Source of the DNA: a virus
DNA: 34,308 nucleotides
Virus record (IMG/VR): IMGVR_UViG_3300020215_000108
Span: 1 to 34,308 of that record
Direction: 5' to 3' (one strand)
Part shown: positions 1-34,308 of the stretch, one piece after another
Numbering within the stretch: position 1 is the stretch's first letter
Layout of the letters: the number at the start of each line of letters is the position of its first letter
The notes under the pieces: generated by a model
Seen by the model: the letters and a program-made list of their open reading frames with translations, nothing else
Told to the model about the DNA's origin: nothing
The model's database searches: none
Made by a program: the position numbers and the translations under genes

Positions 1-197
1 CAAGGCCCCAAGGCATCGAATTTGCCGTTAAAAGCCCTATCAAGGTCCCCCGAGATAATGAATCCCTTTTTGCCTGCTTCGGTCATGAAATCCAAATTGA
101 CCGAAAGAAATACAAGATTGAAGCGTTCTGTGTGCTCCCATCTTCAGGCCCGATAAAGGCAGGGGAGACTATTGGGATTTTGGTGAAGGCTGATTAA
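1..197 (+). CDS. 3' end of unidentified gene (partial)
   Basis: An open + strand frame enters from the left edge (first full codon at position 3) and ends with TAA at 195-197, giving 64 residues. The composition is natural: mixed hydrophobic and charged residues, many beta-formers, ending GILVKAD. It converges on the - strand gene that ends at 203, five bases away. I do not recognise the family. Its orientation, opposite to the lysis genes, suggests a separate transcription unit such as a tail-related or cargo gene. The start lies outside the window. Confidence 0.55.
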   Translation, partial: RPQGIEFAVKSPIKVPRDNESLFACFGHEIQIDRKKYKIEAFCVLPSSGPIKAGETIGILVKAD

Positions 198-199
198 CC

Positions 200-238
200 G
201 AATCAGCCGGGCTGCCAAACAGCCCAGTCAGTTGATTC
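200..238. repeat. Two-armed inverted repeat between convergent genes
   Basis: GGGCTG (209-214) pairs with CAGCCC (220-225) around a five-base loop, and GAATCA (200-205) pairs with TGATTC (233-238) outside it. It lies at the 3' ends of the convergent genes ending at 197 and 203. There is no run of T on either side, so a classical intrinsic terminator is not supported. It may protect 3' ends or help Rho-dependent termination. Confidence 0.4.
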
Positions 239-472
239 AAAATCGCTTAGGAAAATATTCGCATTCGACCATTCGGAAATCTCGAATGGGAAATCTGTAA
301 AAGACCATACTATTCTGCGCTGGTTTTCGTGGTCCAATTTGAATTTAACGGCCCCAGTCGCGTTAGCCGGTCTTACAATCTTGCCTTTAGCCATTTGGCG
401 GCAGGCCCATGACCAGCTACCCGGCAACCCAAGTGTCCTGATAAACCAATTCTTGATTTTATTCATACCCAT
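203..472 (-). CDS. Hypothetical protein, last gene of lysis cassette
   Basis: 89 residues if translation starts at ATG 472; ATG 466, two codons on, is equally possible. I prefer these to the far upstream start because GGAG and GGCGG lie just before them and because the gene then sits 33 bases after the holin stop. The N-terminus is basic and aromatic (KIKNWFIRTLGL). The C-terminal half is rich in Trp, Phe and acidic residues. No strong membrane segment or catalytic motif is visible and I do not recognise the family. Late co-expression with the holin is inferred from position. Confidence 0.5.
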   Translation of the reverse strand: MGMNKIKNWFIRTLGLPGSWSWACRQMAKGKIVRPANATGAVKFKLDHENQRRIVWSFTDFPFEISEWSNANIFLSDFESTDWAVWQPG

Positions 473-505
473 TCCGCCTATTACACTCCTCAAGGGCTTG
501 GCGCA

Positions 506-913
506 TCACTTCTTCGTGGCCTCGATCACTTTCGGCATGATCTTCTCGGCGCTTCGGCCAATCACGTAACCGCCAAGGCCGAGTTGCAACAAGGTCCACG
601 CTTCCGCGGCTAAACGATTCTCCAGGATCCCGAACGAGTCCATAACCACCAGCGCCAAAAAGGTCAGCATGGTGATCGGCCTCCAATTCCGCTGCATCCA
701 GCTCTGCCCGGTCGCTTCCGAGTTAATCACTGATGCTTGGGCTTCCAAGAGTTTGGATTCATAGTCCAGCATCTTTAGGGCCAGAGCCGTCTGGATCTCA
801 AACAGCGAATTCCGCGCTTCCAGCTTTTCCTGATCACTGGTATGCAGCTTGCCGATCAGGTCTGCGGCCGGTTTGAATACCGAGCCAATCAAGGAAAGCA
901 CAGGGTTTGCCAT
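506..913 (-). CDS. Holin of the 3TM / GTA type
   Basis: 135 residues. Holins of this type make lesions in the inner membrane and release the endolysin at a set time. Residues 1-65 form an amphipathic helical region. A conserved-looking block follows, SWMQRNWRPITMLTF at about 70-84, then hydrophobic segments at about 80-96 and 105-120 and the ending GLGGYVIGRSAEKI. That pattern is what I know from the GTA_holin_3TM family (PF11351). It is the penultimate gene of the lysis cassette, downstream of the endolysin. GGAA lies five bases before ATG 913, directly next to a structured leader at 922-982. Confidence 0.8.
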   Translation of the reverse strand: MANPVLSLIGSVFKPAADLIGKLHTSDQEKLEARNSLFEIQTALALKMLDYESKLLEAQASVINSEATGQSWMQRNWRPITMLTFLALVVMDSFGILENRLAAEAWTLLQLGLGGYVIGRSAEKIMPKVIEATKK

Positions 914-921
914 TAGGTTCC

Positions 922-982
922 GCTGCCTGACCTCTGCGAGGTCGTAGAGAGGGGTGAGGACATTCCAGAATGATCAGGCAGC
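922..982. repeat. Nested inverted repeats in holin leader
   Basis: GCTGCCTGA (922-930) pairs perfectly with TCAGGCAGC (974-982), enclosing a second hairpin, GACCTC-TGC-GAGGTC (929-943). The two share bases at 929-930, so they are alternative rather than simultaneous structures. The region fills the gap between the 101-residue gene and the holin, and the proximal arm ends beside the holin ribosome binding site. A role in timing holin translation is inferred. Confidence 0.45.
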
Positions 983-991
983 AGAATGGGG

Positions 992-1297
992 TTAAACCTC
1001 GACGCGTGAGCGAAGATTGCCGACCGCAACAGTAATCACCTGAACGGCTTCAATAAGGCTTTGAAGCTTGTGTCCTACCGGACATCCACCGCCGCTTACT
1101 TTATTTGCGCCGTCTCGTACTTCTTGCGGAGGAAGCGGAGAAAGGATTGGCGCTATGTCGTTTGCCAAATAACCCAATTCATCGTAAAGACCGGCTATAG
1201 CCTTCTCAAGCGTCTGGATTTTTGACGGTATGGATTTCAGTTCAACTTCTTCTGAAGTAGCGGTTGAGCAACCTACCGTTGAGGAACCTTTAAGCAT
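992..1297 (-). CDS. Hypothetical 101-residue protein
   Basis: I start this at ATG 1297 because AAAGGTG lies seven bases upstream; the longer frame from 1330 would overlap its neighbour by 41 bases instead of 8. It is soluble and helical with no membrane span. It has cysteines near the N-terminus (VGCST) and a GGGCPVGHK stretch at about 72-80. The helix at about 22-48 could form a coiled coil. I do not recognise it. It lies between the four-helix membrane protein and the holin and should be expressed late with them. Confidence 0.55.
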   Translation of the reverse strand: MLKGSSTVGCSTATSEEVELKSIPSKIQTLEKAIAGLYDELGYLANDIAPILSPLPPQEVRDGANKVSGGGCPVGHKLQSLIEAVQVITVAVGNLRSRVEV

Positions 1298-1799
1298 TTT
1301 TATCACCTTTCTGTTGGTTAAGTAATTCATTGGGCCTGTCCAAGGCTTCGTTCTCCCCGGCTACGGATAAGAATCTCTTGCGGAACAACCGGTAAATCAG
1401 AGGGGTTGTGACTCCAATAATCATGCAGCCGATTAACCAGAGGACGGAGATAACTAAAGCGACTCTCCAACCGGCGCCCTCAAGTAATACAAAGATCACA
1501 CCACACGCAGCCATTGCTCCGAAACCGGATCTGACGGCACAATCATGCGTCTTCCGCTTTTCCTTGTCGCAGCCCGTAGAGTGAGGGTCGTTAATGCACT
1601 CAATCTGCTTCTGGCTGAAAGTGCGTCTTTTGTAGTATTCAGTCGCACCTATGGCTAAGGCGTAGGAGCCTGTGGCCATTCCGATAATCATCGCGGCCCA
1701 CAACAGCATTTGGTCCGTTACCAGACCCTCCAATCGTCCAATCAGGGTAACAACCAGCAGAACCAGCGCCCCGCCGATGGTGAGGGTTTTGGGGTTCAC
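1290..1799 (-). CDS. Membrane protein, four predicted helices
   Basis: 169 residues from a GTG at 1799 that overlaps the stop of the DUF1328 gene (AGTGA). Hydrophobic segments lie at about 6-22, 31-50, 91-110 and 112-137. The loop between the second and third is polar and holds three cysteines (IECI, TGCDK, HDC), which could form disulphides if periplasmic. The tail is charged and helical. It is too long and has too many segments for a typical class I or II holin. A second holin-like, antiholin or envelope-modifying role is possible, but no family is recognised. Confidence 0.6.
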   Translation of the reverse strand: MNPKTLTIGGALVLLVVTLIGRLEGLVTDQMLLWAAMIIGMATGSYALAIGATEYYKRRTFSQKQIECINDPHSTGCDKEKRKTHDCAVRSGFGAMAACGVIFVLLEGAGWRVALVISVLWLIGCMIIGVTTPLIYRLFRKRFLSVAGENEALDRPNELLNQQKGDKNA

Positions 1800-1960
1800 T
1801 GGGAGGGCCTACGCCCCGCAATTGAAAATACAACAGACAGAACAATTCCGACCACAAACAGGCACCAAGCGGTGTTGGTTGCTGTGCCAGCCAAGCCAGT
1901 AAATCCGAAAAAAGCAGAGATAAGGGCAATGGTTAGAAACATAATCGACCAGTACGTCAT
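1796..1960 (-). CDS. DUF1328-like small membrane protein
   Basis: 54 residues from ATG 1960, preceded by AGGAGG with ideal spacing. Translation upstream of this start is Arg/Cys-rich and implausible. Two hydrophobic segments (about 4-20 and 24-45) surround FFGFTGLAGTATNTAW. This fits the UPF0391/DUF1328 (YtjA) pattern of a first helix, a GF.GIAG.A turn and a second helix. Those proteins are usually chromosomal, have no firm function and sit in the inner membrane. Its place between the endolysin-linked lipoprotein and a four-helix membrane protein suggests a part in lysis or envelope change. Confidence 0.6.
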   Translation of the reverse strand: MTYWSIMFLTIALISAFFGFTGLAGTATNTAWCLFVVGIVLSVVFSIAGRRPSQ

Positions 1961-1968
1961 AAACCCTC

Positions 1969-2163
1969 CTACAGGCCATACCCCGCACACTCCACAGTAA
2001 CGCTCTTGTCGTCGTCGTCCTGGGTTACAATGGCTTTCTTCAGGCCGTGGTCGCATTCATCTGCGATATCGTCTACCAGGTTAGCGTCCTTGGAGCCGCC
2101 CATAGAACAGCTAACACAACTCGCCAGCAGAAGAAAAACCAAACCTAAAATTACATACTTCAT
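1969..2163 (-). CDS. Small lipoprotein of the lysis cassette
   Basis: 64 residues. A signal peptide MKYVILGLVFLLLASC ends in a lipobox (LASC, Cys16 lipidated). The mature 49 residues are acidic and include a run of four Asp and a second Cys pair. GGAGGT lies five bases before the ATG. Position just after the endolysin is where an outer-membrane spanin (Rz1) would sit, but the mature part is not Pro-rich and no partner inner-membrane spanin is seen beside it. An o-spanin role is therefore only possible. It is likely anchored in the outer membrane. Confidence 0.65.
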   Translation of the reverse strand: MKYVILGLVFLLLASCVSCSMGGSKDANLVDDIADECDHGLKKAIVTQDDDDKSVTVECAGYGL

Positions 2164-2190
2164 GGCTACCTCCGCTAACAGCGATGGGCC

Positions 2191-2643
2191 TTAAATCAAT
2201 TCGTAATGGGGAGAATCCAGAAAGGCTTTCTTCCCGGCTGCCTGTCGGCGGGCTACATAACCCTCTTTCACGGTTTCAGGATCCGCAAGGGATTCGGTAA
2301 AGTTGATATCCCAAGCACAGCCCCACCGGAGGGCTACGCCTTGTTCTTTGGCAGCTTGCCTCACTGCGGAAGCCACAACATAGGCCGGTTGAAACTCCCA
2401 CCTCAATTTCCCGTTTACATAAGGAACCAGGTCAACCGCATAACCAGTTAGATGTTTGGAGTTCAGGGTTTCCGTTGCGCCAGCCAATAGCAGGGCTTGC
2501 TGCTCTTCTCGGGTCCGCAAACCATCATGAACCCCGAAGTCTTGTTCGGTCAGCTCCAGCGCTCGATGAACCACAGCGGCCAAACGAGGGTTCACGCCTT
2601 CCAGTTCACGCAGGGACTTTTGGCCGAAAGTGAATTTAGGCAT
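2191..2643 (-). CDS. Endolysin, M15 L-alanyl-D-glutamate peptidase type
   Basis: 150 residues. It should cut the L-Ala-D-Glu (or related) bond in peptidoglycan stems with a zinc ion. Visible motifs: the DGLRTREEQQALL block (40-52), SKHLTGYAVDL (62-72) with presumed zinc ligands His64 and Asp71, RWGCAWD (106-112), and SPHYEL (144-149) with His146 and Glu148. Order and length fit the VanY/M15_4 phage endolysins. There is no signal peptide, so it depends on a holin for export. It is the first gene after the late promoter and terminator. AGGA lies six bases before the ATG. Confidence 0.85.
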   Translation of the reverse strand: MPKFTFGQKSLRELEGVNPRLAAVVHRALELTEQDFGVHDGLRTREEQQALLLAGATETLNSKHLTGYAVDLVPYVNGKLRWEFQPAYVVASAVRQAAKEQGVALRWGCAWDINFTESLADPETVKEGYVARRQAAGKKAFLDSPHYELI

Positions 2644-2655
2644 GGATCCTCGGGA

Positions 2656-2687
2656 AATAAAAAAGCCCCACCGGATTGGTGAGGCTT
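2656..2687 (-). terminator. Intrinsic terminator before the lysis genes (tR'-like)
   Basis: On the - strand, AAGCCTCACC pairs with GGTGGGGCTT across a five-base loop (2663-2672 with 2678-2687, one mismatch), followed at once by TTTTTTATT. It is about 30-60 bases after the predicted late promoter and 13 bases before the endolysin ATG. It should block late transcription unless an antiterminator acts, which fits the Q-like gene just upstream. Confidence 0.8.
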
Positions 2688-2720
2688 ATTGCTGAGTGAC
2701 AACGCGCACAGCTTAGCGCA

Positions 2721-2748
2721 AGTATAGATAAACCCGTGTGCAAAGCAA
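2721..2748 (-). promoter_or_regulatory. Predicted late promoter (pR'-like)
   Basis: On the - strand, TTGCTT (2748-2743) and TATACT (2726-2721) are separated by 16 bases. The -10 is near consensus and the -35 weak, as expected for a factor-assisted promoter. It lies between the Q-like gene and the terminator at 2656-2687. Transcription would start near 2714 and give a short terminated leader unless antiterminated. Confidence 0.55.
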
Positions 2749-2763
2749 CCCGCTAATAGGCAA

Positions 2764-3177
2764 TCAAGAAAAATTTGCATCTTTGTATGCGTCATAGAAT
2801 TGCATAGCCTTGGCTAAGCGGTAAAAGTAAGCTTCACGGGTTAACTTTAAACGGCGATACCTGAAACGCGGCTCGCAATCCATGACGTATTGCATGAATA
2901 CGGTTGAGAACAACTCTTCAGGCATGAATACCAGAACCTTCCTAGTTTGCTCAATCCTGTGATCCATAATGGCCTCATTGGGGCTTGTGTAGCCGCTCCG
3001 GATCCAGGCGCCATACTCCACCATGTTGCCCAATATGCAGCTAGGATCCGAATGCAGGTATATTCGGTTGCGGGTATAAATACCCCACCGTCTCAAATCC
3101 TGCTTGGCCTCACCCGAGACTGTATCTGTCCAATACCTTGAAGGTGATTTCCGGCTCTCCGTCTTTAAATTCAACAT
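2764..3177 (-). CDS. Q-like late antiterminator
   Basis: 137 residues. ATG 3177 is preceded by AGAGGT with good spacing, although this start lies 68 bases inside the upstream zinc-ribbon gene. The protein has a WG motif after a basic N-terminus (RRWGIYTRN, about 29-37), a DHRIEQTRKVLVFMPEELF helix (about 73-90), and a helix-turn-helix-like C-terminal region with repeated Tyr and Arg. This layout matches phage antitermination Q / ArpU-like regulators as I know them. The strongest support is context: last gene of the leftward early operon, directly before a late promoter, terminator and lysis genes. Confidence 0.65.
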   Translation of the reverse strand: MLNLKTESRKSPSRYWTDTVSGEAKQDLRRWGIYTRNRIYLHSDPSCILGNMVEYGAWIRSGYTSPNEAIMDHRIEQTRKVLVFMPEELFSTVFMQYVMDCEPRFRYRRLKLTREAYFYRLAKAMQFYDAYKDANFS

Positions 3178-3304
3178 CGGCTATTACCTCTACTGTTCTA
3201 AACTTGTGCCGATTCTCACAGATTCGGCGGCGGATTGTTTCAGCCTCATAATGGCGGGTCTCGTAAACGTGAAGTATCGCGGATCCACATTTAGGACAAT
3301 TCAT
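3110..3304 (-). CDS. Zinc-ribbon protein, NrdR/Ogr-like N-terminus
   Basis: 64 residues. MNCPKCGSAILHVYETRHYE followed by IRRRICENRHKFRTVEVI resembles the zinc ribbon of NrdR-type repressors and small phage zinc-finger regulators. One Cys pair (Cys3, Cys6) is clear; Cys28 and His32 could complete the site. There is no ATP-cone domain, so it is not a full NrdR. It overlaps its upstream neighbour by 14 bases and the Q-like gene by 68. A regulatory or nucleic-acid-binding role is likely but not shown. Confidence 0.6.
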   Translation of the reverse strand: MNCPKCGSAILHVYETRHYEAETIRRRICENRHKFRTVEVIADVEFKDGEPEITFKVLDRYSLG

Positions 3305-3530
3305 CTACCACCTCACTCAAAAGAGCCTTAAGTTCCCGCTTCGTAAACCGGGTGCCGTCCTTTTTGAATATCTCCCTCGGCCGCAGCCTGACTACCAATC
3401 CTTCAACCACTCCAACCAACCTGTCCCCTTCAACCCTTGTCAGATTCACCCTCCTCACCTTCCCGTGATCGTAATCGCCTAACTGATAGAGAAATATGCG
3501 GTGTAGGATTCGGTCACTCTTGGTCCTCAA
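3291..3530 (-). CDS. Hypothetical basic protein
   Basis: 79 residues, rich in Arg and Lys, with a beta-type middle (VNLTRVEGDRLVGVVEGLVVRLRPREIF) and a helical C-terminus. It overlaps both neighbours by 14-17 bases, typical of this operon. The middle could be a small SH3-like or OB-like barrel. I recognise no family. Confidence 0.55.
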   Translation of the reverse strand: MRTKSDRILHRIFLYQLGDYDHGKVRRVNLTRVEGDRLVGVVEGLVVRLRPREIFKKDGTRFTKRELKALLSEVVDELS

Positions 3531-3756
3531 TCGTTACTTTGCTCGGTAAGTACATTAATTTGTGTATTGCATAAGTCAGGTTCCAAACAGCATCCCTGGC
3601 CGCCAAGCTGTCATCAAACGTCCCAAGGTGAAAAACATCCAGACCTATTACCAGAGTGCAATCACCTTCAAAATCACCGGCCTCGTATTGGTCTGCAATA
3701 TTCCGCAATGCCAGTGGGATGTTGGTGCATGGCTTAATCTGTACAACCTTGCTCAC
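3514..3756 (-). CDS. Hypothetical protein
   Basis: 80 residues. The central CTLVIGLDVFHLGTFDDSLAARDAVWNL looks like two beta strands followed by a helix. It resembles small proteins common in phage early operons that have no assigned role. It overlaps the stop of the gene at 3753-4019 by four bases and its downstream neighbour by 17 bases, so translation is probably coupled. Confidence 0.55.
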   Translation of the reverse strand: MSKVVQIKPCTNIPLALRNIADQYEAGDFEGDCTLVIGLDVFHLGTFDDSLAARDAVWNLTYAIHKLMYLPSKVTIEDQE

Positions 3757-4019
3757 TTAGCCTCCTCGGTGTCTATAATCCGAATCTCGTCAGATCGGTA
3801 TCTCTCCCTGAGCATTTTTGCCTTTACCTTTTCGGCTTGCTCCAGCGTCTTGTAATGCTTCTTGCTCACGAACTCATGGCCACATAGCGCCATTGTCAAA
3901 ACAAGCACAAACCTCCCCTTCCTCCGATCTTTTCGTACCGACGGGATTCGACGGCCATCTTCCGGCGCTCGCTTTGCCACTTTGCGTTTAATAGCCTGCT
4001 CTCTGGTTGATAATGCCAT
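3753..4019 (-). CDS. Hypothetical basic protein beside NinG
   Basis: 88 residues from ATG 4019, which overlaps the ninG stop (TGATG) and has GGAGG upstream. The N-terminal 40 residues are strongly basic. The rest (FVSKKHYKTLEQAEKVKAKMLRERY) resembles the strand-strand-helix of AP2-like or Arm-type DNA-binding modules. DNA binding is inferred from this and from charge only. Confidence 0.55.
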   Translation of the reverse strand: MALSTREQAIKRKVAKRAPEDGRRIPSVRKDRRKGRFVLVLTMALCGHEFVSKKHYKTLEQAEKVKAKMLRERYRSDEIRIIDTEEAK

Positions 4020-4444
4020 CACCCCTCCAGCCCCTTAAGGCGTTGTTTGTAGGATTCGATCAGCTCCATCAGCTCAGGCCGCGACCACTTCTTCTCCTTC
4101 CGGGATTCAGCCTCAAGCCACTTCACATACTGATAACCGTAGGTTTCTATCATCCATATCGCGTACTGGCACTTGGCGGATTCCTTGTGGAAGTGGTTAC
4201 AGGAAACGCATTGCGGGTTAATGTTGTGCTCTTCCAGCTTGGTAGCCGTCTTACCTCTCGGGATGTAGTGGCCTCCCTGCATTTCCTTCCAGTGCTGGCG
4301 TTTGCCACATGAGCAACAAACGCACATGCCGAACTCATCGGCCGACTCCATGCGTCGGATCTTCTGCAAAAGTACAGCCGCGTCCTCTACGAGACCGGCT
4401 ATGCTCTTCTGCTTGCGCTTACGGGCGGGGGTTTTGGGGATCAT
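4019..4444 (-). CDS. ninG: NinG (Rap) recombination protein
   Basis: 141 residues. In lambda, NinG/Rap is a structure-specific nuclease that acts on branched recombination intermediates in the Red pathway. Seen here: a zinc-binding cluster CVCCSCGK (41-48), GGHYIPRGKTATK (57-69) with His59, INPQCVSCNHF (75-85), a short helix, then a basic C-terminal segment (WSRPELMELIESYKQRLKGL). The order and the GHYIPR...NPQC..CN pattern fit PF05766. It lies downstream of NinB as in lambda, with one short membrane gene between. Phage-encoded Bet and RecE-like proteins on the other arm make a working Red-type system plausible. Confidence 0.88.
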   Translation of the reverse strand: MIPKTPARKRKQKSIAGLVEDAAVLLQKIRRMESADEFGMCVCCSCGKRQHWKEMQGGHYIPRGKTATKLEEHNINPQCVSCNHFHKESAKCQYAIWMIETYGYQYVKWLEAESRKEKKWSRPELMELIESYKQRLKGLEG

Positions 4445-4584
4445 TTACCTATCGCCTGCTTGTTTGCGATATCTGAAGCCCCGGCAGCAATAGACATAAT
4501 TAGCCAGTACCCCATTACTGCCATTACTGCGTAAGCCGCCACAAAAGCGGCGATTACAATTAAAATCAGGTGTAACCAAGTCAT
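4441..4584 (-). CDS. Small membrane protein between ninB and ninG
   Basis: 47 residues: MTWLHLILIVIAAFVAAYA, then a second hydrophobic stretch MAVMGYWLIMSIAAG and a short polar tail ending ANKQAIGK. One long or two short membrane segments are likely. The ATG overlaps the ninB stop (TGATG) and its TGA overlaps the ninG ATG (ATGA), so it fills the gap exactly. Such tight coupling supports a real gene. Function unknown. Confidence 0.65.
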   Translation of the reverse strand: MTWLHLILIVIAAFVAAYAVMAVMGYWLIMSIAAGASDIANKQAIGK

Positions 4585-4985
4585 CACCAACCCCCTTCCG
4601 CCTGCGGCAATAAATATTGATAAGGAACCCCCAATTCTTCCAAAAGGAACGGCTCCAACTTCTCGTCAAATTCCTTGAACTGCTTGCGAGTCATCTTCCG
4701 GCTGGCGGCGTCCAGGTAGAACACTTCATCGCCAATAGTCACCGCCTTTGTCCCGAGAATCTTCCGTTTGCAGTACACATGGAGGGCTTCAGGCGAGCTG
4801 TCGTATATCCCGGCGTTCTTCAGGTATTGGCATGCGCCCTGAATAAGCGCCCAGTGCCGCGCATTCTGGGTTATTGTCCTTTGCTCGCCTTCTTCTATCT
4901 CGATCCTCAGCGGTTTATCCGTCTCAAGGATGCGCTCCACGAGTTCGGATTTCTGCCGGTGATTGGTGACGAAGTGGACGGTCAT
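4584..4985 (-). CDS. ninB: NinB-like recombination mediator
   Basis: 133 residues from ATG 4985, whose start overlaps the stop of the small gene upstream (ATGA). Lambda NinB (Orf) is a RecFOR-like mediator that binds single-stranded DNA and SSB. Seen: the RIEIEEGEQRTITQNARHWALI block (about 28-49), matching the strand plus ...Q N...WA pattern of NinB (PF05772), and a helical C-terminal half with KMTRKQFKEFDEKL. Context with NinG two genes downstream supports the call. Confidence 0.75.
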   Translation of the reverse strand: MTVHFVTNHRQKSELVERILETDKPLRIEIEEGEQRTITQNARHWALIQGACQYLKNAGIYDSSPEALHVYCKRKILGTKAVTIGDEVFYLDAASRKMTRKQFKEFDEKLEPFLLEELGVPYQYLLPQAEGGW

Positions 4986-5146
4986 TGCCCGCAAATCTCT
5001 CCGATCTTCCCCAAAAGCTCAGCGGCCAATCTTTGGGCGTTGCTTTCGGTTTGGTCCGTCAACGGCGGCTCAAAATCCATCTCAATATGCACACCATATG
5101 GGTTCTCTGGCGTCGGATCATCCTCAATAATTATTGTCGCTCTCAT
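4982..5146 (-). CDS. Small hypothetical acidic protein
   Basis: 54 residues: MRATIIIEDDPTPENPYGVH, then EMDFEPPLTDQTESNAQRLAAELL. The ATG at 5146 overlaps the DUF2158 stop (TGATG) and the TGA overlaps the ninB ATG. Similar short proteins with an IEDDP..PYGV.I pattern accompany phage replication genes. No function known to me. Confidence 0.65.
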   Translation of the reverse strand: MRATIIIEDDPTPENPYGVHIEMDFEPPLTDQTESNAQRLAAELLGKIGEICGQ

Positions 5147-5316
5147 CACTTCCTCCCAGCTTTCGCCTCAACCAAACATTCTTTCGGGAACCGCGCCGTC
5201 CGAAGTTCTCCATTCACGAACCATTCACAAATGACCAGATTTGGGGCTGGGTATACAGCCTCAACCGTCATCACCGGCCCGCCGCTTTTCAGTTTCACTA
5301 AGTCGCCTGCTTTCAT
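5146..5316 (-). CDS. DUF2158 (YodC-like) small protein
   Basis: 56 residues from ATG 5316, with GGAAGG seven bases upstream; the longer frame from 5355 overlaps the neighbour without a ribosome binding site. MKAGDLVKLKSGGPVMTVEA and a later CEWFVNGELRTARFPKECL match the DUF2158 layout (GD.V.LKSGGP.MTV ... C.WF ... F....L). It is predicted to be a small SH3-like beta barrel of unknown role, common in both bacteria and phages. Confidence 0.8.
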   Translation of the reverse strand: MKAGDLVKLKSGGPVMTVEAVYPAPNLVICEWFVNGELRTARFPKECLVEAKAGRK

Positions 5317-5480
5317 TTCTTTGCCTTCCACAAATTGAAGTCCATCGCCAACCAAGATATAACTTCATCCGTCACTATTACCCTCAGCTCCTTCGGTACG
5401 CTCTCCAGCTCCGCCTTGATCAATTCCTTGACCTTGGGGAGAATCGCTGAGGAGTATTCGCGGGGGCGGGTGTCGGTCAC
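5313..5480 (-). CDS. Small hypothetical protein
   Basis: 55 residues from a GTG at 5480. The GTG overlaps the upstream stop (GTGA) and the TGA overlaps the start of the DUF2158 gene (ATGA). It is helical and amphipathic (YSSAILPKVKELIKAELESV), ending SWLAMDFNLWKAKK. The perfect tiling between neighbours is the main evidence. Family not recognised. Confidence 0.62.
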   Translation of the reverse strand: MTDTRPREYSSAILPKVKELIKAELESVPKELRVIVTDEVISWLAMDFNLWKAKK

Positions 5481-5701
5481 TTGGTTTTCACCGCGACAAC
5501 AGGTATGCCCTTGTACGGCTCCAGTTTCTTGAGCGTTTCCGCTTTCGGGTTAGCCGCTTTCCGGCGGTTATTCTCGGCTTTCAGAAGCTCGCGGTAGTCG
5601 CGCTCAAATAAATGTATTGCGCTCGGTAGATGGCCACGATTCATTTTCATTCCGTCAATGTAGCGGTCCATGTTCGCGTGTATCCTGTCTTCTGCGCTCA
5701 C
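5477..5701 (-). CDS. Hypothetical protein
   Basis: 74 residues from a GTG at 5701 that overlaps the upstream stop (GTGA). The N-terminus is polar and helical (DRIHANMDRYIDGMKMNRG), followed by LPSAIHLFERDYRELLKAEN and a basic stretch. It looks like an all-helical small protein. No motif recognised. Confidence 0.55.
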   Translation of the reverse strand: MSAEDRIHANMDRYIDGMKMNRGHLPSAIHLFERDYRELLKAENNRRKAANPKAETLKKLEPYKGIPVVAVKTK

Positions 5702-5955
5702 GAAATCCTCCCGATTTGGTCGTAAATCAAATCTTTAATCTTGGTTATTGCTTCGTCGTTTTTGCCGCTAACAAGCAGGTAGTGGATTTGCTCAAGTGAT
5801 TCGTCTGATAACGAGTCGGGCCGACTGGCGCAGTCTTCGCACGGAAAGTCATCGGCTTCTGGTTCGTACTCAGATACATACCAACCACGGGCCTCAAGCT
5901 CAGTAACAAGCTTGTCGTCTTCAAAGCCCATCAAGTCAGAGTCTTGTTTGGTCAC
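5698..5955 (-). CDS. Hypothetical acidic protein with Cys pair
   Basis: 85 residues, GTG start at 5955 overlapping the upstream stop. It is acidic (DDFPCEDCASRPDSLSDESL) with one CxxC-type pair at about 39-42 and a helical C-terminus (NDEAITKIKDLIYDQIG). Its length and charge would suit a protein-binding adaptor. No family recognised. Confidence 0.55.
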   Translation of the reverse strand: MTKQDSDLMGFEDDKLVTELEARGWYVSEYEPEADDFPCEDCASRPDSLSDESLEQIHYLLVSGKNDEAITKIKDLIYDQIGRIS

Positions 5956-6242
5956 AGTGAATACTCCTTCACCCGCTTGCCATTGAGTAACTTCTTGTCT
6001 TGCTTCTTGATCGGCCAGCCATTGCGCGAAAGCTCGCCCATTCTCTGGCTCAGGGCATAACAGCCGTATTTCTCAAGGGCGGCGGAAACCGTCAGCTTCT
6101 CGCCGTTAAACAATGCTGTGAGCAGCGTGTAACCCTGCGACCCTTGTGCCGGAATGATCGCGTTGTGCTCCATCGCGTAGCCCATGATCCGGTCATAGCG
6201 GTAGTTCGGTAAAAATGTGACTTCGGATCGTTCGGTGTTCAT
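5952..6242 (-). CDS. Helix-turn-helix domain protein
   Basis: 96 residues. The C-terminal two thirds read as a winged helix: GYTLLTALFNGEKLTVSAAL, LSQRMGELSRNGWPIKKQDK, then GKRVKEYSL as the wing and last strand. This matches the phage helix-turn-helix family that I know as HTH_39 (PF14090): helix, turn, recognition helix with S.R..ELR..G, hairpin. A local transcription or replication role is inferred. Confidence 0.65.
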   Translation of the reverse strand: MNTERSEVTFLPNYRYDRIMGYAMEHNAIIPAQGSQGYTLLTALFNGEKLTVSAALEKYGCYALSQRMGELSRNGWPIKKQDKKLLNGKRVKEYSL

Positions 6243-6285
6243 ACAACCACCTTCGCGGCGGATATGATGAAGTCGGTTGATAGTT

Positions 6286-6582
6286 TCATTTAAGCTCCTC
6301 CGTAATTTTGTAAAATCCGTGCCTTATCCTCTTAACTTCACCGGACTGACACAATTCAATTAACCGGTTATTCACGCTCCGCTTATTGGCGATCTTCTTG
6401 AACAGCCTCCATACCTGAGCCAATATCTCGTCAATATGCATCTCCTGCCCAGAGCGAAGAACCTCCACAATCTGTACACGTAACCATTCACGGGGCGGCA
6501 CCTTCCCAAGCTGGCGCTTAACCTCTTCCGGTAAATCATCACGCTTGCTCAGCATTGCTATGCGGTCTTCAGGGGTTGTCAT
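6286..6582 (-). CDS. Winged-helix-like protein
   Basis: 98 residues. After a polar N-terminus, PPREWLRVQIVEVLRSGQEMHIDEIL begins a winged-helix-like fold, followed by KRSVNNRLIELCQSGEVKRI (recognition helix) and RHGFYKITEEL (wing). It resembles HARE-HTH or replication-associated winged helices. It sits two genes after the lambda P-like gene. DNA binding is inferred from the fold. Confidence 0.55.
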   Translation of the reverse strand: MTTPEDRIAMLSKRDDLPEEVKRQLGKVPPREWLRVQIVEVLRSGQEMHIDEILAQVWRLFKKIANKRSVNNRLIELCQSGEVKRIRHGFYKITEELK

Positions 6583-6585
6583 ACA

Positions 6586-6768
6586 TCACCGGCCCAGGTT
6601 AATGAAAAAATTCCAGAGCTTCGCTTCTTCCTGTTCGGTCAAGTCTTTCCAAGGCAAAGCAGCGTCAAGCAGCTTTAACTGCTCAGCCTGATCCTCAAGC
6701 CGCCGTATCCGTTCTCTGATAACATCTTTTGCGTGTTGCCTACCGGCGCAACTTATCGGTTTGTTCAT
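6586..6768 (-). CDS. Small helical hypothetical protein
   Basis: 60 residues: RIRRLEDQAEQLKLLDAALP suggests a short coiled coil, followed by an acidic helix and an aromatic ending (LWNFFINLGR). It lies between the lambda P-like gene and a winged-helix gene with short gaps. Not recognised. Confidence 0.5.
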   Translation of the reverse strand: MNKPISCAGRQHAKDVIRERIRRLEDQAEQLKLLDAALPWKDLTEQEEAKLWNFFINLGR

Positions 6769-6786
6769 AACTCCTCCTACCTAAAA

Positions 6787-7209
6787 TTAACTACGTTGGG
6801 TTTTAAATCCTTCACGGATCTTCTTCAATTCAGCCTCCGCTTTTTCCCGGCTCGGCCTCGGCGGTGGCAGAGCCTTCATTGCGTCGGGGAAGTACAGGGA
6901 ATTCTGAGTTTTGCAGTAACACGCAAACTCGAACGCGGTCGGGGGCCATGCGTCATCACCGGCCTTGATCTTGTGCTCAGCGTCTTTCGTCATGCGCCGC
7001 AAACCCGTTTCAATCTGCAAATCATCGAAAGCCATCAGGACGTTAAACCATTCGCCTGAGGGCATATCACCGTGCTTGATTGCCCACTTGTCACCGAATA
7101 CCACCGCTCCCGTCACCCAGATCTTTTCCGCTTGCCCTAAGTTGGGCGAAGTTCTGCTTTGCTCTTTCGGCTGGGGTGAGATGTTCACCAGATTGCTTAG
7201 TTTTTCCAC
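6787..7209 (-). CDS. Lambda P-like replication protein
   Basis: 140 residues from a GTG at 7209, preceded by AGGAGG with ideal spacing; the longer frame from 7338 runs inside the upstream gene with no such site. Lambda P loads the host DnaB helicase at the phage origin. The middle, IWVTGAVVFGDKWAIKHGDM followed by WFNVLMAFDDLQIETGLRRM, has the W...L..F....IE.GL..M pattern of Phage_lambda_P. The C-terminus is basic and Pro-rich. It overlaps the DnaT/O-like gene by 119 bases. Pairing with that gene supports the assignment. Confidence 0.68.
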   Translation of the reverse strand: MEKLSNLVNISPQPKEQSRTSPNLGQAEKIWVTGAVVFGDKWAIKHGDMPSGEWFNVLMAFDDLQIETGLRRMTKDAEHKIKAGDDAWPPTAFEFACYCKTQNSLYFPDAMKALPPPRPSREKAEAELKKIREGFKTQRS

Positions 7210-7843
7210 TTTGGCCTCCTTTGTTTTGCTCTTTCGCCAGCCAGGACGTGACGAACCGGAGAATTCCTGATTTCGTCTTACGCTTCTGCGGATTGGCAAT
7301 ACACCAGCCCCGCATGTTTCGCAGCTCTTGTCGAACATCGACAGCAGGGTATAAACCTTGCCACTCTGCGATCTGGTCTTCGAAAATTGGGTATTCGGAT
7401 TTGTCGTTCAGGGTCAACGTGACGAACGGCGCGGGAGCCGGAGGCTCCGTGCATTCTTCAAGGGGATCAGGATTCAGAGAATCAGGAATCAGAGAAGAGG
7501 CTGGGGATGCACCATGCATTTCCGGTGCGGGTATGGTGCTCTTCTGTTCATGTATGTGCGGGTTTTGGTGCTTCTTAAAGTTAAGAATTTGAATGTATTT
7601 AGCACCCTTCACTTCATACCGGACAAGAAAGCCTTTTCTCTGAAGCTCATTCAGCCATTTCTCTATCGTTACAGTTTCATAGGGGAATAGGTCAGCCTTA
7701 ATTCTCATCGGCCGATCTTCCAGCCTGCCCTCTCTGTCAGCCAGACACCATAACCCAGCAAATAACAGACGAGCACCATGCTCACACTCTGCAAGGTGTT
7801 CGTTTTTGAAGAAGCCGGGTTTAATGTTTCTGGCTCTGGCCAC
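7091..7843 (-). CDS. Phage replisome organiser (DnaT/O-like)
   Basis: 250 residues, GTG start at 7843 with GGAG upstream. Residues 1-95 (ARNIKPGFFKNEHLAECEHG, ARLLFAGLWCLADREGRLED) form the winged-helix start seen in many phage O-type initiators. A Pro-rich linker covers about 105-140. Residues about 160-205 are DnaT-like: WQGLYPAVDVRQELRNMRGW, then NPQKRKTKSGILRFVTSWLA. The last 39 residues overlap the lambda P-like gene. It probably binds an origin, perhaps within its own gene as in lambda O, and works with the P-like protein to recruit host DnaB. Confidence 0.8.
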   Translation of the reverse strand: MARARNIKPGFFKNEHLAECEHGARLLFAGLWCLADREGRLEDRPMRIKADLFPYETVTIEKWLNELQRKGFLVRYEVKGAKYIQILNFKKHQNPHIHEQKSTIPAPEMHGASPASSLIPDSLNPDPLEECTEPPAPAPFVTLTLNDKSEYPIFEDQIAEWQGLYPAVDVRQELRNMRGWCIANPQKRKTKSGILRFVTSWLAKEQNKGGQSGKTKQSGEHLTPAERAKQNFAQLRASGKDLGDGSGGIR

Positions 7844-8204
7844 TTAGGTTAGCTCCAGTTAAAAATTCATCAAAATGAACTACGTGCATGCTGTCCACGT
7901 AAGCTCGATCCAGGTGTTCAGCACCTTTTGCGGCGCATATTTTGCAGAGGCGTAGAGCATCCTGATAAACATCGCCAGAAAACCACTCGCCATTCATGCC
8001 TCGCATCTGGAAGATTTCATGCAGTTTTTGCTCAACTGCGCGGGCTTGTTTCTCATTTGGAAAGCGAATGCAATCAAGCAAAGCTAATTTAAAGGGGTTA
8101 CTGGTTTGCAAGGCTTTAAGGCGTTTTTCAGGGCTCGCGCTCACCCCGATTTTTATAGGGTTACAAAACATTTCTACTTTGCATCTGATGAAGTAAACAA
8201 ACAT
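7821..8204 (-). CDS. GIY-YIG-like nuclease (T5orf172/Mug113 type)
   Basis: 127 residues. VYFIRC at 3-8 and KIGVS (18-22) followed by PEKRLKALQTSNPFKLALLD give the two-strand and Arg-helix core of the family. ARAVEQKLHEIF supplies the Glu/His helix, and MNGEWFSGDVY the terminal motif. Arg28 is the likely catalytic Arg and Glu at about 58 the metal ligand. Such phage nucleases are free-standing or part of defence and recombination systems. Here it lies between hypothetical genes and the replication pair. Its substrate is unknown. Confidence 0.72.
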   Translation of the reverse strand: MFVYFIRCKVEMFCNPIKIGVSASPEKRLKALQTSNPFKLALLDCIRFPNEKQARAVEQKLHEIFQMRGMNGEWFSGDVYQDALRLCKICAAKGAEHLDRAYVDSMHVVHFDEFLTGANLSGQSQKH

Positions 8205-8506
8205 CTAGCTTTACCGTACCGTGCTAACCACTCAAATTTGAAGTAATTACAATCAACCGACCACAGTTTTGAGCCTTGGTGTTTCAAGGCGGACTCCTGG
8301 GCTTGCTCAAGCTCAAAAGCCGCTGCCTGCAAATCAACTATCCGAACGTATTTCTTGATCACCCTCAACTCCGCCTCAAGCTTGTCTACTTCGCCTTTGT
8401 AATGTTTGGCTACGGTTTGTAGCGCCGCATAGTCCTCGTGACTTACCAAATATCCTTCGGGATGCTCGTGAGCATCGTTCTTATCAACGTAATAACGCTT
8501 AACCAT
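8174..8506 (-). CDS. Coiled-coil hypothetical protein
   Basis: 110 residues from ATG 8506, which overlaps the upstream stop (AATGGTTAA). The central region (about 30-85: AALQTVAKHYKGEVDKLEAE, LQAAAFELEQAQES) is a coiled coil. A C-terminal patch rich in Trp, Phe and Cys follows. It overlaps the nuclease gene by 31 bases. No function recognised. Confidence 0.55.
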   Translation of the reverse strand: MVKRYYVDKNDAHEHPEGYLVSHEDYAALQTVAKHYKGEVDKLEAELRVIKKYVRIVDLQAAAFELEQAQESALKHQGSKLWSVDCNYFKFEWLARYGKARCLFTSSDAK

Positions 8507-8705
8507 TGCTGGTCGATTCCAGGTTCTCAATTGCCCACCAGATAGCCCGCTGAAAGTCGCTGTGCATTACTCTGGTTTTGGCGCTAAACCCTTTGCGCTT
8601 TTGCAGCTCGTGCCAAACATCAGCCTTATGCAAAATATCAAGCATCTGCTGTCTATGGCTTCTCGGCGCGTCTGCGGTGCTGGTTACAGTCTTCTTGTCG
8701 GACAT
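8499..8705 (-). CDS. Hypothetical protein
   Basis: 68 residues: a polar Ser/Thr-rich start, then helices (RQQMLDILHKADVWHELQKR and DFQRAIWWAIENLES). It may be a small helical binding protein. It overlaps its downstream neighbour by eight bases. Not recognised. Confidence 0.5.
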   Translation of the reverse strand: MSDKKTVTSTADAPRSHRQQMLDILHKADVWHELQKRKGFSAKTRVMHSDFQRAIWWAIENLESTSNG

Positions 8706-8766
8706 GGTTACTTCTGCCCTACAAACGTGGAAAGGTTCTCGGCCACTGTGCGCTGATCGGTAGGCT

Positions 8767-8856
8767 TCAACCCTTCAGGGTTTCCTTAATGGATCGGTAC
8801 ACCCATGCAATGTCTTGGTCATCCTTCGGGTTAAGTTCTTCGCCTTTGTATCTCAT
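8767..8856 (-). CDS. Very small hypothetical protein (29 aa)
   Basis: MRYKGEELNPKDDQDIAWVY followed by RSIKETLKG. GAGG lies six bases before the ATG, and the start follows the previous small gene's stop by nine bases. The spacing and ribosome binding site argue for translation. A further 20-codon frame starting with TTG overlaps its stop and ends at 8706-8708; I do not call that one. Confidence 0.45.
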   Translation of the reverse strand: MRYKGEELNPKDDQDIAWVYRSIKETLKG

Positions 8857-8865
8857 ACTCACCTC

Positions 8866-8961
8866 TCAATCCCCGCGAGGGGTAATTTGTGATCCGCTTT
8901 TGTATTCAGTGTCCCTTTTGCGAATTGCTTCGCCAGGTGTTTTCACGCGGGCGCGGATCAA
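8866..8961 (-). CDS. Very small hypothetical protein (31 aa)
   Basis: Frame from TTG 8961 (or GTG 8946) to TGA 8866: MIRARVKTPGEAIRKRDTEY, then KSGSQITPRGD. AAGGGA lies just before the TTG. It sits in the gap between two better-supported genes and ends just upstream of the next ribosome binding site. It is basic and may be disordered. Confidence 0.4.
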   Translation of the reverse strand: MIRARVKTPGEAIRKRDTEYKSGSQITPRGD

Positions 8962-8976
8962 TCGTCCCTTAACTCG

Positions 8977-9273
8977 TTAACATCTGGTTTTCGTCTTCTT
9001 ACACACCGCAGCCAGCCGATATTCAGCCATCGCTACCTTGCGGTTTGCCGTTTCCAGATTTGTCCGCATGGCTTCGAGCTTGAGATAAGAATCCATCGCC
9101 TTAAGCTCAGCCTCTCTCTTTCCGTAGAAAGCGATAACCACATCCGCCTCTGCCCTTTTCTTCATTCCCTCACCAATCTCATACCCTGCGTACATCAGGG
9201 AGAAAGCGATGGCGATTCCAACAATCAAGCCACAGGCGCATAGGGTGATGAATTGGAGCGGGCGGAGGGTCAT
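8977..9273 (-). CDS. Membrane-anchored coiled-coil protein
   Basis: 98 residues. One membrane segment (FITLCACGLIVGIAIAFSLM, about 8-30), then a helical domain to the C-terminus with coiled-coil character (REAELKAMDSYLKLEAMRTN). The architecture recalls an inner-membrane spanin (Rz), but it is deep in the early operon, far from the endolysin, so I do not call it one. The ATG overlaps the upstream stop (ATGA). Confidence 0.55.
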   Translation of the reverse strand: MTLRPLQFITLCACGLIVGIAIAFSLMYAGYEIGEGMKKRAEADVVIAFYGKREAELKAMDSYLKLEAMRTNLETANRKVAMAEYRLAAVCKKTKTRC

Positions 9274-9425
9274 TTCGCCATCCTCTTGCGACCTTCAACA
9301 CACGCTCTGCAATTACAGGGTGGGTTGAGATATGAGTAGACTTCTTCGGGCGTCATATCGCCGAACCTTTTTTTGTATAGGTCGCGATTCATTTTGTGAA
9401 ACTCAACAATTTCGGGGTAAGTCAT
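9270..9425 (-). CDS. Small Cys-motif protein (51 aa)
   Basis: ATG 9425 with GGGGAGG upstream. The sequence starts MTYPEIVEFHKMNRDLYKKR and ends with PPCNCRACVEGRKRMAK. CNCRAC (about 37-42) could bind zinc with His10. Its TGA overlaps the next ATG and its start lies two bases after the upstream stop. Not recognised. Confidence 0.58.
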   Translation of the reverse strand: MTYPEIVEFHKMNRDLYKKRFGDMTPEEVYSYLNPPCNCRACVEGRKRMAK

Positions 9426-9426
9426 A

Positions 9427-9600
9427 TCAGCAACCTCCCCGCTCATTCCCCTCGGCCCATTTGTTGTAGAACTGGCATTGCTCCTCTTTGGTCCACGGCT
9501 GATTCGGTTGCTCTAAATCACAAGCAACCATCATCCCCAGGCAGACTAGGATTCCGACGATGCAAAAGGCGATGGCGAGGGAGTTGAGGAGACGGGTCAT
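9427..9600 (-). CDS. Small membrane protein or lipoprotein (57 aa)
   Basis: MTRLLNSLAIAFCIVGILVC then LGMMVACDLEQPNQP. The hydrophobic stretch ends in MVAC, a weak lipobox (Cys27, Asp at +2 favouring the inner membrane), or it may be a simple anchor. The remaining 30 residues are polar with two Cys. ATG 9600 overlaps the upstream TGA. Function unknown. Confidence 0.6.
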   Translation of the reverse strand: MTRLLNSLAIAFCIVGILVCLGMMVACDLEQPNQPWTKEEQCQFYNKWAEGNERGGC

Positions 9601-9812
9601 TGTTTGCTCCTGTCTTTGGTTGCTGTTTGCTCCATGTGCCAGAGGCCGTGCGCCACGGTCATTGCATCTTCGTCAGTCATGCAGTCGAAATGGATTTCAC
9701 GACCGCCCTCAAGCGTCACATTGGTCGTTCGCAAGCCACTTATCTGCTCCCACATTTCCACGAAATAACTGATGTATTCGCGGGCTTTGTCGGCTGTTTC
9801 GAAATTAATCAT
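9597..9812 (-). CDS. Hypothetical protein
   Basis: 71 residues: helix (ADKAREYISYFVEMWEQISG), strands (TTNVTLEGGREIHFDC), then a helix containing MTDEDAMTVAHGLWHMEQTA. It looks like a compact alpha/beta domain. It is coupled to the small membrane gene downstream (ATGA). Not recognised. Confidence 0.55.
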   Translation of the reverse strand: MINFETADKAREYISYFVEMWEQISGLRTTNVTLEGGREIHFDCMTDEDAMTVAHGLWHMEQTATKDRSKQ

Positions 9813-9827
9813 ATTGCCCCCGGTCTT

Positions 9828-10208
9828 TTACCGCTTATTGTTCAATGCATCTTCAGCGACGGCCCAGCCGTTCATATCCCAAAGCTTCCCGGCAACTAAC
9901 ACCGTCTGAAGCTCGGAGTCACCCGCCAGCCCCATCCAGTGGATATGATTGGCGTAAAACTCCAAAGCTTTCTGCAACCTAGCTATATCGGCTTGAAGAA
10001 ACTTCACGAGGCTGCGCTCAATTAGCAGTTGATCTTCCAACGAAAGCGGTGGCTGCATAATTGCAATTGGGTTATCGCTTCCCTGCCCTTCAACGTCAAC
10101 GGTGGACCATCCGGCGTATACAAGCCGCTCCCATTCTTGGCTCTTGTAAGTAACTCGCTTCGAGTCTTCAGTCTCGACCTGCATTTGCTTTTTAGTGGGG
10201 TGTCTCAT
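9828..10208 (-). CDS. Hypothetical protein
   Basis: 126 residues from ATG 10208 (GAGG eight bases upstream); a longer frame from TTG 10244 overlaps the upstream gene and is less likely. The N-terminal half contains a beta module (SQEWERLVYAGWSTVDVEGQ), which resembles phage proteins with a WE.L...GW.T..V..G pattern. A long helix (DQLLIERSLVKFLQADIARL) and a Trp-rich C-terminus follow. No function assigned. Confidence 0.55.
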   Translation of the reverse strand: MRHPTKKQMQVETEDSKRVTYKSQEWERLVYAGWSTVDVEGQGSDNPIAIMQPPLSLEDQLLIERSLVKFLQADIARLQKALEFYANHIHWMGLAGDSELQTVLVAGKLWDMNGWAVAEDALNNKR

Positions 10209-10233
10209 TTCCTTCGCCTCAGGGGTTGGGGGA

Positions 10234-10455
10234 TTAACCTTCAACTCGTTTTAGCCAGCGCTTGATTGCGGCTTTCTGGATTCGGCAATGCATGATCTTT
10301 CCGGGATGCTTGTTCCCATCATGCATATAGATTTCTATGCTCCCCTTGTTCTCATACCACCATGCTTCATGGCAGCCAGTGGCCGTCGCTTTGTGTGCTC
10401 CACGGCTTATCGACTTAACCACTTGAGCCGGTGTCATGCCTTTTTGATTTTTCAT
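10234..10455 (-). CDS. Hypothetical basic protein
   Basis: 73 residues with GGGGAGG five bases before the ATG. MTPAQVVKSISRGAHKATATG is a helix. A beta segment WWYENKGSIEIYMHDGNKHPG and a basic C-terminal helix (IQKAAIKRWLKRVEG) follow. Charge suggests nucleic-acid contact. Not recognised. Confidence 0.55.
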   Translation of the reverse strand: MKNQKGMTPAQVVKSISRGAHKATATGCHEAWWYENKGSIEIYMHDGNKHPGKIMHCRIQKAAIKRWLKRVEG

Positions 10456-10467
10456 TTCATCCTCCCC

Positions 10468-10626
10468 TCAGTTGTGCCTTAGAGGCCCCGGTATGGCAAA
10501 AAAATTTGCGATGCCCTTGTTAAATAATTCAGTCGCCACTTCATCAACGGTCTTGTCCTGCTCTTTCGCCATTTTTTTCAAAACCGTCATTGTTTTTGTA
10601 TCAAGCTGCACTTTGATTTCCTTCAT
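10468..10626 (-). CDS. Small ribbon-helix-helix-like protein (52 aa)
   Basis: ATG 10626 has AGGGGGAC just upstream. MKEIKVQLDTKTMTVLKKMA then KEQDKTVDEVATELFNKGIA shows the short strand, helix, turn, helix of Arc/MetJ-type repressors. It overlaps the preceding ribbon-helix-helix gene by 26 bases. Two such proteins in tandem could form homo- or heterodimers. DNA binding is inferred from the fold. Confidence 0.6.
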   Translation of the reverse strand: MKEIKVQLDTKTMTVLKKMAKEQDKTVDEVATELFNKGIANFFAIPGPLRHN

Positions 10627-10840
10627 GAGTCCCCCTGAGCGCCTCTAACGGCCTTCCATTGCTTGGATTAGTAGCTACACTGGCAACCCTGAACTGAGCC
10701 ACAGTTAAGGATTGTTTGATGAATGTTCTCGCAAGTACCGCCGGAGGAATCCCGCGCTCTCGCGAAAGATTTTCGAGGAATGCTTTGTCACCTTCAGTGA
10801 GGCGAATTTTGATTTCCTCTGTATGCACCTTGTCACGCAT
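10601..10840 (-). CDS. Ribbon-helix-helix (Arc-like) protein
   Basis: 79 residues. VHTEEIKIRLTEGDKAFLEN is the strand and first helix, and RGIPPAVLARTFIKQSL the second. The last 25 residues look flexible. It is the first gene after the Cro-like gene and thus in the position of lambda cII, though it is not CII-like in sequence. It may control an early promoter or the lysis-lysogeny choice. Confidence 0.65.
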   Translation of the reverse strand: MRDKVHTEEIKIRLTEGDKAFLENLSRERGIPPAVLARTFIKQSLTVAQFRVASVATNPSNGRPLEALRGTHEGNQSAA

Positions 10841-10880
10841 TTAAATAATGTCCTTTGTGGTTTTGTTTAATGAATAAGGT

Positions 10881-10906
10881 GAGCGGCAAGGGGGAACATG
10901 CCGCTC
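10881..10906 (-). promoter_or_regulatory. Perfect 8-bp hairpin between cro-like and RHH genes
   Basis: GAGCGGCA (10881-10888) pairs with TGCCGCTC (10899-10906) across a ten-base loop. No T-run follows on the - strand. A second, weaker repeat (TGCAA/TTGCA) and a CCCCCTTTA stretch lie upstream in transcription. The place, between the cro-like gene and the next early gene, is that of nutR/tR1 in lambda, so a nut-like or attenuator role is possible. The gap 10841-10973 holds no gene. Confidence 0.4.
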
Positions 10907-10973
10907 GGTGTCTCCCGCTCCGTGGTGCGGAAAACAGTAAAGGGGGCGACTGCAATTGGCGTTGCAGCGCTCA

Positions 10974-11177
10974 TTAGTTGGGCCTCTTGGTTTCTTGGGC
11001 CACTAGATAGTCGTGGAGTCTTTGGATTTTATTGACTCCAGGATCTTTGATTTCGCCTCTGGCTACCTTGTTGAGCCATTCGTAGTCGAGGCGTGTTTCT
11101 TTACAGATGGAGCGCCAATGACCCTTGTGCGACTGCAAGAGGGTTATGGTGCGCGTAAGCATGGTTTGAGTGGTCAT
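10974..11177 (-). CDS. Cro-like helix-turn-helix regulator
   Basis: 67 residues. LLQSHKGHWRSICKETRLDY, EWLNKVARGEIKDPGVNKIQ and RLHDYLV form a short helix-turn-helix domain without a dimerisation extension. It is divergent from the repressor gene across three operators, exactly as cro in lambda, and is the first gene of the leftward early operon. ATG 11177 lacks a visible ribosome binding site; ATG 11162 is an alternative. It probably binds the AGTA-N6-TACT sites, though I cannot show this. Confidence 0.65.
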   Translation of the reverse strand: MTTQTMLTRTITLLQSHKGHWRSICKETRLDYEWLNKVARGEIKDPGVNKIQRLHDYLVAQETKRPN

Positions 11178-11185
11178 GCGTGAAG

Positions 11186-11246
11186 TCTAGTAAATATTTA
11201 CTAGATGCGCAAGTAATTATTTACTTGCCCTCAGTAGTATCCTACT
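11186..11246. promoter_or_regulatory. Three operator sites, OR-like
   Basis: Three 14-bp inverted repeats of the form AGTA-N6-TACT: 11189-11202 (within a 20-bp perfect palindrome, 11186-11205), 11212-11225 (within an 18-bp perfect palindrome, 11210-11227), and 11233-11246. Centres are 23 and 21 bases apart, about two helical turns, so dimers could bind side by side. The site lies between divergent regulator genes. Both early promoters must be here, but I cannot fix their -35/-10 elements. Confidence 0.85.
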
Positions 11247-11269
11247 AGGGCGCTGACCAGGGGATAACC

Positions 11270-11680
11270 GTGAATAATAAACAGCCTGAAGTAAAAGAGA
11301 TCCTTGCTGCTAACCTCAAGGATTTAATGGAAGCTAACACCTATAACCAAGCGACTCTTTCGGCCCGCGCTAAAAGCCGTTATGGTTTGAAAATTTCTCA
11401 GAAAACTATTAGCAATATCTTAAAACAAGAGCATTCGGTGAGCATAAAGCACATTGAGACTCTAGCTACCGTTTTTGATTTAACTCCTGGTGAATTAATT
11501 TCTGAGCGGCTTGAGGTAAAAAAACAAAATGCCGCCGCCTCAAAACCGGACCGCCAAGAACTTTACGAATTAATTGATAAGCTCCCAGCGGCTCAGGAAG
11601 TTCTGCAATGGGTTGATTTTTTTCTTCGGGCCATTCTCACCTCCCCTATGGTTAAAGCGGCAGCCCGGTTGAAGAAATAA
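11270..11680 (+). CDS. Short CI-like XRE repressor
   Basis: 136 residues, GTG start with AGGGG seven bases upstream. The helix-turn-helix spans about 10-68: NLKDLMEANTYNQATLSARA, KISQKTISNILKQEHSVSIK and IETLATVFDLTPGEL. The last 50 residues are a helical, probably dimerising region. There is no S24/LexA-type peptidase domain, so RecA-stimulated self-cleavage is not expected; an antirepressor or other trigger would be needed for induction. Its position next to three operators and opposite the Cro-like gene makes it the likely lysogeny repressor. Confidence 0.75.
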   Translation: MNNKQPEVKEILAANLKDLMEANTYNQATLSARAKSRYGLKISQKTISNILKQEHSVSIKHIETLATVFDLTPGELISERLEVKKQNAAASKPDRQELYELIDKLPAAQEVLQWVDFFLRAILTSPMVKAAARLKK

Positions 11681-11834
11681 TATCAATCGCTATCTGATGC
11701 CAAAGATTTTCAAATTTTTCGCGAATTGCTTGGTCGCGTAGAACTGATATTTCTTTGTGGATTTTTATTAAAGTACCAACATCAGTACCTTTTCTTTCCC
11801 TGAAATCGTTCAGGGTAACAACCTTTTCATCCAT
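11652..11834 (-). CDS. Small hypothetical protein in immunity region
   Basis: 60 residues from ATG 11834 with GGAGG upstream; an earlier start at 11870 is less likely. MDEKVVTLNDFRERKGTDVG, then ISVLRDQAIREKFENLWHQI. It is helical and mostly polar, and its 3' end overlaps the convergent repressor gene by 29 bases. It is the second gene of the - strand unit headed by the 384-residue HTH protein. Not recognised; a partner of that protein is conceivable. Confidence 0.55.
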   Translation of the reverse strand: MDEKVVTLNDFRERKGTDVGTLIKIHKEISVLRDQAIREKFENLWHQIAIDIISSTGLPL

Positions 11835-11871
11835 GAGAGAGCCTCCATGGGCAACTATCTCCCGCCTCACT

Positions 11872-11886
11872 TTGTAAAATTTACAA
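11872..11886. promoter_or_regulatory. 15-bp perfect palindrome upstream of small immunity gene
   Basis: TTGTAAA-A-TTTACAA. Its core GTAAA..TTTAC resembles the main operators but with a one-base shorter spacer, so it may bind a different protein or bind weakly. It lies 38 bases before ATG 11834, in the 153-bp gap between the two - strand genes. No other element is clear there. Confidence 0.4.
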
Positions 11887-11987
11887 TGCCGTTAGTGTGG
11901 ACGCTATAAGGGGAAACGAGTAAGTGAGAGTACAACGGACACACGCGATAAAATGTTTGATCTTTGGTCACAAATGGAAGTTCTTCT

Positions 11988-13142
11988 TTATTCCGCACTC
12001 TTGTCTTCCAATTTGTAAGCGCTCAGAGCAATCTGAGCGAATGAAGGCGGTAACTGTTTCTGTTCAACCTTGTTGTTTATGTATTTAGTGAATTTACCAT
12101 CTCCTATGTAGTTCTCTCTCATCCACCGGCGGAATTCAGGAAGCGCGGCTTCCGGGTAGCACCATGCTGGTTGCGGGTTCGATTCCGCTTGCGGAAAGTA
12201 CTCAGGATAATTGTGCTCCCATTTCGTCCTGGCTCCGAACTTCTGATCAAAGCCGCTCTTGGTCCAGTGTTGACCCCAGCACAAGCCTACGCTCAAGTCA
12301 GGAACAAACGACTCATCAATATGCAGCCCTGCTTGACCGAGCGTGACTATCATGTCGGCGATTTCCTTGAAAACGCTGAAGTAACCGACCGGTACGGAGT
12401 TGTAAGTTAAAGAGACGCGGTCATGGAATTGCCTCCAGACCTGGGGGACCTTGTTGGCAGGGTCATATCCGACTTGCGCATAAATGAAGTCATGCAACGC
12501 CCTACCAGCCAAGAGGCGGAAATTCTTCTTCGCTTCTTCTCGGACATTTGGAGCATCGAATGCGTAGTATTCAAGAACTGCAACGCTAACCACGTCGGGA
12601 TAAGCGTGGAATACCGACGTGCGCTGATCAATGGGAATGAAAGGGTGTTCTACAACAATGCCTCGGGAAGCCAAAATCTCTTTTACCTTGACCGTCAAAG
12701 GCAGCGAGGCTGTGTCCCAGTCCGTACTCATTTCGCTAATGCGTGAGCTGTCTATGCCACAGAGTTTGGCAAGACCACGGCCGTTTAAGAATGCGGTGCC
12801 ATCTGAAAGCACCCCCATCCCTATGCCGTCTATTTCCTTTTGGCGATCTATTTGAAGATCGAAGCTAAGCTGCGTATCAGGGGTGCGCGGATTTTCAGTG
12901 GTTTGAGGCACTAAAACCTTGATTTCATTAGGAATAACCCCGCGCGGCTGATTTGGTACTAAGAAATCGTCCCCTGTAAGCTCAACCCCATTTTCTAGCG
13001 CAGCCTTAAGCAGTCTGGTCTGCCATTTAGCAGGAATAATTCCTGTTTTAAACCAATAACTTACAGTGCTTTGGCCAATCCCAAGGGCCTTTGCAAGGGC
13101 TGATTGACCACCAAATTTTTCAATAATTTTATGTGCGTTCAT
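11988..13142 (-). CDS. HTH protein with large unknown C-terminal domain (candidate BstA-like or antirepressor)
   Basis: 384 residues. Residues 3-60 form a YdaS/Cro-type helix-turn-helix (KIIEKFGGQSALAKALGIGQ, then STVSYWFKTGIIPAKW). A linker of about 35 residues follows. Residues 105-165 (GVLSDGTAFLNGRGLAKLCG) recall the start of KilA-N/antirepressor domains. The C-terminal 200 residues are aromatic and acidic with many Trp and Tyr (VWRQFHDRVSLTYNSVPVGY; WEHNYPEYFPQ) and end in a basic helix. It lies between repressor and rightward promoter, the place of rexAB in lambda and bstA in BTP1. A phage-exclusion or antirepressor function is inferred. The palindromes at 13151-13189 suggest autoregulation. 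Confidence 0.6.
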   Translation of the reverse strand: MNAHKIIEKFGGQSALAKALGIGQSTVSYWFKTGIIPAKWQTRLLKAALENGVELTGDDFLVPNQPRGVIPNEIKVLVPQTTENPRTPDTQLSFDLQIDRQKEIDGIGMGVLSDGTAFLNGRGLAKLCGIDSSRISEMSTDWDTASLPLTVKVKEILASRGIVVEHPFIPIDQRTSVFHAYPDVVSVAVLEYYAFDAPNVREEAKKNFRLLAGRALHDFIYAQVGYDPANKVPQVWRQFHDRVSLTYNSVPVGYFSVFKEIADMIVTLGQAGLHIDESFVPDLSVGLCWGQHWTKSGFDQKFGARTKWEHNYPEYFPQAESNPQPAWCYPEAALPEFRRWMRENYIGDGKFTKYINNKVEQKQLPPSFAQIALSAYKLEDKSAE

Positions 13143-13150
13143 TTGTCACC

Positions 13151-13189
13151 TATCAAATATTTTGATAAGGCTACCAAATTTATTGGTAG
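13151..13189. promoter_or_regulatory. Two matching palindromes upstream of the HTH-fusion gene
   Basis: TATCAAATATTTTGATA (13151-13167) and TACCAAATTTATTGGTA (13172-13188, extended to 13171-13189) share the form TAYCAAATWTWTTGRTA, and both are perfect inverted repeats. Centres are 21 bases apart. They begin eight bases before ATG 13142 and are unlike the AGTA-N6-TACT sites. They are likely operators for the HTH-fusion protein or another regulator. Confidence 0.72.
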
Positions 13190-13251
13190 GCGACAATACT
13201 ATTTAGCCTCTTCCATGTTGTAAGCCCCACAACACTATACCGAACAACTCT

Positions 13252-13298
13252 AGTAATCTTTTACTTGACATAGTTGTTACATGTAGTAATATTTTACT
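13252..13298 (+). promoter_or_regulatory. Strong early promoter with two operators (pL-like)
   Basis: TTGACA (13265-13270) and TAATAT (13287-13292) with a 16-base spacer form a near-consensus promoter. AGTA-N6-TACT sites at 13252-13265 and 13285-13298 touch the -35 and cover the -10. The first gene of the rightward operon starts at 13337. Repression by the same protein that binds 11186-11246 would silence both early operons, as CI does in lambda. Confidence 0.85.
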
Positions 13299-13336
13299 TA
13301 TCAAGATTGAATACCCCCACCAAACAGGAGCGGAGT

Positions 13337-13699
13337 ATGGGAAGCGAACTTGAACAGAATATTTTGAGTGCGGCAAAAGGCGCTATAGCTCAGGCCATCG
13401 TCAGCCAGTTGACCGGTTACGGCAGTCCGCTCGACAAACTGGTCAAGGATGTTTTCGCGCACAACCATGCCGAGCTTTTCGCTTTGGTAAATGGAGAGTT
13501 TGCCGGACTCCTGAAGAGTGATGACTTTCGGGCCGACCTGAAAGACGCGCTGAACAAGAAGCTTGCAAAAACCATGATCGACAAGATGGGCGGCGAAATC
13601 GAAAAACGAGTTAACGAGCTTCGCTCAGACCCGTCCACGAGAGCAAAACTCGTGATCGCTATCGAAGGCGTCATTAAGTCCCTGAACCCCCACAGCTAA
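13337..13699 (+). CDS. Hypothetical protein, first gene of rightward operon
   Basis: 120 residues from ATG 13337 (GGAG upstream). The longer frame from 13274 would start within the promoter and is rejected. Helical throughout: AIAQAIVSQLTGYGSPLDKL, VKDVFAHNHAELFALVNGEF, then a Lys-rich helix. As first gene after a pL-like promoter it occupies the place of lambda N, but it is neither small nor Arg-rich at the N-terminus, so an N-type antiterminator is not supported. Confidence 0.6.
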   Translation: MGSELEQNILSAAKGAIAQAIVSQLTGYGSPLDKLVKDVFAHNHAELFALVNGEFAGLLKSDDFRADLKDALNKKLAKTMIDKMGGEIEKRVNELRSDPSTRAKLVIAIEGVIKSLNPHS

Positions 13700-13715
13700 C
13701 AGCAGGAGTTGAGAG

Positions 13716-13901
13716 ATGGGTAATCGAGCACAAGCATTACTAACTGAAGTTTGCGCAGAGATGGATCGACAAGAGCGCATCACTGCCCTGCTTCACAAGA
13801 TTGCCGCTCTATCTCCAGCAACAAAAGATTACGAGCCGGGTATCGGTGCTGGAATGCTGAATCAGCTAATCGATGAAGCAAAAGCATTGTTGACCCAATA
13901 A
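13716..13901 (+). CDS. Small helical hypothetical protein
   Basis: 61 residues: QALLTEVCAEMDRQERITAL, LHKIAALSPATKDYEPGIGA, then a last helix. It is acidic, with GGAG upstream of the ATG. Not recognised. Confidence 0.5.
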   Translation: MGNRAQALLTEVCAEMDRQERITALLHKIAALSPATKDYEPGIGAGMLNQLIDEAKALLTQ

Positions 13902-13919
13902 CGAGAGGATGAACGAGGG

Positions 13920-14342
13920 ATGAGCTTCGAACACATTGTAAAAGTAACCGGCGCTTTTGATCGCCGTGACCCGGACCCGAAAAAGAATTACGGGATTCAT
14001 GGGATGGAATTGCGCTTCATTCTGAAGGGTGAACGAGGAGCCATGCAATTCGTGGTTTATACGCCGATTCATCTTGAGCACGTTGCAGAAGAGTTGTGGC
14101 AGAACCATCGAACCAAAAACTACAACCCATTTAAAGCAACGGGAGCTGATATTGGCTACCACAGCAAAACTCCCCGGTATGAAGAGCAACCGAAAATGGA
14201 GTGTGAGTATACGGGTTGCGGCCACTGCTACTACGACGGTTCCAGCCTGCAAGCAGATGAGTTCATGCCCGAGTTTTTGGCTGGCGGCTCTGACGCGGTT
14301 TGGAAGATGCTGGAAGAAAGATACAACAGCTTGTTTAGCTAG
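13920..14342 (+). CDS. Hypothetical protein with Cys/Tyr motif
   Basis: 140 residues. It has beta-rich segments (GMELRFILKGERGAMQFVVY), then TPIHLEHVAEELW and a striking CEYTGCGHCYYDGSSLQADE (about 98-117), which could be a metal site. The ending FLAGGSDAVWKMLEERY is helical. Proteins with this CxxxGxCYYDGS-type block are common in phages of gammaproteobacteria and have no known role to me. Confidence 0.62.
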   Translation: MSFEHIVKVTGAFDRRDPDPKKNYGIHGMELRFILKGERGAMQFVVYTPIHLEHVAEELWQNHRTKNYNPFKATGADIGYHSKTPRYEEQPKMECEYTGCGHCYYDGSSLQADEFMPEFLAGGSDAVWKMLEERYNSLFS

Positions 14343-14363
14343 CCCCACCACCCCGAGGGATAT

Positions 14364-14657
14364 ATGAGTACTGAGAAGAAATGGGATTTTGATGCTGTGA
14401 CTAGGCAGCTTACCGAAAACGATATCGTCATCGCAAACGATGTAAGCCCCGAGCACGGCACGCTAATGGCGTTAGCACCAGAGCTTTTTGAGGCGCTGAA
14501 GTGTCTTGTGGTCGCTTCGCCCAATGAAGTCGATATGCGACGTTTGCTCGAATTCTCTGGCCTTGATGACGTTAAGGAATTGCAGCTCAAACTGGTGATA
14601 TACATCGACGCGCTTGACCAAGCCCGCACCCTCATAGCAAAGGTAGCGACCGAATGA
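14364..14657 (+). CDS. Hypothetical protein
   Basis: 97 residues. Two recognisable blocks: MALAPELFEALKCLVVASPN and LVIYIDALDQARTLIAKVA. The LAPELLEAL...L..A..ARA.IAKA pattern is widespread in small phage early proteins of unknown function. It has GAGGG before the ATG, and its stop overlaps the next frame. Confidence 0.58.
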   Translation: MSTEKKWDFDAVTRQLTENDIVIANDVSPEHGTLMALAPELFEALKCLVVASPNEVDMRRLLEFSGLDDVKELQLKLVIYIDALDQARTLIAKVATE

Positions 14658-14677
14658 GCGAACAACAGGAGAGAAAA

Positions 14678-15040
14678 ATGGAGAACGCGAAGCCGACAGT
14701 TAAAATTACAGGATTCGACCAGCCGAAAGATGTATCGGATGCTGAAATTGCTTTCGGCGGTATTAATGGCTTGATGCCCCCTTATAAGGGCCTTGAGGAA
14801 TTCGATTGCTACTCCCGAGGCAAGAAGAGTTGGGGCCGTGATTTGTTTATGGATTGGTTCTACAAAGGGCTTAAAAGCCTGGAGTTATACCCTAAACAAG
14901 GAATCGACAAAAACAAAGCTCTGCGACATATCAAGGCTGTTATGCAGTCTTTTGAGCCGAGCCATGAACACAAAGTAGCGGCATGCGCCTTCTTATTTGA
15001 AAAATGGTTTGAGTCTGGCAAATGGGAGTGTGGAGCATGA
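14678..15040 (+). CDS. Hypothetical protein
   Basis: 120 residues from ATG 14678, chosen because AGGAGAG lies six bases upstream; ATG 14654 overlaps the previous stop and is possible. It reads DAEIAFGGINGLMPPYKGLE, then GRDLFMDWFYKGLKSLELYP, KALRHIKAVMQSFEPSHEHK and a final helix. Mostly helical with several aromatics. Not recognised. Confidence 0.55.
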   Translation: MENAKPTVKITGFDQPKDVSDAEIAFGGINGLMPPYKGLEEFDCYSRGKKSWGRDLFMDWFYKGLKSLELYPKQGIDKNKALRHIKAVMQSFEPSHEHKVAACAFLFEKWFESGKWECGA

Positions 15041-15204
15041 ACCAACAATCCATGAATTTCCGCAAATCCCCCCTCCTCTCCGATCTACAAAAAGCGGACA
15101 CCGGAAGGGAGGAGCATTTGAGGAGGTTGGAGCACCTAAAAAACCGGCACTACTTGGAGAAGTTGCTGGAAGAGCACAGAAAGGCAATGGAGGGAGTGAG
15201 CTGA
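15037..15204 (+). CDS. Small hypothetical protein
   Basis: 55 residues from ATG 15037, overlapping the previous stop (ATGA) with GGGAG upstream. The second half (REEHLRRLEHLKNRHYLEKL) is a charged coiled coil. Not recognised. Confidence 0.5.
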   Translation: MNQQSMNFRKSPLLSDLQKADTGREEHLRRLEHLKNRHYLEKLLEEHRKAMEGVS

Positions 15205-15368
15205 TGGGATGGATGCGGCGCTGTTACGGAGAGAGAAAGCTGGCAGAAATGTGCAGCCGTACCCGACCGTCTTGCGAGTTACCCCTTGGGCCTCGGGCGC
15301 GAAGTGAGTATGCAGACGTGCATAGCCGTGTTAACGCGACGGCCATCCATCCACATGAGCCCACTTAG
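15204..15368 (+). CDS. Small basic hypothetical protein (54 aa)
   Basis: ATG 15204 overlaps the previous stop (TGATG) and AGGGAG lies eight bases upstream. MGWMRRCYGERKLAEMCSRT then RPSCELPLGPRARSEY. It is basic with three Cys. Codon use is less convincing than in its neighbours. Confidence 0.4.
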   Translation: MGWMRRCYGERKLAEMCSRTRPSCELPLGPRARSEYADVHSRVNATAIHPHEPT

Positions 15369-15382
15369 CGGGGGAGTATGAA

Positions 15383-15619
15383 ATGAGCGAACAGAAACGA
15401 GATGACGGCGGTGCGGCGTTCCCATGTGAACAGGGCCATGTTCAGGAGCATGGCTGGAACCAAACCTTTGAGAGCGGCATGTCCCTGCGCGATTACTTCG
15501 CAGCGAAGGCGATGCAGGGTTTTGCGAGTTCGGATAACGAGACTATTCCTTCTGTGACAGTAATTGCTGGATGGTCGTACGAAATGGCCGACGCAATGCT
15601 CGAAGCGAGGAAGAAATGA
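15383..15619 (+). CDS. Phage protein of the GMSLRDYFAAKA type
   Basis: 78 residues. It has the standard layout of a widespread small phage family of unknown function: GGAAFP at the start, GMSLRDYFAAKAMQGF (about 32-47), and a C-terminal YEMADAMLEARKK. Usually found, as here, in early operons near recombination genes. It is coupled to the next gene (ATGA). Confidence 0.65.
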   Translation: MSEQKRDDGGAAFPCEQGHVQEHGWNQTFESGMSLRDYFAAKAMQGFASSDNETIPSVTVIAGWSYEMADAMLEARKK

Positions 15620-15870
15620 ACGCCATAGTTCGCCTGACCGCCCACGACCTCAAGCGCGTACGTGAGGAGCTGTTCCAGAGAAAGCGGAGAGACCGGTTAT
15701 GGCTGGCTGAGGCTCTTGGAAATTACAGGGGTTGGCATGACGCGTATTTAGCGGATGACCCAATCGAAATAAAGCGGCGCATGGATACGGCCGTGTGGAA
15801 TTACCTGGAGGAAACAGGGGAATTAGAAACGGCTGAAAGCGAGTCGCAGTTACTCAAGGAGCTGTCATGA
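15616..15870 (+). CDS. Hypothetical protein
   Basis: 84 residues from ATG 15616, overlapping the previous stop. It is helical and basic at first (HDLKRVREELFQRKRRDRLW), then acidic (WNYLEETGELETAESESQLL). It overlaps the next gene by four bases. Not recognised. Confidence 0.52.
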   Translation: MNAIVRLTAHDLKRVREELFQRKRRDRLWLAEALGNYRGWHDAYLADDPIEIKRRMDTAVWNYLEETGELETAESESQLLKELS

Positions 15871-16034
15871 GAAAGGCAAAGCCCTACAAGCCGGACAATA
15901 TCTTGTTAACGGATCGGCTGATCAACAACGCATTCAAGGCTCTGCGTGATTCAAATCTGAAAGCAGAGCTTAAGAGAAACGAAACCGCCGAGTCTGAGGC
16001 GGTGGGAAGGAAGGAGTTGAGTAATGCGCGTTAA
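15867..16034 (+). CDS. Small hypothetical protein (55 aa)
   Basis: ATG 15867 overlaps the previous TGA. MRKAKPYKPDNILLTDRLIN then NAFKALRDSNLKAELKRNET. Basic, with one clear helix. Its end overlaps the DUF4177-like gene by 11 bases. The tiling supports a real gene. Confidence 0.52.
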   Translation: MRKAKPYKPDNILLTDRLINNAFKALRDSNLKAELKRNETAESEAVGRKELSNAR

Positions 16035-16206
16035 ACGATACGAGTACAAAATTGTACCAAGGACTGTAGGTGGTCGCTTATTAACTACTGAGGGCGAAGA
16101 ATTCCGATTCAATGAAATTGGAAAAGACGGGTGGTTGTTTTGCAATTCGGACAATGACGGTAACTACGTCTTTGCGCGAACCAAATATAAGCGTGTAAAG
16201 AAATGA
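16024..16206 (+). CDS. DUF4177-like small protein
   Basis: 60 residues with AGGAG eight bases upstream. RYEYKIVPRTVGGRLLTTEG, FNEIGKDGWLFCNSDNDGNY and VFARTKYKRV follow the DUF4177 layout (YEYK.V ... LN.LG..GW.L ... FKR). It should be a small alpha/beta barrel-like domain. Its function is unknown in phages and bacteria. Confidence 0.65.
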   Translation: MRVKRYEYKIVPRTVGGRLLTTEGEEFRFNEIGKDGWLFCNSDNDGNYVFARTKYKRVKK

Positions 16207-16391
16207 CTTTACTTGAAAAACAAATGGCCGCAGCTCTGGAAAAGTTCCTTCTCTACTTCAAGAGCGGAAATGAGATTCCAGTCGAGCGAGCTGTAATTCG
16301 AGCGGATAGCGATGCGGTGTTAACTGCGCGGCAAGCAATGACCGAATTCCAGAAGCAGAAGGATATCGAGAAAAACCGAATTACTTACTGA
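16203..16391 (+). CDS. Small hypothetical protein
   Basis: 62 residues: LLEKQMAAALEKFLLYFKSG, a short turn, then ADSDAVLTARQAMTEFQKQK. The AL...L..F....A..AL pattern is similar to other small helical phage proteins. The ATG overlaps the previous stop (ATGA). Confidence 0.52.
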   Translation: MTLLEKQMAAALEKFLLYFKSGNEIPVERAVIRADSDAVLTARQAMTEFQKQKDIEKNRITY

Positions 16392-16400
16392 GGCTAAGCA

Positions 16401-16652
16401 ATGAGAATGGTTTATGTAAGCAAAGAGCTTGAACAGATTGAATTTGCAAAGCGGGCAGCCGAAGCGTTCGCAAAGAATGAAAAGCTAGCAAGCTATACGG
16501 ATGGCGAAATTATCCCCGGATGTTTTTTCGCGCTGCGATGGGGCTTAAGAAATGATTGTGTTGTTGTATTCAAGCTTGATTGCGCTCATGTGCCTACAAA
16601 TTATCAAGAACTTGTACGCGCTGTAGCAGGAGAGAAAAAGACCGTATGCTAA
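16401..16652 (+). CDS. Hypothetical protein
   Basis: 83 residues: a helix (ELEQIEFAKRAAEAFAKNEK), then strands (GCFFALRWGLRNDCVVVFKL) and a short helix. A small alpha/beta protein. Its stop overlaps the start of the RecE-like gene by seven bases. Confidence 0.52.
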   Translation: MRMVYVSKELEQIEFAKRAAEAFAKNEKLASYTDGEIIPGCFFALRWGLRNDCVVVFKLDCAHVPTNYQELVRAVAGEKKTVC

Positions 16653-17428
16653 ACATCGGACTACAAAACGTGCCAGAAGACACTTACCACGCAGACCGAA
16701 CTGCGGTAAGTAAGAGCTGGCTGGATTACATCGAGCGCAGCCCCGCGCACCTGAAGGCTTATCTTGATGGCCTGACATATCGAGATTCTGAGGAACTCGA
16801 CATAGGGCGCCTGGCGCATTGCCTGATCCTGGAGGAAGACCGGTTCCTGAAGCAGTTCGTTTGCGCCCCGAAGGTCGATAAGCGGACCACGGCCGGGAAA
16901 CAGCAGTGGGCGGAATTCGAGGCGGCTAACAAGGGCCGAACGCTGGTCACTCAGGACCACTACAAGCTGGTTTTCAATATCCGTGATGCGGTGATGAAGC
17001 ACTCCAAAGCCGCTGCCCTACTTCGTAACGGCGAACCCGAGAAAACGATTGTCTGGAAGGACGCCAACACCGGAGAACTATGCAAGGCCCGTGCGGACTG
17101 GCTGAGACAAAACGCGATTGTTGACATAAAGACCACTCGGGACGCTAGACCGGCGGAGTTTTCCAAATCGATAGCCAACTTCCGCTATCACGTGCAAGCG
17201 GCTCATTACGAGGCCGGGTTCAACTTAAACAGGTTCATCTTTATCGCCGTGGAGAAAGATCCTCCGTTTGGGGTGGCGGTCTACTTCGCAGACTCGGAAA
17301 TGGTGAGGTCCGGAACCGAGGCACGAGCAAGAAACCTGGAAGCTTACGCCGAGTGCAAAGCTTCGGGTAATTGGCCCTGTTACAGCGAGAGCATTACAAC
17401 CATTCAACTGCCGCGTTGGGCGGCTTAG
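16646..17428 (+). CDS. RecE-like PD-(D/E)XK exonuclease (DUF3799)
   Basis: 260 residues from ATG 16646. It probably degrades one strand of duplex DNA 5'-3' and passes the other to the annealase next door. Nuclease motifs: RLAHCLILE with His58, KARADWL with Asp151, VDIKTT with Asp160 and Lys162, and QAAHYEAGF giving Gln184/Tyr188 (QxxxY). The start YHADRTAVSKSWLDYIERSP is typical of RecE C-terminal/DUF3799 proteins. It forms a Red-type pair with the Bet gene that starts nine bases after its stop. Confidence 0.85.
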   Translation: MLNIGLQNVPEDTYHADRTAVSKSWLDYIERSPAHLKAYLDGLTYRDSEELDIGRLAHCLILEEDRFLKQFVCAPKVDKRTTAGKQQWAEFEAANKGRTLVTQDHYKLVFNIRDAVMKHSKAAALLRNGEPEKTIVWKDANTGELCKARADWLRQNAIVDIKTTRDARPAEFSKSIANFRYHVQAAHYEAGFNLNRFIFIAVEKDPPFGVAVYFADSEMVRSGTEARARNLEAYAECKASGNWPCYSESITTIQLPRWAA

Positions 17429-17436
17429 GAGAAGTC

Positions 17437-18057
17437 ATGAGCGAAGTATTAGCAATTCAGCAGCCGCAGCGAAAGAAGCTTTCCGAAATGCTGGCCGAGC
17501 GGTTCAACGTCGATCAGAAACAGTTCATTGATTCGGTCAAGGCAACCTGTTTCAACAAACAGGAAGTGAGCAACGAGCAGTTTTTGCAATTCCTTGTGGT
17601 CACGAACGAGTACAACCTGAACCCGTTCACCCGTGAAATTTTCGCCTTTCCCGGCAAGAGCGGCGGAATACAACCCATTGTGTCAATCGACGGCTGGCTT
17701 CGGATCATTAACAGTCACCCGCAGTTCGATGGTATGGAGTTCGAGGACAAGCTGGATAACGGCAAATTGATCGCTGTTACCTGCAAGATGTACCGCAAGG
17801 ACCGGACGCACCCCACGGAGGTCACGGAGTATATGGCCGAGTGTTTGCGCAATACCGACACTTGGAAGACCTGGCCAGCCCGTATGCTTCGCCACAAAGC
17901 GACGATTCAGGCGGCGCGGTATGCCTTCGGCTTCTCAGGAATATATGACCAGGACGAAGTAGAACGCGCCGCACCAATCCCTATGGGTAACGCAGTAGTA
18001 GTAAACAACGATGTTGAAGAACTTGAAAAAGAACTGGAAGCGGAGGCAAGCAAGTGA
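17437..18057 (+). CDS. bet: Bet-like single-strand annealing protein
   Basis: 206 residues from ATG 17437 (GGAG upstream). Anneals complementary single strands in phage recombination. Block FLVVTNEYNLNPFTREIFAF, then GGIQPIVSIDGWLRIINSHP, QFDGMEF, a zinc-free central domain with YRKDRTHPTEVTEYMAECLR, and RMLRHKATIQAARYAFGFSG with IYDQDEVE match RecT/Bet (PF03837), closest in pattern to lambda Bet. The C-terminus is shorter and acidic. Pairing with the RecE-like gene rather than a lambda Exo is a mosaic seen in other phages. Confidence 0.9.
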   Translation: MSEVLAIQQPQRKKLSEMLAERFNVDQKQFIDSVKATCFNKQEVSNEQFLQFLVVTNEYNLNPFTREIFAFPGKSGGIQPIVSIDGWLRIINSHPQFDGMEFEDKLDNGKLIAVTCKMYRKDRTHPTEVTEYMAECLRNTDTWKTWPARMLRHKATIQAARYAFGFSGIYDQDEVERAAPIPMGNAVVVNNDVEELEKELEAEASK

Positions 18058-18311
18058 GCAAGTTATACGACGTAGTAGCAACGATTGGAAAATACCAGAA
18101 AGACGGCCAAACAAAGTATCTCAACAAAACGGTTGGATCGGTCATCGAGACGAAGCACGGCAACCGGTTGAAGCTGGCCGCATGGTTCAATCCTGCCGGC
18201 TGCGAAAAGGACGAAGACGGGAGCGTATGGCTTGCCCTGTTTCCGCCGAAGGCAAAGGACGGGCAGCAGCAAGACAACAGTTTCAAAGACAGCGACATGC
18301 CGGATTTTTAA
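18054..18311 (+). CDS. Small OB-fold-like protein downstream of Bet
   Basis: 85 residues: SKLYDVVATIGKYQKDGQTK, YLNKTVGSVIETKHGNRLKL, AAWFNPAG, SVWLALFPPKA, then an acidic tail ending SDMPDF. A five-strand pattern with an acidic D-F tail is reminiscent of single-stranded-DNA-binding proteins. Genes like this commonly follow recT/bet. SSB function is an inference. The ATG overlaps the bet stop (TGA). Confidence 0.58.
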   Translation: MSKLYDVVATIGKYQKDGQTKYLNKTVGSVIETKHGNRLKLAAWFNPAGCEKDEDGSVWLALFPPKAKDGQQQDNSFKDSDMPDF

Positions 18312-18335
18312 ACCCCACCCGAGGAGAGGGTTTGT

Positions 18336-18677
18336 ATGAGTGAGCAATTCAATATAGATGAGTACCTTGGCTTGTCGGTTGGCCCGGATGCTGAGTCTGT
18401 GACCATAAGCAAGGAGTCATATCTATACATTCGCAAGCAACTCTCCACCCTCTCCTCCTCCCTTGAGCGCGTGGAGGGGGAGCGGGATCGGTACAGGCTG
18501 GCTTTGGAGAATTGCTACATGATGGCGCGCAGAAATATCGTAAGACTTGGCAATTCAGCAGATAAAAGCCTGCTTCCGGAAATTGATAAATGGGGGCACA
18601 TTGCCCGCTTCTGCGAAGAAGCTGGGCTTAAATCCAGCCCATTGCGCGAACACCCCACACCCGGAGACGGCCAATGA
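18336..18677 (+). CDS. Hypothetical protein with coiled coil
   Basis: 113 residues. The region about 28-60 (SYLYIRKQLSTLSSSLERVE) is a coiled coil, followed by LALENCYMMARRN, a pattern common in phage early proteins (L..A...C...AR). GAGGAGAGGG lies before the ATG. Function unknown. Confidence 0.55.
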   Translation: MSEQFNIDEYLGLSVGPDAESVTISKESYLYIRKQLSTLSSSLERVEGERDRYRLALENCYMMARRNIVRLGNSADKSLLPEIDKWGHIARFCEEAGLKSSPLREHPTPGDGQ

Positions 18678-18865
18678 AAACAAATTGTATCTGGGTGATT
18701 GAAGTCTTTAGGAAAGATGCCGGGCGATGGGACCCGATCGACTTCCAACGAAACAGAAAAGGCGCGAGGAATGAGCTATCACGTCATCGAGCAGCATCTA
18801 ATAGCTGCCACAAATTTCGCATCAAGCTATACACGGGACTTGGTATGCAAGCCAGGAATGGGTGA
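18674..18865 (+). CDS. Small hypothetical protein
   Basis: 63 residues. The ATG overlaps the previous stop (ATGA). CIWVIEVFRKDAGRWDPIDF then a basic half ending KFRIKLYTGLGM. A W.IE...  W.P......R..A layout is known from small phage proteins that report on nothing specific. The competing frame from 18699 has no coupled start and a poorer composition. Confidence 0.45.
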   Translation: MKTNCIWVIEVFRKDAGRWDPIDFQRNRKGARNELSRHRAASNSCHKFRIKLYTGLGMQARNG

Positions 18866-18870
18866 GGACT

Positions 18871-19254
18871 ATGATGATACCTGAGCAGAAATTGTTGGAT
18901 CACCTTCACGAAATAGAAAAGGAGATTCGAGGCTCCATCATGGATCGATATGTAAAAGAGCAGAAAGTATCGGTTATCGAATGGATAAGGCAAGACATAA
19001 TCTCCGGTTATCTCTCCGCTCCCCCGTCCGGCGAAGGGAGGGGGTGGATAGCGGTTAGTGAGAGGTTGCCGAAAACCTTTGAGGCGGTTCTTGTATATCA
19101 GGGCGATGCATCAAGCAACGATAGGCTTGCATGGGTTGACCATAGCGGGGACTGGTATTGGTGCAACTTGGCATCAAGAAGTCCGAAGTGTAACCCGTCG
19201 CTCTGGATGCCTATTCCGCCTGTACCGGAGAAGTCAGAGGCTCCCAATGAGTAA
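18871..19254 (+). CDS. DUF551 domain protein
   Basis: 127 residues from ATG 18871 (or 18874), with GAGG upstream. The N-terminal half is helical. The C-terminal half is a DUF551 domain: GWIAVSERLPKTFEAVLVYQ, then DWYWCN and SLWMPIPPVPE, following the WI.VSERLP...VLV ... WMPLP.PP pattern. DUF551 proteins are common in phages of enterics and relatives and have no known activity. Its end overlaps the XRE gene by eight bases. Confidence 0.75.
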   Translation: MMIPEQKLLDHLHEIEKEIRGSIMDRYVKEQKVSVIEWIRQDIISGYLSAPPSGEGRGWIAVSERLPKTFEAVLVYQGDASSNDRLAWVDHSGDWYWCNLASRSPKCNPSLWMPIPPVPEKSEAPNE

Positions 19255-19573
19255 GCTTTTTGGAAATAAAGTTCATGCCCTTCGAATACGTCAAGGGTTA
19301 ACTCTCGACGAACTGGCAGAGCAAACCGGTTCCAGCAAGTCATATGTCTGGGAACTGGAAAATAAACCGATGACTCGGCCGTCAGCGGAGAAGATATTCA
19401 AGCTGGCCGAGGCACTCGAAACATCGCCGGATTTCCTCATGGACGATACTCAACAGAAAGAGCGGAAATCGGATAAAGATCGCGCCTTCTACAAGAAGTA
19501 TCTGAAGATGGACGAAAAGGGCAAGCGGCTCTTGAGATGCGTGTTGAATAGTTATTTACAGGTAAATAAGTAA
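19247..19573 (+). CDS. XRE-family regulator in rightward operon
   Basis: 108 residues from ATG 19247. Helix-turn-helix at about 6-64: KVHALRIRQGLTLDELAEQT, SSKSYVWELENKPMTRPSAE, IFKLAEALETSPDFL. The last 35 residues are charged and helical (DRAFYKKYLKMDEKGKRLL). It lies inside the rightward early operon, so it is made in lytic growth. It could turn down early transcription or act on host promoters. It is a third HTH regulator beside the two in the immunity region. Confidence 0.72.
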   Translation: MSKLFGNKVHALRIRQGLTLDELAEQTGSSKSYVWELENKPMTRPSAEKIFKLAEALETSPDFLMDDTQQKERKSDKDRAFYKKYLKMDEKGKRLLRCVLNSYLQVNK

Positions 19574-19782
19574 TGGCAAAAACAATTAAGCGATTAGAGG
19601 TCGAGCTTGAGATGGTGAAAGACGCGGTAATCAAGCTTACTAGCTTCCTTTACAGGGAACTGGGCGCGCAAGCGGTAACTGAAATTATAGATACGCTGCC
19701 CGGAAACCCCTCCCCACCCACCAATGAGGAACCGGGACGTGATGGCACAATGGACAGTAGCACGCAGAGAGGTGGGGTGTGA
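19573..19782 (+). CDS. Small hypothetical protein
   Basis: 69 residues. The ATG overlaps the XRE gene stop (TAATG). A coiled-coil-like start (IKRLEVELEMVKDAVIKLTS) is followed by a polar, Pro-rich tail. Co-translation with the regulator suggests a possible partner, but nothing more can be said. Confidence 0.5.
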   Translation: MAKTIKRLEVELEMVKDAVIKLTSFLYRELGAQAVTEIIDTLPGNPSPPTNEEPGRDGTMDSSTQRGGV

Positions 19783-20189
19783 GTAATCTAAGCATCGAGA
19801 AAAGGGCGGAAGGTATGACCGAGAAACGAGTTAATCCGGAGTTGGTGTTGGCGGCGGCGAAGATGGCACAACCAGATGTTGACTGGCAAAAGTGCTGGGA
19901 AGGTAATGAGCCGCACGTGTTTGCTAAGTGGTCGCCATTATCGAGCAGGACTATGAACTTTGACCCCCGTACCAGCAGTGCAAACGCCCACGCGCTTATG
20001 CTGGCTCTGGAACGTGAAGGCTGGACATTTATGTATATCAAGCTTTCGAAAGATCGCGGCATTTACTCCGCTAAGCGGGCCGGTAGCGAAATCATTGAGG
20101 ACGAATCTCCCGCTATGCGCCTATTAAAATGCGTCAGTGCCCAGTCCTCCATCCCTCTGTATTTAACCAACCCAGGCGGTGAAGTGTGA
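19779..20189 (+). CDS. Hypothetical protein
   Basis: 136 residues from a GTG overlapping the previous stop (GTGTGA); ATG 19815 with GGCGG upstream is an alternative start. Blocks VNPELVLAAAKMAQPDVDWQ, then TSSANAHALMLALEREGWTF and a C-terminal AMRLLKCVSAQS look like a small alpha/beta protein found in phage early operons. Not assigned. Confidence 0.55.
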   Translation: MSNLSIEKRAEGMTEKRVNPELVLAAAKMAQPDVDWQKCWEGNEPHVFAKWSPLSSRTMNFDPRTSSANAHALMLALEREGWTFMYIKLSKDRGIYSAKRAGSEIIEDESPAMRLLKCVSAQSSIPLYLTNPGGEV

Positions 20190-20563
20190 TGTTTAAAGCG
20201 GAAGAATTGATAGAGATCGCAAAGCGTGTTACCGGTAATGACCATGTGGTTGGCTGGTCTATCGAAAAGAAAGCTCAGGTCATACTTGAAGTTGAAAGTT
20301 ATACCGAGGGCCTTCCGAACAAAGGCGAGGAATGGTCACCCAAACTCGACGGCACCGAGCGGGAAAAGGCGCAGGCGCTGGATGTGATCAATTACCTGAT
20401 CAACAGGACAAGTGACTTTACCCGTCTTTCAAGAATCGATGATGGGGATGGAGCAGAATATTCCGTTTGGTTTTCACATGACGAAATTAGCCATGAAATG
20501 GTAGCGTCAGAACGAGATTTGCTCACCGCCGCCCTTCGCGCACTTCTGGAGAGCACAAAATGA
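20189..20563 (+). CDS. Hypothetical protein
   Basis: 124 residues from ATG 20189 (TGATG with the previous gene). Blocks: AEELIEIAKRVTGNDHVVGW, GTEREKAQALDVINYLINRT and SERDLLTAALRALLEST. Helical and acidic. No known motif. Confidence 0.52.
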   Translation: MFKAEELIEIAKRVTGNDHVVGWSIEKKAQVILEVESYTEGLPNKGEEWSPKLDGTEREKAQALDVINYLINRTSDFTRLSRIDDGDGAEYSVWFSHDEISHEMVASERDLLTAALRALLESTK

Positions 20564-20859
20564 CCAACCGCCGATTGCTGGATGCTGACATGTTGCTTAA
20601 TCACTTGGAGACCGAAGAAGTGAAGCTGATCCAGCTTTATCCAAAAAACGCCTACGGGATTCGTAAAGTAATTTCCAGGCTAAAATTCTTCATTGCTGAT
20701 GGCGAGTTTGACGCCCCGCCCTCGCTGGATAGGCAGGCGGTGATTGATAGGATTAATGCAAAGATGGATGAACTCAGCCCAGAGTGGAATAAGTTTTTCC
20801 GGGCTGGTTTTATTGATGAATTACTGGCAGAAATCGAAAGCGGCCGGGTGGGAGGGTGA
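20560..20859 (+). CDS. Hypothetical protein
   Basis: 99 residues. ADMLLNHLETEEVKLIQLYP, VISRLKFFIADGEFD, then VIDRINAKMDELSPEWNKFF. Helical. The start overlaps the previous stop (ATGA). Unrecognised. Confidence 0.52.
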   Translation: MTNRRLLDADMLLNHLETEEVKLIQLYPKNAYGIRKVISRLKFFIADGEFDAPPSLDRQAVIDRINAKMDELSPEWNKFFRAGFIDELLAEIESGRVGG

Positions 20860-20860
20860 G

Positions 20861-21142
20861 ATGAATAATAAGCGTAGAACAGGCCAATGGTACTGGATAG
20901 CCCTAGACACTGTCTTGGTTGACCCCAAAGGCAATACAGTTTTGCATGCGCCAAGCGGCGTTACTGTTGGGCTAGCCAGAAAAATAGCGGTCTCACTCAA
21001 CTGTCACGATGAATTAAAAAAGACGATTAGAGGATTGTTAAAAGTTTGCAATAAATCCCCTGACACGCCGGAAAATCTTGCCGAATTGCAATCGGCGCTT
21101 GATCAGGCCAAAGCCATTCTTAAGAAATCGGAGCAGAAATGA
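20861..21142 (+). CDS. Hypothetical protein
   Basis: 93 residues from ATG 20861 with GGAGGG upstream; the longer frame from 20744 runs inside the previous gene. A beta start (GQWYWIALDTVLVDPKGNTV) is followed by helices (VGLARKIAVSLNCHDELKKT). The latter half (LLKVCNKSPDTPENLAELQS) resembles small phage helical proteins. Not assigned. Confidence 0.52.
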   Translation: MNNKRRTGQWYWIALDTVLVDPKGNTVLHAPSGVTVGLARKIAVSLNCHDELKKTIRGLLKVCNKSPDTPENLAELQSALDQAKAILKKSEQK

Positions 21143-21603
21143 CCCTCTGCCGCCACTGCCTAAAGCCATACGAGCCAAACCGTGTCTGCTCATTCCAAAA
21201 GAAGCAGGACGGTAACGCGCTGTGTGCGCCGGAGCCGGAGAGGAAGGTTTCTAAGTCGGTTATGGTGAAGGTTAATCTCGGTTTAGCAAGGTGGGTCTTC
21301 CCAGACGATGACTGGTTAGCTACCAATGACGGTCAAGTAGTATCCATACCGGATGACGCGGAAGCGCCATCTCAATACTTTGATATCTCTGACGAACACG
21401 ACCTCAAGTCTACGTTGGCTAAACTGCTCAAACACAACTGGTCCATCAAAGAAACCAAACGCGGCGGCAAGCCGTGGTATGTCGCAGTGAAACTCAATAA
21501 TGAACCCGGAAAACCCAGAACAGAGGACGGTGAAGGCCACCCGGATAAAGCAATTCTGATTTCCCGGATCGTTCAGGAAATTACGGGGGAGAGGTGGGAT
21601 TAA
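21139..21603 (+). CDS. Hypothetical protein with N-terminal zinc-finger-like motif
   Basis: 154 residues. CRHCLKPYEPNRVCSF and a further Cys at about 29 suggest a four-Cys zinc site. A variable linker follows, then a mixed alpha/beta domain (WVFPDDDWLATNDGQVVSIP; DLKSTLAKLLKHNWSIKETK). It precedes xis with a TAATG overlap, the usual place of an accessory early gene. No function recognised. Confidence 0.55.
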   Translation: MTLCRHCLKPYEPNRVCSFQKKQDGNALCAPEPERKVSKSVMVKVNLGLARWVFPDDDWLATNDGQVVSIPDDAEAPSQYFDISDEHDLKSTLAKLLKHNWSIKETKRGGKPWYVAVKLNNEPGKPRTEDGEGHPDKAILISRIVQEITGERWD

Positions 21604-21872
21604 TGGCACTGATTACGCTAATTGATTGGGCAAAAGACAGTCTTGGACTGGACCCTCCCCCACCTATTCGCACCCTACAAAAGTGGGCCAGGGATGGGAA
21701 TATCTACCCGAAGCCGCAGTTATTCGGGCGGGAATACCGGGTGGAAGCGGACGCGGTATATATAAGGAAGGCCAGAAAGCCGAGCATAGGCCCAATTCAC
21801 GTGTTAAAGTCTGGAGATCCAGTAGTCAATGACATTATCAGTGGGAAGACCCAGAAGCGCAGGCAGGCGTGA
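21603..21872 (+). CDS. xis: Excisionase (Xis)
   Basis: 89 residues from ATG 21603, overlapping the previous stop. It directs Int towards excision by bending DNA at attP/attR. ALITLIDWAKDSLGLDPPPP, then IRTLQKWARDGNIYPKPQLF and GREYRVEADAVYI follow lambda Xis: LQEW, R..ETVRRWVRECRIFP and GREY.F...AV. The C-terminus is longer and basic. It overlaps int by 44 bases, as lambda xis and int overlap. Confidence 0.85.
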   Translation: MALITLIDWAKDSLGLDPPPPIRTLQKWARDGNIYPKPQLFGREYRVEADAVYIRKARKPSIGPIHVLKSGDPVVNDIISGKTQKRRQA

Positions 21873-23040
21873 TCTGCCGGATAATCTCACCCCCCGCATT
21901 CGCGGGGATGTAACCTATTGGTACTGGCGTGATCCAAGGGACGGGATAGAAAAGCCGTTGAAATGTCCCGGTGATAGATCAACCGCCATTCAGAGAGCAA
22001 AGGAATTAAATGCGCTAGTCACTCAAGAACTGGCCGAGAAAATTGTTTCTGACCTCATCGCCTCCCCGAAACGCAGCAAAGAAACACCGTTTAATGCGTT
22101 TGCTGTCCGATACCTTACACAATTAGAAGCACGGGAGTTTGCCAGCAATACGCTGAGGATGCGGAAGAGCCTGGTTAATGCGGCCATCCGGTATTTCGAG
22201 GACAAGCCCATTCGGGAGATCGGAGTGCCGGATATAGTCTCTCTTTTGAGATCCCTCACCTCACAGAGTAAGCACCGAATGGCGCAGGCCGTCCGAAGCA
22301 CATTAATAGACTTATGGGACGAAGCACACGCGGAAGGGTTATTGCCAGCAAATCATCCCAACCCCGCCCGCATCGCCAGGCGCCCGAAGGCCAAGGTGAA
22401 GCGCGCACGGTTAACGCTTGAAGCGTTTAACGCAATATTGGAATCCGCAAAGCGGTTTGCAGAGAAGCGTGGGGAGTGGATGCCGAACAGTATGTTGCTG
22501 GGTCTGGTAACAGGACAAAGGCCGAGTGATCTTGTCACCGCTCAGTTTCGAAGGGGTAAGGACTGGCTGGACGCTTGGCAGGCTTATCAGGCGGACTCCA
22601 AAAACAACCCGCCGCCCTACCCTCATGTACACGAGGGTTTTTTTTGGGTGGTTCAGCAGAAAACCGGAGCCTTGGTAAAAATTCCATTGAGCTTGCGACT
22701 TAATGCAATTGGAATGAGCGTTGGTGAGGTGATTGAGAAGTGCCGTTCACGGGTCGCGAGCCGGTACATATTGCACCACACAATCCCATTCGGTAACGCC
22801 CCACTGGGTAGCCCGATCAGTAATTTTCGCATTGCTCACGGCTTTGCAGACGCCAGGGATGCAACGGATTTGGAGTGGCTGGGGAAAGAGCCGCCGCCCT
22901 ATTACGAGATCCGATCACTTTCGGAGCGCCTGTACAGCGAACAGGGAATCAACACTCAATCCCTACTCGGACACAAGCATAAGAAGATGACCGAAGTTTA
23001 CGCGGACCCGCGACAAGCGGAGTGGATTACGGTAGGATAA
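21829..23040 (+). CDS. int: Lambda-type tyrosine integrase
   Basis: 403 residues from ATG 21829; GTG 21841 would give MGRPRSAGRRDLPDNL, aligning with the start of lambda Int, and is a good alternative. Arm-binding domain about 5-65, core-binding about 85-180, catalytic from about 190. Catalytic residues seen: Arg231 (TGQRPSDL), Lys278 (QQKTG), Arg362 (EIRSL), His382 (LLGHK) and Tyr391 (TEVYADPR). The His of the HxxR box is Tyr359 here (YYEIRSL). It integrates the phage by recombining attP with attB. It is the last gene of the rightward early operon. Confidence 0.92.
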   Translation: MTLSVGRPRSAGRRDLPDNLTPRIRGDVTYWYWRDPRDGIEKPLKCPGDRSTAIQRAKELNALVTQELAEKIVSDLIASPKRSKETPFNAFAVRYLTQLEAREFASNTLRMRKSLVNAAIRYFEDKPIREIGVPDIVSLLRSLTSQSKHRMAQAVRSTLIDLWDEAHAEGLLPANHPNPARIARRPKAKVKRARLTLEAFNAILESAKRFAEKRGEWMPNSMLLGLVTGQRPSDLVTAQFRRGKDWLDAWQAYQADSKNNPPPYPHVHEGFFWVVQQKTGALVKIPLSLRLNAIGMSVGEVIEKCRSRVASRYILHHTIPFGNAPLGSPISNFRIAHGFADARDATDLEWLGKEPPPYYEIRSLSERLYSEQGINTQSLLGHKHKKMTEVYADPRQAEWITVG

Positions 23041-23267
23041 TGGAAATATTCCGGGAGAATTTCGGAAATACCCCAAATTACCCGAGTAAAACCGCTGTGT
23101 GTTTGCTCCCCATGCAGACGAACAAAACGTTAACTTTTCCCATGAGAATTAATAGCTTAGGTGGGTTTTAAGGGTTAAAAATCGTGTATCAAAACAGCAG
23201 AACGCATCATATAACATTCAATGACTTACGCGGTAGATTCGGAAATGCCCGACGCTATATATATGGC
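23041..23267. other. Candidate attP interval (no gene)
   Basis: 227 bases with no plausible gene between int and the last tail gene. A 13-bp near-direct repeat, TTCGGAAATRCCC, lies at 23061-23073 and 23238-23250 (the latter in the 30 bases before the tail stop), and could be arm-type Int or Xis sites. AT-rich stretches (23120-23185) would suit IHF. No core identical to a tRNA or tmRNA end is recognisable, so the host site is unknown. No strong terminator is seen for either convergent unit. Confidence 0.45.
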
Positions 23268-23888
23268 TTAGGCAATCCGTTTCACGTAGCAGATACCGGT
23301 GGCAGCTTCGCTCAAGACAATGGTTCCAAGGGAAGTGTGGGTCGCGGTATCCCAGCGGGTGCCTACAATCGCCGTATGGCGCGAACCGGCCAAAGTAACG
23401 CCAAAGGCTATGCAATTACCAAACGATACCGCCCCAATTATGGTGATCGTGCCAGTAATGTGCTGATACCGCATCGCGGCTGTATCAAAATGCCCGTTAC
23501 CATTACTATCAACAACATCAACCTCATCTGTGGCAAAGGTTGTGGACGCTCTAAGGTCGCACCGATTATATCCGCCAATATCCTCAGTATTATTTGCTTG
23601 GATATAAAAATCAGAATCAGCCGCAAAAGACATGTGATCGAACGCTATTCGAATCTCATAAACCCCATCCTCACACGCAATATTAAGCGGAGTGCTGGCA
23701 GCGCTTATGGAGATTTTGGCGGTTTCGCCAACAGAAAGCCGGTAATCGGAAGGGGCATTGGTAAGATCGGCAACGGTATCAAGTTTGTGATGCCGCGAAG
23801 AAAGAGCATTGAGCGAACGAATAATGCCACTTCGCCACCTATCAATGGCCTGCCCTGCTTTTAAATCAAAAAATCGGATAAAGTCCAT
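23268..23888 (-). CDS. Putative tail fibre or tail-tip protein
   Basis: 206 residues. A short helical start (FIRFFDLKAGQAIDRWRSGI) is followed by an all-beta body with FATDEVDVVDSNGNGHFDTA (about 117-136) and a C-terminal domain of repeated short strands (HTSLGTIVLSEAATGICYVK). Asp/Asn-Gly-rich loops resemble calcium sites. As last gene of the late operon it is where receptor-binding proteins usually sit. No clear ribosome binding site precedes ATG 23888. No enzymatic domain is visible. Confidence 0.55.
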   Translation of the reverse strand: MDFIRFFDLKAGQAIDRWRSGIIRSLNALSSRHHKLDTVADLTNAPSDYRLSVGETAKISISAASTPLNIACEDGVYEIRIAFDHMSFAADSDFYIQANNTEDIGGYNRCDLRASTTFATDEVDVVDSNGNGHFDTAAMRYQHITGTITIIGAVSFGNCIAFGVTLAGSRHTAIVGTRWDTATHTSLGTIVLSEAATGICYVKRIA

Positions 23889-23907
23889 AAAGGAGCTTTA
23901 AAAGTGG

Positions 23908-24144
23908 TCAGGTCTTAACCAGAACAAAGCTACAATCCTGTGGATTTTTCCCTTTCTTCTCTACTTTAATACCTATTCTCTTTTCTGGGTCATTGGATGG
24001 AATATCGGTAGGAATAATTTCCAGGTCTCCGACTTTATAATTTTTGTTTATCTCATCAAAGACTGCGCTTTGTAGCTCCGCATACTTCTTTTTTGCGTCC
24101 AAAGCCTCTTTTACCAAACTAATAATGGCGTTTTTATGGCCCAT
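23908..24144 (-). CDS. Hypothetical protein between tail genes
   Basis: 78 residues: a helix (AIISLVKEALDAKKKYAELQ), then strands (DLEIIPTDIPSNDPEKRIGI) and a basic end. GGAG lies ten bases before the ATG. It may be a small chaperone or adaptor of the flanking fibre proteins. Its direct role is unknown. Confidence 0.55.
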   Translation of the reverse strand: MGHKNAIISLVKEALDAKKKYAELQSAVFDEINKNYKVGDLEIIPTDIPSNDPEKRIGIKVEKKGKNPQDCSFVLVKT

Positions 24145-24159
24145 TTAATGAACTCCGTG

Positions 24160-24208
24160 TTGAAAATTACAATAGATACGTCATACTCTCTGTAAGGAAC
24201 AGAGAGTA
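24160..24208 (+). promoter_or_regulatory. Promoter and inverted repeat before the lipoprotein gene
   Basis: TTGAAA (24160-24165) and CATACT (24182-24187) with a 16-base spacer form a plausible + strand promoter. TACTCTCTG (24184-24192) pairs perfectly with CAGAGAGTA (24200-24208) across TAAGGAA. If transcription starts at this promoter the repeat would act at DNA level as an operator over the -10 and start. If transcripts come from further upstream it would fold and hide the GAGAG ribosome binding site. Confidence 0.55.
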
Positions 24209-24213
24209 GTTTT

Positions 24214-24762
24214 ATGGAAAAAAACATTCTTAAGGCCGCGATACTGGCCTGCATGGTTGCAGCCTGCAAAGGAGGGTCAGGCGGTTCTGGATCATCGCTA
24301 AACAACTCTGACCCTGATGACCCACCACCAGAAGAGCCAACCGAACCAAAGCTTGAATCTTATCCATTCGATTTCGACATGGAGACACCTGGCGGTATCC
24401 AAATACAGACCAACAACATATTCGCTCCAGATGTTGATCAGTTAGATACTTGGTATGAAGAAACTCAGCAATGCGTGGCTGACGCCTTCACCACCCTAGG
24501 AATTTCCGGGTTCGAGTTTTTTGATGGGCCTCCAGTTGTAATAACTGAAGACCTTGAAGATTTATGCGCCACCGAAACCGGGTGGAACGCGGTTTATTGT
24601 GCTAATTATGAAACCCCGTTTATGGGTATAACTCAAATCAATGCTCAGTTCGCTAATAACTGGAAACACGAATTCATACATCACATTCTGTTTTATAACG
24701 AATTTGACGAGCAAATGAATTTAAACCACACCCCAACAGAAATATGGAATTGTCAAAATTAG
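24214..24762 (+). CDS. Cargo lipoprotein with HExxH metallopeptidase-like motif
   Basis: 182 residues. A signal peptide (MEKNILKAAILACMVAAC) has lipobox VAAC (Cys18 lipidated), followed by a Gly/Ser then Pro/Asp/Glu-rich tether to about residue 48. The domain from 50 has four Cys (87, 118, 129, 180) and ends with KHEFIHHILFYN, an HExxH motif (His152, Glu153, His156). His172 in LNHTPTEIW is a possible third zinc ligand. It is transcribed against all surrounding late genes and overlaps the fibre gene stop by four bases. A lysogen-expressed surface protease is inferred; the family is not recognised. Confidence 0.7.
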   Translation: MEKNILKAAILACMVAACKGGSGGSGSSLNNSDPDDPPPEEPTEPKLESYPFDFDMETPGGIQIQTNNIFAPDVDQLDTWYEETQQCVADAFTTLGISGFEFFDGPPVVITEDLEDLCATETGWNAVYCANYETPFMGITQINAQFANNWKHEFIHHILFYNEFDEQMNLNHTPTEIWNCQN

Positions 24763-25685
24763 ACTTCAAATCCCTGTAAATTAATCTCAATACCTCTTGC
24801 CGAATCTACGGTTGCTACCCAAGTTAAATCCATCCTTCGACTCGAATCAAGAGGTACTTTTATATTCGAATAATGAAGCACAACCACATCACCAATTGCC
24901 GCGGCTTCATACTCATAACCAGCTAAATTGGTTAACTCTGTTGTCCCGGCTGAACTCCCAGTTCTTCTTCCGTAGAGATTAATCCCACCTCCCGATGTGG
25001 CGCTAGTAGTAAAGGTCATTTCTAACTTCAGAATGGCAGCTCTGGCACCAGAAGGTGCGGAGTCTAATGGGGTCCATATATTTGTCGCGGATGAGCCTGT
25101 TGGTCCTATTGATTCAAAGGTGCCTTCTGTAATGTTTGCGTCAACGTCGAATCCAGTGCTGTCTGCCCCATCATTATGCAAATAAGTGGTTCTTACTTTG
25201 GTATACCCAGTGACGTCCGGGGTAGATGTTAACTCTATGGTTGAGCCTGTAATGGATGAAGAGCAAACAACGGCCGCACTAAGATTAATAGACCCGCTTC
25301 CGTTCGGGTCGAGCGTGATATCTCCATTAGAGTTCGTTGAGGAAATTGTATTGCCATTAAAAGCGAGATTGGCAACGATGTTAAACGGCGTCAAATTATC
25401 AATCGTCCACACAGCACCTGAGTTTGCATCCGCTGCGGCCTGCGATGGATATAGTGAGAGTTTGTATGCCTGGTCAACGTGCGGGATGATCACGTTCCCT
25501 GAAACGGTTGGGTATCCCTGCGAGTTGAGTGTAACCGTATTTACCAACGTGCCGCCGGTATTGTCAGTTGCCATCTGTAGCAGCGTAGAGGTGCCGTCTT
25601 GATAAGCTTTCAGAACATACCCCGACGCGGGCGCGCCGCTTACATGATACTGAGGCACAGTCAAAGCAATAGGATAATGAGCCAT
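24759..25685 (-). CDS. Tail fibre / tailspike with P22-like head-binding start
   Basis: 308 residues, GGAG seven bases before the ATG. The first 110 residues (YPIALTVPQYHVSGAPASGY, VLKAYQDGTSTLLQMATDNT, VTLNSQGYPTVSGNVIIPHV) follow the adaptor domain that joins tailspikes and fibres to P22-type tails. The middle has repeating Gly/Asn/Thr strands (NGNTISSTNSNGDITLDPNG), and the C-terminal half is a beta-sandwich with no visible endoglycosidase motif. It should be the receptor-binding fibre, at the end of the ejection-protein block where P22 has its tailspike. Confidence 0.72.
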   Translation of the reverse strand: MAHYPIALTVPQYHVSGAPASGYVLKAYQDGTSTLLQMATDNTGGTLVNTVTLNSQGYPTVSGNVIIPHVDQAYKLSLYPSQAAADANSGAVWTIDNLTPFNIVANLAFNGNTISSTNSNGDITLDPNGSGSINLSAAVVCSSSITGSTIELTSTPDVTGYTKVRTTYLHNDGADSTGFDVDANITEGTFESIGPTGSSATNIWTPLDSAPSGARAAILKLEMTFTTSATSGGGINLYGRRTGSSAGTTELTNLAGYEYEAAAIGDVVVLHYSNIKVPLDSSRRMDLTWVATVDSARGIEINLQGFEV

Positions 25686-25717
25686 TTAGCTCTCCAATAG
25701 ATAAAGAGGAATTCTTT

Positions 25718-27889
25718 TTAGAAGTTGGTGGGCGGTGACGTCGGTTGCTGTGCGTCTTGAATCGCAGTTGTCAAAGCCGGGGTGACAACCTGGTCAAAAA
25801 CCCTGCCGCCCTGATAATTAATCGCTTGAGATGTTTCTTTTAAAGGATTTAGCTGCCGTTTGGCGGCGCCTGACGAAGTCAGCGCGTCTATAAGCGCTTG
25901 GGCCTTTTCTCCGACTAGGGGAATAGCTTTTACAATATCGCGCCTGATTTCCTTTGAAACCTCTTGAATTGCACCAGCAGAGGGGCCGGAGCCTTGAGCG
26001 ACAGCTCTTTGCGGGATTCTTAAGCGCCCAATCTCAATAATATCGTCAATGAGTTTCTGCTCATCCTTATTGAACAGCTCACCCCATTTCTTCGTCTTCC
26101 TTAATCCTTCAAGTTCGCGCTTGAAGGAATTGGCATTGAATACCGCCTGCCCGCCCTCTGTTTTACCTTGAGTGATAGCTTTATCTAAGGCGCCCCTCAA
26201 TACTTGGGCCTTTATATCGTTGAAGGCTTGAAGCCCTTCGGGACCAGCGTCTTTAGTTAAAAAGCGCTTCATGGCGATAAAATCATCATCCCGGCCAGAA
26301 ATTAGCCGTGGTACGATTTTTTCCTCTGGGATGGAGTTATCAATAATGTCTTCAAGAAAGGATCCTTTTGTGGCGTCGAATTTGTTACGCCGACCTCTTT
26401 CTATCTTGGAGTGAAAATTGACCTTTGCCTGCCTGGCTTCTTTGAAAATGTCATCGCCAACAGCGGCTGCAACATCTTCGTCAATGGAGTCTTTTAAGGC
26501 ACGAATAACCCGTTTCCCTTGCGGGGTGGCGCTATCAAAAAGTTGATTGAGGGATTGCCTGATTTCTTCAGCTTCAGTAACAGTTAGCTTTCTTGTCTGA
26601 TCGGCGCCAGTTCTTGCGCCACGTTTATTTATATCAATGTTTTCGCCAGCCCTCAAAAGCCCCTTGTTCTTTAATATTCCTCGCATAGCGGAAATAACAC
26701 CGCCAGTAATGTTTTCTGATCCACGGCTATCGTTCAAAGTCTTAAGAGTATTTTCTAACGTGACTCTCGGTTGACCTTTTGCAACCTCCCTGGCCGCGCT
26801 ATATGCTTCGAAAACTTTGTTATCTAAATCAGTTACGGTTTTATCTACCGCAGAAAAAACCCTGTTGTTCGTTTCAACAATATTTGAGGAAGATGGTCCT
26901 ATGTTTTCAACCCCATCGCGAACAAGTTTAAATAACTGTTCATCCTGCTCTGCCACGGCTTGAGCAACAGGACCGGACTTTTTAACAGCGTCCTGTAATT
27001 CTCGGAAGTCCGAAGTATTCTGTGTTACATCGGCGCGTGTCGGCCTGATTCCTCGACTAGTAAATAAATTAAATCTGGATGCCTGCTCAGGTGTCAAAAC
27101 ACCGCTATTTGTTAATTCTGCCGCTATCCGCTGGTTTACGGTGGCTTCGTCAGCGCCAGAGGTAAATAGTTGTTGGATCTTGGCCATTGAATCTGGCGTT
27201 ATTTCACCGGATTCACTTTGGATGGCGCCTTTTGCCGGGGCAAGCTTGCTCGCAGTGACAGCCAATGAAGCTGGAGCCAATATAGCCCCTGCCATTGTTC
27301 CAACCTGCCTCCCTGTCTCACCGCCAATCATTTCACCGGCTTCGCCACCAACTGCGGAACCGGCTCCTGATGCTGCCGATAATGCAGCATCTTGAGCGGC
27401 AGTTGATTGCCCAACTTGGCGAATCACACCAGGCAAAACCCCTTCGCTTCTCGCAGCGAGAGAGGGAAGCTGTTGTGCTACTTGGCGTAATGCCTGACCA
27501 CCAGCGACACCGGGGGCCACAACACCGCCCGCCGTGCGGATTACGTCTCTAGCAAGCCCTTCATCCATGTACCCGCCCTCAACGCTCAGCGGAGTATCTT
27601 TTAAGGCGCCGCGCAAGGTGGGTCCGCTTGTGGGATTTAGCGTTCCTTCTTTAGCCGCACCTATTGCATAGGTCAAAGGGCTTGCAAGAAAATCAACGGT
27701 ATCGACTACACCGCGATTAACGGCGGAAACAGCCTCATTGATTGGATCGGTTACGTATTTTTGTAAGCCTGATTTAGGCTTAGGCAAAGAGCTGAATATT
27801 TCCTCCAATTCCTGCTCTGTCGGCGGTGAGTCGCCTTCTAATTCAAGCTCTGTGCCGGTTTCAGGGTCTAATACTTGATAGATTGGCAT
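25718..27889 (-). CDS. gp16-like ejection (DNA transfer) protein
   Basis: 723 residues. The ATG overlaps the previous stop (TAATG). The N-terminal motif YQVLDPETGTELELEGDSPP with TEQELEEIF is common at the start of phage internal virion proteins. Residues about 40-215 are Ala/Gly-rich with amphipathic, possibly membrane-active helices (ARDVIRTAGGVVAPGVAGGQ), and the rest is a long coiled region. Position (last of three ejection proteins) and size match P22 gp16 (about 609), which crosses the envelope during DNA entry. It ends 33 bases before the fibre gene. Confidence 0.72.
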   Translation of the reverse strand: MPIYQVLDPETGTELELEGDSPPTEQELEEIFSSLPKPKSGLQKYVTDPINEAVSAVNRGVVDTVDFLASPLTYAIGAAKEGTLNPTSGPTLRGALKDTPLSVEGGYMDEGLARDVIRTAGGVVAPGVAGGQALRQVAQQLPSLAARSEGVLPGVIRQVGQSTAAQDAALSAASGAGSAVGGEAGEMIGGETGRQVGTMAGAILAPASLAVTASKLAPAKGAIQSESGEITPDSMAKIQQLFTSGADEATVNQRIAAELTNSGVLTPEQASRFNLFTSRGIRPTRADVTQNTSDFRELQDAVKKSGPVAQAVAEQDEQLFKLVRDGVENIGPSSSNIVETNNRVFSAVDKTVTDLDNKVFEAYSAAREVAKGQPRVTLENTLKTLNDSRGSENITGGVISAMRGILKNKGLLRAGENIDINKRGARTGADQTRKLTVTEAEEIRQSLNQLFDSATPQGKRVIRALKDSIDEDVAAAVGDDIFKEARQAKVNFHSKIERGRRNKFDATKGSFLEDIIDNSIPEEKIVPRLISGRDDDFIAMKRFLTKDAGPEGLQAFNDIKAQVLRGALDKAITQGKTEGGQAVFNANSFKRELEGLRKTKKWGELFNKDEQKLIDDIIEIGRLRIPQRAVAQGSGPSAGAIQEVSKEIRRDIVKAIPLVGEKAQALIDALTSSGAAKRQLNPLKETSQAINYQGGRVFDQVVTPALTTAIQDAQQPTSPPTNF

Positions 27890-29001
27890 TACTTTCTCAC
27901 CGTCACGGTAAAGCGGCCAACCTTCTGTGCGCCTTCAGCCGGTTGCTGCTGGTTCGCATCAGGTTGCGCGGCTGGTTTAGGACCAGCGCCCAGCTTTGAT
28001 CGAACGATGGCGTCAATATTCCGCATCTTGGCCTGTATTGCCTCAGGGTGATCCTTCCTAGTTGGCACCATATCCAGCAACAGTTTCTGGTCCTGATCTG
28101 TAAACGTGCCTTCACCTGAGAGTCTAAATATAGACTTCAAAACAGGGGCCGCAGCTGTAACCGCGCCTTCAGCAATTTGCTGATCGGCGGTTACGGCCGG
28201 AAGCCTGCCTTCAACTGGACCTGTCTTGGTTTCAGAGAGTGCCGAAGTAAGCCCAGCCATTGCCTTTTCATAGGTATCCAGTGCAATAGCGTTTTTCTTG
28301 GCAACGCCTTCCGCCTCAACTTCAAGTTTCACGCGCTCCTGCGCCGCTGTTACCGCCGCTTTCACACTGGGAAGTTTCTCTAGCTGTGCATCAAGTTCCG
28401 CCCTTTCGGCAGCCCCGGCTTTCCCCCCGGCAATTCTTGATTCAGAGTTTGTGACTTTATCCGTCAGCCCATCAGTCGTAGCGGTTGTGATTACAGAAGA
28501 TCCAACCGCCCGAGGATCAAGGCCAAGGGCTATTCTCCGGGCTTTATCTTGCTCTTCTGGCTTGAGGCCCTTTGTCATCGACTCAAACTCAACAAGCCCG
28601 GCAGGCTTGCCGGTTTTGTCGAACATATTCACCATTTGAATGGCATTATTCGCCACCGCCTTTAGCATCACCGGATCTTGGTCCAGCATCACCAACCCCT
28701 GATCGATATCTCGGGTATCAAGTCCCAATTTCTTAAATTGGTCTCTACGGCTGGTTAATATGCCTCGGGTTCCTTCGATATCATTGGCTTCCAGAGTCGG
28801 GATGATTTGCCCGGCAGTGATCGCCATTGACTTGAGGCGTGCCTGGTCCGCTTCCGTTAGTGCGGCCTGTTTTCTCAGGCCCGCTGTCTGGCGGTTCTCG
28901 CGAATAGCATTTATATTCGCCGCGTTAGTTAACGCGTTGCCAACGGTCTGCCCTAAATCAGGCGTTTGAGTCTGTAACGCTATAAGCGGGTTAATGGGCA
29001 T
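27889..29001 (-). CDS. gp20-like ejection protein
   Basis: 370 residues from ATG 29001, overlapping the previous gene by 11 bases; the longer frame from 29037 is unlikely. It is almost wholly helical and rich in Ala, Gln and Lys (PINPLIALQTQTPDLGQTVG; ANINAIRENRQTAGLRKQAA), with a coiled-coil middle (KAAVTAAQERVKLEVEAEGV) and a Pro/Gln-rich C-terminus. Order gp7-like, this, gp16-like equals P22 7-20-16. It is packaged in the head and released into the host at infection, by analogy. Confidence 0.7.
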   Translation of the reverse strand: MPINPLIALQTQTPDLGQTVGNALTNAANINAIRENRQTAGLRKQAALTEADQARLKSMAITAGQIIPTLEANDIEGTRGILTSRRDQFKKLGLDTRDIDQGLVMLDQDPVMLKAVANNAIQMVNMFDKTGKPAGLVEFESMTKGLKPEEQDKARRIALGLDPRAVGSSVITTATTDGLTDKVTNSESRIAGGKAGAAERAELDAQLEKLPSVKAAVTAAQERVKLEVEAEGVAKKNAIALDTYEKAMAGLTSALSETKTGPVEGRLPAVTADQQIAEGAVTAAAPVLKSIFRLSGEGTFTDQDQKLLLDMVPTRKDHPEAIQAKMRNIDAIVRSKLGAGPKPAAQPDANQQQPAEGAQKVGRFTVTVRK

Positions 29002-29944
29002 ACGTCGAATGTCTCTCCAGTTCTGTGTAATCCACAAACTTCACGCCAAACACGTCAAGAACAGCACCAGGCACAACCGGCTCCACATCCTGAGCCATGA
29101 CACCGACTACACGCTCAGGGCCGAATATATACCGGAAGCTGTAAACAGGAATTCCGTTATCCAAAACACCAACCTGCTCAAGATCAGTCTTAAAGCGTCT
29201 ATCAGAGAGGAATATTCCGAGGGCGGTTAATGCGCCCTGTGCCATATTGTTAGTGCCTTGAGTTAAAGCATTCCCAGCCCCGACTAAACCGGACGCCCTG
29301 GCGTTTGCGCCGCCGGTCATGAGGTCTGTTATCGCATTCCCGGCGCCCTGGGTCGCAGTACCAGTCATGGCCGCTGCGTTTTGGCCAATAGTGGCGGCGT
29401 TCTGGCGGTTCGTTATGGAGTTCTGTCTTAAATTTCCAGCATTGAAGTAATTCCCAAGCGACTGTTGACGATTACCAATGGCCTGCTGAACCAGGTTATT
29501 CCCCAACAACAAAAGTTGGTTTTGAAGTTCAACTGGAGTGTCCCCTGTTCCCAATTTCCCCCTTGCGGCCTGAAGATTCATCAGCCGATTCTGGGAATCA
29601 TTCGCCAGAGCGGCATAAAAAGGATTGTTCTTTACGAATTTAAATTGGGCATTCGGATCGCTGATAAATTTATCTAAAGCCCCAATCCGGTTATCCATGC
29701 CGGAAACATACTGCTCAAAACCGCCAAGCTGTTGGTTTAAGTTGAGTAGCTGATTGCTACCAAACTCGCGATAAGGCTCAAGATCGTTTCTGATTGTCTT
29801 AAGAAACTGTTTTTGCGCCTTGATAGCATCCTGCGATGCTTGATACTGAAGCTCGGCCGCCCTCTCAGATGTTTCAGCCGCCGTTTGCCCGGTCAGCCCT
29901 TTGTGCATGTCTTTGCCGGTTAAATCAAATCCGTTAATGCTCAT
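28991..29944 (-). CDS. gp7-like ejection protein with S74-like C-terminal domain
   Basis: 317 residues, versus about 229 in P22 gp7. Residues 1-245 are helical and Gln/Ala-rich with a repeated NRQ..A pattern. From Ser247, SDRRFKTDLEQVGVLDNGIP, VYSFRYIFG, VVGVMAQDVEPVVPGAVLDV and VDYTEL follow the intramolecular-chaperone (Peptidase S74-like) layout used by tail fibres for trimerisation. Here it is joined to an ejection protein. The ATG overlaps the gp14-like stop (ATGA). Confidence 0.75.
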   Translation of the reverse strand: MSINGFDLTGKDMHKGLTGQTAAETSERAAELQYQASQDAIKAQKQFLKTIRNDLEPYREFGSNQLLNLNQQLGGFEQYVSGMDNRIGALDKFISDPNAQFKFVKNNPFYAALANDSQNRLMNLQAARGKLGTGDTPVELQNQLLLLGNNLVQQAIGNRQQSLGNYFNAGNLRQNSITNRQNAATIGQNAAAMTGTATQGAGNAITDLMTGGANARASGLVGAGNALTQGTNNMAQGALTALGIFLSDRRFKTDLEQVGVLDNGIPVYSFRYIFGPERVVGVMAQDVEPVVPGAVLDVFGVKFVDYTELERHSTYAH

Positions 29945-30267
29945 ACAAAGCCTACCTTCTTGCCGAAGTTTTCAATTGCTTTACTGGAAACTCGAAAATA
30001 AATATCAGGAGGAGCGAGCTTTAATGACTCGCGGGCAATCTCTACCGCCCACCGTCGATAGGGTTTTAAACAATGAAAGTGGGATTTCTTGCTCTTCTCG
30101 ACACAGAGAAGTGAAACGATCTTGTTATCGACATAACACCCGATATGAGTCATGTCTGGCAGTGTCTCTAGATCAACTTTGCTACCGAGACACTTAATAA
30201 TGCTCGGGTCATGAAGAACAATTTCAATATCCCGGAAGGAAGTAACGAAGCGGGCCTTAAAGTCCAA
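29941..30267 (-). CDS. gp14-like protein, GNAT fold (DUF2824 type)
   Basis: 108 residues if it starts at TTG 30267 (MDFKARFVTSFRDIEIVLHD), which aligns with the P22 gp14 start as I recall it; GTG 30288 is an alternative. The longer frame from 30441 runs inside gp10. The pattern IEIVLHDPSIIKCLG, THIGCYVDNKIVSLLCVEKS, HFHCLKPYRRWAVEIARESL, and the ending AIENFGKKVGFV is GNAT-like. P22 gp14 takes part in assembly and ejection. The catalytic acetyl-CoA motif is not convincing, so activity is uncertain. Confidence 0.6.
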   Translation of the reverse strand: MDFKARFVTSFRDIEIVLHDPSIIKCLGSKVDLETLPDMTHIGCYVDNKIVSLLCVEKSKKSHFHCLKPYRRWAVEIARESLKLAPPDIYFRVSSKAIENFGKKVGFV

Positions 30268-31672
30268 CTTCGATATCTGCGGCCGCACTGTGAATGCACC
30301 AGTAAACGGGATCTGACATTTTGAAGCGGAAGATCCGACGTAAAAACGAGCCCTGATCGTGCCACTCAACCTTCCAGATGGAGTCTCCAGCTCTTCCAAC
30401 GTTTGCCCAGTCCTCTGTAGACCAGGTACGCCCGCCGTCATCGGAAAATTGCATCATCACAAACGGCCCTTCATCGTCTTCATCTTGCGAAGACGTCCCG
30501 ACCCCGGTTTCCATGATAAGCTCAAGTCGATTTAAGGTTATTTCCTTCCCCGGTTTCCCAATCGATTCACCCGAAAAAGTCCCTGTTTCTCTGATTCTTA
30601 AGATTTCCTCGCCGAATTCATCAAACGTATCCTTGTCCAGCTCGTAAATATTGCCGTTAGTGGCGTCTGTGACGTAGTTTTTACGGTTGAAGTAGATGAA
30701 TGAGGACGCAATGTAGCGTTCTGTTTCGGAAGTCCCTGAGGAAAGATCAAACCATCCGTTTTCAATACCAACGCTCTCGTTAAAACAGAAGGTTCTGCCC
30801 TCTGCTGGGAAGGTAATAACGTAGAAATTCTGTCCTTGGAACTGGAAAGTATTCCCTTCAGCGTCATCGATGGTCGCAAACCCTTCGATTACGTTGGCGA
30901 CATTTATCGGTGTAACGTTTTGCTCTTGAGCGCCCTGGAGGAAATAAATTCTCCGGTCATCACCCAGGAAATAAAACCCGTTGTCGTTCTTTGCAACCGA
31001 ATGAAGAGCCGCCAAACCTACCTGAATGATCGCCCCCAGGATCGGGGAGAACGGAGGATTTCCGGTCCCCGTGCTTTCCCACGGCTCCAGAGTTTTATCG
31101 CCCATCATCCAAGCGAGTTTGTCGTATACAAAGACGCGAACCAGGTCATCAGCATAAGATTCAGCTGTCCCGTAGTTCAGCCCTGAAATTGTCCCAGCAG
31201 CCCCAACGTTTGAGGTTACAAACCGCCCACCATCCCCATCATAAAGAATCTGATTATTTAGATGGGCGCAGGAATTCGGGCTCTCAAGATCTGCGTCGGT
31301 TATCTCAGTAAGGGTTGTTCCATTCCACTCGTAGACATTGCCTTCGGTGACGATAATGACGCTCTCGCCAATACCGTCAAATATGCACTTCGCGGAACCT
31401 GGAATCGAACCCAAATTTGTTCTAGCGCCAGAGGTATCGATGGAATACAGATTCTCCCCGGATACCTGATACAAGACTTCTAAATGCTCGAAAGCACCAC
31501 GGCACGGTCCATTCCCCGTCGAGAATGACGCAAGGCCGGGGAAAGAGTTAAGAACAAAGTTCTTTCCTATAACCTCAGGATAGAGGTTCAGGGTTTTCTG
31601 GTTGGAGAGGAACTTTGAGCGTGATTCGGAGGAAGGGCCGGTAACGTTGATCGGCACCGCAATCATTTTCAT
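30257..31672 (-). CDS. gp10-like packaged-DNA stabilisation protein (tail hub)
   Basis: 471 residues, P22 gp10 being about 472. It sits below gp4 in the P22 tail machine and helps close the head. The start VPINVTGPSSESRSKFLSNQ, KTLNLYPEV and FVLNSFPGLASFS is diagnostic of Phage_stabilise (PF11134), and repeated beta-propeller-like strands follow (LYQVSGENLYSIDTSGARTN; YDGDGGRFVTSN). The end WSTEDWANVGRAGDSIWKVE and FRRIFRF-type residues also fit. It overlaps gp4-like (TGATG) and gp14-like genes. Confidence 0.88.
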   Translation of the reverse strand: MKMIAVPINVTGPSSESRSKFLSNQKTLNLYPEVIGKNFVLNSFPGLASFSTGNGPCRGAFEHLEVLYQVSGENLYSIDTSGARTNLGSIPGSAKCIFDGIGESVIIVTEGNVYEWNGTTLTEITDADLESPNSCAHLNNQILYDGDGGRFVTSNVGAAGTISGLNYGTAESYADDLVRVFVYDKLAWMMGDKTLEPWESTGTGNPPFSPILGAIIQVGLAALHSVAKNDNGFYFLGDDRRIYFLQGAQEQNVTPINVANVIEGFATIDDAEGNTFQFQGQNFYVITFPAEGRTFCFNESVGIENGWFDLSSGTSETERYIASSFIYFNRKNYVTDATNGNIYELDKDTFDEFGEEILRIRETGTFSGESIGKPGKEITLNRLELIMETGVGTSSQDEDDEGPFVMMQFSDDGGRTWSTEDWANVGRAGDSIWKVEWHDQGSFLRRIFRFKMSDPVYWCIHSAAADIEVGL

Positions 31673-32025
31673 CAGAAATTAGTCGCCTCGTCGGTCGGCT
31701 CATAATTAGGGGCGACTATTCGCCGAATCTCCCGCTTCGCCTTCCACCCATGCTCGCCTGCCTCTCCAACCAAACGCATATAGCGTTCATCGGAAATACC
31801 AGAACAGCGCTTTAAAGCAACCAGGAGCTTGATATGCGGGGTGACGTCGTCCGGAACATCGCCGGTTGTCGAGAAGGTAAGCAGGCGATCTGCCTTTAAA
31901 TCGGCATATGTTTCATCAATCGCCTGCTCTATATCGGTCTGCTGATTATAGGAAGCAGCCTGACCTATGACCTTTTTACCAAGATACTCCAGGACTTGGT
32001 CCCGGAGTTCGGCCTTACTTGGCAT
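31672..32025 (-). CDS. gp4-like head-to-tail adaptor
   Basis: 117 residues. Helical: KAELRDQVLEYLGKKVIGQA, QTDIEQAIDETYADLKADRL, then LLVALKRCSGISDERYMRL and a basic C-terminal tail with NYEPTDEATNF. P22 gp4 (about 166) is the ring between portal and gp10. Size, helix order and location directly before gp10 support the role. Sequence similarity is too low to see by eye. The ATG overlaps the previous stop by 11 bases. Confidence 0.62.
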   Translation of the reverse strand: MPSKAELRDQVLEYLGKKVIGQAASYNQQTDIEQAIDETYADLKADRLLTFSTTGDVPDDVTPHIKLLVALKRCSGISDERYMRLVGEAGEHGWKAKREIRRIVAPNYEPTDEATNF

Positions 32026-32212
32026 TCTTCACCGTCAGGGTTTCTTTGGCCACTTCCTGAACCAACTCATAGTTCGGGTTCTTCTTTGCCTTTTCTATAA
32101 AAGGTCCAGTGAATTCCACAACATCACCAGTTTTGTGGGTTTTGCCCTGATACCCTGCAACCTCTCCATCTACCTTCTTGATGAACTTAAACTTCACTGC
32201 CTTATCGCTCAT
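32015..32212 (-). CDS. Small head-operon protein, SH3-like
   Basis: 65 residues. KVDGEVAGYQGKTHKTGDVV, EFTGPFIEKAKKNPNYELV reads as beta strands followed by one helix. Small proteins with this V.G....GD.V..T....KA..NP.FE.V layout are common in phage head operons. The role could be connector-associated. The ATG overlaps the previous TGA (ATGA). Confidence 0.55.
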   Translation of the reverse strand: MSDKAVKFKFIKKVDGEVAGYQGKTHKTGDVVEFTGPFIEKAKKNPNYELVQEVAKETLTVKNAK

Positions 32213-32928
32213 TTGATCACCGCTGATTGAGTTAATGAAATGTTTTGCCCTGAACGCCTAGCCCTATCAACCTTGTCCAAGCGTTCATAGACTTGTTTTG
32301 CGCCACTGTGCGCGGCTTTCTTTAGTTCGAGCTGGCGCATCTGCTCATCACACTCGGCCATTTTCGCCTCATGCTGATTCGCCATCTCAAGGAATTCGTT
32401 TTTCGCTTTCTCTTTGTTGAAGCGGTAATCTCTGCCCTCGATGTAATCGCTTTTCATCAAAGGGGAAGATGGATGGATAACTACTTCAATCCCTTTACCC
32501 ATTGCATATCCAATCCAGGCGGACATACAGGGCTGTTGCATGAAGTACTCGTGATTATCTACAGCCATATCCACGCCATAGATTGAAATTTGTTCATAGT
32601 CCCCTATGAGGGCCATAGCCATCATGTAAGCCGGGGTGCTAGTTAAAAACCCTTTTAATGCCTCGGCTCCGTATGGGAAAAATCTGATATGAGGAGCCTT
32701 GATGGGGAATTTCTCGCCCACAACGAGCGGTATCCCAAGGTTCGCTAAAAACTCAGGGTATTCTGGAGGATGTTCCGAAAGGTCATCGTGTATCTCGAAT
32801 ATTCTGGTTATTCGTTTGTCCCGGTAACGGTCAATCTGATTACCGTGAACCCAGATTTCAAACGTCTCATCGGAGAATGGAGCATCAACCCAACTCGGCG
32901 AACCGCCAACAATCGCAACCTTTTTCAA
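32209..32928 (-). CDS. Rossmann-like phage protein (DUF115/MptE-like), coiled-coil tail
   Basis: 239 residues, TTG start at 32928 with GGGGGC just upstream. VAIVGGSPSWVDAPFSDETF is a nucleotide-binding-like first strand and loop, followed by EIWVHGNQIDRYRDKRITRI, FEIH, and TPAYMMAMALIGDYEQISIY, GVDM. This fits the layout of 6-hydroxymethylpterin-pyrophosphokinase MptE-like/DUF115 proteins found in phage head regions. Residues 175-220 are coiled coil (KAKNEFLEMANQHEAKMAEC). A nucleotide or sugar substrate is possible; the virion or host role is unknown. Confidence 0.6.
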   Translation of the reverse strand: MKKVAIVGGSPSWVDAPFSDETFEIWVHGNQIDRYRDKRITRIFEIHDDLSEHPPEYPEFLANLGIPLVVGEKFPIKAPHIRFFPYGAEALKGFLTSTPAYMMAMALIGDYEQISIYGVDMAVDNHEYFMQQPCMSAWIGYAMGKGIEVVIHPSSPLMKSDYIEGRDYRFNKEKAKNEFLEMANQHEAKMAECDEQMRQLELKKAAHSGAKQVYERLDKVDRARRSGQNISLTQSAVIK

Positions 32929-32937
32929 TTAGCCCCC

Positions 32938-32968
32938 AAAAGAAAGGGGCGGCTGTTTACACCGCCCC
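32938..32968 (-). terminator. Intrinsic terminator after capsid and decoration genes
   Basis: On the - strand GGGGCGG (32968-32962) and CCGCCCC (32952-32946) flank a nine-base loop, with TTTCTTTT after it and AAAAT before. It lies between the decoration-like gene (stop 32976) and the next gene (start 32928). It would lower expression of the tail genes relative to capsid proteins, if only partly effective or antiterminated. Confidence 0.85.
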
Positions 32969-32975
32969 ATTTTGG

Positions 32976-33455
32976 TTAGTCAAGCGTGTAGTAAAGATCC
33001 AAAGTAACCGTTCCGGTCGCGGTCGTGGCCGCATCGCGCACCACGCCTTGAACCTTCAGGCTGCCATTCGGATCGGTCGTCTGACCATTAACATACTCCC
33101 ACGCCTTTTTGCCGAAGTTGGCAATGTCCTTAACCACCACAGCGCCTACGTTTGCAGTAGACACCGAGGACAAGGCCAGGCCGTCATTCAGGCAATCATC
33201 GTCGGAGGTGATATTGCTATCAACCGCGATGAAGCCAAGGTCAAGAGTGGGAGAGCCAGAGGTCGCCAGATCATCCCAGTACACACGGCTGCAACCAAGG
33301 ATTCGGGCGTTCGAGGGAACATAACCAAAATCAATGGTAGTGCCGGATGCTGAAGCGGCAAGCTCGATGGTCGCGCACAAGTTTTTAGCCTGGTACGCCT
33401 CACCTTTACCAACCGCAACACCGGAATGTGCTCGTCTTTGAGTAGCTGTTGCCAT
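32976..33455 (-). CDS. Putative head decoration protein
   Basis: 159 residues, preceded by a strong AGGAGGT. Beta-rich: ATIELAASASGTTIDFGYVP, SRVYWDDLATSGSPTLDLGF, and a C-terminal TATGTVTLDLYYTLD, with an Ala/Ser/Thr/Gly-rich composition typical of capsid surface or structural proteins. It lies directly after the capsid gene and before a terminator, as a high-level structural protein would. The cement role is inferred; a head fibre is the alternative. Confidence 0.6.
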   Translation of the reverse strand: MATATQRRAHSGVAVGKGEAYQAKNLCATIELAASASGTTIDFGYVPSNARILGCSRVYWDDLATSGSPTLDLGFIAVDSNITSDDDCLNDGLALSSVSTANVGAVVVKDIANFGKKAWEYVNGQTTDPNGSLKVQGVVRDAATTATGTVTLDLYYTLD

Positions 33456-33467
33456 GTCAACCTCCTA

Positions 33468-34308
33468 TTAGCTATCAACAGCGGCGCTGTAGAAATGGGT
33501 CAACATGCCGTGCTGCTTATTGTTGTAGAAAATTTTCTTGATATCGTGCTTCATCGTGATACCAACACCATTCTGGTGTTCGTAGTCGTCTTCTTTACGG
33601 CGCTTGAACGAGGCCAGTCGGCCAATACCAAAGCCAACAGCCTGAGCGCCACAGAAAAAGCCGATACCAACGCGGGAAGAGCTATTACCACCGGTAGCCA
33701 AGCTATCAGCGCCCGCATTCGCGCCCCAAACGCCATCCCAAGGTGAACCAGAGCTATCGCCATCAATGAACTTGGCGATATCCGGAACCTTCTTGATGAT
33801 GACGCCGCTATACAGAAGGTCACCACCAGTGAAGATCGGGTTATCCATTACTTCACGGGGGCGGGCCTCGCGGTTAGCTTGCGCAATCGTGGTGTCCGCC
33901 TGAAGATCTCGGAAACCAAACTGATCACAGAAGAACACGTACCACGGCTCATCGCCTTTCACCATGATCGGGCGGATCAAAGGATTGGCGCTTTCCGCCA
34001 TACGCTTCATCAGCAAAATACGTGACGCGGTCAACTTATCGTTGGTCGTGTCGATATTCGCCAAAGAAGAGGTATGGTTTCCAGCAGACAGGTTCGACTT
34101 TGCAGCACCGTACAGGATGCGATCCTGATTGTTGGTGTTCCAAGTATCAAACGCAGCCGCAGTGGCAGCCGATGACCCGTAAGCGCCAACGCTTCCACCG
34201 TAGTTGTAATACGTGCCGGAAGCCTCAATCGCACCCATCGCCTGTATGATCTGATCGCGTTTCCACTCCAGCGCCCAATTCATTAGGGCCGGTTTGGCTT
34301 CCTCGAAC
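33468..34308 (-). CDS. Major capsid protein, N4-gp56 (DUF4043) family (partial)
   Basis: The frame is open to the right edge, so the start is outside. 280 residues are visible; a Met at 34283 is internal, since in-frame codons continue upstream (FEEAKPAL). Features: RILLMKRMAESANPLIRPIM, EPWYVFFCDQFGFRDLQAD, NREARPREVMDNPIFTGGDL, YSGVIIKKVPDI, FFCGAQAVGFGIGRLASFKR, and DYEHQNGVGITMKHDIKKIF. This is the PIFTGG..G.YNGV...P...GAQA pattern of N4-gp56 major capsid proteins. It forms the head shell and has no P22 coat likeness. Confidence 0.85.
   Translation of the reverse strand, partial: FEEAKPALMNWALEWKRDQIIQAMGAIEASGTYYNYGGSVGAYGSSAATAAAFDTWNTNNQDRILYGAAKSNLSAGNHTSSLANIDTTNDKLTASRILLMKRMAESANPLIRPIMVKGDEPWYVFFCDQFGFRDLQADTTIAQANREARPREVMDNPIFTGGDLLYSGVIIKKVPDIAKFIDGDSSGSPWDGVWGANAGADSLATGGNSSSRVGIGFFCGAQAVGFGIGRLASFKRRKEDDYEHQNGVGITMKHDIKKIFYNNKQHGMLTHFYSAAVDS

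Follow-up and report, generated by a model that had tools for sequence, protein, structure and literature searches.

The window, by which we mean the whole stretch of DNA analysed, comes from IMG/VR, where it forms a virus record of 34,308 bases. It carries a P22-like structural gene set together with an integrase and a recombination pair of the RecE/Bet type; no near-identical phage was found in the phage collection. On its minus strand, an open reading frame (11988..13142) encodes the protein of 384 residues announced in a preliminary description of this DNA, behind a probable ribosome-binding site, AGGTGA, read from the sequence (13146..13151, minus strand). The protein consists of three modules, all encoded on the minus strand: a Cro-like (YdaS / carph-isopro) helix-turn-helix (HTH) head at residues 1-60 (12963..13142), a linker at residues 61-96 (12855..12962) and a BstA part. 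The last comprises a KilA-N-like, putatively DNA-binding domain at residues 97-225 (12468..12854), placed by alignment with BTP1 BstA and by the structural model, and the BstA C-terminal domain at residues 226-377 (12012..12467), placed by PADLOC and PHROG coverage and by the model; the border between these two domains is approximate. In an AlphaFold model built on 52 aligned sequences (mean pLDDT 86), the head (pLDDT about 88) and the domains past residue 97 are confidently predicted, while residues 65-92 are disordered (pLDDT <50). The middle of the protein had been called antirepressor-like, which is a fair description of the confident domain that starts at residue 97, since its weak viral structural matches include antirepressors as well as KilA-N proteins. 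Both in the alignment and in a comparison of N-terminal sequences, the linker looks like the N-terminal tail that other BstA proteins natively possess.

Residues 89-377 were identified as BstA by PADLOC (E = 1e-114) and by PHROG 6287 (E = 3e-91); both the KilA-N-like and the C-terminal domain were matched and the conserved residues are kept in the alignment. This protein is 43% identical to BTP1 BstA over 263 residues (tblastn) and 59% identical to a Pseudomonas phage protein. In BTP1 BstA, residues 32-147 have been described as KilA-N-like (PMC8585504). The BstA proteins of BTP1, Klebsiella and E. coli, which are 38-48% identical, all protected against phages in experiments, and BstA is a prophage abortive-infection protein that blocks replication of incoming phage DNA (PMC8585504). 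The distance between these three homologues is about that between the window protein and BTP1 BstA. The homology makes it very probable that the window protein is a phage-defence protein of the BstA type. The earlier suggestion of a prophage defence protein is thus well supported, and on firmer ground than it was made, as the protein is itself a BstA homologue and does not merely occupy the position of one. No solved structure was matched by sequence to the BstA part. A fold search with the BstA model returned DdrC, a Deinococcus DNA-damage protein, only weakly (E = 0.09, TM about 0.3); this likeness could be due to chance and was set aside.

Among 289 genomes surveyed in the phylum of the Verrucomicrobium genome G001, two have BstA. 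Some bstA genes are interrupted: at L102/L103, in a genome (G180) that belongs to the same phylum as a Verrucomicrobium, the gene is apparently split into two overlapping frames, and in Salmonella phage S137 (L005) it contains a frameshift, so that the annotation lists two hypothetical proteins. The BstA match is likewise in two pieces in S135 and S107, two phages related to S137.

The main lysogeny repressor, an HTH_26 protein of 136 residues (11270..11680, plus strand), is too short for a peptidase domain and is convergent with the fusion gene. The main operators, of the form AGTAA-N4-TTACT, occur twice on the repressor/Cro side (11189..11225; sites at 11189-11202 and 11212-11225) and twice on the pL side (13252..13298; sites at 13252-13265 and 13285-13298). 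A Cro-like gene (PHROG 9425) occupies 10974-11177, and a pL-like promoter-like site, TTGACA-16-TAATAT, lies between and within the pL-side operators at 13265-13292. The fusion gene does, as had been claimed, lie between repressor and pL, and this location of a prophage gene adjoining the repressor is shared with the bstA genes of BTP1, Klebsiella and E. coli, whose domains correspond to residues 89-377 or so (PMC8585504). The further claim that it takes the place of BstA or RexAB holds for this position, but not for orientation: the window gene converges on the repressor and has its own promoter region, unlike BTP1 bstA, which follows cI in the same orientation. The two lambda rexAB genes likewise come after cI on its strand. 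What the window protein has in common with RexAB is the location between repressor and pL and, as a prediction, the exclusion of other phages; no sequence relation between them was found here. Downstream of the fusion gene on the same strand, a small ORF of up to 72 codons (11652-11870, minus strand) overlaps the end of the repressor gene; it had no family match above the cut-off.

The YdaS/Cro-type HTH reported in the preliminary description proved real. Pfam YdaS_toxin matches residues 5-40 (1.5e-7, above its cut-off) and NCBIfam carph-isopro matches residues 4-56 (4e-17); the head is also related by sequence to the Cro structures 3bd1 (Xfaso 1 Cro) and 1rzs (P22 Cro), and to the former by fold. 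Single-domain Cro/YdaS repressors have about 60-80 residues, whereas here the domain appears as the head of a predicted defence protein, and BTP1 BstA has neither this head nor an operator pair of its own. For comparison, viral contigs contributed about 240 BstA loci, gathered in three overlapping searches and including close strains, and about ten came from phages, plasmids and genomes, the genomes having been scanned with patterns. In none of the other approximately 250 loci listed, many of them redundant, does an HTH precede the BstA part in its reading frame. The BstA proteins of the first set other than that of the window start some 23-70 codons before a conserved Met that corresponds to residue 109 of the window protein. 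In a maximum-likelihood tree the window protein pairs with that of locus L019 (support 96/94), which has no head. Because no other fusion occurs among the loci listed and the sister is headless, the head was probably added to an already complete BstA. The fusion is known from one record, and may stem from an assembly error or a recent junction; its reading frame, on the other hand, is continuous. Further Cro-BstA fusions may exist in other genomes. A search for the HTH with single-peptide patterns yielded one weak relative, and an alignment of five diverse HTHs was too variable for use in scanning.

Two 17-bp sites of the form TAYCAA-N5-TTGRTA lie just upstream of the fusion gene, their centers 21 bp, or two helical turns, apart. 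The proximal operator (TATCAAATATTTTGATA, 13151..13167; arms TATCAAA-TAT-TTTGATA) is centered at -17 from the ATG and touches the ribosome-binding site AGGTGA; the distal one (TACCAAATTTATTGGTA, 13172..13188; arms TACCAA-ATTTA-TTGGTA) is centered at -38. They had been described as perfect 17-bp palindromes distinct from the main operators. The sites are real and their arms perfect, but the central 3-5 bases are non-symmetric; the difference from the AGTAA-N4-TTACT type is confirmed. By shuffling, the chance of two such like sites within 100 bp upstream is 5e-5. A pair of like sites is found in the whole record only here and at the main operators at 11189-11225, and the motif has no other exact match in the window. 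No consensus promoter for bstA was found.

The closest HTH relatives found, 65% identical to the head, are themselves the heads of proteins unrelated to BstA. One is a RhuM protein (L104/L125:2501-3793; Pfam RhuM 2e-65) that PADLOC classes as candidate defence PDC-S05, the other a P63C protein (L105/L126:2489-3622), and both genes lie near a phage repressor. Each has three TATCAA/TTGATA half-sites within 80 bp upstream (P = 0.0004 for the RhuM and 0.001 for the P63C fusion), and site spacings of 21 bp as in the window; in L126 the second of the sites spaced in this way is degenerate, reading TATCAA-N5-CTGAAT in the sequence. None of 17 more distant HTH relatives has these half-sites upstream; many of those have other palindromes. 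A scan of viral contigs for two full adjacent operator sites gave no match. The half-site thus appears to go with the HTH subtype, whatever the C-terminal domain, a rule supported by only two other close HTH fusions and the pattern expected if the head binds these half-sites. This pattern, together with the known behavior of Cro proteins, leads us to infer that the head likely autoregulates its own gene, from predicted cognate operators placed just upstream as in Cro, YdaS and carph-isopro repressors. Self-control by the protein, as initially suggested, is therefore well supported, with HTH and predicted operators recurring as a unit in other phages. As these 65%-identical relatives on unrelated proteins share both half-sites and 21-bp spacing, head and operators look like a portable self-repressing cassette.

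In BTP1, self-immunity against its own BstA is provided by aba, a 63-bp element that spans -29 to +34 and is bounded by the two copies of a CCCGCC direct repeat. Changing one base in either copy is enough to destroy aba function, and no BstA responds to an aba other than its own (PMC8585504). A short direct repeat near the native start, its copies beginning 56 or 57 bp apart, proved to be a general feature of BstA genes. Exact repeats of at least 7 bases were counted in 57 non-redundant loci at all spacings from 20 to 119; 17 loci had them at 56 bp and 19 at 57 bp, while the other spacings averaged 0.56 loci. None was seen at 56 or 57 bp in the coding region just downstream in the same 57 loci. 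Measured from the conserved Met codon, most copies lie near -130 to -112 and -77 to -56. The repeat sequence varies by lineage, being CCCGCCA in enterics and CACCACC or AAGGAAATC in other groups, with GGTACCACC and more besides. The spacing search also recovered BTP1's own repeat, at -115/-59, which coincides with the experimentally required CCCGCC repeats. A secondary peak at 27 bp was traced mainly to a coding DG...DG motif near Met109 and was dropped.

Thirty-three further distinct loci, which together with the first 57 come from among L001-L091 and L135-L293, gave a supportive but less clean replication. Runs of at least 6 bases occurred at 56 bp in 7 loci and at 57 bp in 15 (mean 1.03), a clear peak, and runs of at least 7 at 56 bp in none and at 57 bp in 6 (mean 0.36), a modest one. 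It should be noted that this set leans to enterics and that one other spacing reaches 14 loci at the 6-base threshold, most likely the coding-related 27-bp spacing of the first set. A 56/57-bp repeat with lineage-specific sequence is put forward as a candidate general rule for aba. BstA and aba themselves are known; as far as we checked the literature the spacing rule is undescribed, and no later work on an aba rule or on BstA fusions was found in the open-licence literature.

A feature absent from the preliminary description is a candidate self-immunity element inside the window ORF. Two CCGCGC copies, at 12942-12947 (codons 66-67) and 12885-12890 (codons 85-86), are 57 bp apart and delimit 63 bp (12885..12947, minus strand), the same length as BTP1 aba. 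With the positional prior of the family, a repeat at this place has P = 0.008; being only 6 bp long, it is not significant alone (P = 0.14 and 0.034 in two tests without the prior). The sister L019 has a longer repeat with the same core, AAAAACCGCGCACCTCTAAA / AAAAAACGCGCACCCCTCAA. Like BTP1 aba, the window candidate is a direct-repeat element near the native BstA start, but where BTP1 aba extends across the start codon and uses CCCGCC, the window candidate lies wholly within the ORF, in the segment encoding the disordered linker and about 195 bp from the start codon. Since it is nevertheless found at the family position, the distance that is kept appears to be that from the BstA domain rather than from the start codon. 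We regard it as reasonably likely that this CCGCGC element is the aba of the window phage.

The best explanation for these data, and one we hold to be probable, is an autoregulated BstA that has gained a Cro-like head with its operators and retains an internal aba. The Cro-like repressor domain would have been acquired at the BstA N-terminus together with its own operators. In the lysogen, the head would bind both operators, covering its own promoter and start region and keeping Cro-BstA expression low, steady and self-limited, independently of the main repressor. An incoming phage that starts replication would be bound by the BstA part and its replication blocked. Upon induction of the prophage, replicating aba copies would suppress BstA and spare the phage's own replication.

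Other readings of the head and its operators appear less probable. The operator pair might itself be the aba, if the Cro head had taken over self-recognition and operator copies on the replicating phage titrated BstA. The operators (-9 to -46) do sit where BTP1 aba does relative to the start codon (-29 to +34), and the internal repeat of the window is short; yet the family-wide repeat holds its distance to the conserved domain rather than to the start, is present there in both the window and the headless L019, and BTP1 aba works for a BstA that has no such head. We consider this unlikely, as we do the notion that the head is inert or purely structural, for example in dimerization, and that another phage protein binds the palindromes. 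The product of the Cro-like gene at 10974-11177 (PHROG 9425) would be at hand for such a role, but the main operator type, present twice on each side of the immunity region, fits the main repressor/Cro instead, and the same half-sites and spacing accompany the same HTH subtype on unrelated C-terminal domains in two other phages.

It had also been proposed that the protein is an antirepressor that inactivates the cleavage-less repressor (11270-11680). It would then act as a second lysogeny regulator through its KilA-N/antirepressor-like middle, with BstA exclusion lost or secondary. A repressor too short for a peptidase domain needs another inducer, the gene lies in the immunity region, and the best viral structural match (E = 1.7e-4, TM about 0.2) carries an antirepressor C-terminal protein annotation. 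Against this, BstA is matched over its full length with conserved domain residues, its characterized homologues are defence proteins, and neither Pfam nor PHROGs gave an antirepressor family match, the structural matches being weak only. This proposal is not supported and strikes us as very improbable, and we retain an autoregulated BstA with an internal aba.

The Cro-BstA fusion with its cognate predicted operators is a new variant, and suggests a simple route for phages to bring new defence genes under tight self-control. Taken jointly, we lean slightly towards the view that every BstA gene has two short direct repeats, spaced 56-57 bp and set at a constant distance from the conserved domain, that would form the self-immunity element, their sequence serving as a lineage-specific password and their spacing being universal, and that a Cro head with operators is a portable self-repressing cassette attached to defence genes, here adding a second DNA-recognition layer to BstA. 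A repeat of constant spacing and variable sequence provides a testable rule for how aba switches BstA off and why, as found earlier (PMC8585504), each BstA answers to its own aba. If the rule is true, swapped repeats should swap specificity and altered spacing should abolish function. In the Cro-BstA fusion the candidate aba is naturally set apart from the start codon, which makes it a case that can tell whether aba acts independently of gene expression.

Follow-up and report, generated by a model that had tools for sequence, protein, structure and literature searches.

The closest described arrangement to the locus considered here is that of phage P22, in which gene 16 is followed by sieA (on the opposite strand), mnt, arc, ant, the tailspike gene, gtrCBA (again on the opposite strand), attP and int. 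Both opposite-strand cargos, sieA and gtrABC, act at the envelope of lysogens. Envelope morons are also familiar from phage lambda, whose Bor and Lom are cell-envelope proteins expressed from the prophage. Among zinc peptidases, the HExxH zincins, such as the SprT-like enzymes, have an aromatic residue and a distal His C-terminal to this motif. The region of P22 that precedes the tailspike gene is known as the "ant moron", and its length and content vary among P22-like phages (PMC2629481). Phage lipoproteins that block receptors are represented by the Llp proteins of T5 and BF23, as set out in the cited portion of PMC4728585.

The DNA analyzed here (the window) comprises 34,308 bases and is a virus record from IMG/VR. 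Its late genes lie on the minus strand and include those for the major capsid protein (PF13252), the head closure protein Hc3 (phrog_578), a DNA-ejection/virion protein and the tail end, as well as a lysis cassette of holin and endolysin genes (506-2643) far from the gene of interest. That gene (24214-24762) encodes a 182-aa predicted lipoprotein with the motif HEFIHH followed by H172, and it is located on the plus strand amid neighboring late genes that are all on the minus strand, as the preliminary description had reported. The same description had placed the gene at 24184-24762; the end is correct, whereas the start is not, as the coding sequence begins at 24214 and the interval had included 30 nt of upstream DNA. 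On one side, the final late gene to precede the slot encodes a tail/appendage protein (24759-25685, minus strand); it converges with the gene of interest, and the stops of the two share 4 nt (TTAG). On the other side, we observe a divergent 78-aa ORF (23908-24144, minus strand) and then P206, a tail appendage gene of 206 aa (23268-23888, minus strand). Past P206 come the conserved non-coding stretches 3′ of int that make up the probable attP region (23094-23247), the tyrosine integrase gene (21829-23040, plus strand) and a small gene in the excisionase position (21594-21872, plus strand).

Elsewhere in the window, the minus-strand gene at 28991-29944 encodes a protein of the ejection/virion type. 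Its C-terminal part has matches to tail-fiber profiles as well and may be a self-cleaving chaperone domain carried by an ejection protein. Within the late operon, a 239-aa gene (32209-32928, minus strand) has a product that is 32% identical to that of a gene in a Microcystis phage, where the annotation is type 11 methyltransferase. The window also contains a BstA-family gene (11988-13142, minus strand; PADLOC E 1e-114), the product of which combines a carph-isopro domain with an HTH of the phage-repressor type at its N-terminus; BstA is described as a prophage defense protein in the cited portion of PMC8585504.

Using a degenerate DNA pattern (W-x-HEF-x-HH) across IMG/VR, we find one true relative of the gene, on contig 3300020215_000130 (L022:1515-2045), at 51% identity. 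This homologue keeps the lipobox and the tether, Glu153 and every one of the four histidines, and it also has four cysteines in its body. The preliminary description had considered that HExxH might be lost in close relatives; it is instead unchanged in L022, with the qualification that the search pattern required HEFxHH, so that conservation of the motif is partly a product of the search itself. The pattern made no demand on His172 in its NHxPxEIWxC context, on the lipobox or the cysteines, or on the remainder of the 51% identity. The segment WKHEFIHHILF is identical across 11 residues (permutation p 0.03), while different codons are used at 40 of the 85 residues that are identical between the two proteins. 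The dN/dS ratio for the pair is 0.13 by NG86, where dS is saturated, and 0.28 by LWL85, and from these ratios we conclude that this is a genuine gene subject to constraint.

Further searches yielded no additional members. Single-protein scans of viral contigs and genome contigs gave no relative, profile scans built on the alignment of the two members or on an integrase alignment (neither of which required the motif) returned only contig 3300020215_000130 again, and a scan of genome contigs with the head-closure protein gave no match. The protein likewise has no family or sequence match in Pfam, PHROGs, NCBIfam, PADLOC, PDB, or the phage and plasmid collections, and no peptidase family of Pfam or NCBIfam is matched even at E 10, in agreement with the earlier statement that no named family is known with this arrangement. 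PDB profile matches to Nup98 and to an SLT-domain protein were set aside as tether or chance matches. These empty family searches are what one would expect of a chance open frame without function. Such a frame is ruled out by the L022 homologue, which lies in another phage, is 51% identical with an identical architecture, and gives a dN/dS well below 1; the likelihood that we attach to it is vanishingly small. The remaining pattern matches were rejected as short frames. A lipoprotein-like ORF in an unrelated phage (L017:2146-2925, minus strand) contains WRHEFVHHLDF with DH further on, and it may be a convergent case or a distant cousin; it shares just a 13-residue match and was left uncounted as a homologue.

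The slot that holds the gene varies in content among relatives. In L005, where the tail-end proteins are 49-89% identical to those of the window (49% for P206 and L005:5877-6494), the relatives of the two slot-flanking genes directly abut, 3 nt apart, without cargo, and the 78-aa ORF is likewise missing. The same slot in L003 is occupied by an unrelated gene (16802-17281, minus strand; 159 aa) that is again on the opposite strand to the tail genes. Its product has a signal peptide and resembles an outer-membrane barrel (PF13505, E 1e-4, which is below the curated cut-off), and the gene likewise converges with the late gene before it, the stop codons overlapping by 4 nt; a similar junction is found at the L022 homologue. 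The L022 phage, in turn, shares its integrase end with the window: the integrase is 75% identical and the excisionase-position gene 79% identical (both values for the L022/L024 phage), and non-coding DNA close to int is common to both, with 89% and 86% identity at 23094-23138 and 23204-23247. Its head and tail genes differ from those of the window except for one 35-residue stretch. A shared integrase end combined with differing virion genes indicates that the cargo moves together with the former rather than with the latter. The L005 slot is empty, L003 fills it with a different exported cargo, and the homologue belongs to a phage whose virion genes differ. All three observations agree with the initial suggestion of a moron, and comparison of the genomes thus supports the assignment of the window gene as a moron, placed on the strand opposite to the late operon in a slot of variable content.

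The same comparison bears on whether the protein instead acts in the lytic cycle, as a lysis accessory or as a protease that processes virion or ejection proteins. Its location among tail genes would fit, and processing of this kind has a precedent in P22, where gp7 is cleaved by the host protease OpdA (P22 annotation). However, the gene is on the strand opposite to the late operon, relatives with intact tail genes lack it, the phage of the homologue has different virion proteins, the genes for holin and endolysin lie in another part of the window, and a lipoprotein signal is ill-suited to a virion assembly protease. We consider a lytic role very improbable. An o-spanin was rejected on the grounds that the gene is outside the lysis cassette.

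L005 has another opposite-strand cargo gene (9092-9715, minus strand; 207 aa) without a family, which is near the integrase gene and is convergent with and abuts the last tail fiber gene. Two virion-type genes, L006:6474-8207 and L007:18588-20792 (+), have predicted Sec signal peptides, which is odd for structural proteins; that of L006 is similar to the N-terminal part of the tail gene at 24759-25685 in the window.

Within the 182-aa protein, we find all of the elements noted in the preliminary description, namely the lipobox, the tether, the four cysteines and KHEFIHH near the end. A predicted signal peptide (residues 1-17, MEKNILKAAILACMVAA; 24214-24264, plus strand) precedes Cys18, the candidate lipidation site at which the lipobox VAAC ends, and the residue at +2 is Lys rather than Asp. 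The homologue begins with its own canonical lipobox, MRYLLLTILLVAG-C. Read by eye, both MEKNILKAAILACMVAAC (window) and MRYLLLTILLVAGC (L022) have what we take to define a lipoprotein signal, i.e., a positively charged n-region, a short hydrophobic stretch and a lipobox ending in Cys; a crude script typed the window protein as a Sec signal rather than a lipobox as a result of its short h-region. Directly after the lipobox, a 30-residue tether rich in Ser, Gly, Asn, Pro and acidic residues (residues 19-48, KGGSGGSGSSLNNSDPDDPPPEEP; 24268-24357, plus strand) leads to the body, which contains C87, C118, C129 and C180. The tether of L022 is similar in character.

The protein has four histidines in all (152, 156, 157 and 172), in line with the earlier numbering. 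HEFIH (residues 152-156; 24667-24681, plus strand) is embedded in the 11-residue segment shared with the homologue, and His172 (24727-24729, plus strand) is the candidate third zinc ligand, lying 16 residues past His156 in the window and 18 past it in L022. D165 and E176 are also conserved in L022 and are alternative candidates for the third ligand; with two members to compare, the assignment of ligands is weak. When the mature sequence is shuffled, 0.7% of the shuffles contain an HExxH, and the motif by itself is therefore weak evidence; it becomes strong when considered with its conservation in L022, where WKHEFIHHILF and all four histidines are kept. AlphaFold models have a pLDDT of 36.6 with one sequence and 33.2 with two, a low confidence that we attribute to the lack of homologues as input.

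These models give no zinc ligand geometry, which leaves room for a protein that occludes a receptor or another envelope partner in the manner of Llp, with HExxHH...H serving as a structural metal site or binding face rather than as a catalytic center. As reported in the cited portion of PMC4728585, the Llp proteins of T5 and BF23 block receptors without catalysis. We nevertheless regard a non-catalytic blocker as unlikely, as Glu153 is invariant in both members. A conserved Glu within HExxH makes this the classical motif of catalysis, and at 182 aa the protein is presumably larger than Llp-type blockers.

The region upstream of the gene had been described as containing its own predicted promoter, which our analysis does not bear out. 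The match, TTGAAA-N16-CATACT (24160-24187, plus strand), scores 9/12, and there are 3 such sites in the region versus 5.5 ± 2.7 expected, such that this weak promoter-like sequence is not commoner than in shuffles. Overlapping its -10-like element is a perfect 10-bp inverted repeat of 25 nt in total, TACTCTCTGT-AAGGA-ACAGAGAGTA (24184-24208, plus strand), with the likely Shine-Dalgarno sequence in its 3′ arm. One inverted repeat of such quality is found in the whole window, where 0.45 are expected by shuffling; one such repeat somewhere in a genome is unremarkable, and only its position at the start of the moron gene stands out. This palindrome was not found upstream of the L022 gene. It could, speculatively, be an operator or a hairpin that masks the ribosome-binding site; as a single occurrence, it is unlikely to be an operator of the phage repressor.

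Taken together, our preferred explanation is that the gene is a conversion moron of a temperate podovirus with P22-like gene order, encoding a prophage-expressed, outer-membrane, zinc-peptidase-like lipoprotein that probably serves to exclude superinfecting phages or to remodel the envelope; we assign this explanation a probability of roughly 0.4. The lysogen would transcribe the gene independently of the silent late operon, and the product would be exported by Sec and lipidated at Cys18, with the Lys at +2 sorting it to the outer membrane if E. coli rules apply. There, a disulfide-stabilized domain would bind zinc, with His152 and His156, and probably also His172, as ligands and Glu153 as the catalytic base, and the peptidase would cut an envelope protein or a protein of an incoming phage. 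The most likely benefit would be superinfection exclusion, through a trimmed phage receptor or a cut ejected tail protein, which would make the moron an enzymatic counterpart of sieA and gtrABC, the genes at the corresponding positions of P22. That the protein acts on the envelope of the infected bacterium, changing or protecting it, is probable; the metalloprotease and exclusion functions are plausible, with the exclusion role being inferred from position and precedent.

The evidence on export, lipidation and HExxH fits equally well with an exported zinc-peptidase lipoprotein that serves host fitness, for instance in the processing of envelope proteins, the breakdown of extracellular peptides or defense against competitors or grazers. 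Genes for host fitness are common cargo of morons, which also speaks for this alternative. On the other hand, the matching slots of P22 hold exclusion and receptor-altering genes, and the window phage invests in anti-phage defense in the form of BstA. A host-fitness role is thus possible, if on the doubtful side. Returning to superinfection exclusion, an extended form of this proposal, in which the two proteins represent a new family of zinc peptidases, encoded by phages and anchored in the outer membrane, that exclude superinfecting phages proteolytically by cutting receptors or incoming tail/ejection proteins, is put forward only tentatively and is somewhat doubtful. If true, it would provide a testable two-member family from uncultured phages. 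P22-style cargo slots are also seen here to recur in environmental podoviruses, with predicted envelope proteins as their content.

When compared to P22, the window resembles the sieA slot in having an opposite-strand gene between the ejection-protein end and the tailspike end of the late operon, in the convergence of this gene with the preceding late gene, and in the variation of slot content among relatives. Unlike the sieA slot, the window has an HExxH lipoprotein and no recognizable mnt, arc or ant genes, and we take SieA to be of a different protein family (the two were not aligned here). The L022 homologue instead lies where gtrABC is found in P22, between the tail gene and attP/int and convergent with the tail gene; gtrABC encodes membrane enzymes that modify O-antigen, whereas the window and L022 each encode a single exported lipoprotein, as predicted. 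Bor and Lom presumably differ from the moron in having no peptidase motif, and the L003 barrel-like protein is comparable in kind to Lom. With the zincins, the moron shares HExxH, a distal His and an aromatic residue, without a Pfam or NCBIfam peptidase match. The Llp proteins of T5 and BF23 are likewise phage-encoded envelope lipoproteins and provide a precedent for exclusion, although they belong to T5-like phages, are made during infection and have no HExxH described in the cited portion of PMC4728585. Exclusion and conversion morons known so far mostly block, modify or mask envelope structures, and a lipid-anchored peptidase in the sieA and gtr positions would, if true, add an irreversible enzymatic route.
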